Assembly (NCBI GenBank): GCA_030425285.1
Contig: JAUIAY010000006.1
Span: 1-64,000 of the forward strand
Direction of reading: 5' to 3'
Origin: Bacteroidia bacterium
GTDB taxonomy: Bacteria; Bacteroidota; Bacteroidia; Flavobacteriales; Flavobacteriaceae
DNA: 64,000 nucleotides
Below, piece after piece: positions 1 through 64,000 of the stretch. Position 1 is the first letter of the stretch. Each line of letters begins with the position of its first letter. The translations under genes were made by a program, and so were the position numbers. The notes under the pieces are model-generated. The model did no database searches. It was not told the DNA's origin and saw nothing but the letters and a program-made list of their open reading frames with translations.

Positions 1-3000
1 TCTGGCAATACATCATTAGGCGTTGGCAAGGTGTTCACTACCAAAGTTAATGTGGTCATTGAAGAACAACTGGCTCCACTGGTGGTTTCTGTAACCGTTA
101 CAAAAATTGTTTGTGGGTTGTGTGGCAATCCACCAACCGATGTGTTCTGATAAGACGTATCATTAGAAATTGGGTTGTTTGGAATATCGGCCATTGTTTC
201 AAAATAATTCACGCTCAACGTCACATCTCCTCCAGTGTATGAATCATTTTGGGTTGTCAGATCAAAAATCGCATAACCATCATTGTCATTGGAATCATCA
301 CATATTTCAAAAATACCGTCCTCTGCTTCTGTAGGGATGACCGGCAATGGGTTCACCATCAAATCAAACTGGCCTACCTTGGTACAGCCGTTTGCTCCTT
401 CCAACCGGACATAAATAGTCGTGTTCCCCGAGACATAGTCCGATAATTGGGGGGCTACTATTGGATTGGCTCCAGGTGTTGCCTCTGCATCTGCCAATGT
501 CTCGTGGTAAGTAAGGATATAGTCTACAGGATTTTGTGTACCGTAAATGGTAGCGTCCATGGTTGTCAAATCAAACGACGCTGTACCATCAAAATCGTCA
601 TCACATATCACATACGGATCAATGGATGTTGGTATTTCAGGGGTTGGCTCTACTATCAACTGCAACTGCACGATGGCCGGGCAGCCATCATTGTCGCCAT
701 AATCAACACGCACGTAGATTATCTGACCAGCAACGTTTGACAGGGTGTCTCCCTGTGGGTTCACGTCATCCTGTGCGTTTTGAAGCGTCAGGTGGAAGGA
801 CACGTCCAGTGTCGGGTCATTGGCCAAGATCTCATCCCTGGTGGTCGATAGATCGAAATCACCCAAATTGTCATTGTCGGGATCACAATACGTCAATGGT
901 GTCAACGGAGCGACCGTTGGGCCATTGGTTACATTTAAAACCATAGTCGTAGTCGTGTAACATCCCGTATTGGAATCCTCAACCCTAACGTATACTGTTT
1001 CTCCATCGGTTCCTACATAGGCCGTATCTGAAGGTGAGACTTCTGGAGTACCATTTTCGGCAGCAACCATACTGTTGTGATAGGTAACCACATAATCTGA
1101 ATTATTGGCCGTAATCTCACCGTTCTTTACCGTCAAGTCCATTTCTACCATGCCATCAGAAATATCATCGTCGCATCTAACTAACGGCGTTGGGTCTATT
1201 ATTGTCGGGGTTTGGTTTACTACAATAGTCATTGTTTGACCAACAGCACACTGTCCGGAGTTGGGTGTGAAAGTATAGGTTGTTGTAATCGAATTATCCA
1301 ACGCTGGATTCCAAGTTCCGGTAATCCCATTATTGGATGTTGTAGGTAATGGCGAAAGTGTTTCTCCAATACAAATTGGTGAAACTTGCGTAAATGACGG
1401 CACTATTGCAGTATTCACCACAATTTCCATAGTTTGCGTCGTTGCGCATACTCCAGCATCAGGTGTAAACGTATAAGTTGTGGTTGTTGTGTTATCTATT
1501 GCTGGACTCCAGGTTCCAGTAATGCCATTATTAGATGTTGTAGGTAACGCTGATAAAGGTTCGCCATTACAAATAGGTGCTACCTGTGTAAATGTTGGTG
1601 TCACAACTGGCTCAACCACTATTGTCATCGTTTCAACTGTACCACATTGTCCAGAATCGGGTGTAAACGTGTAAGTAGTCGTTGTTGCATTATCAATCGC
1701 TGGGCTCCAGGTTCCCGTAATCCCATTATTGGATGTTGTTGGCAATGCTGCTAAAGTATCGCCACTACAAATTGGAGGTACTTGTGTAAACTCTGAAGTT
1801 ACAATTGGATTAACAACAACTTCCATTGTTTGAGGAGCTGCACATTGTCCAGAATCGGGTGTAAACGTATACGTTGTTGTAGTTGTATTATCTATAGCAG
1901 GACTCCAAGTTCCCGTAATACCGTTATTGGAAGTCGTTGGTAATGGCAATAGTGTATCACCACTACAAATAGGCGCTACCTGATTAAAAGTTGGTGTTGC
2001 AGAAGGATTCACCACAATTTCCATAGTTTGTGTCGTCGCGCATACTCCTGTATCTGGCGTAAATGTATAGACCGTGGTTGTTGTATTATCAATCGCTGGG
2101 CTCCATGTCCCAGTAACTCCATTGTTCGAGGTTGTTGGTAATGCTGATAAAGGCTCGCCATTACAAATAGGTGCTACCTGATTAAATGTTGGCGTTACAA
2201 CAGGATTAACAACTATCTCCATCGTTTCTATGGTTCCGCATTGTCCAGTATCTGGTGTAAACGTATAGGTAGTCGTTGTAGTGTTGTCTATCGCAGGGCT
2301 CCATGTCCCAGTTATACCATTATTAGATGTTGTAGGTAATGCTGCTAACGTATCGCCACTACAAATAGGTGATACTTGTGCGAATTCGGAAGCAACAACT
2401 GGATTAACAACAATTTCCATAGTAACTACCGTTCCACATTGTCCAGCATCTGGAGTAAACGTATAAGTCGTGGTTGTTGTATTATCCAATGCTGGGCTCC
2501 AAGTCCCGGTAACTCCATTGTTGGAGGTTATTGGCAACGCTGCCAATGTTTCACCACTACAAATGGGTGATACCTGCGTGAATTCGGAAGTGACATTAGG
2601 ATTTACAACTATTTCCATGGTCTGTGTTGTTGCACATTGACCAGCGCTAGGTGTAAATGTGTATATGGTCGTTGTAGTATTATCTATAGCTGGACTCCAA
2701 GTTCCCGAAACACCATTATTCGAGGTAGTTGGCAAAGCCGTTAAGGCTTCACCGTTACAAATAGGATCAACTTGTGTAAATAATGGAGCAACAGAAGGAT
2801 TTACTGTAACTGTTGTCGTTTCGGTAAGTGTTTGCGAACAAATTACATCACCAGATGCATTCAAAACTTGTGCATTAACTAAATCAATAGTTGTATTTAC
2901 ACTGGGGCTTTCGGTAATTATTCCTGTACCACTAGCATCTAAAAGTATATCTTGAGTGGCTCCGCTATTTAATGTATAATGAATCGTAGCATTTGGTGTT

Positions 3001-3905
3001 CCCGTTATAGTGAAAGTTATACTATCACCATCACAAATAGTAGTTGGAGCGACCGATACCATAGCATCTGGAATGGGTGATACAACAAGATTAAAATCAA
3101 TTAAGGTGTAACAATCCGTAACACTGGACAATACTTTAGCGTAAATCTGTTGTGGATTGGAGGTGTTTGCATAAATTCCTGGTAACTGATTAATCCCATC
3201 GGTAGCATCGGCTAGATTGGCAAAATACTCAACAGTTTCATTAGCCAAATCATTACTAATACTACTATTAAGACCAAATAAATTAAAAATCCCTATATCA
3301 GGCGTGCTACTACAGGTTATTTGATCGTCAATGGCATTAGGTTCAGGTGGTGCCGGAAAAGCGCCAGTACCATCCATGGCTGTTCCTGTCCATTCTAATT
3401 CAAAACCTCCTCCACCAGCAGGTCTATCTATAACAATGTAATAAGTTTCCCCAGGGTTTACGGTTAACCAATATACATAACCATTTCCATTGGCTCCAGG
3501 TCCTGTTTGCGTAAGCGTTGTGCTACCATTTATACCTGTGTGATTATTTGGAAGTCCAGCTTGATTTGGATTAGTAGTTGCACAACGTATAGGGGTTCCT
3601 AAATTAGAGCAAACCCTATTTGGCCCATATACCCAAAAATCATAGTCAACATTTATATCGGGGTCATCAGGTATTAAATCAAAACCCAATGTTCCTGCTT
3701 GAACAATATTAACTTCTAGCCAAATTGAGTTGTGTTCAAATCCTCCACACCCTGAAACTTCTTGAGTGTTACCCATACCTGTAGCGTTTGACATAAACGT
3801 TCCATTTCCACATACGGTAACAGCATCAATACAATCATTTGGCTCTTGAGCTTGAATCTGAAAAACTAAAGCTAAAAAAAAACTTAATGTTAAATACTTC
3901 CTCAT
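1..3905 (-). CDS. Giant secreted repeat protein, partial (C-terminus beyond left edge)
   Basis: An open minus-strand frame runs from the ATG at 3905 off the left edge, so only the N-terminal 1301 codons are visible. It begins with a signal peptide (MRKYLTLSFFLALVFQIQAQ). Next comes a domain beginning EPNDCIDAVTVCGNGTF, which resembles the cysteine-containing adhesin-like N-domains of flavobacterial surface proteins. Then come eight 66-residue repeats containing NNGxTGTWSPA and TYTFTP motifs (about 1225-2808), and longer repeats of about 95-100 residues with the pattern CDxDxDGxxxFDLT (about 1-1200). These repeat types are common in T9SS substrates of Bacteroidota. The sorting domain would lie outside the window, so type A or B is undetermined. 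It is probably the last visible gene of a same-strand group with the PorE-like gene, 58 bases upstream. A function as a surface adhesin or gliding-related protein is inference. Confidence 0.85.
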   Translation of the reverse strand, partial: MRKYLTLSFFLALVFQIQAQEPNDCIDAVTVCGNGTFMSNATGMGNTQEVSGCGGFEHNSIWLEVNIVQAGTLGFDLIPDDPDINVDYDFWVYGPNRVCSNLGTPIRCATTNPNQAGLPNNHTGINGSTTLTQTGPGANGNGYVYWLTVNPGETYYIVIDRPAGGGGFELEWTGTAMDGTGAFPAPPEPNAIDDQITCSSTPDIGIFNLFGLNSSISNDLANETVEYFANLADATDGINQLPGIYANTSNPQQIYAKVLSSVTDCYTLIDFNLVVSPIPDAMVSVAPTTICDGDSITFTITGTPNATIHYTLNSGATQDILLDASGTGIITESPSVNTTIDLVNAQVLNASGDVICSQTLTETTTVTVNPSVAPLFTQVDPICNGEALTALPTTSNNGVSGTWSPAIDNTTTTIYTFTPSAGQCATTQTMEIVVNPNVTSEFTQVSPICSGETLAALPITSNNGVTGTWSPALDNTTTTTYTFTPDAGQCGTVVTMEIVVNPVVASEFAQVSPICSGDTLAALPTTSNNGITGTWSPAIDNTTTTTYTFTPDTGQCGTIETMEIVVNPVVTPTFNQVAPICNGEPLSALPTTSNNGVTGTWSPAIDNTTTTVYTFTPDTGVCATTQTMEIVVNPSATPTFNQVAPICSGDTLLPLPTTSNNGITGTWSPAIDNTTTTTYTFTPDSGQCAAPQTMEVVVNPIVTSEFTQVPPICSGDTLAALPTTSNNGITGTWSPAIDNATTTTYTFTPDSGQCGTVETMTIVVEPVVTPTFTQVAPICNGEPLSALPTTSNNGITGTWSPAIDNTTTTTYTFTPDAGVCATTQTMEIVVNTAIVPSFTQVSPICIGETLSPLPTTSNNGITGTWNPALDNSITTTYTFTPNSGQCAVGQTMTIVVNQTPTIIDPTPLVRCDDDISDGMVEMDLTVKNGEITANNSDYVVTYHNSMVAAENGTPEVSPSDTAYVGTDGETVYVRVEDSNTGCYTTTTMVLNVTNGPTVAPLTPLTYCDPDNDNLGDFDLSTTRDEILANDPTLDVSFHLTLQNAQDDVNPQGDTLSNVAGQIIYVRVDYGDNDGCPAIVQLQLIVEPTPEIPTSIDPYVICDDDFDGTASFDLTTMDATIYGTQNPVDYILTYHETLADAEATPGANPIVAPQLSDYVSGNTTIYVRLEGANGCTKVGQFDLMVNPLPVIPTEAEDGIFEICDDSNDNDGYAIFDLTTQNDSYTGGDVTLSVNYFETMADIPNNPISNDTSYQNTSVGGLPHNPQTIFVTVTETTSGASCSSMTTLTLVVNTLPTPNDVLP
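1225..2808 (-). repeat. Eight tandem 198-bp coding repeats
   Basis: Equivalent bases of the conserved GTWSP segment lie at about 1306, 1504, 1702, 1900, 2098, 2296, 2494 and 2692, so the period is exactly 198 bp (66 codons) with no indel across eight copies. The outer bounds are approximate. Copies differ mainly at synonymous or conservative positions. Each encodes a beta-rich module ending in a TMEIVVNP-type strand. Confidence 0.9.
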
Positions 3906-3963
3906 ATATCAATCACTTTCCCCTTGTCAACTATAAAAATAACTAAAAGCTAGATAATTTCAT

Positions 3964-5832
3964 TTAATTCTTTACAATCAAAAATTCTGAACGTCTGTTT
4001 TGTGCATCTTCCTCTTCAGTACATTTAGACTTACAATCAATCTTTGGATCAGAACTACCAACACCTTTTGCAGAAAGACGTTCTTTAGCAATACCTTTTG
4101 ATATTAAATACTGAACGGTTGCTTGAGCGCGTTCTTCTGATAATTTTAAATTGTACTCTGAACTTCCTTTAGTATCTGTATGCGATTTTACCAGTATATT
4201 CATTTCTGAATAATCACTCATGATTTTCACAAGCTTATCCAATTCAAAAGCTCCTTGCTGCGTTATGTTACTTTTATTGAACTCAAAATAAATGTTATTC
4301 AATTTCACTTCTCTTTCAGTTATCATGTCATTTACAGGATTTAAAGCAGCATTAACGGTTAACTTATCTTTTTTGATTCCTGAAACAGGAATAGTCATAC
4401 TGTCATAGCCTTCTTTTGAAACTGTAACGTAATAATCCTGTTTACACAACACATTGAATACTGCTTCTCCATTAGAATTACTCGCTAATTCCTCAATACC
4501 ATTGTTCATTGAATTTTTGAGTTCTACTTTAGCTCCCGAAATGGTTGAACCTGAATTAGAATCAGTCACGGAAGCAATAATATCAACATAACAAATAGGA
4601 ATGGCTGTGTAAATATTGTCAACACCTGAACGGTTAGAAGAAAAATAAGCGATTTCCTTTAGTGTATTAATACTAAAAGCGAAATCGTCTCTTTTAGTAT
4701 TTACTGCGTTTCCCAGGTTTATAGCATTTTCATTTTTACTTAAATCAACCTTAAAAATGTCAAAACCTCCAAGACCTTGTCTACCGCTTGATGCAAAATA
4801 GAGGATATTTTCACTTATAAAAGGGAAACCTTCTTTTCCTGGTGTATTAACTCTAGATCCTAAATTTTCTGGCTCTCCATAAGAATTCCCATCGATACTA
4901 ACTTTCCAAATATCGGTATCTCCCAGCCCTCCTGGCATGTTAGACGCAAAATATAGCGTCTTTCCATCACTACTCAAGCTAGGGTGACTCACTGAATAGT
5001 CATTACTGTTAAAAGGTAAAGCAATAATATTGTCCCACTTACCATCAATCAAAGTAGCTTTATATAAGCCTTGTTGAGCTAGTTTTACCTGATTATTTTT
5101 TAATTTTTTGAAATTTCCTTCACTGTGTCCATCTCGAGAAAAAATCATAGTCTTTCCATCAGCACTTAAAGCAATAGGACCATCATGGTATGGTGTATTT
5201 AAACTTTTTACCGGTTCAGGTTCAGACAACGTACCATCAGCATTCCTAACAGATTTATAAATATCTAAATAGGAACTTTTAGTCCATTTATCTTCTTTCG
5301 TACTTTTATTTCTAGTACTAACAAAATATAGAATATTATCATTTGAGAGAATTGCTCCAAAATCGCTCTGTTCATTATCATTAATTTTTGCAGCATCAAC
5401 CTCATAAAGTTTAGACTTGTCATTAAGCTCAGAAAGATAATTTGGATTTTGTAAGTGAACCTTAGCGCGCTCATCATTTGGCATCATTTCAGAAAACTTG
5501 TCCATTTGTTTATTTGCCAGCTCGTACTTCCCTTGAGATTTTAATACTTGCGCATATCTATAATACGTTTCTGCATCTTGTTGAGATTCTACTGCTTTTG
5601 CATACCATTTAGAAGCTTCTTCTACATTAAAAATATTGTAATAACTGTCCGCTAACTGCTTATAAACATGCGGGTCTGCATTATCCTTATCAACTAGTTT
5701 AAGATAAGATTCGATAGCTTCAACATACTGATAACTATCAAAAAGTTTATCAGCGTTTTCCGATTGCTTGCTTTGTCCGAAGCTAACCAGAGTTATAAAA
5801 GCAAAACTTAAGAGACTATATATTTTTTTCAT
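3964..5832 (-). CDS. PorE-like OmpA-family protein of the T9SS
   Basis: The 622-aa protein has a signal peptide (about 1-20), TPR-like helices (about 22-150), a PD40/WD40-type beta-propeller segment with repeated DGKTLYFASN-like blades (about 155-415), a carboxypeptidase-regulatory-like beta domain (about 418-500) and a C-terminal OmpA-like peptidoglycan-binding domain (about 504-622, with SHTDTKGSSEYN and LSEERAQATVQYL). This order matches PorE of the type IX secretion system, known to tie outer-membrane components to peptidoglycan. It lies 19 bases downstream of a PorP/SprF gene, a very common pairing in Bacteroidota. Flavobacterial genomes often carry several such pairs, each next to its own large secreted protein, so this could be a paralogue dedicated to the neighbouring giant proteins and not the core PorE. 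Confidence 0.85.
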   Translation of the reverse strand: MKKIYSLLSFAFITLVSFGQSKQSENADKLFDSYQYVEAIESYLKLVDKDNADPHVYKQLADSYYNIFNVEEASKWYAKAVESQQDAETYYRYAQVLKSQGKYELANKQMDKFSEMMPNDERAKVHLQNPNYLSELNDKSKLYEVDAAKINDNEQSDFGAILSNDNILYFVSTRNKSTKEDKWTKSSYLDIYKSVRNADGTLSEPEPVKSLNTPYHDGPIALSADGKTMIFSRDGHSEGNFKKLKNNQVKLAQQGLYKATLIDGKWDNIIALPFNSNDYSVSHPSLSSDGKTLYFASNMPGGLGDTDIWKVSIDGNSYGEPENLGSRVNTPGKEGFPFISENILYFASSGRQGLGGFDIFKVDLSKNENAINLGNAVNTKRDDFAFSINTLKEIAYFSSNRSGVDNIYTAIPICYVDIIASVTDSNSGSTISGAKVELKNSMNNGIEELASNSNGEAVFNVLCKQDYYVTVSKEGYDSMTIPVSGIKKDKLTVNAALNPVNDMITEREVKLNNIYFEFNKSNITQQGAFELDKLVKIMSDYSEMNILVKSHTDTKGSSEYNLKLSEERAQATVQYLISKGIAKERLSAKGVGSSDPKIDCKSKCTEEEDAQNRRSEFLIVKN

Positions 5833-5851
5833 TTTTTAAATTACTTTTAGA

Positions 5852-6787
5852 TTAGAAGAATCTTGGTGAAACGGATACTTTTTTCGGGAAGTTCAAATCG
5901 AACAACAACATAATTTCGTGTGAACCAGAGGTTCTTACATTTAGCTCTGATGTTACATAATCGTAAGCATAGCCAATGCGTAATGAAGGGGTTATAGCAA
6001 AATTAGCCATAGCTCCTACCGAATCATCTAAACGATAGGTTGCTCCCAACTCAAATTTCTCAAAAAACAGGAAGTTTGCCGAGACATCCAAAGAAGTTGG
6101 TGCTTCAAAAGCAGACTTCAACAAGAACGATGGTTTAAATTTGGTGTTATCTGATAAATTAAATACATATCCAGCAGATAAAAAGTAATGCATAACATCT
6201 GTTCCGTACTTAAATTCCTGTCCATTATTGGTTATATCCAAATATGTGTTTTTTAACATATTAGGGATTGAAAAAGACAGGTAATATTTATCTGTATAGT
6301 AAAACAATCCAGCTCCAATATTTAAATGAGTGTTGCTAGTGTTTTCACTAAAGGCCTCATCATTGGCATCTGGCACATAGCCATTACCAATATCACTATA
6401 TAAGCCTATTTTTTGGAATGTTGCACCAGCCTTCAAACCAAAAGCTAAACGGTGTTCACCTCCAAGATTTAATGTATAGGAAAAATCTGCATAAGTGTTG
6501 GTTTCTTCAACAGGTCCAATCTTGTCTGAAACAATCGATAATCCTATACCTACATTTTTTCCTACTAGACTGTGAGCTGAAAACGTTGCCGTTTTTGGAG
6601 CATCATTGATACTCACCCATTGCGATCTATATAATAATCCAAGTGCCAAACCTTCTTTAGATCCAGCATAGGCAGGGTTAATCACATTCATGTTGTACAT
6701 ATATTGCGTATACTGTGGGTCTTGTTGAGCCTGTGTACTTGCAAGTGTTATAAATACTAGTGTTATTGCAAAATATATTCTTTTCAT
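5852..6787 (-). CDS. PorP/SprF family type IX secretion outer-membrane protein
   Basis: The protein begins MKRIYFAITLVFITLASTQAQ and is followed by the family hallmark QDPQYTQYMYNMNVINPAYAGS and alternating beta strands typical of a membrane barrel (about 311 aa in total). PorP/SprF proteins associate with T9SS substrates carrying type B sorting domains and with gliding adhesins such as SprB. The start at 6787 gives a standard signal peptide; an upstream in-frame ATG at 6811 would add MKKQYHTP before it. The gene lies 30 bases after the giant type B substrate and 19 bases before the PorE-like gene. That order implies a dedicated export or anchoring partner for the substrate (inference). Confidence 0.93.
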   Translation of the reverse strand: MKRIYFAITLVFITLASTQAQQDPQYTQYMYNMNVINPAYAGSKEGLALGLLYRSQWVSINDAPKTATFSAHSLVGKNVGIGLSIVSDKIGPVEETNTYADFSYTLNLGGEHRLAFGLKAGATFQKIGLYSDIGNGYVPDANDEAFSENTSNTHLNIGAGLFYYTDKYYLSFSIPNMLKNTYLDITNNGQEFKYGTDVMHYFLSAGYVFNLSDNTKFKPSFLLKSAFEAPTSLDVSANFLFFEKFELGATYRLDDSVGAMANFAITPSLRIGYAYDYVTSELNVRTSGSHEIMLLFDLNFPKKVSVSPRFF

Positions 6788-6817
6788 TGGTGTATGATAT
6801 TGCTTTTTCATATTTGA

Positions 6818-9800
6818 TTAATGTGCTCTGTTTATATAAACCCACCCTGTGACAGAGCTTCCATCTTCTTTTTGGATACTGTAGTAGTAAGTTCCATCTG
6901 GCAAGTCATTACCGTTATTGGACTGTCCATACCATTGATTGGTATAAGCACCACTAAACTTATAAACTTCGCGTCCATGACGGTTAAAAATAATCACGTT
7001 TGTTGCACCATAATCTGTAAGGTCAAACGTATCGTTTTTACCATTTCCGTCTGGCGAAATACCCCTAGGTATTTGAACGTCATTACAAGCCAATTGGTCA
7101 ACAGTATATGATGTGGTTGTTGAGCAACCTCCAAAATCTACAGTAAGACTAATTTGCAATGGAGTTGTAATGTTACTATTTTGGTTTGCATATTGAGTAA
7201 CATTGAAGGTTTCAGAGTTTTCACCTACTACATTCCCATTTGTATCCATCCAAGTAAATGTCACTTCATTTGGATTGTACGAACCGTTAACTGGCGAAGC
7301 TGTTAACCAATAATCATTATCATTACAAGCTCCCTCAATAGCCACTTCTATTTGATCTAAAATAGTTATGTCAAACATGCTGATACTACCTTGAATACAA
7401 TTGTCCAAATCTTCTACGATTTCATAAATCACTGTATAATTACCAACTGAACTTGAAGCTACATTAATCTCTCCTGTTGAAGCATTGATATTAAGGCCTG
7501 TTTCAGCAGAGAAAATACCACCCATTGTAAAGTCAGCACCTAATTCTGGAAGTATATTTTGACTGTCAGCACAATACAAATCATTGGCATAGGTAAAATC
7601 AGTATTAGATATTGTTACCTCAACCACCTCTATACTTGTAGTAAATGTTCCATTGGTTATACAATTTTCGGAATCACCATTATAGGTATAGGTTATGCTG
7701 TGTGTGCCTGTAGTTGCTGTAGTAAGATCTAGCTCTCCTGAAGTTTCGTTTACTGTTACTGTAGTGGACGTAAATGTACCACCTGATGTAAAACCAGTTC
7801 CTAAACTAGGTAAAACTGTTTCAGATGCTAGCGCACAGAATGGTCCAGAACCATAATTAAACTCTGTAATTGGAGTTGTAGTTTCAAGGATCATAATCAT
7901 AAAAGTACTAACAGAACCTTCAGTACAAGTACTTAAGTCCTCATTGATTTCATAACTAACCGTATAGTTACCAGCAACACTAGTATCTGTACTAATTTCA
8001 CCCGTATTGGCATCTAAAGTTAATCCAGTTTCTGCACTAAATGTCCCTCCAGAAGTAAAGCCAGTTGCCAATGTTGGCACAATAGTTCCTGTTTCAGTAC
8101 AATAAGTATCTTCATCATAAGTAAATATAGTCACTGGAACTATGGTTTCTACAATTTCTATAGTAGTTGTAGTGCTTCCACCTTCAACACAATTATCAGG
8201 GTCGGCATCGTACGTGTAGGTAATATCATGTGTTCCTACAGTACCAGATGTTAAATCTACTTCACCTGTTACTGCATTAACTGTAATAGATGTAGCACTA
8301 AAGGTGCCTCCCATCGTAAATCCAGCATCTAAAATAGGTGTTACTGAACTATCATTTATTAAACAAAACTGGGCATTCCCGTAGTTGAAACCTGTAACTG
8401 GAGTTATAGCTGTAGTAATATCAATAGTTGCCGTAAATGTACCTGCAAGTGTACAGTTGCTGGTATCTCCATTGAATGTATAGAGAATATCATGAACTCC
8501 TAATGAAGCAGTAGTCATATCTATTTCACCTGTAGTGGCATCAACAGTTACTGTACTTGAAGTAAATGTTCCACCTGTCGCAAAACCAGTACTTAATATA
8601 GGCAATTGGTTTTCAGTAGTAACAATGCATGTTGTGTCATAACTAAAGGTCAGTTCTGGTGTGATGGCATCATTAATTGTAACTACAATTTCCGCACGAG
8701 GTCCTTCACAACCATTTGTATCTTCATGGGCCACATAGTATGATGTGCTACCCACAACTGACGTATCTGGTGTTGGAGCTGTTGTACTTCCTGTTCCTCC
8801 AACTTCTTGGGTGTACCATACTAAAGAATAACTACCACTTGCTGTTGCCATTAATGGCTCAGCTGTACCATTTAAACAATATTCTACTGGAGATTCTACA
8901 GTAGGTATTTCTGAAATACCATTATAGGTCAGTTCAATAGTGTTTTCGCAGTAGCGCGTTTCCCATGTAAAGCTGTAAGTTCCTGGTCGTATAAAACCAG
9001 AAATAGTTGTTGTGTTACTATTGGCATCATCAAAAATGACTGTTCCAGGGTTCGTGTCTGCTGCCACCCAAGTACCTGAACCATTAGCTTCAAGCGTTAT
9101 GGTTGGGTTGGTACAATCAACTTCAGAAGGTTGAGAAATAATTTCATTATTAGGTACAAAACTAACGGCATCAAGTGTGTTTCCAATATTGTCTGACCCA
9201 TTGGCTCTAAAAATAAATCTCGTAATATTTTGTCCTTCAGGCACACTGTATTCTCCTGACACTAACTGCCATGCAGCATCACCAGGGTGTGAAGTTACCT
9301 GTGCGTATGGTCCTCCAGGAGGGCCTGCTAGTAGTTCTATCGTGTTTCCAATAAATCTACCATAATGTGCAAAGCTGTAATTAAATAAAGTAATTTCAGA
9401 TGTATCAAAATCTCTGTAATAACCTTTAACATTAATATTGTCATTTTGATCTATGGTTGTACCTTGATCAGATAATATTTGAACCATTTGACCACCTTCA
9501 TAAGGCGAAAACCCTGGTGCATTCAATGATTCCCAAATAAAGATCGAATCAGAAGAATCTAAATTACAGCGCCATCCTGGAATGACCTTCATATCTTTAA
9601 TTGTGGTAATACCACTTAAACCATTTAAAGCTGGTTCTTCAAACCCTCCATTTACGGCATGATTAAAACTACAGGCATCTACTGGGGTTTTAACACATAC
9701 ATTAAAGGTATATTCATAACTTTCAGTAGCATCGAGAGTCACTCGCAATTTATAGTTGTCCCCAATAACTAATTCTGATGTGTAATAGGTTGTTAAGAGG

Positions 9801-12800
9801 TTATCATAACTACAAGCTATTTCTTCTAAACTACCTGCATTATTTTTATACAGCGTCATAATCAAATTCTGGTAAGGCAAATCACCATTATCCTCTCTAA
9901 GAGTGCCTGAATAGTTATTGATTTCCAAAATATGAATGTTGGATTCTGCTGTAAAGTCAAACCAAATATCTCCTCCATTTGTACCGTTGCAAGACATGGT
10001 TTCTGAAGATACCGTAGCACCAATGAATGAACCTAAAGAAACAGAGGTATTACAAACCTCATCTGTATTTATTGGCAGTGTAATGGCAGTTGTCACATCA
10101 TCATTTCTAATAAACTCAAACGGTCCTGACCAATAGCTTTCATCTCCTGCTCCGCAAACTGCTCTTACAAAATATTCATAAGTAGCCGCATATGGGTCTA
10201 TAAAATCGGCAGCTGTTGGTGTATACGAGTTTGTTGATACTATTGTTCCAGATTGCGGAATAGTTCCGTTTTCAAATGGTTGGATAGCAACTTCCCATTG
10301 GTTTTCAGAGCCTCCAGGTGTCCAAGACATCACATTAGTGGCACTTATACTCAAATCCGTAGGTTGTGGACAAGAAACTGACCCACATATCGCAGTTCCT
10401 TCATAAACTGTGCGTCTTGGTATTAAACCTGTTGGACTTGTGTAAATTGTAGTGCCTTGGTCGTTACGAATTTCAAAAGAATAATTAGCAAATTGGTTGG
10501 CATTACTTCCCAGTGTATTAAAGAATACTGTAAACTCTACTCCAGAACAAAGGAACAAAGTAAACTCATCTCCTTGATTTCCATCAAAAGGTAATGATTG
10601 TACTTCTTGGTTGTTTTGTGTTATTTCAAGTTCTCCAGAAATATCAGAATCACTATTCAATACAAATGTATATTGACATAAATTTTCAAAGCTACATCTA
10701 GTAAGAGCTTCTACAGGTCCTATCCATTCGCCTTCAACACCATCGCAAACTGCTCTTACATAAATATCATACAGAGTTGACGCATTTAATCCATTTACAG
10801 TAAAGGGATTTGTATCAGCAACATACAAATAGCTTGGATCCGTATTGCCCACAGGAGCTGGCGTTCCCGAAGGTTGAACTGAAATCTCCCATTCAGATTC
10901 AGAGCCATTGGCATCCCAAGTTACTTGTAAGGACGTATCAGTAATGTTATCTACAACGATATTTGTTGGTTCAGGACATTCTGGAATATCTTCAATATTT
11001 ATATTGTCTATAACCAAAGTTTGTCCTCTGTAAGGTCCTGTACTCGGGAAAAACGGTACATGAAAAGCAATATTGATATCGCCAGTGATTCCATCAGGAA
11101 AGTTAATAATCTTAACCCTGTACTCTATATTGTTAATTAAAACAGTGTCGTCATCTGAATCATAAAGCACTGTAGTAAATTGATCCAACCCAATACCATT
11201 AGTAGATAAAAGAACCTCCAAATCTTCTGTAAAGAAGCTATCATTGACTCTGTAGTAATAACGTAATCGTTGATTTTCAGTAATAGTTATGGTTGGAGAT
11301 ATTAACCAATCTTCATTTTGTCCATTTGTTCCTGTAAACATGGCTGCTGCCTGATCACCTTCATAAGGAAAAGCAGCACTATCTAATTCCCAAGTTTCTA
11401 AATCACCATTATCATTCACGATTGTCCAACAATCTTCGGACTCGGAATCATAATTAAAGGTTTCAACAAAAGGCGATGTAAATGATGTGCACAACGTTCT
11501 AAAAGTTATTGGTCCTACCCATTCACTTCCTTCTGCACCGCAATCAGCCATAACGTAAAACTCGTATTCGGTATCAGGAGATAATCCAATAGCTGAATAA
11601 CTGGTAGACGTAACTGCCTCACCATCACTAGTTGGCACACCTGAACCTGCTGGCTGCACTACAATATTCCAATCTGTTTCTTGGAAGCCTTCAGTCCAAG
11701 ATAGCTCTGCGCTATTAGTAAATACAGTATCTACCGTTAAACCTGATGGGTTTGGACATGCAGGAGCATCAGTAATACTCACATCATCAATATTTAAAAC
11801 TGACCATCCTCCAGTAAACTCTGGCGGAACCCTTAAGGCAATGTATACTGTACCAGAACCTTCTAGAATTATAGATTTCTCAACATATCCTGTATTGGTA
11901 AATATTTCCAAAGGCTCAATTACACTAAAGCTCCCTGGACTTGAATTGGTTGTTGACATTAACACCTCAAGTCCGAAACGCGGCGGTCCTGTAAAAAATG
12001 AGAAAGCCGCTCGGTATTTATACTTTAACACTTTGGTATTACCATCTAAATTAATAGCTGGGGAAATCAAATATTCGTTGAAGCTTGAAGGTGGGTTAAA
12101 CATTGAGGTTTGAAGTATGGCATTTTCTTCATTAATACTCCAAGTTGTCCCATCATTATTGGCATCAGTGATTTTCCAACAGAACTTTTGGGTATCGTCA
12201 TCATCATCATTAAAACTTTCATAAAACGGTGTGTCGTAAGATTCACAAAGTGTTGTAAAAGGAACTGGACCAACCCACTCACTTTGATCATCTGCTGCAC
12301 AATAAGCCCTCACATAGAACTCATAGCGATGTCCAGAATCTAATCCTGTCGCCATGTAAGGAAAATGGCTATCAACTAACAATCCACTACTCGTTGGAAT
12401 TCCAGAATCTAAATCCTGAATAACTACTTCCCATTGTGTTTCTTCATCACCAACATCCCAAAACAACCAAGCCGAGTTAGTTGTTATTTGTAACACAAAA
12501 GGATTTAAAGGGTCAGGACAAGTTGGCTTATCTTCAATGTAAACATCATCAATAGACAATCTTACTCCTGTAGTTGTTGTATTGGGCTCTACTACCCAAG
12601 CAATATTTACTTCACCAATTATGTCTTCGGGTAAATCAACAATGATCTCGGTGAAGTTGGTATTGTTAGTTTGTATAACAGGATCTATTATAGTTGTAAA
12701 ATCATCATATCCAACACCTGTGGTTGAGAGTTTAAGAGCGTAAGTCATTGAGCCTTGAGTTGCTCTATGTTTATATCGAAGCCTTTTAGGCGAACCATCA

Positions 12801-14605
12801 AAATTAACACGAGGTGAAGCATATAGGTCATTGTTGTTGTCTGGTGAATCATCGGTCCAAATGGTAGCATATCCAGTCAGATAACCCCAACTTGCACCAT
12901 CACCATTTAAATCGATAGGTGTCCAGCATGGTTCTGGGTTTCCTCCATTAGAAACTGTTGCAAAATCAGTAAAGTAAGGTGTGTTAAAGGTTGGACATTG
13001 TGTTGTGAATGTTGATGGGTTACTCCACGCACCTGGCACACTACTACAAACCGATCTCACATAAAGATCATAGGTTGTACCTGGTGTCAAACCAGTGTTT
13101 ATTAATGTACCTGTATTTGTATTAGTAATAGTTCCAGTTCCTGTAGGTTCACCTGAACCGGTTGGAACTACTGCATACTGCCAAGAATCGGCAAATCCAC
13201 CAATATTATCCCAAGAGAACAGCACGCTGTTACTAGTTAAATTATTATATGTAAAATCACTAGGAGGTGCACAGGTTGGGCTAGATATTTCCAGTTCAAA
13301 GCAAATTCCTGCCCCAGAAGTCAGTTGAGAAGACAAAACAATTATATAGGTTTGTCCTGCTTGAACTAAAAGATTGTTTATACTTCTTGGATCAAAAGGG
13401 TCTGTTGTATTAGTTCCTGCTATACAATTAACCCCCACGTTTGAACAACCTTCGTACACAAAAAGAGATGTTTGGTCATTGAAACAGTTATTACCTCCTG
13501 CACCACCATCAACAAATGTAGTTGTGGTTAACGTTAACAAACCATCTACAGTTGGGGTATAAGACAAAAACACCTTGTCTCCATTTAAATAGTTTGTTGT
13601 TGAAGATCCTCCAACGGTATTACAGTTAGTTCCTTCAGTGGAATAAACCTCATCAGGATTTACCCAGTTTTGTAAATTATCTGTGAGTACATATGGTGTG
13701 GTGTCAATATCTGTAAGCTCAATAGGAAAGTCACAGGACAATCCAAATTTTAAAGTCTTGAAAGTATGAGGACCAGACCATTCACTTTGTGTATCATTAT
13801 CGCACAATGCCGATATATATATATCATAATCTGTATCGTCATCTAAACTCATTAGTTCGTAACTGTTTCCTGTTACTGGAATACCACTTGCTGCTGGACT
13901 ACCTCCTTCAGGTAAAACCTGTATTTCAAAGTTAGTAGCCGTAGGATGCGTCCATGTAACCGTAGCTGAATCAACTCCTATATCATCAATAGATACACTA
14001 GCATCGTCAATATCCTCACAACCTTGAAGTACAGAAACTTCATCAACAAACCATTCATCTCCTGTTGGTGATGCTCCATTTTGTGTGTTTACCGCTACAA
14101 AGGCGATGTAAATGTTTAAACCTGCTGGTATAGATTCAGGCAATTCAACTACTTTTTTCTCGTAGCTTGTTTGCGAGCCAATATTTAAGTTAGTTTCGTT
14201 ATAGGATTGAATAACAATATTAAACCCATTGATATCTGGTTGGGCTGCTGTGGAAATTCTAATTTGATATTCAGCACCATTATCTATTTCATTTGCCTGC
14301 TTGGTATAAAATTGAATTTCTCCATTTTCAGGAACAGCAATTTGTGGAGTTACCAAAAAATATTGAGCCGTATTTTGATCTCCAATGTTATCTGCACTTG
14401 GATTTATGGATACTCCATTTGACCCTAAATAGCCATCTGTTGTAGCTGACCAATCTAATGTTCCTATATCGTTACTAAAAAGTGACCAGTCCCCAGGTAT
14501 ACCAGAATCAAAATTTTCGTTTATCTGGGCAAAACCTTTTCCTGAACAAAATAGAAATAATGTTAAGATCAATACGAAGAAAATCCCTTTGTTTTGATAC
14601 TTCAT
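6818..14605 (-). CDS. Giant T9SS type B surface protein with fibronectin III and cleaved-adhesin domains
   Basis: The start at 14605 gives a clean signal peptide (MKYQNKGIFFVLILTLFLFCSGKGFAQ) and about 2595 aa; an upstream ATG at 14665 would add 20 residues. Several modules repeat: an NFDSGIPGDWS-like choice-of-anchor/cleaved-adhesin domain followed by a fibronectin III domain (motifs TxxSxxLSWT and YEFYVRA.C) ending in TFxTLC. The C-terminal third has Ig-like repeats with the pattern GFTSGGTFSAETGL. The last roughly 85 residues are the gliding-motility C-terminal (CHU_C, type B sorting) domain: ISPDGNGKNDTFDL, IFNRHGREVY and LPDGTYYYSI. Such proteins are exported by the T9SS and attached to the surface. 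The direct PorP/SprF neighbour fits this. The exact role (adhesion, gliding or matrix) is unknown. Confidence 0.92.
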   Translation of the reverse strand: MKYQNKGIFFVLILTLFLFCSGKGFAQINENFDSGIPGDWSLFSNDIGTLDWSATTDGYLGSNGVSINPSADNIGDQNTAQYFLVTPQIAVPENGEIQFYTKQANEIDNGAEYQIRISTAAQPDINGFNIVIQSYNETNLNIGSQTSYEKKVVELPESIPAGLNIYIAFVAVNTQNGASPTGDEWFVDEVSVLQGCEDIDDASVSIDDIGVDSATVTWTHPTATNFEIQVLPEGGSPAASGIPVTGNSYELMSLDDDTDYDIYISALCDNDTQSEWSGPHTFKTLKFGLSCDFPIELTDIDTTPYVLTDNLQNWVNPDEVYSTEGTNCNTVGGSSTTNYLNGDKVFLSYTPTVDGLLTLTTTTFVDGGAGGNNCFNDQTSLFVYEGCSNVGVNCIAGTNTTDPFDPRSINNLLVQAGQTYIIVLSSQLTSGAGICFELEISSPTCAPPSDFTYNNLTSNSVLFSWDNIGGFADSWQYAVVPTGSGEPTGTGTITNTNTGTLINTGLTPGTTYDLYVRSVCSSVPGAWSNPSTFTTQCPTFNTPYFTDFATVSNGGNPEPCWTPIDLNGDGASWGYLTGYATIWTDDSPDNNNDLYASPRVNFDGSPKRLRYKHRATQGSMTYALKLSTTGVGYDDFTTIIDPVIQTNNTNFTEIIVDLPEDIIGEVNIAWVVEPNTTTTGVRLSIDDVYIEDKPTCPDPLNPFVLQITTNSAWLFWDVGDEETQWEVVIQDLDSGIPTSSGLLVDSHFPYMATGLDSGHRYEFYVRAYCAADDQSEWVGPVPFTTLCESYDTPFYESFNDDDDDTQKFCWKITDANNDGTTWSINEENAILQTSMFNPPSSFNEYLISPAINLDGNTKVLKYKYRAAFSFFTGPPRFGLEVLMSTTNSSPGSFSVIEPLEIFTNTGYVEKSIILEGSGTVYIALRVPPEFTGGWSVLNIDDVSITDAPACPNPSGLTVDTVFTNSAELSWTEGFQETDWNIVVQPAGSGVPTSDGEAVTSTSYSAIGLSPDTEYEFYVMADCGAEGSEWVGPITFRTLCTSFTSPFVETFNYDSESEDCWTIVNDNGDLETWELDSAAFPYEGDQAAAMFTGTNGQNEDWLISPTITITENQRLRYYYRVNDSFFTEDLEVLLSTNGIGLDQFTTVLYDSDDDTVLINNIEYRVKIINFPDGITGDINIAFHVPFFPSTGPYRGQTLVIDNINIEDIPECPEPTNIVVDNITDTSLQVTWDANGSESEWEISVQPSGTPAPVGNTDPSYLYVADTNPFTVNGLNASTLYDIYVRAVCDGVEGEWIGPVEALTRCSFENLCQYTFVLNSDSDISGELEITQNNQEVQSLPFDGNQGDEFTLFLCSGVEFTVFFNTLGSNANQFANYSFEIRNDQGTTIYTSPTGLIPRRTVYEGTAICGSVSCPQPTDLSISATNVMSWTPGGSENQWEVAIQPFENGTIPQSGTIVSTNSYTPTAADFIDPYAATYEYFVRAVCGAGDESYWSGPFEFIRNDDVTTAITLPINTDEVCNTSVSLGSFIGATVSSETMSCNGTNGGDIWFDFTAESNIHILEINNYSGTLREDNGDLPYQNLIMTLYKNNAGSLEEIACSYDNLLTTYYTSELVIGDNYKLRVTLDATESYEYTFNVCVKTPVDACSFNHAVNGGFEEPALNGLSGITTIKDMKVIPGWRCNLDSSDSIFIWESLNAPGFSPYEGGQMVQILSDQGTTIDQNDNINVKGYYRDFDTSEITLFNYSFAHYGRFIGNTIELLAGPPGGPYAQVTSHPGDAAWQLVSGEYSVPEGQNITRFIFRANGSDNIGNTLDAVSFVPNNEIISQPSEVDCTNPTITLEANGSGTWVAADTNPGTVIFDDANSNTTTISGFIRPGTYSFTWETRYCENTIELTYNGISEIPTVESPVEYCLNGTAEPLMATASGSYSLVWYTQEVGGTGSTTAPTPDTSVVGSTSYYVAHEDTNGCEGPRAEIVVTINDAITPELTFSYDTTCIVTTENQLPILSTGFATGGTFTSSTVTVDATTGEIDMTTASLGVHDILYTFNGDTSNCTLAGTFTATIDITTAITPVTGFNYGNAQFCLINDSSVTPILDAGFTMGGTFSATSITVNAVTGEVDLTSGTVGTHDITYTYDADPDNCVEGGSTTTTIEIVETIVPVTIFTYDEDTYCTETGTIVPTLATGFTSGGTFSAETGLTLDANTGEISTDTSVAGNYTVSYEINEDLSTCTEGSVSTFMIMILETTTPITEFNYGSGPFCALASETVLPSLGTGFTSGGTFTSTTVTVNETSGELDLTTATTGTHSITYTYNGDSENCITNGTFTTSIEVVEVTISNTDFTYANDLYCADSQNILPELGADFTMGGIFSAETGLNINASTGEINVASSSVGNYTVIYEIVEDLDNCIQGSISMFDITILDQIEVAIEGACNDNDYWLTASPVNGSYNPNEVTFTWMDTNGNVVGENSETFNVTQYANQNSNITTPLQISLTVDFGGCSTTTSYTVDQLACNDVQIPRGISPDGNGKNDTFDLTDYGATNVIIFNRHGREVYKFSGAYTNQWYGQSNNGNDLPDGTYYYSIQKEDGSSVTGWVYINRAH

Positions 14606-14711
14606 TTTTGAAGACAAAAGGGTTATAAGTGCTACAGTTTTTTGTAACGTGTGTCTCATATTCAAACAGTTTCAGTTAGTAATTTTGTGCTGTGAATATA
14701 AGACTATATAT

Positions 14712-14780
14712 ACTATATATATAGTGCTAGTATTTAATATTTACTGAATTTTAAAAGACGAACAAAAGACTTAAGTCGCT
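14712..14780 (-). promoter_or_regulatory. Upstream element shared with the 20.9-kb surface-protein gene
   Basis: The plus-strand text ACTATATATA, 16 bases, then TATTTACTGAA begins at 14712. It aligns without gaps to 21037-21105, identical at 48 of 69 positions by hand count. Both copies stand in the same orientation upstream of a minus-strand T9SS substrate gene. The left part contains a perfect palindrome, ACTATAT/ATATAGT (14712-14725). It may be a regulator site or part of a promoter. Confidence 0.5.
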
Positions 14781-14804
14781 GATAATGCGATGATTATGTT
14801 CGAT

Positions 14805-15980
14805 TTAAGTTTCTTGAACAATTTGATGTTCTTTTGAACCCTGAAGTTGTTTTATCTTATCCTGAAGTAACAGAATAGCTTTTTTATTTTTCTGTAAAAT
14901 AAAGAAAATAAACAAAGCTAAAATAATCAAAATAGTGAACATCCATTTTAACTGGGTTTTAAATTTTTGTTCAATTGATTTTAAGTTATCGTTAAATGTT
15001 TTTGAATTTTCATCAATGGAACTACTAACTGATTCCCGTTCAGAAATTTTAATTTTTAACTGGGTTTTTAAGTATAGATCATAATAGGTTTGATAATTTT
15101 CCCATTGGCTTAACGCCAAATAATTTTCAAAAAGTCCCTTGTATATTCCTAGATTCAGAATCAAATCGCCAACATCTTTTGATTTGTTCAATGCTTCATT
15201 CAATAAAGCTATAGCTTTTTCATATTCTCCTTCTAAAGTGTAAACCTCTGCAAGTCCCTTTTGTGCAAATGAAATGAGACTGTTTGCTTTTTCCAATTTA
15301 GCAAAAGCAATAGAACGGTTAAAGCTGTTTTTAGCATTACCATATTCAGAAAGCATTGAATAACAGTTCCCAATATTGTAATGCACTATACTAAGGTTTG
15401 CATTATTGTTTACAGATTTTATTTTCTCATACTCCCGAATACCTCTAAAAAAGTATTCCAATGCTATATCACAGTTTAAATTATCTTTATAAATAAAACC
15501 TTTAACAATATAACTATTTGCTAAAAGCCTTCTTACAGCGTCTTGTTTAGGGTAGGTCAAGGCCAAACGTTCTGTCTTTTCAAGATATTCAACAGATTTG
15601 TCAAATATTTTAAGCTGTTGATATAAGATTCCTATTCGAAATAATATTTCAACCTGTAGCACGGGATCGTTTAGGTTTTCAGATAGCTCATTGGCTTTTA
15701 TAATATATTCTAATGCTTTTTGGTAATCTCTTTTAGATGTGTAGCCTAAAGCTATTAACATTAAAGCTTTGGTTCTGGACTGTAGTGAATAATTTAAGTT
15801 TTGGTGTACAGTTAATCCAAACTCAATTGCTTCGTCAGGATATTCATAAATCTTATTCGTTTTGACATTCAATAGACTATCTATCTTTTGCTGATTTTGG
15901 TAGAGCTTTTCATCAGCAAAGACTTGACCGTTCAAAAATAGTAGAACAAAGAAGAGTTTATATGTTAAATTTTTGCCCAT
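14805..15980 (-). CDS. TPR-repeat membrane protein, companion of the hybrid AraC regulator
   Basis: The protein has a signal peptide (MGKNLTYKLFFVLLFLNGQVFA), then TPR-type helical repeats (about 25-320), a transmembrane segment (WMFTILIILALFIFFIL) and a short charged coiled tail ending at about residue 391. The start at 15980 leaves one base after the upstream stop; an earlier in-frame ATG at 16007 would overlap the upstream gene. The layout matches the sensory half of the upstream AraC-type regulator, but no DNA-binding domain follows. It may be a co-sensor for, or a truncated relative of, that regulator. No enzyme motif is seen. Confidence 0.8.
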   Translation of the reverse strand: MGKNLTYKLFFVLLFLNGQVFADEKLYQNQQKIDSLLNVKTNKIYEYPDEAIEFGLTVHQNLNYSLQSRTKALMLIALGYTSKRDYQKALEYIIKANELSENLNDPVLQVEILFRIGILYQQLKIFDKSVEYLEKTERLALTYPKQDAVRRLLANSYIVKGFIYKDNLNCDIALEYFFRGIREYEKIKSVNNNANLSIVHYNIGNCYSMLSEYGNAKNSFNRSIAFAKLEKANSLISFAQKGLAEVYTLEGEYEKAIALLNEALNKSKDVGDLILNLGIYKGLFENYLALSQWENYQTYYDLYLKTQLKIKISERESVSSSIDENSKTFNDNLKSIEQKFKTQLKWMFTILIILALFIFFILQKNKKAILLLQDKIKQLQGSKEHQIVQET

Positions 15981-15981
15981 T

Positions 15982-17565
15982 TTACGCACTGTCCTTAACG
16001 CTTTCACGCTCTTCCTTTATAAGATTGATAAATGTAGCAGGCGACATACCTACAACAGATTTAAAAACTGTAGCAAAACTACTATGTGAAGCATATCCGC
16101 TCTCTTCAGCTAAATAGCTTATTTTATAGTTGGAATAGTTTGGGTCGCTTTTGAGTTTTTCAATAATATAGTTTATTCGTAATTTATTGATAAACGTATT
16201 GAAATTATCATTGTAGTGTCTGTTTATTATTTCTGACAGGTACTTTGTATTGGTTTCAAACTGACCAGCCAATACAGCTAAAGACATGTCTTTACTTAAG
16301 TACTTATTGGATTTTTCAAATTTGTTAAGCTTGAGCAATAGACTCCTTTCTGTTTCTTCAGGAATGAGAATACGTTTTTTAGTTTTCTTTTTGGGTAATT
16401 TGGCCTTTATAAGATTTGATTTCGTTATCTCAAGATAACTGATAATTTCCTTAAGTCGTTTTTTTCGACCTTCACTTTTAAGTAGTAGAAATAGCCCTAG
16501 TAATGCAGCTAAAAGTCCTCCTGCTAATGTTAAATAGAAATATTTGCTGTATTTGTCTTCTTCAGCCACCAAAATACTTTCTTGCTGGGTTGTCAACATA
16601 TTAAAAAGTGTGTTGACCGACTCCTGTTCCATCAATCCAACTTCTGTATTCAAAACCAAAAACACATCATTGTAAACTTTGTGTTGACTATTTTGATTGG
16701 TTGCTAAATAGTTTATGGCCAAATCACGGTTTATTTGCATTAATAGATTGGGGTTTTCTAGTATTTCAGCAAAACGTAGAGCAATAAACAGGGTTTCTTC
16801 ACTGGGTTTGAATTTTTTTTCCTGCAGCTGAAGTTGCCCTAAAGCAGCGTAGGTTTTAGCTTTTTGATAAAGATTGTTCTCTTTAGCTCCATCAATTAGA
16901 TTTAAAACCTTGTTTAAATAAACTTTGGCTGAATCTATTTTTGATATATTACTGAAAGCTTGAGCTTTTATTAAATACAATGCCTTTTTTTTGTTGGGAT
17001 TTGATTTGTAAAACGCCTTATAGTCATTTTCTATTTTCTGAATACTATCAAAAACAACTTTATCGCGTCTATCAGCCAACAATTTTGCTTGCTCAAGTGC
17101 AATTTGTTGTTCCAACTCCTCATCTTTGGGTGATACCTTTGCTACAATTAGCCTTGCACTATCTAAATAATCTTTAAACTGCTTGTCTAAATATAGTTTT
17201 CTTGATAGTGAAGCTCTTAATATTAGATTTTGAACACGGGTTTCTGGAAGAATCTCACTGAATTGATTTTCAGCATCAAAAGCATGCTTTGTGGCATTGA
17301 TATAGTCTCCTTTAATATCGTAGCTTATAGCAAGTAGTAGATTAGCCTGTGCTCTTCCTTGATAATCCTGTGTTGTTTTTAAAATATGATCAGCAATCTT
17401 AATTGTTTCACTAGGGTCATGGTACAACAACTCTTTAGCTTTTAGGGCAAGATCATCTTGTTGCGAATACATGACATTTGTAAAAACAAAGCCTATAAAC
17501 ACAAGTTTAAGGGTTTTAACTAGTTGAGAACCTTTTGAATATCTCCTTTTCGTATTTTCAGACAA
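15982..17565 (-). CDS. Membrane-anchored TPR hybrid regulator with AraC-type DNA-binding domain
   Basis: The 527-aa protein starts with a hydrophobic signal or anchor segment (LVKTLKLVFIGFVFTNVMYSQ) and continues with TPR-like helices (about 40-330). A transmembrane segment follows (about 345-365, FYLTLAGGLLAALLGLFLLL). A basic linker then leads to a C-terminal AraC-family helix-turn-helix (about 405-515). The second HTH helix region is visible as ISYLAEESGYASHSSFATVFK followed by VVGMSPATF. Such proteins sense envelope signals through the periplasmic TPR part and bind DNA on the cytoplasmic side. It sits between two T9SS surface-protein genes whose upstream regions share a motif, which makes it the obvious candidate controller (inference). 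Confidence 0.88.
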   Translation of the reverse strand: MSENTKRRYSKGSQLVKTLKLVFIGFVFTNVMYSQQDDLALKAKELLYHDPSETIKIADHILKTTQDYQGRAQANLLLAISYDIKGDYINATKHAFDAENQFSEILPETRVQNLILRASLSRKLYLDKQFKDYLDSARLIVAKVSPKDEELEQQIALEQAKLLADRRDKVVFDSIQKIENDYKAFYKSNPNKKKALYLIKAQAFSNISKIDSAKVYLNKVLNLIDGAKENNLYQKAKTYAALGQLQLQEKKFKPSEETLFIALRFAEILENPNLLMQINRDLAINYLATNQNSQHKVYNDVFLVLNTEVGLMEQESVNTLFNMLTTQQESILVAEEDKYSKYFYLTLAGGLLAALLGLFLLLKSEGRKKRLKEIISYLEITKSNLIKAKLPKKKTKKRILIPEETERSLLLKLNKFEKSNKYLSKDMSLAVLAGQFETNTKYLSEIINRHYNDNFNTFINKLRINYIIEKLKSDPNYSNYKISYLAEESGYASHSSFATVFKSVVGMSPATFINLIKEERESVKDSA

Positions 17566-17730
17566 ACAATATTGGATTTTTATTAAACCTCAAAAATAAC
17601 CTTATGTATGTAATTTTACGCTATTGTAGTCGATCAATTTAAAGTAAATATAATAAACTTTGGCGAAGGCTTTTTGTTTTAATCATTTGCGAGGTGTTTG
17701 CTGAAAAGCAGACTATTTATTTTAACACAA

Positions 17731-17756
17731 AAAAGCAGCCATTTCTGGCTGCTTTT
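17731..17756 (-). terminator. Hairpin terminator
   Basis: A perfect 10-bp stem AAAAGCAGCC / GGCTGCTTTT has a 6-base loop. It lies about 135 bases past the stop of the 1004-aa surface-protein gene and upstream of the AraC-type regulator. Flanking A and T runs let it work in either direction. Confidence 0.75.
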
Positions 17757-17847
17757 CACATGAAAAAAATCACTTTTTTAAAAGTGCTCAAATAAATATC
17801 TAAATTTAACTTTTTACTGAATTACTTACGATATCTATTTATTTTAA

Positions 17848-17880
17848 AACATAGGTAGCCTCATAGAAACCACCTATGTT
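17848..17880 (-). terminator. Hairpin just after the 1004-aa surface-protein gene
   Basis: A 9-bp perfect stem AACATAGGT / ACCTATGTT encloses a 15-base loop. It starts 12 bases past the stop codon and is followed, on the minus strand, by a short T-rich run (TTTTAAAAT). It could stop transcripts or protect their 3' ends. The 326 bases between 17566 and 17891 hold this hairpin, the one at 17731, and a copy of TTTACTGAATT at 17813. Confidence 0.6.
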
Positions 17881-17891
17881 TATTCTTTAAT

Positions 17892-20800
17892 TTATTGTTT
17901 TACGACTTTAATCGTTTTTTGAGCATCATTAATAGACACTGTCACAAAATACACGCCTTTTTTGAGGCCATCCATACTAATTGTTGATTTTGAGTTGTTA
18001 GGTGTCAAAACTTCGACTTGTTGTCCAACAATATTATGTACTGTTACTTTAGTGATAGCTTCTTTAGCCTCTAAAGTTAAGGTGTTAATTATTGGATTTG
18101 GATAGTACTTGAATGTCTCAAACGCGACAGATTCAGTACTTAATGAAGGGTCTGGATATACAAATAACTCAAACTCGGCAGCAGATGATGCATGAACCAT
18201 AATTAAGTATGTGTTACCTCCCACTACATCAGCTGAAACTGCAGATGACCCATAACAACTTCCCGCTAGAAAGCCAGCAGATCCTGTGTCAGCACAATTG
18301 TCTGTATTGTAAATTGAGTAATAAGCAGAACCGCTTATCCTTGTAAAATCAAAATTATACAGTCCTGTATATGTTGGCGTAAAGCTATACCAAACTGACT
18401 CATAGGAAGCTGACGAACATCCTTCAGGTGAATTATACGAATTATCCAAATTACCTGAAATAGCATTAGAACCATTTTGATCAGGTGATTCTGATAAAAC
18501 AAATGGTGTAGAACATTCTGAATTTCCTACAGCTGGTGGCAATTGCCATACACATAGGTCAAAATCAACTCCTGGTCCAGAAGTAATTGTTCTAACAACT
18601 ACATAATAAGTTTCACTTCCAGTCAAGTTTAATATCTGATTGTTATTAGTAGAACAAGAAGAACTTAAATTTGTAAATGTACCACAAGTACCTTCAAAAA
18701 TAGCATATCTAGTAGTTGAGGTAGACTCACCTGTATTAGTCCAAGAGAACTCATAATAACCAGTTTCTGATGGAGTAAAGGCATACCAAACATCGTTGTA
18801 AGGATTAGAAGTGCCTGAATCACAAAGGTTTTCTGCAGAAGGTGTGGCACCTGAAGTAGTTCCAGAAGCAGCATTATCACATTGATCGTCTGTAGACAAT
18901 GTTAATACTGTAGCATTTGAACACTCATCGTTAGCAGGTGCTGTTGGAGCTGTTCTTAAGCATAAATCATAACTTTGGGCATACTCACCGCTTAAGTTTG
19001 TCTTATTGCGAATGTAATAAGTATTACCATCTATTAAATTTGATAGTTGAACATATTGTCCAGTAGAACAAGATAAGCTCGTTAAACTACCGCAACTACC
19101 TTCCATTAACTCGGTAGATTGGATAGTACCTCCTCCACCTATCTCGGCAGTAACATTAAGGTATTCCAAAATCATGGTAGAACCATCAGCAACAAAACTA
19201 AACCAAACATCATTAGTGTTTCCTGAACAAGAAGCAGGATCTCCTGTTGATTCAGTAGCTCCAGCATTGGTAGCATTTGTAAATAGTGTGCAAGTATCAT
19301 CTGTATTAATTGAACTAGTAAGATCTATACTGTTAGCACACTCATCATTAGATGGCGGACAATAAAAATAAGTTGATCCTTCAAAAGAACAATTTCCATC
19401 TTGATTGTTTGTTAAAGTGAAATTAACAGTAGATCCGCTAGGGTATGGTCCAAAATTAACTACGCCTGTAGTGGTAATATTTGTATTTGAATTTCCAAAG
19501 TCATCCACCAAAGTCAATGAAGATGCATCACCCATATAAGTTACATCTACATCTACAGAAAATTGACCGCTACCGCAATCAGAAACTGGTGTTAATAAAA
19601 AGTCTGGATTAATACATGAGTTTTGTGTAATAATCAAGCTATAGCTATAAGTTCTTGAAGAAGACGAATTACTTAATACCAAGAAATATGATTCTCCAGC
19701 TAATAATACAGCTTCAGAAATATTTAAAGAACCTCCAGAAGTACTAAAAGAGCCTACATAGTCAATACACTCTTTGTCAACATCTGTTGGACAACCTTTC
19801 ATTAAGTGCATAGCCGCTCCATTATTAGAGATATTTGCCAAATCAATATTAATAGAAACATCAGTTGCTGGAATTATTTCATAAAACACATCATTACCTA
19901 ACATGTAAGATGTATCATTTGATCCACAGCTTCCTGAATTTACATTGTTCTCGTAGTTTGCTGTATCATCTGAAGCAACGATATATGGGAACATATCAAC
20001 TACATGAGGACTAGAACATGTTGCACCAGCTATTGGAGCCAAACGTGTTGTAAAGCTTTCTTCAGTACAGCTTTCTGCATTACCAAAACCATTAAATGGT
20101 ACTATATTTACAAAGTATTCTGTTTCATAAGTCAAACCAGATAAAGCATAGTTTGTATCTGTCGTTGTATCTGAAACAATATCTGAAGCCCCAGAAGTTG
20201 TACCAACAGAAACGTTATAGCCCGTAGGTATACCTGTTGCTGCTTGCCAAACAAGTGTAACATCAGTATCAGCTGTGTCAGAACCATTGGCTGGTGAAAT
20301 TAAGGTAGCATCACAATTAGGTATTGTTGTAGCTACTTGTGTTATAGATACATTGTCTAAAGTTATCCAAGTTGCAAAATTATCAACATTTACTGATGTT
20401 GCTACAAAACGTGCTTGAAAATCTGTACCTGCAGCCAATGCCCCAACATTAACAGGAGCCATATCAATACAAGCATCGGTAGCTGAAAAAGTAAAGTTGG
20501 AATCGTTAACCGTAGCAGCAGTAATCCAGTTAGAACCTCCATCAATAGAGAACTCCAAAACTAAAGAACCCCAACCTGTTGCAGGCCCAACAAATGACGG
20601 TGGAGGGAATTGGCTAACCTGCTCAAATACATTTACAGAAAAGCTAACTGTTAAATCGGTAGCATTGGTCACTGTAGTATAGTTTGGAGTGGTTAATGTT
20701 GCAGAGTTTCCTGCCGGTAATCCAACACTTGCCGAATTGCCATTTCCTCCACATGCAAAACTATTGGATGCTCTGAAATTATTTGTGTAGGTCCAACCAT

Positions 20801-20906
20801 CTGGAACTTGATTTGGAGATGTGCTATCAAAATTTTCAACAATCTCAACTTGAGAGAACGCTGCAAAACTTAAAAACATCATTAAATAGAAGGTAATTTT
20901 CTTCAT
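17892..20906 (-). CDS. T9SS type A sorting-domain surface protein with repeated beta-sandwich modules
   Basis: The 1004-aa protein has a signal peptide (MKKITFYLMMFLSFAAFSQ), an N-terminal choice-of-anchor/cleaved-adhesin-like domain (VENFDSTSPNQVPDGWTYT, about 22-190) and a fibronectin III-like domain (about 195-290). It continues with repeated modules of about 120 residues built on xNDECxxAxxL and NDVWYxFTPxxTGxYxFxW. The last roughly 75 residues are a type A sorting domain: YYPNPIINTLTL, VTVHNIVGQQV and LKKGVYFVTV. The family is secreted by the T9SS and is often anchored to the surface. Two hairpins follow the gene, and the upstream region contains the element shared with the 14.6-kb gene. 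Ligand and function are unknown. Confidence 0.92.
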   Translation of the reverse strand: MKKITFYLMMFLSFAAFSQVEIVENFDSTSPNQVPDGWTYTNNFRASNSFACGGNGNSASVGLPAGNSATLTTPNYTTVTNATDLTVSFSVNVFEQVSQFPPPSFVGPATGWGSLVLEFSIDGGSNWITAATVNDSNFTFSATDACIDMAPVNVGALAAGTDFQARFVATSVNVDNFATWITLDNVSITQVATTIPNCDATLISPANGSDTADTDVTLVWQAATGIPTGYNVSVGTTSGASDIVSDTTTDTNYALSGLTYETEYFVNIVPFNGFGNAESCTEESFTTRLAPIAGATCSSPHVVDMFPYIVASDDTANYENNVNSGSCGSNDTSYMLGNDVFYEIIPATDVSINIDLANISNNGAAMHLMKGCPTDVDKECIDYVGSFSTSGGSLNISEAVLLAGESYFLVLSNSSSSRTYSYSLIITQNSCINPDFLLTPVSDCGSGQFSVDVDVTYMGDASSLTLVDDFGNSNTNITTTGVVNFGPYPSGSTVNFTLTNNQDGNCSFEGSTYFYCPPSNDECANSIDLTSSINTDDTCTLFTNATNAGATESTGDPASCSGNTNDVWFSFVADGSTMILEYLNVTAEIGGGGTIQSTELMEGSCGSLTSLSCSTGQYVQLSNLIDGNTYYIRNKTNLSGEYAQSYDLCLRTAPTAPANDECSNATVLTLSTDDQCDNAASGTTSGATPSAENLCDSGTSNPYNDVWYAFTPSETGYYEFSWTNTGESTSTTRYAIFEGTCGTFTNLSSSCSTNNNQILNLTGSETYYVVVRTITSGPGVDFDLCVWQLPPAVGNSECSTPFVLSESPDQNGSNAISGNLDNSYNSPEGCSSASYESVWYSFTPTYTGLYNFDFTRISGSAYYSIYNTDNCADTGSAGFLAGSCYGSSAVSADVVGGNTYLIMVHASSAAEFELFVYPDPSLSTESVAFETFKYYPNPIINTLTLEAKEAITKVTVHNIVGQQVEVLTPNNSKSTISMDGLKKGVYFVTVSINDAQKTIKVVKQ

Positions 20907-21036
20907 TGTTTTTGGTTTAAATTAATAATTAGTTAAAGTTTTTTTTGAGAGAACCTTAAAAACAAAGCGACTATTTTTCAAGTTCACAAAAGTTGTTTCC
21001 GTTAGTTCTTCAAAGTTGAAATGTATAAATAGAAAT

Positions 21037-21105
21037 ACTATATATAAAGACATACACTTTTCTATTTACTGAAATTTGAAAGGCAGAAAACAATCTTAAA
21101 TAACT
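21037..21105 (-). promoter_or_regulatory. Upstream element shared with the 14.6-kb surface-protein gene
   Basis: This copy of ACTATATATA, 16 bases, TATTTACTGAA lies about 131 bases upstream of the 1004-aa protein start. It aligns without gaps to 14712-14780. The 400-base gap 20907-21306 otherwise shows only AT-rich DNA, expected to hold the promoters of the two divergent genes. No small gene or RNA was recognised there. Confidence 0.5.
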
Positions 21106-21306
21106 GTTTTTTAAGTCTTTAAATACTATATTGAAATTTTCTTTATGAAAATATTAACTAAACCAAAAAAATTGAAAAACATAGTGGATTTGAAAAATTG
21201 CAGCAAAATTCTTCTAAATAGAAATTCTCTAAAGGCATTATTTTTTGTTAATTTTTAGTCAAATTATAAGCTTAATTCACAATCTATTTTTTTGTTTATT
21301 ACTTTT

Positions 21307-22107
21307 ATGCCTAATTTAGCCATGATGTTGAAGCACGTTTTCCTACTTATTTTAATTTTTACCACTACTGCGTCTATCTCACAAGAAGATGATACCAAGG
21401 TTTTGGGAGTTGTTACAAATGCTTCCGATGGTATGCCTATGGAAAGCGTCAACATTGTGAATCTTAATCGTGTTGTGGGAACTACAACAAACAACAAAGG
21501 GGAATTTGAATTGCAAGCGCAACCCAATGACACACTTCACTTTTCATATTTGGGGTTCAAATCCATTAAAGTACGTGTGACCAATGACTGGATAAAGTAT
21601 GGAAGTTCCACAATTCAATTAACCGAATTGGCTTTTGCTCTGGAAGAAGTTGTCATCAACGACTTTAAGCTTACAGGTGTTTTGGAAGTTGATATCCTAC
21701 AAGTACCCATCAATACCAATTATCGTTATAGTATTTCAGGTTTACCTACTACAGGTTACGAAGCTGGTAATCGTTCCAATTCGGTAACCAAGGTATTGGG
21801 TGCCATTTTTAATCCGGCTGATTTTCTCTATAAAATGTTTGGTAAGAAACCGAACGAAATGAAAAAGCTCAAACAAATGAAGCAGGATGATGAAATACGA
21901 AATTTATTGGCTTCTCGTTTTGACCGGGAGATGCTCACGGTTTTACTTCAAGTAGATCGTGTAGATTTAGATGAAATCGTGAGACAATGCAACTATTCGG
22001 CAAGTTTCATACAAACAGCCAACGATTTACAAATTCTAGATGCCATTAGTGAGTGCTACGAAGAATATAAAGTATTGAGTCGTAGTCGTAAGAAAGGGAG
22101 ATTATAA
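21307..22107 (+). CDS. CarboxypepD-like regulatory domain protein
   Basis: The first ATG in frame is at 21307 (MPNLAMMLKHVFLLILIFTTTASIS), with further ATGs at 21322 and 21325; a TTG at 21292 also opens the frame but is less likely. After the signal peptide comes a carboxypeptidase-regulatory-like beta-sandwich (about 30-105), seen as VLGVVTNASDGMPMESVNI, TNNKGEFELQ and LHFSYLGFKS. The remainder (about 105-266) is helical and charged, without a recognised domain. The family is found as periplasmic proteins or as the N-terminal part of TonB-dependent receptors; this one lacks a barrel. It probably acts in the envelope. It stands alone on the plus strand, convergent with the VOC gene. Confidence 0.82.
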   Translation: MPNLAMMLKHVFLLILIFTTTASISQEDDTKVLGVVTNASDGMPMESVNIVNLNRVVGTTTNNKGEFELQAQPNDTLHFSYLGFKSIKVRVTNDWIKYGSSTIQLTELAFALEEVVINDFKLTGVLEVDILQVPINTNYRYSISGLPTTGYEAGNRSNSVTKVLGAIFNPADFLYKMFGKKPNEMKKLKQMKQDDEIRNLLASRFDREMLTVLLQVDRVDLDEIVRQCNYSASFIQTANDLQILDAISECYEEYKVLSRSRKKGRL

Positions 22108-22116
22108 TCTTCTTTT

Positions 22117-22491
22117 TTATTCCCTTGAATGTAAAGCTATCCTGTTCCCTTCAGTATCTAAAAATACACCCATATAGCCATGTTCTGGTGATATTTGTGT
22201 TTTAGGCTGATAAATACTTCCGCCTGCTGCCTCTACTCTATCCAATTCGTTTTGAACATTATCAGAAATAAAATAAACCAATGTACCTTCTTGACTTGGA
22301 ATATAAGATTCTTGTTTTATAAGTGTTCCTTGAGCACCAGGTACTTCGCCTCTATCAGGAAACCAACCCATCAACAAACCTCCAAAATCAACAACTTGAA
22401 TATCGATTTTAAAAACAGCTTCGTAAAATGCCTTGGCTCGATCCATATCGCTAACTGGAATCTCAAACCAACCTACCATGTTATGTTTCAT
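22117..22491 (-). CDS. VOC-family (glyoxalase/bleomycin-resistance fold) protein
   Basis: The 124-aa single-domain protein begins MVGWFEIPVSDMDRAKAFYEAVF after MKHN and ends in GYMGVFLDTEGNRIALHSRE, the two half-modules of the vicinal oxygen chelate fold. A final glutamate is present in the conserved position, but the metal site is not complete enough to name a reaction. Related proteins in flavobacteria are annotated only as VOC family. It starts 5 bases after the SRPBCC gene and is probably co-transcribed with it. Confidence 0.88.
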   Translation of the reverse strand: MKHNMVGWFEIPVSDMDRAKAFYEAVFKIDIQVVDFGGLLMGWFPDRGEVPGAQGTLIKQESYIPSQEGTLVYFISDNVQNELDRVEAAGGSIYQPKTQISPEHGYMGVFLDTEGNRIALHSRE

Positions 22492-22496
22492 AAAAA

Positions 22497-23021
22497 TTAT
22501 TTTTCTAAAATTTCCTTGAGTTTCGATAAACCATCCTCAAAATCCTTTCCTACTGCTTTTTCAAAATTGAAAAACAACATCATGACATTAAAAGGAATCG
22601 GATTAACACCCTTAAATCCCCAAACCACTTTAGTTTGTTTAGGTGCTACCTCATCAACCGTAAAAAAACCTACTGATTGTGATTTCCAAGGTTTAAAAAA
22701 TCGTAATTGGGTTTCCATGCGTTTGTTCTCTTCTATACTGATAATCTCTTGTTCGCCAGTTCCCACATCTTTGTTACCTTCCCATTTTGAAATAAAACCA
22801 ACTTCACCATCTGTTCCAACATATTCTTGTTTCATATTGGGATCCTTTTGTTTCCAAGGTGACCAATCGTTTTGATTTTTCACCAATTTAATATACTGAA
22901 AAACTTCTGGTAAGCTTTTGTCAATTAAAACTTCACGCTGTACCAAGTAACTTTTGGGTGCTATTAAGGCTAGAAGTAATACTAGGGCAACAATGCCCAA
23001 AATGATGTAAAGAAAAATCAT
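22497..23021 (-). CDS. SRPBCC-family protein with N-terminal membrane anchor
   Basis: The 174-aa protein has an N-terminal hydrophobic helix (IFLYIILGIVALVLLLALIAP) followed by a START/polyketide-cyclase-like fold (about 30-172) with VQREVLIDKSLPEVFQYI, NDWSPWKQKDPNM and QTKVVWGFKG. This architecture is widespread in Bacteroidota and binds hydrophobic ligands; no ligand can be named. It lies directly upstream of the VOC gene with a 5-base gap, so the two may act on the same small molecule (inference). Confidence 0.88.
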   Translation of the reverse strand: MIFLYIILGIVALVLLLALIAPKSYLVQREVLIDKSLPEVFQYIKLVKNQNDWSPWKQKDPNMKQEYVGTDGEVGFISKWEGNKDVGTGEQEIISIEENKRMETQLRFFKPWKSQSVGFFTVDEVAPKQTKVVWGFKGVNPIPFNVMMLFFNFEKAVGKDFEDGLSKLKEILEK

Positions 23022-23062
23022 GATTACGTGTTTTAGTTAGTTAAGCTAAAGCTACAAAATAG

Positions 23063-23716
23063 TTACTGATTATAAAATCTTTTAACGATGTCGTCATAAC
23101 TTTTGATGGTTTTTTTAATCCAATCCAATCGCTTTGCCGCTTTCTCGGCATCAGTAAGTTGCCAGTTTATAGATGATGCTTTTAGTTTTGAAGTAACCTG
23201 CTGTAAGATGATAGCGGCTGAAACCGAAATATTCAAGCTTTCAGTAAAGCCTGCCATAGGTATTTTTAGAAATACATCTGCCTGATTTAAAACTTCTTCA
23301 GATAAACCTTCAGTTTCACGGCCAAAAAAGAAGCAGGATTTTTTGGTGACATCAAAGTCTTGCAACACACAATCATTAGTATGGGGAGTGGTAGCCACTA
23401 TTTGATAACCTTGATTTTTTAAGGATTTTATACAATCTTTGACATTGTTAAATCGGTTTAAGTCAACCCATTTTTGGGCTCCCATGGCTATTTCGCGGTC
23501 AATACGCTTCCTGTTTATTTCTTCTACAATATTGACCTCTTGAACACCAAAAACATCACAGCTTCTAATAACAGCGCTTGTATTGTGCAATTGATAGACA
23601 TCTTCAATCGCAACCGTAAAATGTTTGGTACGCTGGTTCAGTACTTGCGAAAAACGCTGTTTTCGGTTTTCGGTTAGATAATCTTCTAAATAATTAAGTA
23701 ATTCTAAATCTACCAT
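23063..23716 (-). CDS. SpoU/TrmH-family tRNA/rRNA 2'-O-methyltransferase
   Basis: The 217-aa protein carries the SPOUT motifs in order: NTSAVIRSCDVFGVQEV (motif 1, with the Asn and Arg of the active site), FFGRETEGLSEEVL (motif 2) and IPMAGFTESLNISVSAAI (motif 3, the knot that binds S-adenosylmethionine). Length and motifs fit TrmH, which makes Gm18 in tRNA, better than the longer rRNA enzyme RlmB, which has an extra N-terminal domain. It directly follows the CHRD lipoprotein start on the same strand: this gene's ATG abuts the stop codon of that gene. Confidence 0.87.
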   Translation of the reverse strand: MVDLELLNYLEDYLTENRKQRFSQVLNQRTKHFTVAIEDVYQLHNTSAVIRSCDVFGVQEVNIVEEINRKRIDREIAMGAQKWVDLNRFNNVKDCIKSLKNQGYQIVATTPHTNDCVLQDFDVTKKSCFFFGRETEGLSEEVLNQADVFLKIPMAGFTESLNISVSAAIILQQVTSKLKASSINWQLTDAEKAAKRLDWIKKTIKSYDDIVKRFYNQ

Positions 23717-24913
23717 TTAGTCATTAACACCAATATTACCTTGGGCAACCAATGTTCCCAAATCAGAAGCGCTTAAATGAATGTTGATGTAGCCATTGAT
23801 TTCCAGCACGTCATCATATCCAAAAGGTGTTCCATCATCCAGTTGTATGACGTTGGTTTGGCTCATACCTGTATTACCATCAACATCATTGAATGTGAAT
23901 AAAATTGGTCCTGTAGTAGCAACATCATTTTCGTGAATATGACCTGGATGCATACCATCCACAGGAGTATTCATTAATTCAATAATGGCCAAAGCTTCTC
24001 CATTTTGGCGTCTGAAAAAAGATGCCGTTCCACTAATGTCTGCAACATCCACTTCGCTCAAATCGTATACTACCGATTCGCCAGTAAGCTCATTTTCACC
24101 AATATCTCCTTGAGAAACAACACTATTATCTGTTTCACTTAAATGCACATTGATATAACCATCAAAAGATTCAATATTTTTATACATGAAAGGTGTTGCA
24201 TCGTCTAACTGATTAATGTTGGTATGACTAATACCTGTTTCACCATTAACCGGATTGAAGGTTAATGCAATTCCGCCTGTTTCCAATGCTGTATTATTAT
24301 GAATATGCGCTGGATGCATTTCACCATCTATAGCATTTGTAAGTTGAATGGTTGCCAATGCTTCTCCATTTTTACGTTGGGAAAATTTTGCTGATCCATC
24401 GATTTCCGAGTTATCAAACTGCAACAAGGCATAGGTTTTTGTTACGCCTGTTAATTCATTTTGTCCAATATCAACTTGAGCCACTAAAATATCCAAATTG
24501 GTATTACTTAAATGCACATTGATATAGCCATCAAAATCTAATAATTCCTCATAAGTAATAGGTGTACCATCATCCAATTCGGTGATGGTTACTTCACTCC
24601 TACCTGTATTGCTATTTACCGTTCCCAAAGTCAAGGCTACACCACCTGTTTCAGCAGCTGTATTGTAATGTAGATGAGCAGGATGCATTTGGTCTACTAA
24701 TAACCCTGATAGGTTTAACTCAATGGTAACCGACTGGTTTTCGTTCTTTACAAACCTTGCATAACCCGTAACACTTGGGTCACTGATAGAATTCAATTCA
24801 TAAACTTTATATACAAGACTGGATTCTATTCTGGAAATATTATCATCATTGGCACAATTGGTTAGCGACAAAATTGCCGCAAAGCACATACATACCAGGA
24901 AAAGATTTTTCAT
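23717..24913 (-). CDS. Lipoprotein with three CHRD domains
   Basis: The 398-aa protein has a lipoprotein signal (LVCMCFAAILSLTNC, with the lipobox cysteine followed by ANDDN). Three CHRD (chordin-type) domains of about 115-120 residues each follow, marked by the recurring HPAHLHYNTAAETGG / HPAHIHNNTALETGG / HPGHIHENDVATTG and by DGYINVHLS with LVAQGDIGxNELTG. CHRD domains occur in secreted proteins across bacteria; a biochemical role is not established. The triplication is clear at protein level. The aspartates after the cysteine suit surface or periplasmic anchoring. Confidence 0.9.
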   Translation of the reverse strand: MKNLFLVCMCFAAILSLTNCANDDNISRIESSLVYKVYELNSISDPSVTGYARFVKNENQSVTIELNLSGLLVDQMHPAHLHYNTAAETGGVALTLGTVNSNTGRSEVTITELDDGTPITYEELLDFDGYINVHLSNTNLDILVAQVDIGQNELTGVTKTYALLQFDNSEIDGSAKFSQRKNGEALATIQLTNAIDGEMHPAHIHNNTALETGGIALTFNPVNGETGISHTNINQLDDATPFMYKNIESFDGYINVHLSETDNSVVSQGDIGENELTGESVVYDLSEVDVADISGTASFFRRQNGEALAIIELMNTPVDGMHPGHIHENDVATTGPILFTFNDVDGNTGMSQTNVIQLDDGTPFGYDDVLEINGYINIHLSASDLGTLVAQGNIGVND

Positions 24914-25006
24914 GTTTTGATTTTTAGACTGTCTAAATTTACAATTTAAAGTATAAAACTAAATAAGTTCTTAATTATTATCTCGTAATTTTTATAATTT
25001 TAAACC

Positions 25007-25687
25007 ATGAAACATGTTGTAATACTTACTGGAGCAGGCATGAGTGCCGAAAGTGGCTTAAAAACCTTCCGTGATGCGAATGGCCTATGGGAAGGTCACG
25101 ATGTTATGGAAGTAGCTACTCCTGAAGGCTTTGCTAAAAATCCAGAATTGGTTTTGGAGTTTTATAATCAGCGGAGAAGACAACTGCACGAAGTAGAACC
25201 TAATTCAGCGCATAAAGATTTAGCTAACCTTGAAAACCATTTTAAAACTACGATTATTACCCAAAATGTAGATGATTTACATGAACGTGCTGGTAGTTCA
25301 AACGTTCTGCATTTACACGGCGAATTGTTTAAAGCCAGAAGCACTTACAATGAACAAGATGTGGTAGATTGGAAAACTGATTTGATTTTGGGTGATCTTT
25401 GCCAACAAGGCTACCAAATGCGTCCACATATTGTGTGGTTTGGAGAAGCAGTCCCTATGATTGAAAATGCCATAGACATTTGCACAACTGCTGATATCTT
25501 AATGATCATCGGAACTTCCATGCAAGTATACCCGGCAGCTAGTTTAATGCATTATGTTCCCAATGGCACACAAACCTATTTTATAGACCCAAATCCAGCA
25601 ATAAACAGCTCTAATAATCTTACTGTTATTTCAGAGCCAGCAACTGTTGGTGTTAGTCAAGCTATTGAACAACTAAAGCTACTTTAA
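25007..25687 (+). CDS. cobB: Sir2-family NAD-dependent deacylase (class III type) without zinc cysteines
   Basis: The 226-aa protein shows the sirtuin NAD-binding signature GAGMSAESGLKTFRDANGLW, the TQNVDDLHERAG motif, the catalytic histidine in LHLHGELF, and the C-terminal IGTSMQVYPAA. The Y-x-x-R pair in FYNQRR corresponds to the residues that bind acidic acyl groups in SIRT5 and CobB, so desuccinylase activity is plausible. The usual two CxxC zinc pairs between the HGE motif and FGEAVP are absent; only one cysteine (GDLC) is present. Comparable zinc-ligand-less forms may be general in Bacteroidota; this could not be checked. It converges on the DUF6090 gene with a 9-base overlap. Confidence 0.92.
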   Translation: MKHVVILTGAGMSAESGLKTFRDANGLWEGHDVMEVATPEGFAKNPELVLEFYNQRRRQLHEVEPNSAHKDLANLENHFKTTIITQNVDDLHERAGSSNVLHLHGELFKARSTYNEQDVVDWKTDLILGDLCQQGYQMRPHIVWFGEAVPMIENAIDICTTADILMIIGTSMQVYPAASLMHYVPNGTQTYFIDPNPAINSSNNLTVISEPATVGVSQAIEQLKLL

Positions 25688-26401
25688 GTAGTCTTCTATT
25701 TCCTGAATTAAATCATTAGTAACTTCCAACAAGACTTCACTTAAAATTTTAGCACTGTCAGAGCCAGCACCTCGGTAAGTAAGTTGTGATAATATGGTGG
25801 CTTTATGCTGACTAGTAAATTTTGTATCAGTTACAATATTGTTGTTTTCATCAACTTCCAGACCTAACCCGTTGTTGGCCACGAAACTTCCAAAGTTGGT
25901 ATCAACCATTAATAAATTATTATTATTCACAACTGATTCCACGTAATCTAAACGTTGAAAATACCTAACAATGATATTTAGTAAATCCGCATCGGAAATA
26001 AGGTTAATGCTTCCGCTGGATATCATATTATTAAACGTAGCCCTGTTAGCTTTAAACGTGCGTCTTGCACCAAGTTCACCAAATAACTTCCCTAAAACCG
26101 CCTTGTCATAAGCATCTGAAACATAGATTTTAGCTGAATCTACTTTAATTAAAATACTGGACTCAAAATCTATTTGTTCTTGAATTAATTCCTTTTGGAT
26201 CTCTAAATCTTCCTTTAAATTTTCAAGAATGGTCATTTCAAGGGCTTTGTTTTGTTTTTCCTTATTCCACGTATTAATCTGTAAGGCAATAAGGATCCCT
26301 ATAACCACCAGAACAATTTCTCCTATGGCATAAAAGAAATAACGCTTTGCTCTGTTTTGTTCCAATAATTTCTTTCTGATTTTTCGTAATGCAGATACCA
26401 T
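25679..26401 (-). CDS. DUF6090-family membrane protein
   Basis: The 240-aa protein begins MVSALRKIRKKLLEQNRAKRYFFYAIGEIVLVVIGILIALQIN, a basic cytoplasmic start followed by one transmembrane helix (about 24-44). NTWNKEKQNKALEMTILENLKEDL and a helical remainder follow. This start pattern is diagnostic for DUF6090, a family abundant in Flavobacteriia with no assigned function. Its ATG overlaps the upstream serine-hydrolase stop by one base (TAATG), so translation is probably coupled. A structural or signalling role next to the hydrolase is inference. Confidence 0.87.
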   Translation of the reverse strand: MVSALRKIRKKLLEQNRAKRYFFYAIGEIVLVVIGILIALQINTWNKEKQNKALEMTILENLKEDLEIQKELIQEQIDFESSILIKVDSAKIYVSDAYDKAVLGKLFGELGARRTFKANRATFNNMISSGSINLISDADLLNIIVRYFQRLDYVESVVNNNNLLMVDTNFGSFVANNGLGLEVDENNNIVTDTKFTSQHKATILSQLTYRGAGSDSAKILSEVLLEVTNDLIQEIEDYLK

Positions 26402-27966
26402 TAGTCTACGCGCTTTAAGTTCAAATCCTCAAAATCAAAGCTAAAATCAATATTGGGTGAAATACCTTTCAAGGTAAAGCCATTCGCTTTTCCATTATCG
26501 TCTAAAGTGAACATGGCAAAGGCATCAGCATTCATATCTTGATATTCCCATTTAATAGCAAAGGTTTCATCTTTGTAATGCTTTAAAGGACCATTAAGTA
26601 ATGGGGAACGATGACATTTTATCCACAACTGGTTATCCTTATTAAAAATCTCAATCTTTCCAAACCACACGTCTTGATACACACCAATATATTTGCTTTT
26701 TTCTACAGCATCTTGGTCCATGTTGGAAACGGTTTCCCATACTTTCTTGGTAGCAGCATCATCACCACTTTTTTGGGACGCCATATAAGCCGCATATTTA
26801 TCAATCCATTGATAATCATCCAATTTGTAATACATATCCAAAATGGTCTGTGAAACTGATGAAAACAAGCCTGCACCATCATTACTGGTATTGGTTAAAA
26901 TCACAATACCTAAATTCATGTCTGGAATTAAAATAGTTTGCGACAACATACCAGGTAAGCCTCCTGTATGCTCAACTTTCATATTTCCTTTTTCGTCTGA
27001 TAAAAACCAACCTAAGCCATAACCTGAAAAGTGAGAATTGTAACGCGGATTAGGATTTGCGTCCATAACTGTGTGCATTTTCCACATCTCACTATGGTTA
27101 GAAGTAGTAAATAATTGCTTATTGAGGTTTTCACCATATTTCCCTTTGTTTAATTGCAACAATAACCATTGTGACAAATCATTAACATTGGAAAAAATGC
27201 CGCCTGCTGCGCCATTTATCATTTCTTCAAAGGTTGGAATGATTCTAATATCGCCTTTTTCAGTAGAATGTGAAGCAGATAAATTACTCGTGTCTTTTAC
27301 GCTTGTTAATGACCCAACGGTGTTATCCATACCAAGAGCTTCAAAAATTCTGCTTTCTACAAAAGCTTCCCAAGTCATAGCACTTTTTCGGGCAATGAGT
27401 TCTCCTGCTACCAAATACAAGAGGTTGTCATAATCCCACTTTGTTCTAAAAGCAGATTCTGGTTTAAAATGTTGAAAATTGGCCAACAAGTCATCAATTG
27501 TAAAATCTGACCCATGCGGAAAAAACATCAAGTCACCCATACCTAAACCCAAACCACTGCGATGAGTCACCAAATCGACGATATTGAAATTGTCTTCAAC
27601 ATAATCATTATACATGGTAAATTCTGGAATATGGTCTTTAACCTTATCTGTCCAGTTTATTTTCCCTTCTTCAACCAAAATAGCTAAAGCTACTGTGGTA
27701 AATGCTTTACTGTTGGATGCTATAGCAAAGTTGGTATGCTCATTGACAGGTGCTTTGGTTTCTATAGATTTAATACCATAGCCCTTTTCATGCAATATAT
27801 TGCCATCTTTTACAACTGCAACTGCACAACCAGCCACATTGAACTTACTCATGGCGTAATTAACAATAGAATCTATTTGTTGCGAGGTGACTTGTGCTTG
27901 AATCTGGCTAATGCAACATGTAATAAGAAATAGGAATAACGTTGCTTTTCTTTTTTTGTCTCTCAT
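26401..27966 (-). CDS. Serine hydrolase of the class C beta-lactamase-like family
   Basis: The 521-aa protein has a signal peptide (about 1-25), then a beta-lactamase-type catalytic domain (about 28-380) with the S-x-x-K nucleophile motif in IASNSKAFTT, the Y-x-N motif in WDYDNLLYLVAGE and an HTGG box replacing KTG. A DUF3471-like C-terminal beta domain follows (about 420-518). The family includes peptidases, esterases and penicillin-binding-like proteins of the periplasm; the substrate cannot be read from sequence. It is translationally coupled to the DUF6090 gene. Confidence 0.9.
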   Translation of the reverse strand: MRDKKRKATLFLFLITCCISQIQAQVTSQQIDSIVNYAMSKFNVAGCAVAVVKDGNILHEKGYGIKSIETKAPVNEHTNFAIASNSKAFTTVALAILVEEGKINWTDKVKDHIPEFTMYNDYVEDNFNIVDLVTHRSGLGLGMGDLMFFPHGSDFTIDDLLANFQHFKPESAFRTKWDYDNLLYLVAGELIARKSAMTWEAFVESRIFEALGMDNTVGSLTSVKDTSNLSASHSTEKGDIRIIPTFEEMINGAAGGIFSNVNDLSQWLLLQLNKGKYGENLNKQLFTTSNHSEMWKMHTVMDANPNPRYNSHFSGYGLGWFLSDEKGNMKVEHTGGLPGMLSQTILIPDMNLGIVILTNTSNDGAGLFSSVSQTILDMYYKLDDYQWIDKYAAYMASQKSGDDAATKKVWETVSNMDQDAVEKSKYIGVYQDVWFGKIEIFNKDNQLWIKCHRSPLLNGPLKHYKDETFAIKWEYQDMNADAFAMFTLDDNGKANGFTLKGISPNIDFSFDFEDLNLKRVD

Positions 27967-28193
27967 AAAGGAAGGTTGGTTATTTAGTTCCTTAAAGATA
28001 ATTAATAAAAATATATTATTACCCGTTGTTAATTATGATTTGAAGAAAAATATCTTCCGTTTTATAAACTAAAAACCCCTTAAAACATAAAAGCTTTTAT
28101 ATAAACCATCAAAATTGACTGTTTACCCAATACTTCATCATTTTATAATTAATTTGAATATCTTGCTCCAGTCAACTATATTAAAAATCTACT

Positions 28194-29846
28194 ATGCGTA
28201 TTGGAATTTTAACACGAGATAGTCATACACTTCTAAATTGGGAACTTCGAATTATTGAACATCTTAAAAATCATTCTGATTACGAGCTTGTATTATTAAT
28301 GAAAGATGGAAGACTTAATCAACCAGATACAACTTCCTTATTCTCAAAAATTTCAAAAGTATTAAAAAAAAAGAATCCAATTGGGAAATTACTTTTTTAC
28401 ACCCAAATGAAAATAGAATCTTCCTTTTTTTATAAACGGCCTCAAACTGTAAACAAATTGGATATCGACCAATATTTAAAATCCATTCCAGAGATTAACT
28501 TATTCCCAACTCGTAAAGGGTTTCTTGATATTTTTAATAGTGAAGATGCTGAAAAGATTAAAGCCTATGATTTAGATGTTATTCTGCGTTTTGAATTCAA
28601 TATTATTAGAGGTGAAATACTTCATGCCGCAAAATATGGAATATGGTCATTTCACCATGGCGACAATGCCATAAATAGAGGTGGTCCTGCTGGTTTTTGG
28701 GAAATTGCTTTAAAACAGCCAGTAGCAGGAGTTACGCTCCAGCAGCTAACGCCTGAACTTGATGGCGGTCTAGTAATTGACAAGGCCTATTACAGCAAGC
28801 ATTGGTCCTTTGTAAAAACTAATATGATGCTCACCGAAAACTCGGTTAATTTACTTTTAAAGAACCTGCGATTACTAAAAGAAGGTATTTATGAACCTGA
28901 AAAATCTTTGGTTTATTCCAACCCCTTATACGTTGCTCCCAGACCACTCGTTGCAATTAAATATATTATTCACTTTTACAGCAGGTTTGGTTCTAAAGTT
29001 ATTGAGCGTGTCACTGAAAAATTTGGAGTTCGTGTATGTTGCTGGACTTTGTTCATTGGTAAAGGTGATTTTATGCATGCCACATTATTTAGAATAAAGC
29101 CTGCCGAATTACCAAAAGGTGAATTTTGGGCAGATCCCTTTTTATATAAACATCATGATGATACCTACGTGTTTTTTGAAAATTACTCTTACAAAACCAA
29201 ATTAGGTAAAATTTCCTGTGGAAAAATTGAAAACAATACTATTACCAATGTTGTAGATGTATTGGATTTAGATTATCATTTATCATTTCCTTATGTGTTT
29301 GAATACAACAACACGCTGTATATGATGCCAGAAACCAGTGAAAACAAACGTTTGGAAATATTTAAATGCGTTGAGTTTCCTCAAAAATGGGAATTACACC
29401 GTACAGCATTTGAAGACGAAGTTGTGGTCGATGCTTTTTTTCATACAGATGCCAACAAGCAAATGTGGCTGTTTATGAACAAACTTTCTGCTCCAGGAAG
29501 TGAAGCCGATTCAGAACTTTATATTTACAAAGTTGATTCACCTGAATTAAACAACATTGAAAGTCATAAATTAAATCCTGTCATGATTGATGCCAGATGT
29601 GCAAGAAATGGAGGCCCAACCTTTGTCCATAACGGAAAAACATATAGACCTTCACAAAGTAACACTCATGGTATTTATGGTCGGGCTTTAAACATTAATG
29701 AAATTGAAAAACTATCCATTGATGATTACAAAGAAAGTATGCTGACTACCATTGAACCGAATTTTAGAAAAGGTTTGGAACGTATACACCACCTCCACCA
29801 AATTGAGGGGATGTATGTGTTTGATGCTGCTTATAGAAGAAAATAA
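28194..29846 (+). CDS. Formyltransferase-like and five-bladed propeller-like fusion protein
   Basis: The 550-aa protein is cytoplasmic in appearance. The N-terminal part (about 1-225) is related to methionyl-tRNA/sugar formyltransferases: VILRFEFNIIRGEIL, IWSFHHGDNAINRGGPAGFWE and LDGG. The C-terminal part (about 285-550) resembles the propeller domain of glucosamine inositolphosphorylceramide transferase-like proteins, with FWADPFLYKHHDDTYVFFENY and GGPTFVHNGKTYRPSQ. This combination occurs in polysaccharide loci. A role in modifying or transferring a sugar is likely, but neither donor nor acceptor can be named. The gene is monocistronic, in an AT-rich island bounded by convergent genes. Confidence 0.75.
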   Translation: MRIGILTRDSHTLLNWELRIIEHLKNHSDYELVLLMKDGRLNQPDTTSLFSKISKVLKKKNPIGKLLFYTQMKIESSFFYKRPQTVNKLDIDQYLKSIPEINLFPTRKGFLDIFNSEDAEKIKAYDLDVILRFEFNIIRGEILHAAKYGIWSFHHGDNAINRGGPAGFWEIALKQPVAGVTLQQLTPELDGGLVIDKAYYSKHWSFVKTNMMLTENSVNLLLKNLRLLKEGIYEPEKSLVYSNPLYVAPRPLVAIKYIIHFYSRFGSKVIERVTEKFGVRVCCWTLFIGKGDFMHATLFRIKPAELPKGEFWADPFLYKHHDDTYVFFENYSYKTKLGKISCGKIENNTITNVVDVLDLDYHLSFPYVFEYNNTLYMMPETSENKRLEIFKCVEFPQKWELHRTAFEDEVVVDAFFHTDANKQMWLFMNKLSAPGSEADSELYIYKVDSPELNNIESHKLNPVMIDARCARNGGPTFVHNGKTYRPSQSNTHGIYGRALNINEIEKLSIDDYKESMLTTIEPNFRKGLERIHHLHQIEGMYVFDAAYRRK

Positions 29847-29848
29847 AT

Positions 29849-30742
29849 CTAGTTATCATACTTCCATTCTTTTTGACTTGATTTCCATAGCTGGAAATAG
29901 TCTTCAACATAAAATCCTTTAGTAGGAATAAATTTCTTCCATTTCTGTTTATAATAAGGTACTTTTAAATATTTTTTTGCACTATCCAATTCAGCCTTTT
30001 TAACTTTAACATTAGCTTTGTTTTTGAACTGAATTTCTCTGACTTTGTTTTTAATAGAATCCATTCCGTTAAAATACCAACTTCGTTTAGGGTCGTAATA
30101 TTTAATAGCCCATTTATTGTTTTTTGTCCTAAAAATATCTCTATGAAACATCAAATAATACTTATCATCACAATATTTCCGAACAAATAGCATAGCATAT
30201 TTATGTTTGTTGTAAATAAAACTGTCAATATAAGCATGTTCTGAAGTTTCGAATTTTATAAAATTATTTTCGGATGAAAAATCACCATAAACCTCCTCCA
30301 CAATTTCATATTTTCCTATACCATGAGAATTACGAAAATCTGCACAAGGACCGTTGTCAAATACATCTTTCATATAACTCATTTTACCTATAAAAACCAA
30401 TAATTCTTTGGTTTTCGAGTCACAGTATTGAGAGCTTAAAAACTCTATATCAAATAATTTTACATTAATATTTTCATCATTAAACACTAATCTTTTTGCC
30501 ATTGTATAGCATTCCTCAACTTTCTCATATGCCTTAAAAATTAAAGTATCTCCAATTTTTCCTTTTATTGAATAATTTCCATCAAAATCAGTGATAACTT
30601 TTTCGCTCGAATCAATGTTAACAACTTGTGCTCCTGCAAATGCAAACCCACTTTCATCAACTACATTGCCTTTCAAAATAATTTCTTGATTAAAAGATAA
30701 TTGGCTAGTTAAAACAATAAATAGAATAATGGCCTTTTTCAT
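29849..30742 (-). CDS. CarboxypepD-like domain envelope protein of unknown function
   Basis: From the ATG at 30742 the protein begins MKKAIILFIVLTSQLSFNQ (signal peptide) and is about 297 aa; an earlier ATG at 30766 would overlap the upstream gene. Residues about 22-90 form a carboxypeptidase-regulatory-like module (LKGNVVDESGFAFAGAQVVNI, TDFDGNYSIKGKIGDTLIF). The lysine- and aromatic-rich rest has no recognised motif. It starts one base after the glycosyltransferase stop and is probably co-transcribed. Both may serve the envelope, but no specific function is evident. Confidence 0.8.
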   Translation of the reverse strand: MKKAIILFIVLTSQLSFNQEIILKGNVVDESGFAFAGAQVVNIDSSEKVITDFDGNYSIKGKIGDTLIFKAYEKVEECYTMAKRLVFNDENINVKLFDIEFLSSQYCDSKTKELLVFIGKMSYMKDVFDNGPCADFRNSHGIGKYEIVEEVYGDFSSENNFIKFETSEHAYIDSFIYNKHKYAMLFVRKYCDDKYYLMFHRDIFRTKNNKWAIKYYDPKRSWYFNGMDSIKNKVREIQFKNKANVKVKKAELDSAKKYLKVPYYKQKWKKFIPTKGFYVEDYFQLWKSSQKEWKYDN

Positions 30743-30743
30743 A

Positions 30744-31991
30744 TTATTTCTTATTCTTCTCCTCAATCCATTTACTCATATACTTGGTGCTTTGCAAAGT
30801 TTGGTACTGTAACATTTGCCCTATAGCATTCTTAAGCCTGCGGTTTTGTAAGTTATCCTGAAGATGTTGTATTTGGTTAATGAACTCTCTTTTGTGAATT
30901 TCCTTATCAAATCGCAAGTTTAAAACAGTAAAAGCGTTTTGTTGTTTGGAATTCCATAGTGGTTCATTAGTATATAATTTTACAGCCTGTTCAGCAAATT
31001 CGGTTGGGTCATCTGCAATAAACCCATTAGGCTTTAAATCACTAAACACACCTTCGGCCGCAATGGAAGACATTACGCAAGGTGTGCCGTTTTTCATGGC
31101 ATCAATTAGTTTCCCTTTTAGTCCTGCACCAAATTGTAATGGCGCCAAACATACTTTTGCTTGTTGCATAACAATATTGACATCTTTAGCAAAACCCTTG
31201 ATATTAAAGCCTTCTTTTTCATTATGCAATTGGGTTATTTTTTGTGAAGCATAGGCTCCATAAACATGCATTTCAGCTTTGGGCAACTGTTTTCTAATCA
31301 ATGGCCAAATCGTTTTTTTGATGTACAAAATCGCTTGATAATTGGGTTCATGTAAAAAGTTGCCAACAGTAAGAAAATGTTGCCGTTCCTTAAATTCAGG
31401 TAATCGATTTATTACTTCGCCACCTATCCTATCTTCCATAAACGGAAGATAAGCTAACAGCGATTGATCTACCTTTAACTCATTTGTAAGTAATTCCATT
31501 TCAAACTCTGAAATAATCAAGCTTAAATCACTTCTATAAATACTGGCCAATTCGCGCTTAAATGTGGCATTTAGCAAATAGGTTTTATCAAAGGTTTTTT
31601 GATCTTTAAAGGCTTGATGCCTACCTTTCCGAAGTCCATGCAAGTCTTCGGTGTCAAGAATTCGTAATGCATTCGGGCAATTTTCAGAAACACGCCAACC
31701 AAATTGTTCTTCCATCATAAAACGGTCAAACAAAACTACTTCAGGTTTTAATTGCGTTACAAACGCATCAAAAGAACTGGAGTTTACTTCAATGGAAACA
31801 GTATTAATTCCAAGTTTAAACAAATCAACAGCATGGCTTTTTTTCTCGCAAGGACTCGCAAATGTAATTTGATAGTTTAGAGTTTGAAAGGTATCAATAA
31901 GTTGCATCATTCGACTTCCAGCAGCAGAACTATTGGGTTCTGGCCATACATAGCCTATGATGAGCAATTGCCCGCTCTGTCCTTCGGACAT
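30744..31991 (-). CDS. Glycosyltransferase, group 1/GT4-like
   Basis: The protein contains LLIIGYVWPEPNSSAAGSRMMQL at the N-terminus and the GT-B C-terminal lobe: LTVGNFLHEPNYQAI, MHVYGAYAS, NIKGFAKDVNIVMQQAKVCLAPLQFGAGLKGKLIDAM and GTPCVMSS. The G(A)GLKGKLIDAM-x-x-GTPCV stretch is the nucleotide-sugar-binding signature of the family. Donor and acceptor are unknown. The start is uncertain: ATG 31991 lies inside a short palindromic repeat, and ATG 32051 would add 20 residues translated from that repeat. The core family usually begins close to LLIIGY. Confidence 0.85.
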   Translation of the reverse strand: MSEGQSGQLLIIGYVWPEPNSSAAGSRMMQLIDTFQTLNYQITFASPCEKKSHAVDLFKLGINTVSIEVNSSSFDAFVTQLKPEVVLFDRFMMEEQFGWRVSENCPNALRILDTEDLHGLRKGRHQAFKDQKTFDKTYLLNATFKRELASIYRSDLSLIISEFEMELLTNELKVDQSLLAYLPFMEDRIGGEVINRLPEFKERQHFLTVGNFLHEPNYQAILYIKKTIWPLIRKQLPKAEMHVYGAYASQKITQLHNEKEGFNIKGFAKDVNIVMQQAKVCLAPLQFGAGLKGKLIDAMKNGTPCVMSSIAAEGVFSDLKPNGFIADDPTEFAEQAVKLYTNEPLWNSKQQNAFTVLNLRFDKEIHKREFINQIQHLQDNLQNRRLKNAIGQMLQYQTLQSTKYMSKWIEEKNKK

Positions 31992-32010
31992 CTCTCCCAA
32001 ATGGAGAGAA
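31974..32010. repeat. Short two-palindrome intergenic repeat
   Basis: GTCC-ttc-GGAC (31979-31989) is followed by TCTCTCC-caaat-GGAGAGA (31991-32009). It resembles the short palindromic repeats (CTCTCC...GGAGAG with CCTTCGGA) scattered between genes in many flavobacterial genomes, as recalled from general knowledge. Here it overlaps the start of the glycosyltransferase gene. Confidence 0.6.
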
Positions 32011-32057
32011 CTTGACACTTTATTATTTTTTGAATTCGTGTTTATAATCAATGGCCT

Positions 32058-32528
32058 TTATTGTGGCTTGGGTTCTAGGCCATATTTGACTCGAACAGCT
32101 TGGGCCCAATTTATAACCGATTGTATTTGAGCATCCGTTAGTTTGGCTTCTCCATGTGCCCAAGTATAAGAATCAAGTGGCATGCTCTTGTCTTCTACCA
32201 TTTCAATCAATTCTTCCAACTTATGGTCTTTTTTCTTGGTAGAGTATTCGTCCCAAATTGATACGTTAAAATGACCTTTGCCATGCTTTACATGATCTGC
32301 CAACCAATAATTAACAGGTGTAATATTGTTGTACCAAGGATATCTTGTGGCATTACTATGACAATCGTAACAAGATTCCTTTAAAATTACCGCTACATCT
32401 TGCGGTGGATTGGTGTCACTTAAAAAAGCATCGATTGCTAAATCGCCATCATTTTTTTCTGGTCCAAAAAATTGTGCAATAACGAAAAGGACCAATAGGA
32501 TGAGTAAGATTTTCTTAATTATGCGCAT
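32058..32528 (-). CDS. Haem-binding-domain protein (CxxCH)
   Basis: The 156-aa protein begins with an N-terminal membrane anchor or signal (IIKKILLILLVLFVIAQFFGP). One c-type haem motif, CYDCHSN (about residue 53), follows, then PWYNNITPVNYWLADHVKHG, which is typical of the Bacteroidota haem-binding domain family (PF14376). The histidine of CYDCH is one axial ligand. It probably acts in the periplasm in electron transfer. Its partner is not evident. The next gene (32566) is divergent and both promoters share 37 bases. Confidence 0.88.
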   Translation of the reverse strand: MRIIKKILLILLVLFVIAQFFGPEKNDGDLAIDAFLSDTNPPQDVAVILKESCYDCHSNATRYPWYNNITPVNYWLADHVKHGKGHFNVSIWDEYSTKKKDHKLEELIEMVEDKSMPLDSYTWAHGEAKLTDAQIQSVINWAQAVRVKYGLEPKPQ

Positions 32529-32565
32529 TTGTGTAATTTTAGATTCTTAAAAATAGAAAATATTC

Positions 32566-33129
32566 GTGACTACTGAACAACTTTACGAAGAATTAAATTA
32601 TGTCAATCACTCTCGAGAAAAACGCTTGCACTATGCCAATTTAGTGATTGCCAATCCTGATTTAATTTCCAAACTTTTGGAAATTCTATTTATGGTTGAC
32701 GATAAGGTGTCCTGCAGAGCTGCTTGGGTTTTTGAGTTTATGTGCGGTGAAAATCTAGAGGCCTCAATACCTTATTTAGATTTGTTTACAGAACACATGC
32801 ACAAAGTTCATTTGGATCCTGCTGTAAGACCAGTGGCTAAAGTTTGCGAGTACTTAACAAAAGCCTACTATTCAAAAACAGATAATCAGATAAAAACGGC
32901 TTTAACTCCTAAACACAAAGAACGTATTATTGAAGCCTGTTTTGATTACATGATTAATGATGAAAAGATAGCGCCAAAAGCCTATGCCATGAATACCCTC
33001 TATTTACTTGGGCAAGATTATGATTGGATTCACCCAGAGTTGGCACTTATTCTGGAACGTGACTACCAAATGCAGAGTTCCGGATTTAAAGCCAGAGCAC
33101 GCCATATTCTAAAAAAGATTAAAAAGTAA
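32566..33129 (+). CDS. HEAT-repeat-like cytoplasmic protein
   Basis: The 187-aa protein starts on GTG (32566) and is entirely helical by inspection. Repeated segments of about 35-40 residues (LLEILFMVDDKVSCRAAWVFEFM; RIIEACFDYMINDEKIAPKAYAMNTLYLLG) resemble HEAT/Armadillo-type repeats. No signal peptide or catalytic motif is seen. It lies between divergent and convergent genes and is monocistronic. Its position near purB is common in flavobacteria by general recollection, but no functional link is known. Confidence 0.7.
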   Translation: MTTEQLYEELNYVNHSREKRLHYANLVIANPDLISKLLEILFMVDDKVSCRAAWVFEFMCGENLEASIPYLDLFTEHMHKVHLDPAVRPVAKVCEYLTKAYYSKTDNQIKTALTPKHKERIIEACFDYMINDEKIAPKAYAMNTLYLLGQDYDWIHPELALILERDYQMQSSGFKARARHILKKIKK

Positions 33130-34113
33130 TTACCAACTTAATATTTGTTGTAACTCTTCACTAGACACAGTCAATAATTTACTAACAACAAGTCGAGAGG
33201 TTAAAGTTTTCCAGTCCTTGTTTTTTTTAAAAATTGATTTTAGAATCGGTTCAGCCTTTTCAAATTGTTTGTTATTTAATAGATTAATTGCGTACCAATA
33301 TTGCATTTCCAAGTTTTCAGGAAATAGTTCTTGAGCTTTCATGTAAAGCATTTCGGCTTCTGCTGAATTTCCGTGTTCCATAGCTACATCACCTTTGTTC
33401 ATGAAATCATAGGCCTTATGAATTTTCATCAAGCGCTCCAATTCTTGAATAGGATTTTCATGGTCTTCCACACGTAAATCCATTACGGTATCTTCCCAAG
33501 AATTTCCAGTAGACATTCCTTTCACAATCAATATCGCCGCAGACTGCTTCCCTCGAATATCACCTTGTTCATTTTCGGCAGCTTTCATAGCTGTTAACAT
33601 ACGTTCAGCTAATGTCCCTTTGGTAGATTCAAAAGCTTCCGCCATAGCATTCCAAACCGTATTGTTCAACATCATATTGGCTTGTACCGAAAAATTATTC
33701 CCTTTCCTATGTCCAGCTTCAGCAATACATAAACTTCCCGTATGCGTAGCGACTTCTCCTTTATGATTTAAGAAAGCTACTTGCCTATACATTTGTCCAG
33801 AATCGTTATCAAGTAACGCTTTTAATGCTTGTTCCGGGCTCAATCCTTCAGCCATTAAAGCTAGGCCTTTAGGCCCATAACTAGGATTCACCAAAGATTG
33901 TGTAGCAACCACTCCAACACCTGCCTTACCATACGTTACAATACTACCCACGCTAAACCAATGGCTCTGTACAGCAACACCCATTTCGCCTGTAACGGAA
34001 TCGCGCGCAACTATGGAATAGGTATGCGTGAAGGGTTCTGATTTTTTATAAGACTGCGAAAAAGTTGTTTCAGAAAACAGGAGTACTAAAAAAAGTAATA
34101 GATATTTATTCAT
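33130..34113 (-). CDS. DUF1028-family exported protein with TPR-like tail
   Basis: From ATG 34113 the protein begins MNKYLLLFLVLLFSETTFSQ (signal peptide) and is about 327 aa; a TTG at 34119 also opens the frame. Residues about 28-225 match DUF1028: FTHTYSIVARDSVTGEMGVAVQSHWFSVGS, GVVATQSLVNPSYGPKGLALM and ERMLTAM. The tail (about 235-315) is TPR-like. DUF1028 is structurally an Ntn-hydrolase-like family with unknown reaction. It is convergent with the HEAT-like gene, with stop codons adjacent. Confidence 0.88.
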   Translation of the reverse strand: MNKYLLLFLVLLFSETTFSQSYKKSEPFTHTYSIVARDSVTGEMGVAVQSHWFSVGSIVTYGKAGVGVVATQSLVNPSYGPKGLALMAEGLSPEQALKALLDNDSGQMYRQVAFLNHKGEVATHTGSLCIAEAGHRKGNNFSVQANMMLNNTVWNAMAEAFESTKGTLAERMLTAMKAAENEQGDIRGKQSAAILIVKGMSTGNSWEDTVMDLRVEDHENPIQELERLMKIHKAYDFMNKGDVAMEHGNSAEAEMLYMKAQELFPENLEMQYWYAINLLNNKQFEKAEPILKSIFKKNKDWKTLTSRLVVSKLLTVSSEELQQILSW

Positions 34114-34203
34114 GACCAATATTGTTTATGTAACTAATATAAAAAATTACCCGTTTATCATAAATCTTAAAGCGTTTAACTTCGCTCTTCTTCTGAAATA
34201 AAC

Positions 34204-34211
34204 TATCTTTG
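34204..34211 (+). promoter_or_regulatory. Promoter -7 box of purB
   Basis: TATCTTTG fits the Bacteroidota -7 consensus TAnnTTTG and stands 26 bases before the purB ATG. An exact TTG at the -33 position is not seen (TTC lies near there). Confidence 0.5.
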
Positions 34212-34237
34212 CGACTTCAAAAAAACTCACATAAATC

Positions 34238-35581
34238 ATGTCAATATCCTCTCTTAATGCCATTTCTCCTATTGATGGTCGTTATAGAAATAAAGTTGAA
34301 AAATTAGCACCTTATTTCTCGGAAGAAGCCTTAATAAAATATCGCGTTCAAGTAGAAATAGAATATTTTATTGCTTTATGCGAAATTCCATTACCGCAGC
34401 TTGCTGATTTTAATTCGGGTTTATTTGATGATTTACGTGCTATTTATAAAAACTTCACAGCTATTGATGCTTCGGCAATAAAAGATATTGAGAAGGTAAC
34501 TAACCATGACGTTAAAGCTGTTGAATACTTTATTAAGGAAAAATTTGATGCTTTAAACATTTCCCAATACAAGGAATTTATCCACTTTGGTTTGACTTCC
34601 CAAGACATCAACAATACAGCTATTCCTTTAAGTATTAAGGATGCTATGAATGATGTGTACGTTCCTGAATATATGTTGGTATTGGAAAAGCTAGAGGCGC
34701 TCTCGCAAGAATGGTCAAATGTGCCTATGTTGGCAAGAACTCATGGACAACCTGCCTCTCCTACACGATTAGGAAAGGAAATTGCAGTTTTTACCACACG
34801 TTTAAAAGAGCAATTTAATTTATTGAATGATATTCCGAGTGCAGCCAAATTTGGAGGCGCAACAGGGAATTTCAATGCTCATAAAGTAGCCTATCCAAAT
34901 GTTGACTGGAAAACTTTTGGCGGCGATTTTGTTCAAGGTAAATTAGGACTTTATCACTCCTTCCCTACAACCCAGATTGAACATTACGACCATATGGCGG
35001 CTTTGTTTGATTGCCTAAAACGTATCAATACCATTATTATTGATTTAGATCGAGATGTTTGGACGTATGTATCTATGGATTACTTTAAACAAAAAATAAA
35101 GGCAGGCGAAGTAGGCAGTTCTGCTATGCCACATAAAGTCAATCCTATAGATTTTGAAAATAGCGAAGGAAACTTGGGTATTGCCAATGCATTGTTTGAA
35201 CATTTGTCTGCCAAACTTCCTATTTCACGTTTGCAACGTGATTTGACTGATAGTACTGTATTACGCAATGTGGGTGTGCCTTTTGGACATACCTTAATAG
35301 GTTTTAAATCGACGTTAAAAGGGTTGAACAAATTGTTGCTTAACGAAAATAAATTTGCTGAAGACCTAGAAAACAATTGGGCGGTGGTTGCAGAAGCCAT
35401 CCAGACCATTTTGAGACGCGAAGGTTACCCTAACCCTTATGAAGCTTTAAAAGGTTTGACCAGGACCAATGAAAAAATCAATCAAACATCTATTTCAAAT
35501 TTTATTGATACATTAGAGGTCTCAAATCAAATAAAAACCGAACTTAAAGCTATTTCGCCTAGTAATTATACAGGTATCTAG
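34238..35581 (+). CDS. purB: Adenylosuccinate lyase
   Basis: The 447-aa enzyme splits fumarate from adenylosuccinate and from SAICAR, in purine synthesis. The fumarase/aspartase superfamily signature GSSAMPHKVNPIDFENSEG is present (about 288-306), as are the N-terminal SPIDGRYRNKVEKLAPYFSEE, the active-site histidine region ARTHGQPASPTRLGKE and the TSQDINNTA motif. The length is normal. A TAnnTTTG promoter box precedes it. A 60-aa membrane protein follows after 8 bases and a hairpin closes the unit. Confidence 0.97.
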   Translation: MSISSLNAISPIDGRYRNKVEKLAPYFSEEALIKYRVQVEIEYFIALCEIPLPQLADFNSGLFDDLRAIYKNFTAIDASAIKDIEKVTNHDVKAVEYFIKEKFDALNISQYKEFIHFGLTSQDINNTAIPLSIKDAMNDVYVPEYMLVLEKLEALSQEWSNVPMLARTHGQPASPTRLGKEIAVFTTRLKEQFNLLNDIPSAAKFGGATGNFNAHKVAYPNVDWKTFGGDFVQGKLGLYHSFPTTQIEHYDHMAALFDCLKRINTIIIDLDRDVWTYVSMDYFKQKIKAGEVGSSAMPHKVNPIDFENSEGNLGIANALFEHLSAKLPISRLQRDLTDSTVLRNVGVPFGHTLIGFKSTLKGLNKLLLNENKFAEDLENNWAVVAEAIQTILRREGYPNPYEALKGLTRTNEKINQTSISNFIDTLEVSNQIKTELKAISPSNYTGI

Positions 35582-35589
35582 CATTTGTT

Positions 35590-35772
35590 ATGCTAACCGA
35601 TAAACAATCCATAATACTCTGCCTTGCAGTTACCTTACTTTTTGTGGTTTCAGGAATTTTCGGAATATTAGAAAATTTTGCCATTATAGGTCTTTTATCC
35701 TTTGGATTGCTAATGATACTATTGAATATTGCTTGGGTTCATTTGAAAGATGACCAAGAAGATAAATCATAA
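35590..35772 (+). CDS. Small two-helix membrane protein downstream of purB
   Basis: The 60-aa protein has two hydrophobic stretches, IILCLAVTLLFVVSGIFGI and FAIIGLLSFGLLMILLNIAW, and an acidic tail DDQEDKS. The start lies 8 bases after purB and a terminator hairpin begins at its stop codon, so it appears to be the last gene of a two-gene unit. No function is recognised. Confidence 0.7.
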   Translation: MLTDKQSIILCLAVTLLFVVSGIFGILENFAIIGLLSFGLLMILLNIAWVHLKDDQEDKS

Positions 35773-35800
35773 AAAAAGTGACCAAAATTGGTCACTTTTT
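35773..35800 (+). terminator. Hairpin terminator after the purB unit
   Basis: An 11-bp perfect stem AAAAAGTGACC / GGTCACTTTTT has a 6-base loop (AAAATT) and a T run. It may also serve the minus-strand DUF4252 operon ending at 35825. Confidence 0.85.
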
Positions 35801-35824
35801 ACATTAACATATTAAACTAATTGT

Positions 35825-36367
35825 TTATTTAAAAAAATCAGTAATTCCGTTTAACTGCGATTCGTCAAAATCGGCTTTTTGAATAACATCAACTAGTGTT
35901 GCCATATTTTCAGGACGCATATCATCACCCAAAACGCGAAGTATACCAAATCCCATTTCTGGAGAATTGGCAAAAACAATAACCTCATCGGCCGAATCAT
36001 CATCACCAATATACTTGATATCAAATTTCATTGCCTTATCACTGAATTCCATTAAATCAATATACTTTTTATCCTTAAGGATGGTCTTAACTTTTGAAAG
36101 TTCCAAGTCATAAACATCGGCATTGTTTTCATTCTTTTTATAACCTAAAAAGTTTAAGCGTTTAAGAGACTTAAAAGCTTCTTTTTGATCTTCAGAAAGT
36201 GAAGCTTCATCCAAAGTTACTATTGACGTAGGAATATCGGCTGAAATGAAATCTGGCGACTCTTGATTATCTACAAAATACGTTTGTAATGATGGCCCAT
36301 TGTTGCAGCTCACTAGCATAGTTAATGCTAGTAAACCGAACAATATTGTTTTGATTGATGTTTTCAT
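35825..36367 (-). CDS. DUF4252 lipoprotein (third of the ECF operon)
   Basis: The 180-aa protein has a lipoprotein signal (LFGLLALTMLVSC) followed by a DUF4252-like alpha/beta domain with repeated short strands and helices (LSEDQKEAFKSLKRLNFLGYKK; KFDIKYIGDDDSADEVIVFANSPEMGFGILRVLGD). It is shorter than its two neighbours and has no sorting domain. It is the last gene of the sigma factor, anti-sigma and DUF4252 operon, 19 bases after the preceding gene. DUF4252 proteins have no assigned activity and are common next to ECF sigma operons in Bacteroidota. Confidence 0.85.
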   Translation of the reverse strand: MKTSIKTILFGLLALTMLVSCNNGPSLQTYFVDNQESPDFISADIPTSIVTLDEASLSEDQKEAFKSLKRLNFLGYKKNENNADVYDLELSKVKTILKDKKYIDLMEFSDKAMKFDIKYIGDDDSADEVIVFANSPEMGFGILRVLGDDMRPENMATLVDVIQKADFDESQLNGITDFFK

Positions 36368-36386
36368 TTACTTAATGATTGTATAA

Positions 36387-36950
36387 TTACTTTTTATTTT
36401 TTTCTAAATGCTCACCACCTTGGATGTTCATTTTTTGGGTCAACTTTGAAATTTGATTTAAATCGATATCTCCAGTAAGTGACACCACAACTGTTTCAAA
36501 TTCACGTTTTTTACCGTTCATTTCAATATTAGCATCTTTGGTAATAGCACTTAATCCATCAACAAACATTAGGAATTCACTAACGTGATCTGAATCTCGG
36601 CCTTCTTTTACATAAAAGGTCATATTCACACCATCATCCTTCACAACCATTAATTCTTCTAAAGAACTTTTACGGGAATTTACCCAACTTGTCACATCAC
36701 TTGAAATAGACTTGTTATCTGTAGTAATCACTTTAAAACTCGTGATACTGTTTACCATTTTAATGTACTCCTGTGCTTCTGGATCATCTGTATTGATATC
36801 CATTTTAGCCAACATTTGAAACATTTTTGGTTTAATCGATACATAGGTTACATCTGGATTTTCTGCGTATTTCGCAAAAATATCCTGCGCCATAGAAGTC
36901 ATAGGCACCATTAACAGAGCCATTAAGACTAAAATTACATTCTTTTTCAT
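36387..36950 (-). CDS. DUF4252 protein with signal peptide
   Basis: From ATG 36950 the protein begins MKKNVILVLMALLMVPMTSMAQ (signal peptide) and is 187 aa; an upstream in-frame ATG at 36983 is unlikely. It closely resembles the first DUF4252 protein upstream (DIFAKYAENPDVTYVSIKPKMFQMLAKMDI against DIFAKYDGNPDVTYVDIKPKMFQILAKVDV), so the two arose by tandem duplication. It lacks the C-terminal sorting domain of that paralogue and therefore is likely periplasmic. Confidence 0.87.
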   Translation of the reverse strand: MKKNVILVLMALLMVPMTSMAQDIFAKYAENPDVTYVSIKPKMFQMLAKMDINTDDPEAQEYIKMVNSITSFKVITTDNKSISSDVTSWVNSRKSSLEELMVVKDDGVNMTFYVKEGRDSDHVSEFLMFVDGLSAITKDANIEMNGKKREFETVVVSLTGDIDLNQISKLTQKMNIQGGEHLEKNKK

Positions 36951-37035
36951 AATTCTTGTTTTATTATTTATTAGAGTTCTCATTGTTTTACTATTTAAAA
37001 ATTGTTCTTGTTTTTTTAATTAATCTTGCTTGCAA

Positions 37036-37851
37036 CTACTTTTTAACAAAGCGTTTTACAATTCGGGAATCTTCATGCGTAATTTCTATTAAATATACAC
37101 CAGCTTGTAAGCCTGAAACATTTAACGTATTACTTTCTGAATTGATAGCCTGGGTTAACATTTGCTTACCTTGGTAATCTAAAACTGTAATATTTACATC
37201 GTTCTTTAATTCAGATGGTAAATTTATAGTTACCAAATCCTGTGTTGGATTAGGATATACTTTTAGGTCTTTGAATAGCATGCTGTCTTCAGTTAACATA
37301 TTTGCTGAAGATTCTTTCATTTGAACTTGATCTCCTATGAAATCAAAGTTTATTTTTTTAAGGTCAATATTACCTGTTAGAGAAACTACAACCGCTTCAA
37401 TATTACGGCCTTTTCCTTTTTCTTGAGAGTTGGTGTTGTTCATGTGATCACCCAATCCGTTAACGAAAATCAAAAGTTCTTCAACATGGTCTGCATCCTT
37501 GCCATCTTTAGTGTAAAACTTAACAACAGTTCCTTCATCTCTAACCTCCATTAACTCGTCTAAACTTTTGGATTTAGTATTCACCCAATTAGCAATATCA
37601 TTAGAAATTGCTTCCTTTCCAGTAACAATAGCTTTTAAACTAGTGATACTATTGATCATTTCCAGATAGTTTTGAGCTTCTGGACTATCTGTTTCAACAT
37701 CTACTTTAGCCAATATTTGAAACATTTTTGGCTTAATATCTACGTACGTTACGTCCGGATTACCATCATATTTGGCAAAAATATCTTGCCCGAATGAGGT
37801 TAATGGCATCATTAACAAAGCCATTAGGACTATAATTAAATTATTTTTCAT
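37036..37851 (-). CDS. DUF4252 protein with T9SS type A sorting domain
   Basis: The 271-aa protein has a signal peptide (MKNNLIIVLMALLMMPLTSFGQ), a DUF4252 domain (about 25-180) and a C-terminal type A sorting domain (about 195-271: VYPNPTQDLVTINLP, ITVLDYQGKQML, LQAGVYLIEITHEDSRIVKRFVKK). Combining DUF4252 with a T9SS tail makes this copy a predicted secreted or surface protein, unlike its two neighbours. It is the first effector-type gene after the anti-sigma-like gene, 17 bases away. Confidence 0.9.
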   Translation of the reverse strand: MKNNLIIVLMALLMMPLTSFGQDIFAKYDGNPDVTYVDIKPKMFQILAKVDVETDSPEAQNYLEMINSITSLKAIVTGKEAISNDIANWVNTKSKSLDELMEVRDEGTVVKFYTKDGKDADHVEELLIFVNGLGDHMNNTNSQEKGKGRNIEAVVVSLTGNIDLKKINFDFIGDQVQMKESSANMLTEDSMLFKDLKVYPNPTQDLVTINLPSELKNDVNITVLDYQGKQMLTQAINSESNTLNVSGLQAGVYLIEITHEDSRIVKRFVKK

Positions 37852-37868
37852 TTTGTTTGGTTCTAATG

Positions 37869-38342
37869 TTATTTAAAAATTTTCTTTGTGGTATTGTGCA
37901 TTTCATCCAGATAGCCAACTTTAGACACACCTGTTTCCATGCTATTTAAATAGTTTACTTTACCAACACCTTTGTTGAAGTTTGCAGAAATTAATTCCAA
38001 TGCTTTGGTCACTTCATTATAAGCAACTTCAGGATCGTCATAAGTTCCTAAATCATCTTGAACTACAAATGGGTTTGCAAAATAAACACTGATTAAAAGA
38101 ACGGTTACAGCTGCAACAGAAATCCACTTGTAATTAAACGTCTTTTTAGTTTTTAATGGAATGTTTTTGGTGAACTGCTCTTTTTCATTTACCAAAAAAT
38201 ACGTAAACATGGGTTTATACATTTCTAAATGTGGCGCTACAGTTTCTTGAGAAAAATAGCTTTTTAACTGTTGCTCTTCTTTTAGGCTTGTTTCACCGTT
38301 TTCGTACTTTTCAAGTAGCTTTTCTATATTATTTAATACCAT
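37869..38342 (-). CDS. Anti-sigma-factor-like single-span membrane protein
   Basis: The 157-aa protein has an N-terminal cytoplasmic helical part ([21 protein letters not shown]), one transmembrane helix ([20 protein letters not shown], about 76-95) and a periplasmic tail. It overlaps the sigma-factor gene by 14 bases. Position and topology are those of an anti-sigma factor that holds the sigma factor at the membrane; the sequence has no clear zinc-binding motif. Confidence 0.75.
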
Positions 38343-38838
38343 AACTATGTGTATTAGTTAATTTTTCTCTTATTGTTTTTCTTGCTCTTGATAAGGCTAC
38401 CCTAACCGCTGTATTATTCATGTCCAGCATTTTGGCTATCTCATCATAATCATATTGCTCTATATCTCGCAATTGAATGACCATTTTTTGTTGCTCTGGC
38501 AGGTCTTCAATAATCCTTCCCACCCAATCTAAACTATCGTTTAACTCTACTTGCTTTTGTACAGAAACACTATGGTCTTGGTAATTGCTATGTACAATCT
38601 TTAAGTTTTGAGCCTGTTTGGACTTTAACTTATCCAAGCAAAAATTCTTTGTCATGGTCATCGAAAATGCTTCCACATTTTTGTACTCCTCAATTTTTGC
38701 TTTATTGTTCCACAACTTCAACAATATCTCTTGAGTGGCATCTTCAGCCTCTTCCCTAGAAACAAGCAATCGTTTGGCTAAACGAAACACCTTGTCCTTA
38801 AAAGGCATCACAATATTTAAAAATTCACTCTGTGTCAT
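38329..38838 (-). CDS. ECF-type RNA polymerase sigma factor
   Basis: The 169-aa protein has sigma region 2 ([38 protein letters not shown]) and region 4 ([51 protein letters not shown]), the minimum set of an extracytoplasmic-function sigma factor. It is the first gene of a likely five-gene operon with the anti-sigma-like protein and three DUF4252 proteins, and probably controls it. A short inverted repeat (TACCC/GGGTA) lies just upstream at about 38862-38877. Confidence 0.93.
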
Positions 38839-38972
38839 AAGTTGTGGTTGGTTAAAATTACCCTTTTTGGGGTATTTATCATTACGACGAACAACTATTA
38901 ATTTTGTTACAAATAATTTTTATTCTACTATAAAGTATTTACTTTTAAAGTGAAAAAGAATACTTATACGCT

Positions 38973-40391
38973 ATGAAAAAACAGATTTCAAAATTTCTTA
39001 TGCTACTCATTTCCCTATTGTTTATAGGATGTTTTGAGGATATTGACGACAATCCAGCTTCAGTACAAGACCTCAATGATTTTGTTTGGAGGGGTTTAAA
39101 TTATTATTATCTATATAAAGATGATGTTAATGATTTACGCAATAATCGCTTCAATAATGACGATGAATACAATGGATTTTTAAACAGTTATAGTTCACCT
39201 GAAGCATTATTCAACCACTTACTGTACCAACCTGAAACCATTGACCGATTTAGCTGGATAACCAATGATTATATTGCTCTTGAAGCCTTTTTGAACGGCA
39301 CATCATTAAACAACGGTATGGATTTCGGTCTTGTTGAACGTGAAACAGGTAGTTCGGAAATTTTTGGATACGTTGGCTATGTTTTACCAAACACAAGTGC
39401 TGCCAATCAAGGTGTACAACGAGGAGATATTTTTTATGCTGTGAATGGCACACCTCTTAATCGAGACAATTACCAAAGCTTATTGAGTGGCAATACTTAC
39501 ACCATTAATTTAGGCACTTATGATGATAATGGCACACCTGAACCCAACGATGACACCATAACTCCCAACGGAGAGAGCGTGACGCTAACCAAATCGCAAT
39601 ACACTGAAAACCCCATTTTTAAAAGAGATGTGTTTAATGTTGCTGGTAGAAATGTAGGTTATTTAGTCTATAATGGATTTACCCGTGACTTTGATTCACA
39701 ATTAAATGATACGTTTGGTTACTTCTTAGGTAACAATGTACAGGATTTGGTATTAGATTTACGTTATAATCCCGGTGGATCAGTAAATACAGCCATTTTA
39801 TTATCAAGCATGATAGCTGGCAGAAATGGCGAAGTTTTTAGTACCGAAGAGTGGAACAGTGATATTCAAGCGCAACTTTCAACTCAAGCAACCACCAATA
39901 GATTTACCAACAACGATGATGGTACACCATTAAATATTATAAATCTAAGCCGTGTGTACATCTTAACCACCAAACGCTCTGCATCAGCTAGTGAATTGGT
40001 AATTAATTGTTTAAGGCCCTACATGAACGTTATTCAAATTGGAAATACCACTACCGGTAAATACCAAGCGTCTGTTACATTGTATGATTCTCCCAACTTT
40101 AGAAGAAATGGTGCCAATCCTTCTCACCTCTATGCCATGCATCCTTTAGTTTTAAAATCATTGAATGTTGCTGGCGTAACCGATTATTTTAATGGATTGG
40201 ATCCAGATATTTTGGTTTCTGAAAACTATTCGAATATGGGTGTGCTTGGTGATGAAAATGAATTGCTTCTTTCTGTTGCATTACAACATATTGAAGATAA
40301 CAGCAGAATCTCTAATCAAAATTTTGAGCCTCTAAAAGTTATTGGAGGTAAAGAAACATTTTATCCGCCAAATACAGGTATGTATAAATAA
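38973..40391 (+). CDS. S41-family peptidase lipoprotein
   Basis: The 472-aa protein has a lipoprotein signal (LMLLISLLFIGC), an N-terminal helical cap, a PDZ-like domain (about 110-205, containing FGYVGYVLPNTSAANQGVQRGDIFYAVNG) and a tail-specific S41 protease domain (about 215-445). The nucleophile motif is in TTKRSASASELV, and the strand VLDLRYNPGGSV is typical of the family. It probably cleaves envelope proteins. It is divergent from the ECF sigma gene, with 134 bases between them, and may belong to the same envelope-stress response (inference). Confidence 0.92.
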   Translation: MKKQISKFLMLLISLLFIGCFEDIDDNPASVQDLNDFVWRGLNYYYLYKDDVNDLRNNRFNNDDEYNGFLNSYSSPEALFNHLLYQPETIDRFSWITNDYIALEAFLNGTSLNNGMDFGLVERETGSSEIFGYVGYVLPNTSAANQGVQRGDIFYAVNGTPLNRDNYQSLLSGNTYTINLGTYDDNGTPEPNDDTITPNGESVTLTKSQYTENPIFKRDVFNVAGRNVGYLVYNGFTRDFDSQLNDTFGYFLGNNVQDLVLDLRYNPGGSVNTAILLSSMIAGRNGEVFSTEEWNSDIQAQLSTQATTNRFTNNDDGTPLNIINLSRVYILTTKRSASASELVINCLRPYMNVIQIGNTTTGKYQASVTLYDSPNFRRNGANPSHLYAMHPLVLKSLNVAGVTDYFNGLDPDILVSENYSNMGVLGDENELLLSVALQHIEDNSRISNQNFEPLKVIGGKETFYPPNTGMYK

Positions 40392-40396
40392 TAAAA

Positions 40397-40420
40397 AAGC
40401 CCAGACAATAATCTGGGCTT
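40397..40420. terminator. Bidirectional hairpin terminator
   Basis: A 9-bp stem AAGCCCAGA / TCTGGGCTT has a 6-base loop and A/T flanks, between the convergent S41 and T9SS genes. Confidence 0.85.
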
Positions 40421-40443
40421 CTTATTTGAAGTATTAAAATAAT

Positions 40444-43400
40444 TTATTCTTTAATAATTCGAACTGTTTTTGTTGAATTCCCAATTGTTACTTTAACAAA
40501 GTAAGCTCCAGTTTGTAATCCAGACATATCCAATTCACTGTTAACAGTATTAGGCACTGTACGCAGTACTTCTTGACCTAACATATTATGAACAGTTACA
40601 TTACTAATATTATCTTGCGCTTTAAGTGTTAACACACTAGACACAGGGTTAGGGTAATAAGTGAAAGTTTCAAAAACATTGCCTTCAACACCTAATGTAG
40701 TTGGTGACCAAGCACAAATATTAAACGTTCCAAAACTATCATTATTCCATTCCCAAACTCTAACGTAGAATTGTTCTCCTGGTGTTAAACCTGTTAATGT
40801 AATGCTTGAAAAAAGACCATCTCCACCATCATCATCACAAGCAACTTCTACCAAACTACCTGATTCTCCAGAGTAAATAGCCATTACAGTATCAGTAATA
40901 CCTCCTGAAGAACTTGTTTCAACAGTTATTTCTCCCGTGCTAGGGATTTGGATTTCAAACCACACATCGCCTTCAGGATTAGAAGAAGAGCATGATGCTG
41001 ATACCGTATTAATATTCTCAATTGAATCAGTAGCACCAACATTTGTAGCTTCAACAGGGGATTGACACATTGTACTACCAGTCATTAGCTTTATAGCTCC
41101 AGGGATGTCATCATTATCAGGAGCACAAGCCAAGAAAGAAACTGTATCTAAATCAAAATCACAAGCGCTGTCAGAATGCACAACACTTAAGTTAACATCA
41201 GTACCAAAAGCATAATCCCCATCAACTGTAGCCGTTGTTCCAACTATTGGATAGGTGTTTATTCCATCAGAAACACCTGTAGCATCTCCAACTGTAGTAA
41301 ATTCTACAACAATATCGAATTGTGAGTTATCACAATCTTCAACAGGGACTGCACTAGCAAATTCTGCTGCCGTACAAGCTGGTGGTGCTGTACACGTAAG
41401 ATCAAGTGTAAACTCCGCAGTTCCCGAATAATCAAATATCCTTACCGTGTAAGTTCCAGCTGCGGGTGCATCCAAAACAACTTCCTCTGGGTTACCTGAA
41501 TCACTACAGTCTACATAAACTAAACTACCACAAACTCCTGAATACACGAATACTACACCATCTAAACCAGATGAGCCTGTTGGTTGATCTAAACTTACAG
41601 TGTAACTACTCAATCCATCTGCATTAAATGTATAGAAAAGGTCAAGTCCATCAGTAGAAGCAAATGATCCACATGTAGTATCAAGTCCTGATGCTGTAGC
41701 TCCTTCAGTTGTACCTGTAACGGTAACTCCACAAGCTAATGGAAGCGCTCCTGCACAATCATTATTGTCTGGTGGACAAGCACTAAATGTAACAGGGTCG
41801 TCTAAATCAAAATCACAAGCATTATCAGAGTGTACAACTGTTAAGGTTACATCTGTACCAAAGGCATAATCGCCATCTAAAGTAGCAGTTGTTCCAACTA
41901 TTGGGTACGTGTTTGTTCCATCAGAAACACCTGTAGCATCTCCAACTGTAGTAAACTCTACAACAATATCAAATTGTGAGTTATCACAATCTTCAACAGG
42001 GTCTGCACTAGCAACTTCCGCTGCTGTACAAGTTGGTACAACTGCACATGTTAATGTAACATCTATTGTTCCTGTTGTTGTATTTCCAGAAGCATAATGC
42101 GCTATATAAACATAATAAGTTTCATTTAAAACAGAAGCAAAAGTATGGGTTTCAGTTCCTACTGATCCATCATCACAAATAATATTAACTAAACTTCCAC
42201 AAGCACCACTCGTGATGGCCACTTCATGATCGAAACTAGCAGTGGACTCGACTGTCATGTCTCCACCAGTACCTGTAAATGTAAACCAAATTCCGTTATC
42301 CCCTATAGAACAACCACTATCCTCTTGGGTTCCTGTAGAACCATTTGAAGACGCATTTATTGTCTGACCACAAGCAATTGGTGTTGCATTTGCACAATCT
42401 ATATTAGAAGGTGGCGCAGGTGGTGTTCCTACACATACCTCAAAATCAGATCTAGTTGTTGCAGTTGAAGACCATGTATATATCCTAAAGTAATACATAC
42501 TGTTAGGTGTCAATCCAGTTAGTTCAATTGGTGAATTAGGTGTATCTTGACATATCAAGCTTGTACCTCCACAAGCATCAAAAACTTCTGTAACAATATC
42601 AGAGCTTCCTCCTGTATTATTTATCGTAATTGTATGTGCGTCACCAATAGCTTCAAAATAATACCACACATCATCATTGGCTGTCCCAACACATCCTGGT
42701 AAACTTTCGGTAGCGCCTACCGTAGTGCCAGCAACAGAATTACTACAGCTTAAATCAGTATCAACAGTTAACTCAACAGCTCCAGAACAATCATCATTGT
42801 CTGGCGGACAAGCATCAAAAGTGGTAGAGTCTAAATCAAAATCACAAGCGCTGTCAGAATGCACAACGGTTAAGTCTACATCTGTACCAAAGGCATAATC
42901 ACCATCTAATGTTGCTGTTGTTCCAACTATTGGATACGTGTTTGTACCATCTGATACTCCTGTAGCATCTCCAACTGTAGTAAACTCTACAACAATATCA
43001 AATTGTGAGTTATCACAATCTTCAACAGGGTCTGCACTAGCAACTTCCGCTGCTGTACAAGATGGCGCTGCATCATTTACAAACTCATCTATATACAAAT
43101 AAAACTGGTCTGTACCAGTAGCTCTAATGGCAATGTAAATTGGCGTTCCATCATGAGCTGATAAATCATAGGAAAATTGTTCAAATTCTGGTGCATTAGT
43201 ACTAGCAATTTCATTACCCAATACTACAGTAAAATCAGAAGGTGCCGTACCAGAAGTTGAAAGCAATACGTCAAAAGATTCAAAATAACTAAGATAACTT
43301 GCTGCCCAAAACGATATTCTATCAGAAACTCCAGCAGTTACAGTAAATTGTGGAGAGATTAAGTAATCCTCATGTGCATTGGAATCGTAAGTAATCCTAG

Positions 43401-43581
43401 CACTTCCTCCTCCTGCATAACTCTGGGCAGTACTGTAAGCCCAAGTGTTTCCTCCATCAACATCAGTAATAGTCCAAGAAGCTGGAATTTCGGTGTCAAA
43501 ACTTTCCGTAAATTGCGCATTCACTTGCCAACAAAAGGCAAAACAAAAAACCGCAATACATAAAAATGTAATTTTTTTCAT
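40444..43581 (-). CDS. T9SS type A surface protein with three near-identical internal repeats
   Basis: The 1045-aa protein has a signal peptide (MKKITFLCIAVFCFAFCWQVNAQ), a choice-of-anchor/cleaved-adhesin domain (FTESFDTEIPASWTITDVDGG, about 24-170) and three copies of a module of about 85 residues (CTAAEVASADPVEDCDNSQF ... DGTNTYPIVG ... DACPPDNDDC). Between them lie PPC-like beta domains with SGxVEL/LTGLTPNSMYYFRIY. The C-terminus is a type A sorting domain (YYPNPVSSVLTL, VTVHNMLGQEV, LQTGAYFVKVTIG). It is predicted to be exported by the T9SS and surface-bound. Paired cysteines in each repeat may form disulfides. Its partner or ligand is unknown. Confidence 0.92.
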   Translation of the reverse strand: MKKITFLCIAVFCFAFCWQVNAQFTESFDTEIPASWTITDVDGGNTWAYSTAQSYAGGGSARITYDSNAHEDYLISPQFTVTAGVSDRISFWAASYLSYFESFDVLLSTSGTAPSDFTVVLGNEIASTNAPEFEQFSYDLSAHDGTPIYIAIRATGTDQFYLYIDEFVNDAAPSCTAAEVASADPVEDCDNSQFDIVVEFTTVGDATGVSDGTNTYPIVGTTATLDGDYAFGTDVDLTVVHSDSACDFDLDSTTFDACPPDNDDCSGAVELTVDTDLSCSNSVAGTTVGATESLPGCVGTANDDVWYYFEAIGDAHTITINNTGGSSDIVTEVFDACGGTSLICQDTPNSPIELTGLTPNSMYYFRIYTWSSTATTRSDFEVCVGTPPAPPSNIDCANATPIACGQTINASSNGSTGTQEDSGCSIGDNGIWFTFTGTGGDMTVESTASFDHEVAITSGACGSLVNIICDDGSVGTETHTFASVLNETYYVYIAHYASGNTTTGTIDVTLTCAVVPTCTAAEVASADPVEDCDNSQFDIVVEFTTVGDATGVSDGTNTYPIVGTTATLDGDYAFGTDVTLTVVHSDNACDFDLDDPVTFSACPPDNNDCAGALPLACGVTVTGTTEGATASGLDTTCGSFASTDGLDLFYTFNADGLSSYTVSLDQPTGSSGLDGVVFVYSGVCGSLVYVDCSDSGNPEEVVLDAPAAGTYTVRIFDYSGTAEFTLDLTCTAPPACTAAEFASAVPVEDCDNSQFDIVVEFTTVGDATGVSDGINTYPIVGTTATVDGDYAFGTDVNLSVVHSDSACDFDLDTVSFLACAPDNDDIPGAIKLMTGSTMCQSPVEATNVGATDSIENINTVSASCSSSNPEGDVWFEIQIPSTGEITVETSSSGGITDTVMAIYSGESGSLVEVACDDDGGDGLFSSITLTGLTPGEQFYVRVWEWNNDSFGTFNICAWSPTTLGVEGNVFETFTYYPNPVSSVLTLKAQDNISNVTVHNMLGQEVLRTVPNTVNSELDMSGLQTGAYFVKVTIGNSTKTVRIIKE
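41110..43060 (-). repeat. Three dispersed near-identical coding repeats
   Basis: Within the 1045-aa gene the segment encoding DPVEDCDNSQF...DATGVSDG recurs at about 43060-42780, 42040-41760 and 41390-41110, with long identical runs such as TGTGAGTTATCACAATCTTC. DNA-level similarity far above that of the surrounding domains suggests recent duplication or gene conversion. Confidence 0.8.
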
Positions 43582-43716
43582 TGATTAATAGTTTTTTAAA
43601 TTGTTTAATATTAATTAATTAATTCAAGGTTTCAATATATTACAATTCTAAAGTATCAATTGCACACCATACTTACTAATCGATAAACCGTTCTATTTCA
43701 TCGTTAAAATCCAATT

Positions 43717-43747
43717 AAAAAAGCCATTCAAATTGAATGGCTTTTTT
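43717..43747 (-). terminator. Strong hairpin terminator
   Basis: A 15-bp perfect stem, AAAAAAGCCATTCAA / TTGAATGGCTTTTTT, is centred on 43732 and ends in T runs on both strands. It lies 20 bases past the stop of the BtuG-like gene and closes the btuB unit. Confidence 0.9.
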
Positions 43748-43767
43748 AATGTATATTTCAAATTATC

Positions 43768-44826
43768 TTAATTAAAATAAACTTTTGAGGCATTTACACC
43801 TACCTCGAAAGTATTTATTAAATCTTCAGTACTTAAATCGTAAATCAATAAATCTCCTGCTGATGCAAAGTCTTTGGCATCTGTTACATATACATTACCA
43901 TTATTCACAGCTAAACCATACGCATTTACGCTTCCTAGGTCTATTATTGCGGCTGTTGGCAACGTAGTTGTTGTTTCTGACATTTCAAAAACTTCATTGT
44001 TTAATATGTAATAAATATTTCCATTATCAAAAACCATTTGACTTGGGTGTGAGCCGCTAGCAAAAGTTAAGGTTTCTGAAACTGTATTTGTTGCTAAATC
44101 AATTTTAGTTATTGATGCTTGAGTTTCATCTCCAGTCCATGCAGCTTTTCCTTCATTTAACACAACAAGTTCTCCTTCACTATTAATGAACAACTCATCA
44201 GGCACATCTCCGACAGTAATTGTTGTAACGGCATTGGTAGAAACATCTATAACAGAAACTATATTATTATTTCCCCAACCACCTTTGTGAGACACATAAA
44301 CATTTCCACTATGTACTAAAATACGCTCTGGCCCTTCTCCTACTGGGATTGTGTTTTCAACTGTATTGGTTGCTAAATCAACAACAGCAATAAAATCATC
44401 ACTATCATCACTACCATCTCCCCAGTTACTCACATAGCCTTTACCGTTTGCAAAACCGATATATCTTGGAGTTTGTAAACCCGTTGTAATAGCACCTTCG
44501 TTTTCAAATGTGTAACGATTAACAACATTAATAACATTAACATTATCTGAAACAATGTAAGCGTCATTATTGTTAAAACCTATAGACTGTAAATATACGC
44601 CAGGTGCTTCACTGTTAACATTTTCATAAACATTGTTTCCGGTAACAGAAAAATCATTAGAAATATATGATATTGAAGCAGGTCCTCCTTCGGCACTTAC
44701 AATTATTCCATTTGCATAATCACCCAATGATACCGATGGATTTACAAAATCATCATCATTACTACAGGAGGTTGTTATTAAAGCAAACAACAAACTAAAA
44801 GTTAAAAATTTAAATAGGTTTTTCAT
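43768..44826 (-). CDS. BtuG-like surface beta-propeller lipoprotein (YncE/DUF5074 type)
   Basis: The 352-aa protein has a lipoprotein signal (FLTFSLLFALITTSC) followed by SNDDD and seven-bladed-propeller-like repeats (VNTYTFEN-, DLATNTVENTIPVGEGPER, DVSTNAVTTITVGDVPDEL, DLATNTVSETLTFASGSHPSQ). It starts 3 bases after the BtuB-like gene, behind a cobalamin riboswitch. In Bacteroides the propeller lipoprotein BtuG binds corrinoids and docks on BtuB. Position, anchor and fold make this a probable counterpart, though sequence identity was not tested. An alternative is a general YncE-like protein. Confidence 0.75.
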   Translation of the reverse strand: MKNLFKFLTFSLLFALITTSCSNDDDFVNPSVSLGDYANGIIVSAEGGPASISYISNDFSVTGNNVYENVNSEAPGVYLQSIGFNNNDAYIVSDNVNVINVVNRYTFENEGAITTGLQTPRYIGFANGKGYVSNWGDGSDDSDDFIAVVDLATNTVENTIPVGEGPERILVHSGNVYVSHKGGWGNNNIVSVIDVSTNAVTTITVGDVPDELFINSEGELVVLNEGKAAWTGDETQASITKIDLATNTVSETLTFASGSHPSQMVFDNGNIYYILNNEVFEMSETTTTLPTAAIIDLGSVNAYGLAVNNGNVYVTDAKDFASAGDLLIYDLSTEDLINTFEVGVNASKVYFN

Positions 44827-44829
44827 AGT

Positions 44830-46662
44830 CTAAAAATTAAAGTTTAAATAAAAATTATAATGAATACCTGGCATAAACCTATTGGTTACACTTTGGTAAT
44901 CTTCGTTAAAAATATTCTTGGCTTGTGCTCCTAAAACAAATCGGTATTCTTTTTCTAAAGCATATTCTACGCCTATATTGGAAACCGTATAAGCATCAAG
45001 AATATAATTCGGATTATTATCTGACAATGTAAAAACGTCACCTACAAATAACACTTGATAGTAAAGCGAAGCACGTTTATATTTGTAATTAAAAATGCCA
45101 GAACCTTTATGTTTAGGCACATAAATAAGTTGTTTGTCGGTATCTTGATTTTCAGATATTGTATAGGTGTAATTGCCTCCAAATGATAATTTATGAGACT
45201 GTAAACTTACATTAATATCAAGCTGCGATTCCAATCCGTATGTTACCACATGGTCTGTATTTTCTGGTTGCCATAAATTTCCTGAAGGCAACCAGCGAAT
45301 CATATTAGTTATATCGTTATAAAAACCTGTTGCTTTTAAACTGAAGTTTTTAAACGACAGCTCTTGACCTAATTCTACTTGATAAGACGTTTCTGGTTTT
45401 AAATCAGTGTTTCCGCTGCCTTCCCAATACAAATCATTATACGTAGGTATTCTGAAGTTTCTAGAACCATTTACTGATATTGAATAATGTTTACCTAGGT
45501 TATATTTAAGTCCTAAACTATACAACAACGGACTTTCGTAATTATTTGTAACCTCTTGTCTTAACGCAGCTTCATATAGGAAATTTTTTAATTGTTGCTT
45601 AAATAGCAAACTAAATCCTGATATGGTTCTATTTGTTTTTCCTATACTTGAACCTTCTCCTATTGTGTGAGTCACATCAATAACACTTTGTAGAGAAGCA
45701 TTATTGAATAATTTATAATCTAAATTATACTTACCTAATAAAGTTTTGGCTTCTCCAAACGTATGTAAGTCTTTTTTTATGTTAGGAAAGTACTTATATG
45801 TTTCTGTTAAGTAAGCTATTTTTAAAGTTGATGTAAATCGACCATAGTTTCCTAACCACTCCAACATAGTTCTTGAGTTTACATCTTGATATTTGGTTGG
45901 TGTTTCTGTTGAAAATATTAGTGAAAAATGACGTTCGCCATCATATAAGTAACTATATAGTTTCAATATGTTTTTTGAATTCAATTTATAAGCAAAATTG
46001 GCAGATAAACTTTGGTTATAAAACGCTCCATTTAGGTTTTCTTTTTCACTATCTACATACTCATAATCGTTATCAGATTGTGCTCTACTTAATGCAATGT
46101 CTACACTAAACCTATTTGTTGAAAAACGAGACTTATATCCTACATCCCAGGAATTAAAACTACCATAGTTAGTATAAATGGTATTTTCAAAACCAGAATT
46201 GAATTTAAGCAGATTATTTAAGTGAATGGAGCCACCTATGGCACCACTGCCGTAAAGCACACTACCGCCACCACTACGAACAGTTACATCATCAAAGTTC
46301 CTAATATTTATAGTATTAAAATCTGTTTGCCCGTTGAACTGCGAGTTGATATTAATACCATTCCAGGTTACTGCTGTTTGTTGTGCTGTTGTGCCTCGAA
46401 AGGATGGAGACGAAACCATTCCCAATCCATTTTCCTTAAAATAAATTCCTGAATTGTAATTAAGTAGATTAGTCAGAGAAGATGAACTTCTAGATATTAC
46501 ACTGTCTCTTAAAACACTAACAGATTGTGTGTTAGAAAAAGTCTTTAAATACGTATCTGCATTTAAAACAACTTCATCAAGAAGCTGTAAAGAATCTAGC
46601 TGCGTTTGTGACCAAATTGAGCTACAAAAAAAAACTAAAATATAAAATGCAAATTGCCTCAT
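44830..46662 (-). CDS. btuB: TonB-dependent cobalamin receptor, BtuB-like
   Basis: The 610-aa protein has a signal peptide (MRQFAFYILVFFCSSIWSQ), a plug domain (about 30-145: LLDEVVLNAD, NLLNYNSGIYFKENG, SFRGTTAQQTAVTWNGI, TVRSGGGSVLYGSGAIGGSIHL) and a 22-strand barrel ending in aromatic NFYLNFNF, as expected for outer-membrane insertion. The B12 riboswitch in its leader, the BtuG-like neighbour and the divergent btuFCD genes identify the substrate as cobalamin or a related corrinoid. It shares the divergent intergenic region with btuF. Confidence 0.92.
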   Translation of the reverse strand: MRQFAFYILVFFCSSIWSQTQLDSLQLLDEVVLNADTYLKTFSNTQSVSVLRDSVISRSSSSLTNLLNYNSGIYFKENGLGMVSSPSFRGTTAQQTAVTWNGININSQFNGQTDFNTINIRNFDDVTVRSGGGSVLYGSGAIGGSIHLNNLLKFNSGFENTIYTNYGSFNSWDVGYKSRFSTNRFSVDIALSRAQSDNDYEYVDSEKENLNGAFYNQSLSANFAYKLNSKNILKLYSYLYDGERHFSLIFSTETPTKYQDVNSRTMLEWLGNYGRFTSTLKIAYLTETYKYFPNIKKDLHTFGEAKTLLGKYNLDYKLFNNASLQSVIDVTHTIGEGSSIGKTNRTISGFSLLFKQQLKNFLYEAALRQEVTNNYESPLLYSLGLKYNLGKHYSISVNGSRNFRIPTYNDLYWEGSGNTDLKPETSYQVELGQELSFKNFSLKATGFYNDITNMIRWLPSGNLWQPENTDHVVTYGLESQLDINVSLQSHKLSFGGNYTYTISENQDTDKQLIYVPKHKGSGIFNYKYKRASLYYQVLFVGDVFTLSDNNPNYILDAYTVSNIGVEYALEKEYRFVLGAQAKNIFNEDYQSVTNRFMPGIHYNFYLNFNF

Positions 46663-46707
46663 AACCTAAAAGCCTTTTTCCCGAAAGCTTTACTGTTTAA
46701 TTTTGAA

Positions 46708-46915
46708 TATTGGCAGGTCTCCTGACTTACATTTTGTTGTGTTACCTTCCCAGTTTTCACCAGTGGTTTATTGAAGTGCACAACAACTCTTCGCTAAAGA
46801 GATGCCCAATTAAGTTGAGCAATATGCTTACAGTTGCGGGAACAGTTCTGGACTTGAAAATAATACTCTCACCAGATTCCCTTTTAATCGAGATTAAAAC
46901 AACAATCTCGAACCA
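46708..46915 (-). promoter_or_regulatory. Cobalamin (B12) riboswitch
   Basis: Read on the minus strand, the leader of the btuB-like gene contains GGGAATCTGGTGAGA (about 46870-46884), TGTTCCCGCAACTGTAAGC (about 46829-46847), CCACTGG and GGGAAGG, and finally the B12 box AAGTCAGGAGACCTGCC (about 46712-46728). These are the conserved cobalamin-riboswitch elements in the correct order. It ends about 45 bases before the btuB ATG at 46662 and would repress the receptor when B12 is plentiful. No such element faces the divergent btuF gene. Confidence 0.93.
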
Positions 46916-46925
46916 AAATTCGCCG

Positions 46926-46933
46926 CAAAATTA
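46926..46933 (-). promoter_or_regulatory. Promoter -7 box of the btuB transcript
   Basis: The minus strand reads TAATTTTG, fitting TAnnTTTG, just upstream of the riboswitch, so the RNA would start near 46919. An inverted repeat AACATT/AATGTT (46934-46951) lies behind it, between the divergent promoters. Confidence 0.45.
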
Positions 46934-47000
46934 AACATTTTGTTTAATGTTTTACCTATAAGGTTAAATAATATTACTTTTGAATGAAAATAAATACACA

Positions 47001-48149
47001 GTGAAAAAACTATTTCCAATTCTACTTTTAATTATCTGTTTTGCGTGTAAAGACAATAAAAACAGTATCACAGACCGATTACCTGCAAAAGACTATTCAG
47101 AAATTATACGTTTGTATGCTGATGGCTTTAGTATTATAAATCATGGCCACTACAAAGTTTTAACTATAAAAAGTCCATGGCCTAAAGCTGAAAAATCGTT
47201 TAAATATGCTTTAATCCCAAGAGAAAATCTTGCTACAATTACTTTAAATAGTGATGAATTCGATGGCATTATTGCAACACCTATTGAAAAAATAGTCGTG
47301 ACATCTACAACACATATTCCTGCTTTAGAATTGTTGGGTTCTGAAGAAACCTTGGTTGGTTTTCCTGGAACCGATTATATTTCATCTGAAAAAACCAGAG
47401 CTTTAATAAATGCTGAAAGCATTAGAGAGTTAGGAAAAAATGAAGGTATTAACACCGAAGTTTTACTAGAGTTACAACCTGAAGTTGTTGTAGGTTTTGG
47501 TATTGATGGCAACAATAAAACCTTTGAAACCATTAAAAAATCTGGTATTCCAGTCATGTACAATGGCGATTGGGTTGAAAAATCACCACTTGCAAAAGCC
47601 GAATGGATTAAATTTTTTGGTGCACTTTACAACAAAACTGCTGAAGCAGATTCTATTTTCAACAGTATTGAAAAAGCGTATAACGATGCAAAAACATTGG
47701 CTTCAAAGGTTAAAAACACACCAACTGTTTTAAGTGGTGCGCTTCATAAAGATGTTTGGTATTTACCTAGTGGCACAAGCCCTGAAGCACAACTTTTAAA
47801 AGACGCCAACGTAAATTACCTTTGGCAAGACGTTGCTGGTGAAGGCAGTTTAGCATTAAGTTTTGAAGCTGTTTTTACAAAAGGAAAATCGGCAGATATT
47901 TGGTTAAGTCCGTCGTATTATAATTCATTAGAAGCTTTAAAAAACGCTAACGAACACTACACCGAATTTGATGCTTTTAAAAACAAAACAGTATATTCAT
48001 TTGTAAACGTTACAGGAGCAACTGGTGGTGTTACCTACTATGAAGAAGGCACTGCAAGACCTGATTTAGTTTTAAAAGACATTATAAAAGTGTGTCACCC
48101 TGAATTATTACCAGAATACGAAACTCATTTTTTTAAACCGTTAGAATAG
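47001..48149 (+). CDS. btuF: Cobalamin ABC transporter substrate-binding lipoprotein, BtuF-like
   Basis: From GTG 47001 the protein begins MKKLFPILLLIICFAC, a lipoprotein signal with the cysteine at residue 16, and is 382 aa. An upstream TTG at 46980 would only add MNENKYT, and it overlaps a promoter-like TACTTTTG (46975-46982). There is no usable ATG. The class III binding-protein fold is visible (IIATPIEKIVVTSTTHIPALELLG, EVVVGFGIDGNN, SADIWLSPSYY). It delivers B12 to the permease encoded directly downstream; the lack of its own riboswitch is notable. Confidence 0.88.
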   Translation: MKKLFPILLLIICFACKDNKNSITDRLPAKDYSEIIRLYADGFSIINHGHYKVLTIKSPWPKAEKSFKYALIPRENLATITLNSDEFDGIIATPIEKIVVTSTTHIPALELLGSEETLVGFPGTDYISSEKTRALINAESIRELGKNEGINTEVLLELQPEVVVGFGIDGNNKTFETIKKSGIPVMYNGDWVEKSPLAKAEWIKFFGALYNKTAEADSIFNSIEKAYNDAKTLASKVKNTPTVLSGALHKDVWYLPSGTSPEAQLLKDANVNYLWQDVAGEGSLALSFEAVFTKGKSADIWLSPSYYNSLEALKNANEHYTEFDAFKNKTVYSFVNVTGATGGVTYYEEGTARPDLVLKDIIKVCHPELLPEYETHFFKPLE

Positions 48150-49178
48150 TTGACTAATCAAACTACATACAAAGTGCCGTTTACAATTCTAATTGTAACG
48201 TTATTGGTATGCTTTTTAGGCAACATTAGTTTAGGGTCAGTATCTATTCCTGTAACATCCGTATTTAAAAGTTTATTTACATCCATTGACAACGATTCTT
48301 GGCATTACATTATTCACAACTACAGATTACCAAAAGCATTTACTGCGGTTTTAGTAGGTTCTGGATTGGGCATTTCCGGATTATTAATGCAAACCTTGTT
48401 TAGAAATCCATTGGCTGGTCCGTTTGTGTTAGGTATTAGCTCTGGAGCTAGTTTAGGAGTCGCTATTATAATTCTTGGTGCAGGAATTTTTGGTGGCAGT
48501 CTTGCTACACTTTTACTTTCAAAATGGAGTGTGGTTATTGCGGCTAGTTTAGGTAGTTTTTTAGTGTTATTATCTGTTTTAGCTGTGTCTTTAAAAGTGA
48601 GAGATACCATGGCTATTTTAATCATTGGGTTAATGTTTGGTAGTATTACTTCTGCGGTTGTCAGTGTACTCTCCTACTTTAGTTCTGCCGAACAACTACA
48701 GCAATACATTTTTTGGGGATTTGGTAGTTTAGGAAACCTATCTTGGAACGAGTTGTTTATTTTCTTCTGCATTTATCTCCTAGGATTATTTATGAGTATC
48801 ATCTCAATCAAAGCCTTGAATACACTTTTACTGGGCGAAAATTACGCTAAAAGTCTTGGGTTGAACATTAATCAAAGTCGGTTTATCATTATAATTGCAA
48901 CAAGTTTATTAGCAGGAACTATTACGGCTTTTGCTGGACCAATTGCTTTTATAGGATTAGCAATTCCGCATATGGTTCGTCAAGTTTTTACAACAGCCAA
49001 CCACAAAGTGTTATTACCTGCTGTGTTTTTGTTTGGTGCCATAGTCATGCTTATTTGTGATAGTATTGCGCAATTGCCTACAAGCGATTACACTTTACCT
49101 ATTAATGCCATAACTTCATTAATTGGTGCACCTGTTGTAATTTGGTTATTGGTACGCAAACGTAAAATGTTGTTTTAA
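48150..49178 (+). CDS. btuC: Cobalamin ABC transporter permease, BtuC/FecCD family
   Basis: The 342-aa protein spans the membrane about ten times and has the FecCD family signatures LPKAFTAVLVGSGLGISGLLMQTLFRNPLAGPFVLGISSGASLG and AFAGPIAFIGLAIPHMVRQ (coupling to the ATPase). It starts on TTG 48150, directly after the btuF stop codon; an in-frame GTG at 48174 is the alternative, and no ATG exists near the N-terminus. It is part of btuFCD. Confidence 0.93.
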   Translation: MTNQTTYKVPFTILIVTLLVCFLGNISLGSVSIPVTSVFKSLFTSIDNDSWHYIIHNYRLPKAFTAVLVGSGLGISGLLMQTLFRNPLAGPFVLGISSGASLGVAIIILGAGIFGGSLATLLLSKWSVVIAASLGSFLVLLSVLAVSLKVRDTMAILIIGLMFGSITSAVVSVLSYFSSAEQLQQYIFWGFGSLGNLSWNELFIFFCIYLLGLFMSIISIKALNTLLLGENYAKSLGLNINQSRFIIIIATSLLAGTITAFAGPIAFIGLAIPHMVRQVFTTANHKVLLPAVFLFGAIVMLICDSIAQLPTSDYTLPINAITSLIGAPVVIWLLVRKRKMLF

Positions 49179-49212
49179 TGAGATACAAGAAGAAAGAGAA
49201 AAGAACCAAGAC

Positions 49213-49276
49213 TGTCATTCCACACTTGATGCGGAATCCAAAAAAAATAGATTCTGCGTCGTAGCGCAGAATGACA
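49213..49276. repeat. Palindromic intergenic repeat between btuC and btuD
   Basis: The ends are inverted, TGTCATTC (49213-49220) and GAATGACA (49269-49276). Inside is a perfect hairpin, ATTCTGCG-tcgtag-CGCAGAAT (49251-49272), and a second, weaker one, ATTCC...GGAAT. It resembles the short repeat (TCATTCCGCACTTGATGCGGAATC type) dispersed through many flavobacterial genomes. It separates two genes of one operon by 111 bases. Confidence 0.75.
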
Positions 49277-49289
49277 AAGCAAAATATTT

Positions 49290-50084
49290 GTGACAAAAAC
49301 GCAACTACATACTATTCTAAAAACTGAAAGTCTAACCATAGGTTACACGCAGAAAAAACGTCAAACCGTTGTTGCTGATGATGTAAACATTGCGCTACAA
49401 CAAGGTGAATTGGTTGGTTTAGTTGGTGCTAATGGTATTGGAAAATCTACCTTATTACGAACACTTACTAAAGTACAACCACCATTAAATGGCTCTGTTT
49501 TTATTAACGATAAATTACTTGAAAATTCCTCGCATTTAGAGCTTTCCAAGAGCTTGAGCGTAGTACTTACCGAACAACCTGCATCAAAAAACTTAACAGT
49601 TTTTGAACTCGTTTCTTTAGGCAGACAACCTTACACCAATTGGGTTGGTAATCTTTCAGAAAATGATGTATCTATTATTGAAAAAGCGTTATTACAAACC
49701 AATATTCAGCAATTCAAAAACAAAAAGTGCTTTGAGTTAAGCGATGGTCAACTTCAAAAAGTTATGATTGCACGAGCATTGGCTCAAGACACATATTTAA
49801 TTATTCTAGATGAACCTACAACCCATCTGGATATGTACCACAAAGCATATATTTTAAAGCTTTTAAAAACCTTGGCAAAAGACACCAATAAAACCATTTT
49901 ATTCTCATCTCACGAAATTGATTTAGCCATTCAACTGTGCGATAAAATGATTGTAATGACACATTCTCAAGTGATTTCCGACTCACCTTGTAACTTAATT
50001 TCAAAAGGTGTTTTTAATGACTTGTTTCCTGAAGACATGATAGCTTTTGATGAGAAAACTGGAAGTTTTAGAGTAAAGAAATAA
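49290..50084 (+). CDS. btuD: Cobalamin ABC transporter ATP-binding protein, BtuD-like
   Basis: The 264-aa ATPase shows Walker A GANGIGKSTLLR, the Q-loop region VVLTEQPAS, the signature LSDGQLQKVMIARAL, Walker B YLIILDEPTTHLD and the switch histidine SSHEID. It starts on GTG 49290; between it and the preceding in-frame TGA stop there is no ATG. It energises BtuC. It is separated from btuC by a palindromic repeat, which may influence its expression. Confidence 0.93.
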   Translation: MTKTQLHTILKTESLTIGYTQKKRQTVVADDVNIALQQGELVGLVGANGIGKSTLLRTLTKVQPPLNGSVFINDKLLENSSHLELSKSLSVVLTEQPASKNLTVFELVSLGRQPYTNWVGNLSENDVSIIEKALLQTNIQQFKNKKCFELSDGQLQKVMIARALAQDTYLIILDEPTTHLDMYHKAYILKLLKTLAKDTNKTILFSSHEIDLAIQLCDKMIVMTHSQVISDSPCNLISKGVFNDLFPEDMIAFDEKTGSFRVKK

Positions 50085-50185
50085 TTTTTTATTGCTGATT
50101 ATTTTCACTAAATTTACTTTCTTCATTCTCAAGCCTTTAAACTACATTTTGAATTAATTATCTACTACCATTAATTCAAAAAGTC

Positions 50186-51916
50186 ATGAAAGTCAAGTCC
50201 GCACTAATTGGTATCATCGTAGTAATTATTATCAGTTTATTCCTTTTTGATTTTACTCTTCAGAGTAAAACCACAAACAATCCTGAAAAAGTTGGAATGA
50301 ACTTTATTAAATGTACACCTGCTCAATTTCTTTTAAAAGATATAGACACAACCAAACAAATTTCTCCTCTATTTGAAAATTTAGGCACACACACTTATAA
50401 GGTCAGTACTGATAATGAACTGGCGCAACGTTTCTTTAATCAAGGAATACGCCTGACTTATGCTTTCAATCATGCTGAAGCTCACAGGTCGTTTATGGAA
50501 GCTGCTCGTTTAGATCCCAAATTGGCTATGGCGTTTTGGGGACAGGCTTATACTTTGGGACCAAACATAAACGATCCTTTACCTACCGAAGATAGAAAGG
50601 TTAAATACAATGAAGCCATTGCGAAAGCGCTACAACTCGCACCAATGGCTTCTAAAAAAGAACAAGCTTTAATTCATGCCTTATCTTTTAGATGCTCCAC
50701 AGATTTAGAAAAAGACGTTTCAGAGTTAAACCAAAGTTATATGGTAGAAATGGAAAAAGTAATGAAGCAATATCCCAATGATTCAGACATCTTAACACTT
50801 TATGCAGCTTCAGTAATGAATACCGTACCCTGGAGCTATTGGGATAAAGAAGGTAATCCATCTCCTAATATTCTAGAAGCAAAACTGGCTTTAGAGAAAG
50901 CTATTGAGATTAATCCCAATAGTCCGGGTGCACATCATTATTATATCCATATGGTTGAATTACCAAAACCAGATCTGGCAGTACCAAGTGCAGAAAAACT
51001 TGGAACACTTATGCCTGCTGCTGGACATCTGGTTCACATGCCTTCACACATTTATATTCGTGTTGGCCGTTATAAAGATGCCGTTTTAGCCAACCAACAA
51101 GCCATTCTGGCCGATGAAGATTACATATCGCAATGCTACTCACAAGGCATGTATCCTCTTGGCTACTACCCTCATAACATACATTTCCTCTGGTCTGCTT
51201 CAAGTTTATTGGGCAATAGTGAAATAGCAATTGATGCTGCAAAAAAAACAGCTGAAAAGGTGCCAGTAGGTGAAATGGAAGAGTTACACTTCCTACAAAA
51301 TTTTGCAGCTACGCCATTGTTAGCTTATACCCGATTCGGGAAATGGAATGATATTCTGACCTATCCAAAGCCCAACGACAATATTAAACATTTAAAGCTC
51401 ATTTGGCATTATTCACGTGGTATTGCTTTTACTCGAAAAAACAACTCTAAAGATGCAAAAGAAGAATTGGATGCCATAAAGCAACTTATCAATGATCCAG
51501 ATATGGAAAATATTATTGCAACTGGTTTTGACAACGGAACGACTATTGCAAAATTGGCTTATGAAGTTGTTGCAGGCGAAATTGCATCTCTAGAAGGCAA
51601 TTTAGATTTGGCTATTGAACATTTTGAAAAAGCTGTTGAAATGGAAGACAATCTTATATATAATGAACCATCAGCTTGGCATATTCCTCCACGTCAAAAT
51701 TTAGGCGCAATTTTGCTTAAAGCAAAAAGATACAAAGAAGCCGAAAAAATCTATTTGGAAGACTTAAAAGTACTAAGACAAAATGGTTGGTCGTTAATGG
51801 GTTTGCATGAAAGTCTAACTGCACAAGGCAAAACAGATGAAGCAATAGCTATTATGCAAGAATTCAATAAATCATGGAAAGACGCTGATATAGATATAAA
51901 ATCATCTGCCTTATAA
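50186..51916 (+). CDS. TPR-repeat envelope protein
   Basis: The 576-aa protein has an N-terminal hydrophobic signal or anchor (ALIGIIVVIIISLFLFDF) followed by TPR repeats throughout (GIRLTYAFNHAEAHRSFMEAARLDPKLAMAFWG; ALEKAIEINPNSPGAHHYYIHMVE; EHFEKAVEMEDN; EAEKIYLEDLKVLRQNGWSLMG). The motif HHYYIHMVE and histidines in AGHLVHMPSHIYIR are conserved in this family, which is common in Bacteroidota as a putative exported protein. Function is unknown. It lies between btuD and rmuC with its own intergenic spaces. Confidence 0.8.
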   Translation: MKVKSALIGIIVVIIISLFLFDFTLQSKTTNNPEKVGMNFIKCTPAQFLLKDIDTTKQISPLFENLGTHTYKVSTDNELAQRFFNQGIRLTYAFNHAEAHRSFMEAARLDPKLAMAFWGQAYTLGPNINDPLPTEDRKVKYNEAIAKALQLAPMASKKEQALIHALSFRCSTDLEKDVSELNQSYMVEMEKVMKQYPNDSDILTLYAASVMNTVPWSYWDKEGNPSPNILEAKLALEKAIEINPNSPGAHHYYIHMVELPKPDLAVPSAEKLGTLMPAAGHLVHMPSHIYIRVGRYKDAVLANQQAILADEDYISQCYSQGMYPLGYYPHNIHFLWSASSLLGNSEIAIDAAKKTAEKVPVGEMEELHFLQNFAATPLLAYTRFGKWNDILTYPKPNDNIKHLKLIWHYSRGIAFTRKNNSKDAKEELDAIKQLINDPDMENIIATGFDNGTTIAKLAYEVVAGEIASLEGNLDLAIEHFEKAVEMEDNLIYNEPSAWHIPPRQNLGAILLKAKRYKEAEKIYLEDLKVLRQNGWSLMGLHESLTAQGKTDEAIAIMQEFNKSWKDADIDIKSSAL

Positions 51917-51967
51917 AAATGTTCATTATTGCTCATGCATTTCTTTTTTATCCTCAAGGTAAAAATT

Positions 51968-51975
51968 TATCTTTG
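51968..51975 (+). promoter_or_regulatory. Promoter -7 box before rmuC
   Basis: TATCTTTG matches TAnnTTTG and lies 18 bases before the rmuC ATG. No clear TTG is found at the expected distance. Confidence 0.4.
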
Positions 51976-51993
51976 GGTAAACTTCAATTTTAA

Positions 51994-53322
51994 ATGAACG
52001 ACAACATCATTCTTATTCTTGCCATCTTATTATCTGGCGGTATTGGAGCATATATTGGGTTAACTATTTCCAAACTGAAAAGCAAAGGTGAAAATAGCAC
52101 ACTCGAAGAACGCCAAAATCAGTTATCCAACAACATTGTTGAGCTCAAGGACAATTTGAATAAAATTGAAACAGAACGCGAAACCATTAGAAAAGAAAAA
52201 GACTTTTTAAACACCGAACTTTCCAGAAGAAATACAGAGCTTAAAAACCTTCAAGAACAAAACCTTAAACGCGACGAAGAGCTTGCAAAACAACAAGAGC
52301 AACTGCGTAAAGATTTTGAATTAATGGCAAGTAAGATTTTAGATGAAAAAAGTGAAAAATTCACCATTCAGAATAAAGAAAACATTAAACAAATTCTGAA
52401 TCCGCTTCAAGAAAAAATCCAGACGTTTGAAAAGAAAGTTGAAGATTCTCAAAAGGAAAGCATCAGTATGCATTCGGCTTTAAAAGAGCAACTTTTAGGA
52501 CTTAAAGATCTTAATCAAAAAATGACCATAGAAGCCAATAACCTAACCAAAGCTTTAAAAGGCGACAGTAAAATGCAAGGTAATTGGGGCGAATTGGTTT
52601 TAGAGCGTGTTTTAGAAAAATCTGGACTGGAAAAAGACCGCGAATATTTTGTTCAACAAAACTTTAATCGTGAAGATGGTTCGCGTGTTATGCCTGATGT
52701 TGTCCTACATTTACCAGACGGTAAACGCATGATTATAGATAGTAAAGTATCACTTACCGATTACGAACGTTTTGCTAATGCTGAAGATGACGAAAAAGCA
52801 ATGCATTTAAAAGCGCACGTTAACTCTATAAACAAACACGTTAATCAGCTTTCAGAAAAGAAATACGAGGATTTATACGATATGGAATCACCAGATTTTG
52901 TATTGATGTTTATTCCTATTGAACCTGCTTTTGCCATTGCTATAAACGAAGACAATACGCTTTATAACAAAGCTTTTGAGAAGAATATTGTAATCGTTAC
53001 ACCTTCTACCCTTTTAGCAACATTGCGCACTGTTGACACCATGTGGAGCAACGAAAAGCAACAACGTAATGCCTTGGAAATCGCAAAACAAGCAGGTGCA
53101 CTTTATGATAAATTTGAAGGTTTAGTTTCTGATTTAACAGGTGTTGGCAAAAAAATAGATGCTGCCAAAAGTGATTATTCAGCAGCGATGAATAAACTGG
53201 TTGAAGGTAAAGGAAACATTATTGGTCGTGTGGAAAAATTGAAAAAAATGGGAGCTAAAGCTAAAAAGGCTCTACCAGAACCTATATTAAAACGTGCAGA
53301 AGTAGATGAAGAAGATGAATAA
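51994..53322 (+). CDS. rmuC: DNA recombination protein RmuC
   Basis: The 442-aa protein has an N-terminal membrane helix (IILILAILLSGGIGAYIGLTI), a long coiled coil (about 30-180) and the RmuC catalytic-like core (about 190-400): MQGNWGELVLERVLEKSGLEKDREY, MPDVVLHLPDGKRMIIDSKVSLTDYERF, FVLMFIPIEPAFA and IVTPSTLLATLRTV. RmuC limits DNA inversions in E. coli and carries a nuclease-like fold (D...DSK). The length is in the usual range. It starts a probable three-gene unit with a small membrane protein and a thioesterase. Confidence 0.95.
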   Translation: MNDNIILILAILLSGGIGAYIGLTISKLKSKGENSTLEERQNQLSNNIVELKDNLNKIETERETIRKEKDFLNTELSRRNTELKNLQEQNLKRDEELAKQQEQLRKDFELMASKILDEKSEKFTIQNKENIKQILNPLQEKIQTFEKKVEDSQKESISMHSALKEQLLGLKDLNQKMTIEANNLTKALKGDSKMQGNWGELVLERVLEKSGLEKDREYFVQQNFNREDGSRVMPDVVLHLPDGKRMIIDSKVSLTDYERFANAEDDEKAMHLKAHVNSINKHVNQLSEKKYEDLYDMESPDFVLMFIPIEPAFAIAINEDNTLYNKAFEKNIVIVTPSTLLATLRTVDTMWSNEKQQRNALEIAKQAGALYDKFEGLVSDLTGVGKKIDAAKSDYSAAMNKLVEGKGNIIGRVEKLKKMGAKAKKALPEPILKRAEVDEEDE

Positions 53323-53337
53323 TAATACTGTCATAAT

Positions 53338-53709
53338 ATGAGAAAATTCTTTTTAAAATTCTTGGGCATTCTACTACTCATTTTTGTAGCCTATGTATGC
53401 TTTTTATACTTTGCTTCCTATAGCGATGGTGTTCGTGCTGGACGCTTGGTTAAATTCAGTCACAAAGGTGTCATCGTAAAAACTTGGGAAGGCGAAATAA
53501 GTCAAGGCGTATCAGATGCACAAGTCTTTATTTTTTCTGTAGAACCAGGTGAAAGACAAGCAATAGCCGACTTAAACAGACTACAAGGTAAGTTTGTTAA
53601 ACTGCATTATTTTGAACGTTTTGGTAAACTATTTTGGTTAGGCGACACTAAATATTTTGTAACAAAAGTTGAAGAAGACAGCTCCATTAATCAATATTTA
53701 AATGACTAA
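53338..53709 (+). CDS. Small membrane-anchored protein between rmuC and thioesterase
   Basis: The 123-aa protein has a single N-terminal transmembrane helix (FLGILLLIFVAYVCFLYF) and a compact beta-rich extracytoplasmic domain (GRLVKFSHKGVIVKTWEGEI, VFIFSVEPGERQAIADLNRLQGKFVKLHYFERF). It lies 15 bases after rmuC and overlaps the thioesterase gene by 8 bases. Relatives in databases carry unreliable names such as 6-phosphogluconate dehydrogenase; nothing in the sequence supports that reaction. Confidence 0.82.
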   Translation: MRKFFLKFLGILLLIFVAYVCFLYFASYSDGVRAGRLVKFSHKGVIVKTWEGEISQGVSDAQVFIFSVEPGERQAIADLNRLQGKFVKLHYFERFGKLFWLGDTKYFVTKVEEDSSINQYLND

Positions 53710-54259
53710 CGAATTTAAAACCGTTGATGCCTCGCGTATATCCATTTCGGAACTCATGCAACCCTCACATTCCAATTTTGGTGGTAAAATACATGGTGGT
53801 TACATTCTCAACCTTATGGATCAAATCGCATTTGCCTGTGCTTCCAAACACTCTGAAACCTATTGTGTAACAGCATCGGTAGATACTGTTGACTTTTTAA
53901 ATCCTATTGAGATTGGCGAGTTAGTTACTATGAAAGCCTCTGTAAATTATATTGGCCATACCTCTATGGTTATTGGTATTCGTGTAGAAGCCGAAAATAT
54001 TAGGACTGGAGAAGTCAAACATTGCAATTCCTCATACTTTACTATGGTTGCAAAAGATGATCTTGGTAAATCGATTCCTGTCCCAGGATTGATATTAAAT
54101 GATAAAACCGAAGTAAAACGCTTCTTAAAAGCCATTAAGCGCAAGGAAACCAAAAAGCATCGACAAGTAGAATTCAACAGCGCTTCCTTTTCCTTGGAAA
54201 ACTACATGGAAGACCTCAAACATTTCAAGGTTAAAATTGACTTACCTGAAAACATATAA
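53702..54259 (+). CDS. Acyl-CoA thioesterase, hot-dog fold
   Basis: The 185-aa protein has the hot-dog motifs HGGYILNLMDQIAFACASKHS and CVTASVDTVDFLNPIEIGELVTMKASVNYIGHTSMVIGIRVEAENI, in the pattern of the YciA/BFIT-type cytoplasmic thioesterases that hydrolyse acyl-CoA. The acidic residue of LMDQ is the usual active-site position. Chain-length preference cannot be told. It overlaps the previous gene by 8 bases. Confidence 0.9.
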   Translation: MTNEFKTVDASRISISELMQPSHSNFGGKIHGGYILNLMDQIAFACASKHSETYCVTASVDTVDFLNPIEIGELVTMKASVNYIGHTSMVIGIRVEAENIRTGEVKHCNSSYFTMVAKDDLGKSIPVPGLILNDKTEVKRFLKAIKRKETKKHRQVEFNSASFSLENYMEDLKHFKVKIDLPENI

Positions 54260-54265
54260 ATTAGT

Positions 54266-54349
54266 ATTCCTTAAAAAAGGAATATATTAGTTTATTCTAT
54301 AAAAAAGGCATATATTTGATTATTCCATAAAAAAGGCATATATTTGGTT
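54266..54349 (+). repeat. Three tandem 28-bp direct repeats carrying promoter boxes
   Basis: Units begin at 54266, 54294 and 54322, each exactly 28 bases, with the shared core ATTCyntAAAAAAGGnATATATT. The first unit contains a perfect inverted repeat ATTCCTT-aaaa-AAGGAAT (54266-54283). Units 2 and 3 end in TATATTTG, the -7 consensus. They fill the space between the thioesterase and the SatD-like gene. Confidence 0.88.
54316..54346 (+). promoter_or_regulatory. Promoter of the SatD-like gene
   Basis: TTG at 54316-54318 and TATATTTG at 54339-54346 are spaced by 20 bases, close to the Bacteroidota TTG-N19-TAnnTTTG form. The start codon is 21 bases further on. Both elements come from the 28-bp repeats, so promoter and repeat overlap. 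Confidence 0.6.
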
Positions 54350-54367
54350 GTTACTAAATAAAATGAC

Positions 54368-54991
54368 ATGACAGGTGTAATAACTGGCGATATTATAAAC
54401 TCTACCGAATATAGTGATCCAAATGTTTGGTTAAACCCTTTAAAACAGGCTCTTGAACGAGTGGATAATAATCCTAAAAATTGGGAAATATTTAGAGGTG
54501 ATAGTTTTCAAATTCAAGTCAATGATGTTTATCAATGCTTCATAAATGCGGTCTATATAAAAGCTTGTATAAAAATGGTAAAAGGATTGGACGTCAGAAT
54601 GGCTATAGGTATTGGATCCATAACATTTAGAGGTAATACCGTAACAGAATCAAATGGAAGCGCTTTTCAAAACTCTGGTAATTTATTGGAACTCTTAAAA
54701 CAAACTAAAACCAATTTAAAAGTAAAAGGAGCTGGAAACATAGATGGCGAGCTGAACCTTTATCTAAAACTTATAAATATCCTAATGGATAATTGGTCGG
54801 TAAATTCAGCAGAAATCATTAAATTACATCTAGAGAACGAGAACAAAATCCAAAAAGAATTGGCTAAACTAATTGGTATAAGCCAAGATGCAGTTAGTAA
54901 GCGTATGAAACGCGCTTATCTTGATGAAATATTAGAAGTTAACAATATGTTTAAACAAAAAATAGCACAAATTCATGCTTTTAATAACTAA
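54368..54991 (+). CDS. SatD-family protein with C-terminal helix-turn-helix
   Basis: The 207-aa protein begins MTGVITGDIINSTEY, typical of SatD-like proteins. Its central domain, FRGDSFQIQVNDVYQCFINAVYIKACIKMVKGLDVRMAIGIG, looks like a nucleotide-cyclase-type alpha/beta fold. It ends with a probable DNA-binding helix-turn-helix (about 160-190: KIQKELAKLIGISQDAVSKRMKRAYLDEI). It overlaps the DUF3307 gene by 17 bases. The HTH and the tandem repeats in its own promoter suggest autoregulation (inference). The biochemical role is unknown. Confidence 0.83.
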   Translation: MTGVITGDIINSTEYSDPNVWLNPLKQALERVDNNPKNWEIFRGDSFQIQVNDVYQCFINAVYIKACIKMVKGLDVRMAIGIGSITFRGNTVTESNGSAFQNSGNLLELLKQTKTNLKVKGAGNIDGELNLYLKLINILMDNWSVNSAEIIKLHLENENKIQKELAKLIGISQDAVSKRMKRAYLDEILEVNNMFKQKIAQIHAFNN

Positions 54992-55679
54992 ACTCTTACT
55001 AGCTCACTTAATTGGTGATTTTCTATTACAACCCAAGAAATGGGTAAAGGAAAAAGAGAAACGAAAGTTAAAATCGCCTAAACTATACATTCACGCAGGT
55101 ATACATTTAGTATTATTATTCTTGATAGTTTGGGATCTTTCAGTCTGGCCTTTACTGCTTACCATTGGGATATTACATTTAGTAATTGATGGGATAAAAC
55201 TTTTCTTTCAAAAAAAAGAAACTAAAAGGCAGTGGTTTTTTATAGACCAACTACTACATATTACCAGTATTGTCATTGCTTATTTGGTATTTACAGGCCA
55301 AACCATTTCGATGGAAGACATATTTACTGAAAATGCTCTTTTATTGGTTACTTGCTTATTGTTTTTAACGCAGCCTGTTTCCATTATTATGAAAGCTATT
55401 TTTAGTAAATGGAATATTGAAAAATTAACCAAAGGCAACGAGTCCTTAAAAGATGCTGGAAAATACATCGGGATATTGGAGCGCATCTTGGTATTTATTT
55501 TCATAATAACAAATCATTGGGAGGCAGTGGGTTTTTTAATAACGGCTAAATCAGTTTTTAGATTTGGCGATTTAAAGGAAAGTAAACATAGAAAACTAAC
55601 AGAATACATATTAATTGGCACATTAATAAGCTTTGGAATTGCCATTGTTACAGGAATATTATTTACTGTGTTGATATAA
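54975..55679 (+). CDS. DUF3307 integral membrane protein
   Basis: The 234-aa protein has several transmembrane helices (TKLLLAHLIGDFLLQPKKWV, AGIHLVLLFLIVWDLSVWPLLLTIGILHLVIDG, ILIGTLISFGIAIVTGILF). The N-terminal LLxAHLIGDFLLQPxxW with HLVIDxxK is the DUF3307 hallmark. It overlaps the SatD-like gene by 17 bases, a pairing common across bacteria, so the two probably function together. The substrate is unknown. Confidence 0.88.
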   Translation: MLLITKLLLAHLIGDFLLQPKKWVKEKEKRKLKSPKLYIHAGIHLVLLFLIVWDLSVWPLLLTIGILHLVIDGIKLFFQKKETKRQWFFIDQLLHITSIVIAYLVFTGQTISMEDIFTENALLLVTCLLFLTQPVSIIMKAIFSKWNIEKLTKGNESLKDAGKYIGILERILVFIFIITNHWEAVGFLITAKSVFRFGDLKESKHRKLTEYILIGTLISFGIAIVTGILFTVLI

Positions 55680-55682
55680 AAA

Positions 55683-55706
55683 AAACCATCAAAAATATGA
55701 TGGTTT
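55683..55706. terminator. Bidirectional hairpin terminator
   Basis: A 9-bp stem AAACCATCA / TGATGGTTT has a 6-base loop, between the convergent DUF3307 and T9SS genes. T runs are short. Confidence 0.7.
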
Positions 55707-55729
55707 AAGCTTTATATTAATGATTTTTA

Positions 55730-56587
55730 TTATTGCTTCACAAAACGCTTGGTCAGTGTCTTGTCATCCGATAAAACACGAACTAAATACACTCCTTTTT
55801 GCCATTGAGACGCATTAATGGTAAGATTAGGATTCGAAATGTTTCTGCTAAATATCTTGGCACCTAGAATATTATAAATCTCTATTCTAGATCCATTTGA
55901 AATAGTATTCAAGCTCAAGTTAAGATTTGTTGTACTCGGGTTTGGGTAAATTGTAAAGTCCGGTTGTTCAAATTCCGTACGATTTAAAGTAGTAGAAGCA
56001 GTAATGTTATCCACACGCAATGTAGCAACCATAGATTCACCTCTCCAATTGTCAATATTCTCATCAGTAACACTTATTATACGCATAGTCAACACACTTG
56101 AAAGAACTTCAGAAACCGTATTAGTGCCTTGAACAATTGTAAAATCGCTCAACCCTAAAGGCAATGCTACACTATTCCATCCCGAACCAGCCGTAACAAC
56201 AACCGGTACAGTAGAAATCATACGTGTACCTCCAGGTCCTTGAAAAGCAAGTCTTAAATGTAAGTCATTAGTAACAACTTCGGCATCAAATTGGATTTCG
56301 ACAATGCCTTCCGAAATGAAATTTCCTGACCACTGATTATTTGCATTAAAAATAGCCATACGACTACCTATGTTACTACCACCATTGGATGTATACTCCA
56401 AAAAATTATCTTCTGCTCCAGCTGGACCGCCTGTATCCACATTTACTGGCGAACTTGGTCCTGTAGCACCAATTATCCAATTTTGTACAGTTCCATCTTC
56501 AAAATCATCAACTTGTCCTGCAGAAACCTGTGAAAAGCCAACTAATGATAACAATATAAAGGGTAAACAAAGTAATGTTTTCTTCAT
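55730..56587 (-). CDS. Short T9SS type A secreted protein
   Basis: The 285-aa protein has a signal peptide (MKKTLLCLPFILLSLVGFSQ), one beta-sandwich domain (about 22-200: VDDFEDGTVQNWIIGATG, SRMAIFNANNQWSGNF, RMISTVPVVVTAGSGW) resembling carbohydrate-binding-like or laminin-type jelly-roll folds, and a type A sorting domain (about 212-285: IYPNPSTTNLNLSLN, IEIYNILGAKIF, WQKGVYLVRVLSDDKTLTKRFVKQ). No catalytic motif is seen. It is monocistronic between terminators and carB. A glycan-binding role is possible but not shown. Confidence 0.88.
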   Translation of the reverse strand: MKKTLLCLPFILLSLVGFSQVSAGQVDDFEDGTVQNWIIGATGPSSPVNVDTGGPAGAEDNFLEYTSNGGSNIGSRMAIFNANNQWSGNFISEGIVEIQFDAEVVTNDLHLRLAFQGPGGTRMISTVPVVVTAGSGWNSVALPLGLSDFTIVQGTNTVSEVLSSVLTMRIISVTDENIDNWRGESMVATLRVDNITASTTLNRTEFEQPDFTIYPNPSTTNLNLSLNTISNGSRIEIYNILGAKIFSRNISNPNLTINASQWQKGVYLVRVLSDDKTLTKRFVKQ

Positions 56588-56653
56588 AACTAAAATTTTT
56601 ACTAAAATAAGACAATTTTGGAAATGTTTGCCAAAATTCTGTATTTCAGCAAA

Positions 56654-59506
56654 CTATTTACTCAAATACATTTTGCGTCTTGAATATAAGTTATAGAATT
56701 CATCATCTTTTAAACTATCAATGAATAGGATACTTTCTCCGGTACTCTTCATTTCAGGCCCCAATTGTTTGTTTACATTAGGGAATTTATTAAATGAGAA
56801 TACTGGTTGCTTAATTGCAAAACCTTCCAATTTAGGATTAAAGTCAAAATCAGATACTTTATTTTCGCCTAGCATAACTTTAGTCGCATAATTAACATAT
56901 GGTTCTCCATAGGCTTTAGCAATAAAAGGTACCGTTCTAGACGCTCTTGGGTTGGCCTCAATAATGTACACCTTATCATCCTTAATAGCAAACTGAATAT
57001 TTATCAAACCAACTGTATTTAAAGCCAAAGCAATTTTTTTAGTATGGTCTTTTATTTGTTGTAACACAAACTCTCCCAAATTAAATGGTGGCAAGGTGGC
57101 ATTACTATCACCAGAGTGGATACCACAAGGTTCGATATGCTCCATAATACCTATTATGTAAACATTTTCACCATCACAAATGGCATCAGCTTCAGCTTCA
57201 ATGGCACCATCTAAATAGTGATCCAATAATAATTTATTATCAGGCATGCCACGAAGTAAATCCACAACATGTTCTTCTAGTTCCTTCTTGTTGATGACAA
57301 TCTTCATACCTTGACCTCCCAATACATAGGATGGTCTGACCAAAATTGGAAAATCCAACCTATCAGCAACAGCTAGTGCCTCATCGGCTGAAGTAGCCAC
57401 GTCAAATTCAGGATAAGGTATATCGTTATCTTTCAACAACTTTGAAAAACTACCTCTATCTTCCGCTAAATCCAAAGATTGATAAGTAGTTCCTAAAATT
57501 TTAATACCGTAGCGATCTAACTTTTCTGCTAATTTTAAAGCAGTCTGACCACCTAATTGTACAATAACGCCTTCAGGCTTTTCGTGTTGGATAATATCGT
57601 AGATATGCTCCCAAAAAACAGGCTCAAAATATAATTTATCTGCAATATCAAAGTCGGTTGAAACAGTTTCTGGATTACAGTTAATCATAATGGTTTCATA
57701 GCCACATTCTGAAGCTGCCAAAACACCATGCACACAGCAATAATCAAATTCAATCCCTTGACCAATTCTGTTAGGCCCAGAACCTAAAACAATTATTTTT
57801 TTCTTATCTGTAACAACACTTTCATTGGCAGGTTGCTTGCTTCCATCAGCATCTTCTACTTCATTTTCGAAAGTTGAATAGTAATAAGGTGTTTGCGCTG
57901 TAAACTCTGCTGCACAGGTATCAACTAACTTGTAAACGCGTTTTATTTTAAATTCTTCACGTTTTGTATATACCTGGCTTTCCAAACATTTTAACATATG
58001 GGCAATTTGTCGGTCACCATATCCCTTTTGTTTGGCTTCTAACAATAATTCTCTATCAATAGTATCAATAGTATATTTTGAAATTTCTCTTTCAATATGA
58101 TGCAATTCTTCATATTGTTTTAAGAACCACATATCTATTTTTGTGATTTCATGAATTCGGCTTAATGGAATACCCATTTGAATAGCATCATATATCACAA
58201 AAACCCTATCCCAACTGGCATTGGTAAGTTTTTCAATTATTTGATCGTAGTTTTTGTAACCCTTACCATCAGCGCCCAAGCCATTTCGCTTTATTTCCAA
58301 TGACTGTGTTGCCTTGTGTAATGCTTCTTGGAATGAACGCCCAATTGCCATAACCTCTCCTACTGCTTTCATTTGCAGACCAAGCGTTCTATCAGAACCT
58401 TCAAATTTATCAAAGTTCCATCTTGGGATTTTCACAACCACATAGTCAATAGTTGGCTCAAATAATGCTGAAGTAGAACCTGTAATTTGATTGGTCAATT
58501 CATCTAAAGTATAACCAATGGCCAATTTAGTCGCCACTTTTGCAATAGGATAACCCGTTGCCTTACTTGCTAAAGCTGAAGACCTAGACACCCTTGGGTT
58601 AATTTCAATGGCAATAATCTCTTCTTTTACATCTGGGCTAACAGCAAATTGTACGTTACAGCCGCCTTCAAAATCACCAATACTGCGCATCATATGGATG
58701 GCCATATCACGCATACGCTGGAAAGTTCTATCAGACAATGTCATTGCTGGTGCAATGGTAATGGAATCACCCGTGTGAATACCCATTGGATCCATATTTT
58801 CAATTGTACAGATAATAACAACGTTATCATTTTTGTCGCGCAACAACTCCAATTCATATTCTTTCCAACCCATCATCGCTTTGTCAATCATAACCTCATG
58901 AATTGGTGAGATTTCCAAACCACGCGTCAACAATTCGTCAAAGTCTTCTTCCTTGTAAACAATAGATGCACCAGCACCTCCTAAAGTATAGGAAGCACGA
59001 ATAACTAATGGAAATCCAAACTCCTGCGCGATTTCCTTTCCTTTTAAGAAGGATGTTGCAGTTGCTTGAGGCGCCATTGGAACACCTATTTTCAACATCA
59101 GTTCTCTAAATTGCTCTCTATCCTCTGTAATGTTTATAGCATCAATATCAACGCCTATTAATTTTACGCCAAAATCTTCCCAAATACCTTTTTCATCTGC
59201 TTCAATCGCTAAATTCAAAGCTGTCTGACCTCCCATTGTTGGCAAAACAGCATCAATTTGAGGATGTTCCTTTAATATTTGAATTATAGATTTGGTTGTA
59301 AGAGGTAGCAAATACACATGATCGGCCATAGATGGGTCTGTCATGATTGTCGCTGGATTAGAATTGATAAGGATTGTTTCTATCCCATCTTCACGTAAAG
59401 ATCTCAAGGATTGACTACCTGAATAATCAAATTCGCACGCTTGACCAATGATGATAGGACCTGAACCTATAATTAAAACCGATTTTATCTCTTTATTTCT
59501 TGGCAT
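56654..59506 (-). CDS. carB: Carbamoyl-phosphate synthase large subunit, short form
   Basis: The 950-aa enzyme (start MPRNKEIKSVLIIGSGP) makes carbamoyl phosphate for arginine and pyrimidine synthesis together with the CarA glutaminase. Two homologous ATP-grasp halves are seen, beginning GSGPIIIGQACEFDYSG and GSGPNRIGQGIEFDY, with NMDPMGIHTGDS, EINPRVSRSSALASKATG and EANPRASRTVPF. It stops after SLKDDEFYNLYSRRKMYLSK, so the C-terminal MGS-like allosteric domain of the roughly 1070-aa E. coli enzyme is missing. This short form is recalled as normal in Flavobacteriaceae. An upstream ATG at 59527 is less likely because a -7-like box (TATTTTTG, 59525-59532) sits over it. Confidence 0.96.
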   Translation of the reverse strand: MPRNKEIKSVLIIGSGPIIIGQACEFDYSGSQSLRSLREDGIETILINSNPATIMTDPSMADHVYLLPLTTKSIIQILKEHPQIDAVLPTMGGQTALNLAIEADEKGIWEDFGVKLIGVDIDAINITEDREQFRELMLKIGVPMAPQATATSFLKGKEIAQEFGFPLVIRASYTLGGAGASIVYKEEDFDELLTRGLEISPIHEVMIDKAMMGWKEYELELLRDKNDNVVIICTIENMDPMGIHTGDSITIAPAMTLSDRTFQRMRDMAIHMMRSIGDFEGGCNVQFAVSPDVKEEIIAIEINPRVSRSSALASKATGYPIAKVATKLAIGYTLDELTNQITGSTSALFEPTIDYVVVKIPRWNFDKFEGSDRTLGLQMKAVGEVMAIGRSFQEALHKATQSLEIKRNGLGADGKGYKNYDQIIEKLTNASWDRVFVIYDAIQMGIPLSRIHEITKIDMWFLKQYEELHHIEREISKYTIDTIDRELLLEAKQKGYGDRQIAHMLKCLESQVYTKREEFKIKRVYKLVDTCAAEFTAQTPYYYSTFENEVEDADGSKQPANESVVTDKKKIIVLGSGPNRIGQGIEFDYCCVHGVLAASECGYETIMINCNPETVSTDFDIADKLYFEPVFWEHIYDIIQHEKPEGVIVQLGGQTALKLAEKLDRYGIKILGTTYQSLDLAEDRGSFSKLLKDNDIPYPEFDVATSADEALAVADRLDFPILVRPSYVLGGQGMKIVINKKELEEHVVDLLRGMPDNKLLLDHYLDGAIEAEADAICDGENVYIIGIMEHIEPCGIHSGDSNATLPPFNLGEFVLQQIKDHTKKIALALNTVGLINIQFAIKDDKVYIIEANPRASRTVPFIAKAYGEPYVNYATKVMLGENKVSDFDFNPKLEGFAIKQPVFSFNKFPNVNKQLGPEMKSTGESILFIDSLKDDEFYNLYSRRKMYLSK

Positions 59507-59552
59507 GTTTAAAATTTTGTTTTGCAAAAATAGTTATCAATAGGGTACAAAA

Positions 59553-59580
59553 AAAGGTGTTACGCCTAAGTAACACCTTT
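59553..59580 (-). terminator. Rho-independent terminator of rpmH
   Basis: On the minus strand a 10-bp stem AAAGGTGTTA / TAACACCTTT with an 8-base loop is followed by TTTTTT. It lies 22 bases past the rpmH stop and before carB, so L34 mRNA is largely separate from carB. Confidence 0.92.
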
Positions 59581-59602
59581 AAATATTAACAATTGTTAAT
59601 CA

Positions 59603-59764
59603 TTATTTCTTATGTCTTGGTTCAGAAGATACAGACAATTTCTTTCTTCCTTTAGCTCTTCTACGAGCAAGTACTTTTCTTCCATTAGCAGTAGCCATTC
59701 TTTCTCTAAAGCCATGCTTGTTCTTTCTTTTTCTTTTTGATGGCTGAAATGTTCTTTTACTCAT
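59603..59764 (-). CDS. rpmH: Ribosomal protein L34
   Basis: The 53-aa protein begins [19 protein letters not shown] and continues [24 protein letters not shown], the universal L34 sequence with its arginine- and lysine-rich core. It is a 50S subunit protein. It has a strong TTG-N19-TATATTTG promoter upstream (59840-59869) and its own terminator, and carB follows on the same strand. The short C-terminal extension [10 protein letters not shown] is seen in flavobacterial L34. Confidence 0.97.
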
Positions 59765-59839
59765 TGCTTATATCTTTAAAATCTTCTTAATTGTTTTTTT
59801 GAAATTTGGATACCAAAAAGGCTTATCCAAAACTGCGTG

Positions 59840-59869
59840 CAAATATACAAACCCTTTTTTATTTGACAA
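59840..59869 (-). promoter_or_regulatory. Consensus Bacteroidota promoter of rpmH
   Basis: On the minus strand TTG (59867-59869) is followed by exactly 19 bases and TATATTTG (59840-59847), a textbook match to TTG-N19-TAnnTTTG. The start would be near 59833, giving an untranslated leader of about 70 bases. Confidence 0.85.
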
Positions 59870-59999
59870 ACCTTATTTTAAAAATATTTTTTCAATAAAA
59901 TTTTTAGTTTCTTTGCAGTCTAAAATAAAAAGTGATTTGTGCTTTCACCATTTCTAATAAAGCCAAATTTAACAAACATCTAAAAAACACAACAAAACC

Positions 60000-60578
60000 A
60001 TGTATAATAAGATTATCAAATTAATAATTGCTTTCGGAATCATTGCTTTTGCAATTTATCAGTTTACGGAAGGAAATATTGGTAATGGTATTATGTATAT
60101 ACTACTTTCAGGGATTTTTATCTTTTTATATTTTAAAAATGAATTTATATTGTTAGCTTTCTTGAGGTTGCGAAAGCAAGATTTTGAAGGTGCCAAAAAG
60201 TGGTTAAACAAAATTAAAAACCCCAGTACGGCTCTTGTAAAAAAACAAGAAGGTTATTACAACTATTTGCACGGCATCATGGTTTCGCAAGACAATATGA
60301 ATGAAGCTGAAAAGTATTTCAAAAAAGCTATTTCTTTAGGTTTATCCATGGATCACGATTTAGCCATGGCCAAATTAAATTTAGCTGGAATTGCATTTTC
60401 TAAAAGAAGAAAACAAGAAGCGCAGTTATTATTAAAGGAGGCTGAAACGCTTGACAAACGAAATATTTTAGCAGACCAGATTAAAATGTTCAAGCAACAA
60501 ATGAAAAAGGCGGCTATTCCAAAGCAGCATTACGGCCAACCAACTTCAGCTAGGCAAAACAGACGTAGCAGACGTTAA
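60000..60578 (+). CDS. Membrane protein with TPR-like cytoplasmic domain
   Basis: The 192-aa protein has two N-terminal transmembrane helices (IIKLIIAFGIIAFAIYQF and GIMYILLSGIFIFLYF) followed by TPR-like helices (about 60-165: AKKWLNKIKNPSTALVKKQEGYYNYLHGIM, EAEKYFKKAISLGLSMDHDLAMAKLNLAGIAF) and a basic tail RQNRRSRR. It may be a scaffold. It is convergent with the cardiolipin synthase gene, 3 bases apart. No known name is assigned. Confidence 0.78.
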   Translation: MYNKIIKLIIAFGIIAFAIYQFTEGNIGNGIMYILLSGIFIFLYFKNEFILLAFLRLRKQDFEGAKKWLNKIKNPSTALVKKQEGYYNYLHGIMVSQDNMNEAEKYFKKAISLGLSMDHDLAMAKLNLAGIAFSKRRKQEAQLLLKEAETLDKRNILADQIKMFKQQMKKAAIPKQHYGQPTSARQNRRSRR

Positions 60579-60581
60579 ACT

Positions 60582-62039
60582 TTACAACAAAGGAGACCAC
60601 AGACGAGCATAAGCCTCTTTAACCTTATTAAAGGTCGGACGATCGTGCCACCTTTCTAAAGTCAACTCCTCACTATCTTTTAAATCATCAAGGAAGTGTT
60701 TTTTAAGCTCTTTACTAGTTTTTGAGTTGTAGATTAATGCATTAATCTCAAAATTAATATTGAAGCTTCTGTAATCTAAATTAGCTGTCCCAATAGTTGA
60801 AAAGATATCATCAACCACTATGGTTTTGGCATGAATAAAGCCCTTTTCATATCTATAGATTTTAACATCTGCCTCTAAAAGCATTTCCAAATAGGAATTA
60901 GTAGCATGTTTTGCCGTCCAGGAATCTGATATTTTAGGAATCAAAAGCCTAACATCTATACCGCTTTTTGCAGCCACCTGTAAAGCAGTAATAATTTGCT
61001 CATTTGGAATAAAATAAGGTGTAGTGATGTACACATACTCATCAGCTGTGTTTATGGCAACGAAAATGGCTTCCATAATGTTTGCCCAATCAGTATCAGG
61101 CCCACTAGCAGCAATTTGTACTGCAGTTTCAGTCTTTACTGTAGTTTCAGGAAATAGCTTTTTGGTAATCTTCATATTGGAATTTGATACGAAATCCCAT
61201 GTCATTAAAAAGTGAATTTGCAGCGGCTTGACTGCTTCACCAACAATCCTAACATGGGTATCCCTCCAAAATGACTTGCCATTTTTATAATTGACATAAT
61301 TATCTGAAACATTAATGCCACCCACATACCCTATTTTTCCATCAACTACCACAATTTTCCTATGGTTACGATAGTTTAATTTACCCGTAAATCTTGGAAA
61401 CAACACAGGCATGAAAGCATGAAATTCGATACCTGCTTGTTTCATTTCATTTTTTGTTTTAGAAGAAATTTTACTGCCTACATCATCAAAACTCAATTTA
61501 ACTGATATGCCACTTTTTGCCTTATCACATAATATATCTATCAACTGCTTCCCTATTCCATCGTCCTTTATTATGTAATACTCTAGGTGAATGTGATGTT
61601 CCGCATTTTTTAAGTCTTCAAAAAGGTATTCAAACTTTTCTTTCCCATTATTTAAAATGGTTACCTCATTATACTTCGTAAGGGGAGTATTTTCAGACTT
61701 ATACAATAATTTAACCAGCTTAATTTTGTCATCTAAAAAAGCATCCAATCGATCAATGTCCTTTCGGTCTAATTGAAAATCATTATTCAATTTTTTAACA
61801 ATACTCTTGTTGAGAATGTTCTTTCTATTAAAAATTTTACTCTTTCGGTATTCTTGCCCGAAAAAATAATAAACTAACAGGCCTACAAAAGGAAACATGA
61901 CCAAAACCAATATATAGGTTATGGTCTTTGTAGGATTAATACTTTTGAACAATATGACAGCAATAGCAAATAATGCCAGTAGGTAGTTTATCCCTATTAA
62001 AATTGACCAAATATGCTCTTTTAGAAAATCAATCATCAA
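60582..62039 (-). CDS. cls: Cardiolipin synthase (phospholipase D type)
   Basis: The 485-aa enzyme joins two phosphatidylglycerols into cardiolipin and glycerol. Two N-terminal membrane helices (about 10-60) precede two HKD motifs: HRKIVVVDGKIGYVGGINVSDNY and HAKTIVVDDIFSTIGTANLDYRSF. The length and the two-helix N-terminus match bacterial Cls. It starts inside the stop region of the transglycosylase gene (4-base overlap, ATGA type), so the two are probably co-translated. Confidence 0.95.
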   Translation of the reverse strand: MMIDFLKEHIWSILIGINYLLALFAIAVILFKSINPTKTITYILVLVMFPFVGLLVYYFFGQEYRKSKIFNRKNILNKSIVKKLNNDFQLDRKDIDRLDAFLDDKIKLVKLLYKSENTPLTKYNEVTILNNGKEKFEYLFEDLKNAEHHIHLEYYIIKDDGIGKQLIDILCDKAKSGISVKLSFDDVGSKISSKTKNEMKQAGIEFHAFMPVLFPRFTGKLNYRNHRKIVVVDGKIGYVGGINVSDNYVNYKNGKSFWRDTHVRIVGEAVKPLQIHFLMTWDFVSNSNMKITKKLFPETTVKTETAVQIAASGPDTDWANIMEAIFVAINTADEYVYITTPYFIPNEQIITALQVAAKSGIDVRLLIPKISDSWTAKHATNSYLEMLLEADVKIYRYEKGFIHAKTIVVDDIFSTIGTANLDYRSFNINFEINALIYNSKTSKELKKHFLDDLKDSEELTLERWHDRPTFNKVKEAYARLWSPLL

Positions 62040-62965
62040 GGATTGGTAGAGTAATAGCCTTCTTTAGGTATTTCAATAAAATATTGTTTTCTAGAACTAT
62101 TGTTTAAATGTGGTTCACGTAGCCAAGGGTTATGCAACTTCAATATTTTATAGTTGATATTGAATTTTTTGGCAAAAGCTGTGAAATCAGTTACAGCAGT
62201 GTCTACCTCTACTTTGTAAGTAGGTACTTCCTTGTACAAATCTTTGTCCCTAAAATTAAAGCCGTATTTGTCTGGGTGTGAAAGGATTTCTTTTAAGGCA
62301 ACTATTCTAAACATATACCTCCCTGTTTCCTCTCCCAATAATAAATCGTAATAATCAGCAACCTGCTGTTCTTCCAATCGTCTGGCTATTCCTGACATCC
62401 CAGCATTATATGCAGCTGCTGCCAAGGTCCAAGAACCAAGTCTTTCTTTAGATTCCTTCAAATACTTACAAGCTACTTCAGTAGCCAATTCTAAATGATA
62501 ACGTTCATCAACATTATCATTAACCTCCAGTCCAAACTCACGTCCAGTTGTTTTCATTATTTGCCAAACGCCTCTTGCTCCTGCAGGAGAAACGGCATTG
62601 GTTAAACCGCTTTCAATAACTGCCAGATATTTAAAATCATCTGGAACTCCGTTCTTTTTCAAAATAGGTTCAATTACAGGGAAATACTTATGTGCTCTTT
62701 TGAACATCAACAGACCATTGGACTGCCAGTAAGTATTTACCAACAACTCGCGATCCATACGCTCCAATATATCTGGATTGTTCAATGGCAAAGGCTCTCC
62801 CGCAAATTCAAGATTTTCTGGAACCTGCAAAGCATAAACGTTATAATCATTTATGAGTTTTTTTTCAAAATTTTCATCGGTTGGAGCGTCCTGTAAGGCA
62901 AATATAAAGAGGCCTGCAAATGACATTAATCCGAATAAGGCCAACGAATTTTTAATAATTTTCAT
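62036..62965 (-). CDS. Lytic transglycosylase, SLT-domain (MltD-like)
   Basis: The 309-aa protein has a signal or anchor (ALFGLMSFAGLFIFAL) and an SLT catalytic domain (about 105-235) with the catalytic glutamate in FKYLAVIESGLTNAVSPAGARGVWQIM, the motif NDNVDERYHLELATEVACKYL, and AAAYNAGMSGIARRL. No LysM repeat is seen, but a tail (about 245-305) containing LHNPWLREPHLN could bind peptidoglycan. It cleaves glycan strands in the periplasm. It overlaps cls by 4 bases, joining envelope turnover to lipid synthesis in one transcript. Confidence 0.92.
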   Translation of the reverse strand: MKIIKNSLALFGLMSFAGLFIFALQDAPTDENFEKKLINDYNVYALQVPENLEFAGEPLPLNNPDILERMDRELLVNTYWQSNGLLMFKRAHKYFPVIEPILKKNGVPDDFKYLAVIESGLTNAVSPAGARGVWQIMKTTGREFGLEVNDNVDERYHLELATEVACKYLKESKERLGSWTLAAAAYNAGMSGIARRLEEQQVADYYDLLLGEETGRYMFRIVALKEILSHPDKYGFNFRDKDLYKEVPTYKVEVDTAVTDFTAFAKKFNINYKILKLHNPWLREPHLNNSSRKQYFIEIPKEGYYSTNP

Positions 62966-63007
62966 AAGAATTAGTTTTTGCTTAAAGTTATAAAAAAAAG
63001 CGACACG

Positions 63008-63682
63008 TTATATCGCATTGCCATTTAAAATTAATGAAGGTAAATGCTCATTAAACCATCGAAACTTATTGATAATCATAATATGTGTTCCGCCTTTTAT
63101 CTTAATACAATTATGGATATGGCTACAAGGAAAAACCATGTCTTTGTCACCATGAATATGTATAGCATTGGGTATTGGTTTGTCCTGGTTCCAGCAAACC
63201 ATGTTCTTTATTGCCCAATCTAGATAGCGCTTGTCATTAACCGACAAATACTTCCTATATAATTCAATACGCTTTTTTACATTCGCTCCAAAGGCATATT
63301 TGGCAAAAGTATCTATCTGACTCGCCAAACTTGTTGGTGCCAAAGAATATGCCTTTGTTTTACGGGCAATTTTCATGCGTTTTGGTAACTCGTGTTTTGA
63401 ACTGACACTGGAAATAATAATCAGTCTTTTTAAATTCAAATGATTACTCATTTCCTGAACCAATACACCACCAAAAGATACACCTATTAAAGCAATATTA
63501 TCATGCTCAATGTTTTTGGCCATTCTTATCGCGTAATCAGACAAAGCCTCATTTTTTTCGGGAATCAACCATTCTAAAAAGTGCATTTTAAATTGATTTT
63601 CAGGCAATTGAATATTTTCAAATATTTTTGGACTTGCCGCCATTCCTGGCATGAAATACACATGTATTATATCTTGATTCAT
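63008..63682 (-). CDS. Alpha/beta hydrolase
   Basis: The 224-aa protein has the oxyanion and first-strand region HVYFMPGMAASPKIF, the nucleophile elbow GVSFGGVLVQEM, the acid-loop region HIHGDKDMVFP and the histidine-like motif GTHIMIINK. It is a small cytoplasmic hydrolase; the ester or acyl substrate is unknown. It is the first gene of a minus-strand run with the transglycosylase and cls, but 42 bases separate it from the next. A TAGCTTTG box lies upstream at 63741-63748. Confidence 0.88.
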   Translation of the reverse strand: MNQDIIHVYFMPGMAASPKIFENIQLPENQFKMHFLEWLIPEKNEALSDYAIRMAKNIEHDNIALIGVSFGGVLVQEMSNHLNLKRLIIISSVSSKHELPKRMKIARKTKAYSLAPTSLASQIDTFAKYAFGANVKKRIELYRKYLSVNDKRYLDWAIKNMVCWNQDKPIPNAIHIHGDKDMVFPCSHIHNCIKIKGGTHIMIINKFRWFNEHLPSLILNGNAI

Positions 63683-63727
63683 AGGGTTTTATAGGAACAT
63701 TATGTTTAAAAACACAATATTTTTTCG

Positions 63728-63748
63728 TAAATTTGCGTTACAAAGCTA
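63728..63748. promoter_or_regulatory. Back-to-back -7 boxes of a divergent promoter pair
   Basis: TAAATTTG (63728-63735) faces the rightward gene and TAGCTTTG (63741-63748, minus) faces the hydrolase gene. Five bases separate them, so RNA polymerases would compete. No exact -33 TTG was found for either. Confidence 0.4.
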
Positions 63749-63796
63749 TATAAAATAGTCCTACTCGTTATAGTTCCATTGAATAAAAAAGATATT

Positions 63797-64000
63797 ATGA
63801 TAGAAGCACATGAACTCGTTGACAATGACTTTTTACGTCAGTTTGAATTAAAAATTGATAATGAACTTGCGAAAATTGAATACTCCCTTCAAGAGCGTAA
63901 AATATTTTTAACCAAATTAATTATTCCAGAAGCTATTTTTTCTGAAGCATTTCAGAATGAGTTTATTAAAACGGTTTTTGAACACATTGAAGAACGCAAC
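63797..64000 (+). CDS. GNAT-family N-acetyltransferase-like protein, partial (C-terminus beyond right edge)
   Basis: The frame opens at ATG 63797 and runs off the right edge after 68 codons. It reads MIEAHELVDNDFLRQFELKI ... IEYSLQERKIFLTKLIIPEAIFSEAFQNEF. This start resembles small acetyltransferases of the GCN5-related Acetyltransf_CG group in flavobacteria, but the acetyl-CoA-binding motif lies outside the window, so the name is tentative. The upstream TAAATTTG box is a plausible promoter. Confidence 0.55.
   Translation, partial: MIEAHELVDNDFLRQFELKIDNELAKIEYSLQERKIFLTKLIIPEAIFSEAFQNEFIKTVFEHIEERN

Follow-up and report, generated by a model that had tools for sequence, protein, structure and literature searches.

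The three 28-base repeats upstream of the satD gene in this flavobacterial genome are in all likelihood the operator of SatD. Judged from comparison of sequences, SatD dimers would bind dyads spaced 28 bp apart, residue 178 of the protein would pick the inner triplet of the dyad, and the satD-DUF3307 operon would be autorepressed.

Results

The array fills a promoter region. The window is the whole stretch of DNA analysed, 64,000 nucleotides from a member of the Flavobacteriaceae. The repeats occupy a 108-base gap between the end of a thioesterase gene (54259) and the start of satD (54368). The features of the locus are as follows.

54265..54284, + strand: operator site 1 (predicted), TATTCC-TTAAAAAA-GGAATA, with 8-bp perfect inverted arms
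54293..54312, + strand: operator site 2 (predicted), TATTCT-ATAAAAAA-GGCATA
54311..54318, + strand: -7 box TATATTTG, sharing bases with the end of site 2; predicted start near 54323
54321..54340, + strand: operator site 3 (predicted), TATTCC-ATAAAAAA-GGCATA
54339..54346, + strand: -7 box TATATTTG, sharing bases with the end of site 3 and preceded by a TTG at 20 bases; predicted start near 54351
54368..54991, + strand: satD, 207 aa, N-terminal alpha/beta palm-like domain and C-terminal helix-turn-helix (PF16264, AlphaFold2, Foldseek)
54884..54913, + strand: predicted recognition helix of SatD, codons 173-182, from the secondary structure of the model
54899..54901, + strand: codon of Lys178, which covaries with the operator core
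54975..55679, + strand: DUF3307 gene (PF11750), 234 aa, all-helical and hydrophobic with conserved His/Asp; overlaps the end of satD

The units are TATTCCTTAAAAAAGGAATATATTAGTT at 54265, TATTCTATAAAAAAGGCATATATTTGAT at 54293, and TATTCCATAAAAAAGGCATATATTTGGT at 54321. Pairwise they are identical at 23, 24, and 26 of 28 positions, with no indels. The array matches itself best at a lag of 28, with 87.5% identity over 56 positions; the shuffle maximum was 66%, and none of 1000 shuffles reached the self-match of the array. TRF gives a repeat at 54265-54346 with a period of 28, 2.9 copies, 88% matches, and a score of 129. Each unit consists of a 20-bp dyad, TATnnn-N8-n'n'n'ATA, followed by 8 bases. 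Units 2 and 3 end in TATATTTG, and unit 1 has TATATTAG in its place. Site 1 is a perfect inverted repeat with arms of 8 bp around AAAA, and units 2 and 3 retain its dyad imperfectly, showing that the dyad belongs to every unit.

The initial annotation had described three 28-bp units without indels and a perfect -7 box in two of them, and both descriptions hold. It had also placed a TTG 20 bases before the -7 box of the next unit, which is correct for the box of unit 3 and not for the others. The palindrome that it had assigned to unit 1 is perfect there but not confined to that unit. The downstream genes were correctly named as a SatD/DUF3307 operon, since both exceed their Pfam cut-offs: SatD scores 36.5 bits with PF16264 (cut-off 29) and DUF3307 scores 110.2 bits with PF11750 (cut-off 23).

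The tandem two-site pattern, with up to three mismatches, was found at two places on the forward strand of the whole genome, both in the window array, and a reversed control gave none. Single sites with up to two mismatches numbered 264 in the genome versus 223 in the control, and the sole exact match is unit 1. These near-matches do not point to a large set of SatD targets, and there may be one or a few single-site targets. The locus is on a 151-kb contig with chromosomal-type genes on both sides. The host is close to Hanstruepera, and its nearest SatD proteins in the named collection are those of H. marina (79%) and H. ponticola (75%). Elsewhere in the window, positions 1293-2788 contain about 7.5 tandem copies of a 198-base unit that are 74% alike, probably within a repeat protein gene.

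Similar arrays precede SatD genes in many other genomes. The initial annotation had proposed searching the satD upstream regions of related genomes, and the array type is present in the examined SatD-bearing relatives of the genus (L010, L011, and L012) and far beyond, so the absence in close relatives that it had named as grounds for refutation is not observed. SatD relatives are found in 30 of 60 relatives and in 217 of the 397 genomes of the family. The family loci analysed were 30 of the listed matches and 60 more taken by region, a subset of the 217 genomes. There were 127 loci in all, 120 of them with a SatD match, and 117 were analysed after removal of the duplicates L001, L039, and L040. 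Dyads of the form TATnnn-N8-n'n'n'ATA, with one end mismatch allowed and at least 5 of 6 pairs, were sought in the 250 bases upstream. The 117 Flavobacteriales loci have 303 dyads, whereas 30 shuffle sets averaged 34 and never exceeded 54. At least two dyads are present in 102 loci (shuffle mean 4.8, maximum 8), and six loci have none. Distances between neighbouring dyads, which were unrestricted in this search, are 28 bp in 143 cases, 29 bp in 12, and 56 bp in 12, and never 27 or 30 bp. The search requires TAT and ATA ends, as it did for the shuffles, which in part accounts for the uniform ends seen in Flavobacteriales; distant loci have other ends, such as TTAGCC, ACAACC, and GTTCGC. A looser chained search, limited to set distances, found arrays in 112 of the 117 loci, each with two to six sites. 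The five loci in which it found no two-site array were left out of the covariation test.

Another 35 loci were examined by the self-match test: 17 class-wide (two of them from the same family), 12 on plasmids, and 6 from IMG/VR, with the near-duplicates L148/L160, L153/L159, and L157/L158 among them. A repeat is significant in 25 of the 35 (p<0.05, uncorrected), with a lag of 28 in 13 loci, 29 in nine, 37 in two, and 21 in one. The 22 loci with a significant 28/29-bp repeat include gammaproteobacterial plasmids, prophage-like contigs, and haloarchaea. For example, a Vibrio lentus plasmid has TTAGCC-6-GGCTAA three times at 28 bp, an Enterobacter kobei plasmid has TCAACC-5-GGTTGA twice at 29 bp, and the haloarchaeon Natronosalvus has ACAACC-6-GGTTGT twice at 29 bp. 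In L140, L149, and L165 the best lag is 28 or 29, short of significance. The test found no repeat in Sphingomonas (L152), P. fragi (L154), L131, L139, L146, L147, and L164; in L146 and L147 the tested stretch started inside the open frame, and four dyad units can be made out ahead of L147.

The arrays were classified by their core, the inner triplet at site positions 4-6. Classes were assigned before the helix alignment was seen, and ungrouped triplets were left out of the vote. The classes are WAG (38 arrays), TCC (31), CAY (15), CGN (14), CTG (8), TAC (3), and TGN (3).

The sites overlap promoter elements in some classes. The -7 box of sigma-A promoters in Flavobacterium psychrophilum is TAnnTTTG at -12 to -5, according to the available part of that study (PMC9723704). 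Of the 303 TA at site ends, 73 have nnTTTG directly after them, versus 27 of 2034 for other TA. A -7 box is in register in 48 of 112 arrays. By class, TAnnTTTG is in register in 22 of 31 TCC, 13 of 15 CAY, and 7 of 8 CTG arrays, but in only 4 of 38 WAG and 1 of 14 CGN arrays, and repression by overlap is therefore well grounded for the first three classes only. The proposal in the initial annotation that the operator doubles as the promoter thus applies clearly to the window and poorly to the WAG and CGN lineages.

In the window, the way the sites abut the -7 boxes suggests autorepression of the satD-DUF3307 operon. A SatD dimer would read each 20-bp dyad through its C-terminal helix-turn-helix, with residue 178 of the recognition helix selecting the inner triplet, and two or more dimers would sit side by side at 28-bp intervals, presumably binding cooperatively. 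The dyads are located between the -33 region and the -7 box, where a bound dimer would block RNA polymerase. As the sites fill this gap, bound SatD would silence its own promoter, and the DUF3307 gene, being translationally coupled, would fall silent too, so that the effect would be repression rather than activation. Release may come from a change in the N-terminal domain of SatD, perhaps on nucleotide binding. A step of 28 bp does not complete an integral number of turns of the helix and three steps (84 bp) make about eight, so that a chain of SatD dimers winding around the DNA is conceivable.

SatD might instead bind the array as an activator, or autoregulation might be a minor function of SatD and the array might mainly serve another purpose, such as segregation or silencing of the locus. 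The 64 of 112 arrays with no in-register -7 box would be consistent with this, as would the long arrays, which reach six sites in L058 and L063 and at least five units in L143. However, the array stands directly before the operon, and the boxes in the window overlap sites 2 and 3. In the available part of a study of Streptococcus pyogenes, satD scores as essential, yet only 178 of 249 genomes have it (PMC11323703). An essential but accessory gene would fit a repressor or antidote that holds a harmful partner down. Activation or a different main task is accordingly rated as unlikely, and autorepression by SatD is preferred.

The operator core varies in step with one residue of the SatD recognition helix. 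Residue 178 (window numbering) directly follows the conserved serine of the helix. It is Lys in all 31 TCC arrays, Gln in 37 of 38 WAG, Glu in 13 of 14 CGN, and Glu in all 8 CTG arrays. In the CAY arrays it is small or polar in 15 of 15 (Asn, Thr, Ser, Met, or Gly). The minor classes are TAC, with Arg twice and Lys once, and TGN, with Glu, Gly, and Ser. The exceptions to the main pairings are L038, which is WAG with Lys, and L020, which is CGN with Gly. Among all scored columns, corrected mutual information with the core class peaks at residue 178 (1.63, next 0.96); the raw triplet gives the same leader (1.49, next 0.96), as does each of site positions 4, 5, and 6.

Residue 178 also leads when descent is traced on the other domain. 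The tree made from SatD residues 1-135 has 22 branches with a change of class, and on 14 of these residue 178 changes as well (26 changes among 222 branches); in this test, which ignores branch length, p=3.7e-10 for residue 178 and 1.9e-4 for the next column, 184. For pairs of N-domains less than 45% identical, the class is the same in 91 of 134 pairs with the same residue 178 and in 40 of 823 pairs with different residues. The helix has two sequence types, ..VSxRxKR and ..ISxGLKR, and the pairing recurs in both: TCC with Lys also in L033 and L123, WAG with Gln also in L026, L027, and others, and CGN with Glu likewise in L031, L111, and L113. Outside the set, the rule was checked on 16 loci that have Lys, Glu, or Gln and score 25 or higher, with a post hoc cut-off, a helix aligned by eye, and no shuffle control; 15 of them carry CC, CG, or AG in one arm or both. 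Among the fits are two haloarchaea, which have Glu and CG, and G031, whose distant SatD pairs Gln with TAG. The exception is L128, which has Lys but TGC/TTC.

Because the inner triplet tracks residue 178, SatD itself very probably reads the array. Such covariation is expected from direct reading by SatD and is hard to explain otherwise. Together with the spread of the arrays, it supports the suggestion in the initial annotation of an operator array over the promoter that is read by the SatD-like protein. A different regulator could in principle bind the array, with SatD merely travelling along, given that the covariation is statistical and that residues 28, 132, and 146, outside the helix, also correlate somewhat with the core. 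However, the strongest SatD column is in the predicted recognition helix and far ahead of the others. The array also moves with the gene pair to plasmids and archaea, making a shared third regulator unlikely, and DUF3307 is hydrophobic and helical, with no DNA-binding match found. This explanation is judged improbable, a little more so than activation. Neutral tandem duplication of a promoter with no binding protein would account for the near identity of the units, which resembles that of a recent duplication, but can be dismissed, as the 28/29-bp spacing and the dyad outlast changes in the core letters, and those changes keep step with residue 178.

SatD is predicted to combine a palm-like domain with a DNA-binding domain. 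PF16264 matches 49 of 59 aligned SatD relatives (E up to 5). The AlphaFold2 model of SatD has a mean pLDDT of 96.6, and the N-domain is predicted with high confidence. Foldseek places Csm1, mycobacterial adenylyl cyclase, GGDEF, and guanylate cyclase domains at the top for the N-domain, none with E<=0.001. Adenylyl cyclase MA1120 has an E of 0.005, a probability of 1.00, and TM scores of 0.40/0.48; GGDEF and Csm1 palm domains score alike, and a bacterial cUMP synthase is at rank 35 with an E of 0.028. The modelled N-domain thus weakly resembles cyclase/palm folds. Two residues, D8 (in GDI..S) and D45 (in RGDSFQ), do not vary among the 59 aligned proteins, and by eye they may match the two metal-binding aspartates of the cyclase. 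Kinship with class III cyclases by sequence profile was considered and rejected: hhalign of A1 with 12 PF00211 members gave a probability of 0.7%, with D8 and D45 outside the aligned columns. A search of a viral structure library gave no clear relative (best E 0.05). Among side observations, the helix-turn-helix of SatD from plasmid pEC34A (L148:1792-2469) resembles YlxM with an E of 6.7e-8, under the cut-off of that model, and satD is apparently broken into two frames with stops at G078:C65:6716-7317. A relative of the order has five adjacent genes with PF00211 cyclase domains (G042:C24:203804-212269).

DUF3307 is the usual partner of SatD. It has a match near SatD in all 120 SatD-bearing loci, and in 72 of 116 the satD stop shares four bases with the beginning of the frame after it. 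DUF3307 is found in 31 of 60 relatives; the extra one, G031, is that with the distant SatD beside it. PF11750 matches 43 of 43 aligned relatives. The model is all-helical with a mean pLDDT of 90.7, and a PDB search with it gave no useful match (best E 0.86). Invariant in the 43 proteins are H11, D15, Q19, H40, H68, D72, K75, D91, Q92, and H95. Based on the model and these residues, DUF3307 may be a membrane enzyme with a metal site. In relative G032 it is split into two frames (G032:C4:314699-315387), and in the window a terminator-like hairpin with a T run (55683-55706, minus strand) lies between DUF3307 and the convergent gene.

Discussion

The satD-DUF3307 pair shares features with several known systems. 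Iterons at plasmid origins are tandem binding sites of constant spacing that are read by a Rep protein. The window array likewise has tandem sites at constant spacing, but it is in a chromosomal promoter region and its proposed reader is a regulator, not Rep. The term iteron-type in the initial annotation is apt as a word for tandem sites and not in the sense of a replication origin, which was rejected because the tandem precedes an operon whose relatives carry the array wherever they are located.

Type II toxin-antitoxin operons are autorepressed two-gene modules. Similarly, the satD pair is a small two-gene operon with a helix-turn-helix first protein and tandem dyads over the promoter, and it occurs on small plasmids. 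The partner of SatD differs in being a hydrophobic, membrane-type protein. Pycsar systems combine a cyclase with a membrane or TIR effector. The N-domain of SatD has its weak fold similarity to class III cyclases and DUF3307 is membrane-like, but SatD has no sequence relationship to those cyclases and carries a DNA-binding domain and its own operator. For neither SatD nor DUF3307 of the window did PADLOC return a family, Pycsar included, up to an E of 1. A gene annotated as 'Pycsar system effector family protein' adjoins satD-DUF3307 on the Sphingomonas insulae plasmid (L152:3569-4072), where no 28/29-bp repeat was found. Finally, recognition residues covary with sites inside the MerR family in the Prot-DNA-Korr analysis, as far as the available part of that paper describes it (PMC5045206); in contrast, every SatD would have a tandem operator to itself, placed at the operon that encodes it.

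SatD is named for secretion and acid tolerance in Streptococcus mutans, and the papers, in their available parts, treat acid tolerance or essentiality (PMC11323703, PMC10326533, PMC5786311). No operator, DNA code, or partner comes up in those parts of the open literature on SatD; subscription papers may contain such an account. The proposed regulation offers a testable mechanism for two barely studied families.

The satD-DUF3307 pair is mobile, being found on a 3.77-kb plasmid and on prophage-like contigs. E. coli plasmid pEC34A has 3,770 bases, and the pair makes up two of its five annotated genes. Other plasmids (16 records) carry it as well, including a P. fragi plasmid on which it lies between recombinase genes. 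On prophage- or satellite-like contigs, SatD has the following neighbours: in L164 an integrase and a D5-type primase, in L161 a phage protease, and in L162 peptidoglycan-binding and HNH proteins. DUF3307 was confirmed to adjoin SatD in all three. In the archaeon Natronosalvus the gene after satD is annotated as hypothetical. Phage records gave no match for SatD or for the DUF3307 of pEC34A, and the pEC34A pair was not matched in complete E. coli genomes. These locations point to a module that travels on very small plasmids and prophage-like elements and is absent from the PADLOC defence library.

A more speculative possibility, put forward tentatively, is that the pair is a mobile two-gene immunity or addiction module distributed across bacteria and archaea. 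A repressor with a palm-fold nucleotide sensor and a 28-bp operator would restrain a membrane-embedded, metal-binding DUF3307 effector, and the operators would be private to each lineage, with their letters set by one repressor residue. If so, private operators would insulate co-resident copies from each other. The arrays also offer a natural repressor/operator set from more than 100 genomes in which one residue tracks the operator letters. At least seven arrays (L014, L049, L053, L063, L064, L088, and L029) have two kinds of core, for example TATTCC sites followed by TATCAC, and these are possibly operators caught in the middle of a change of specificity.
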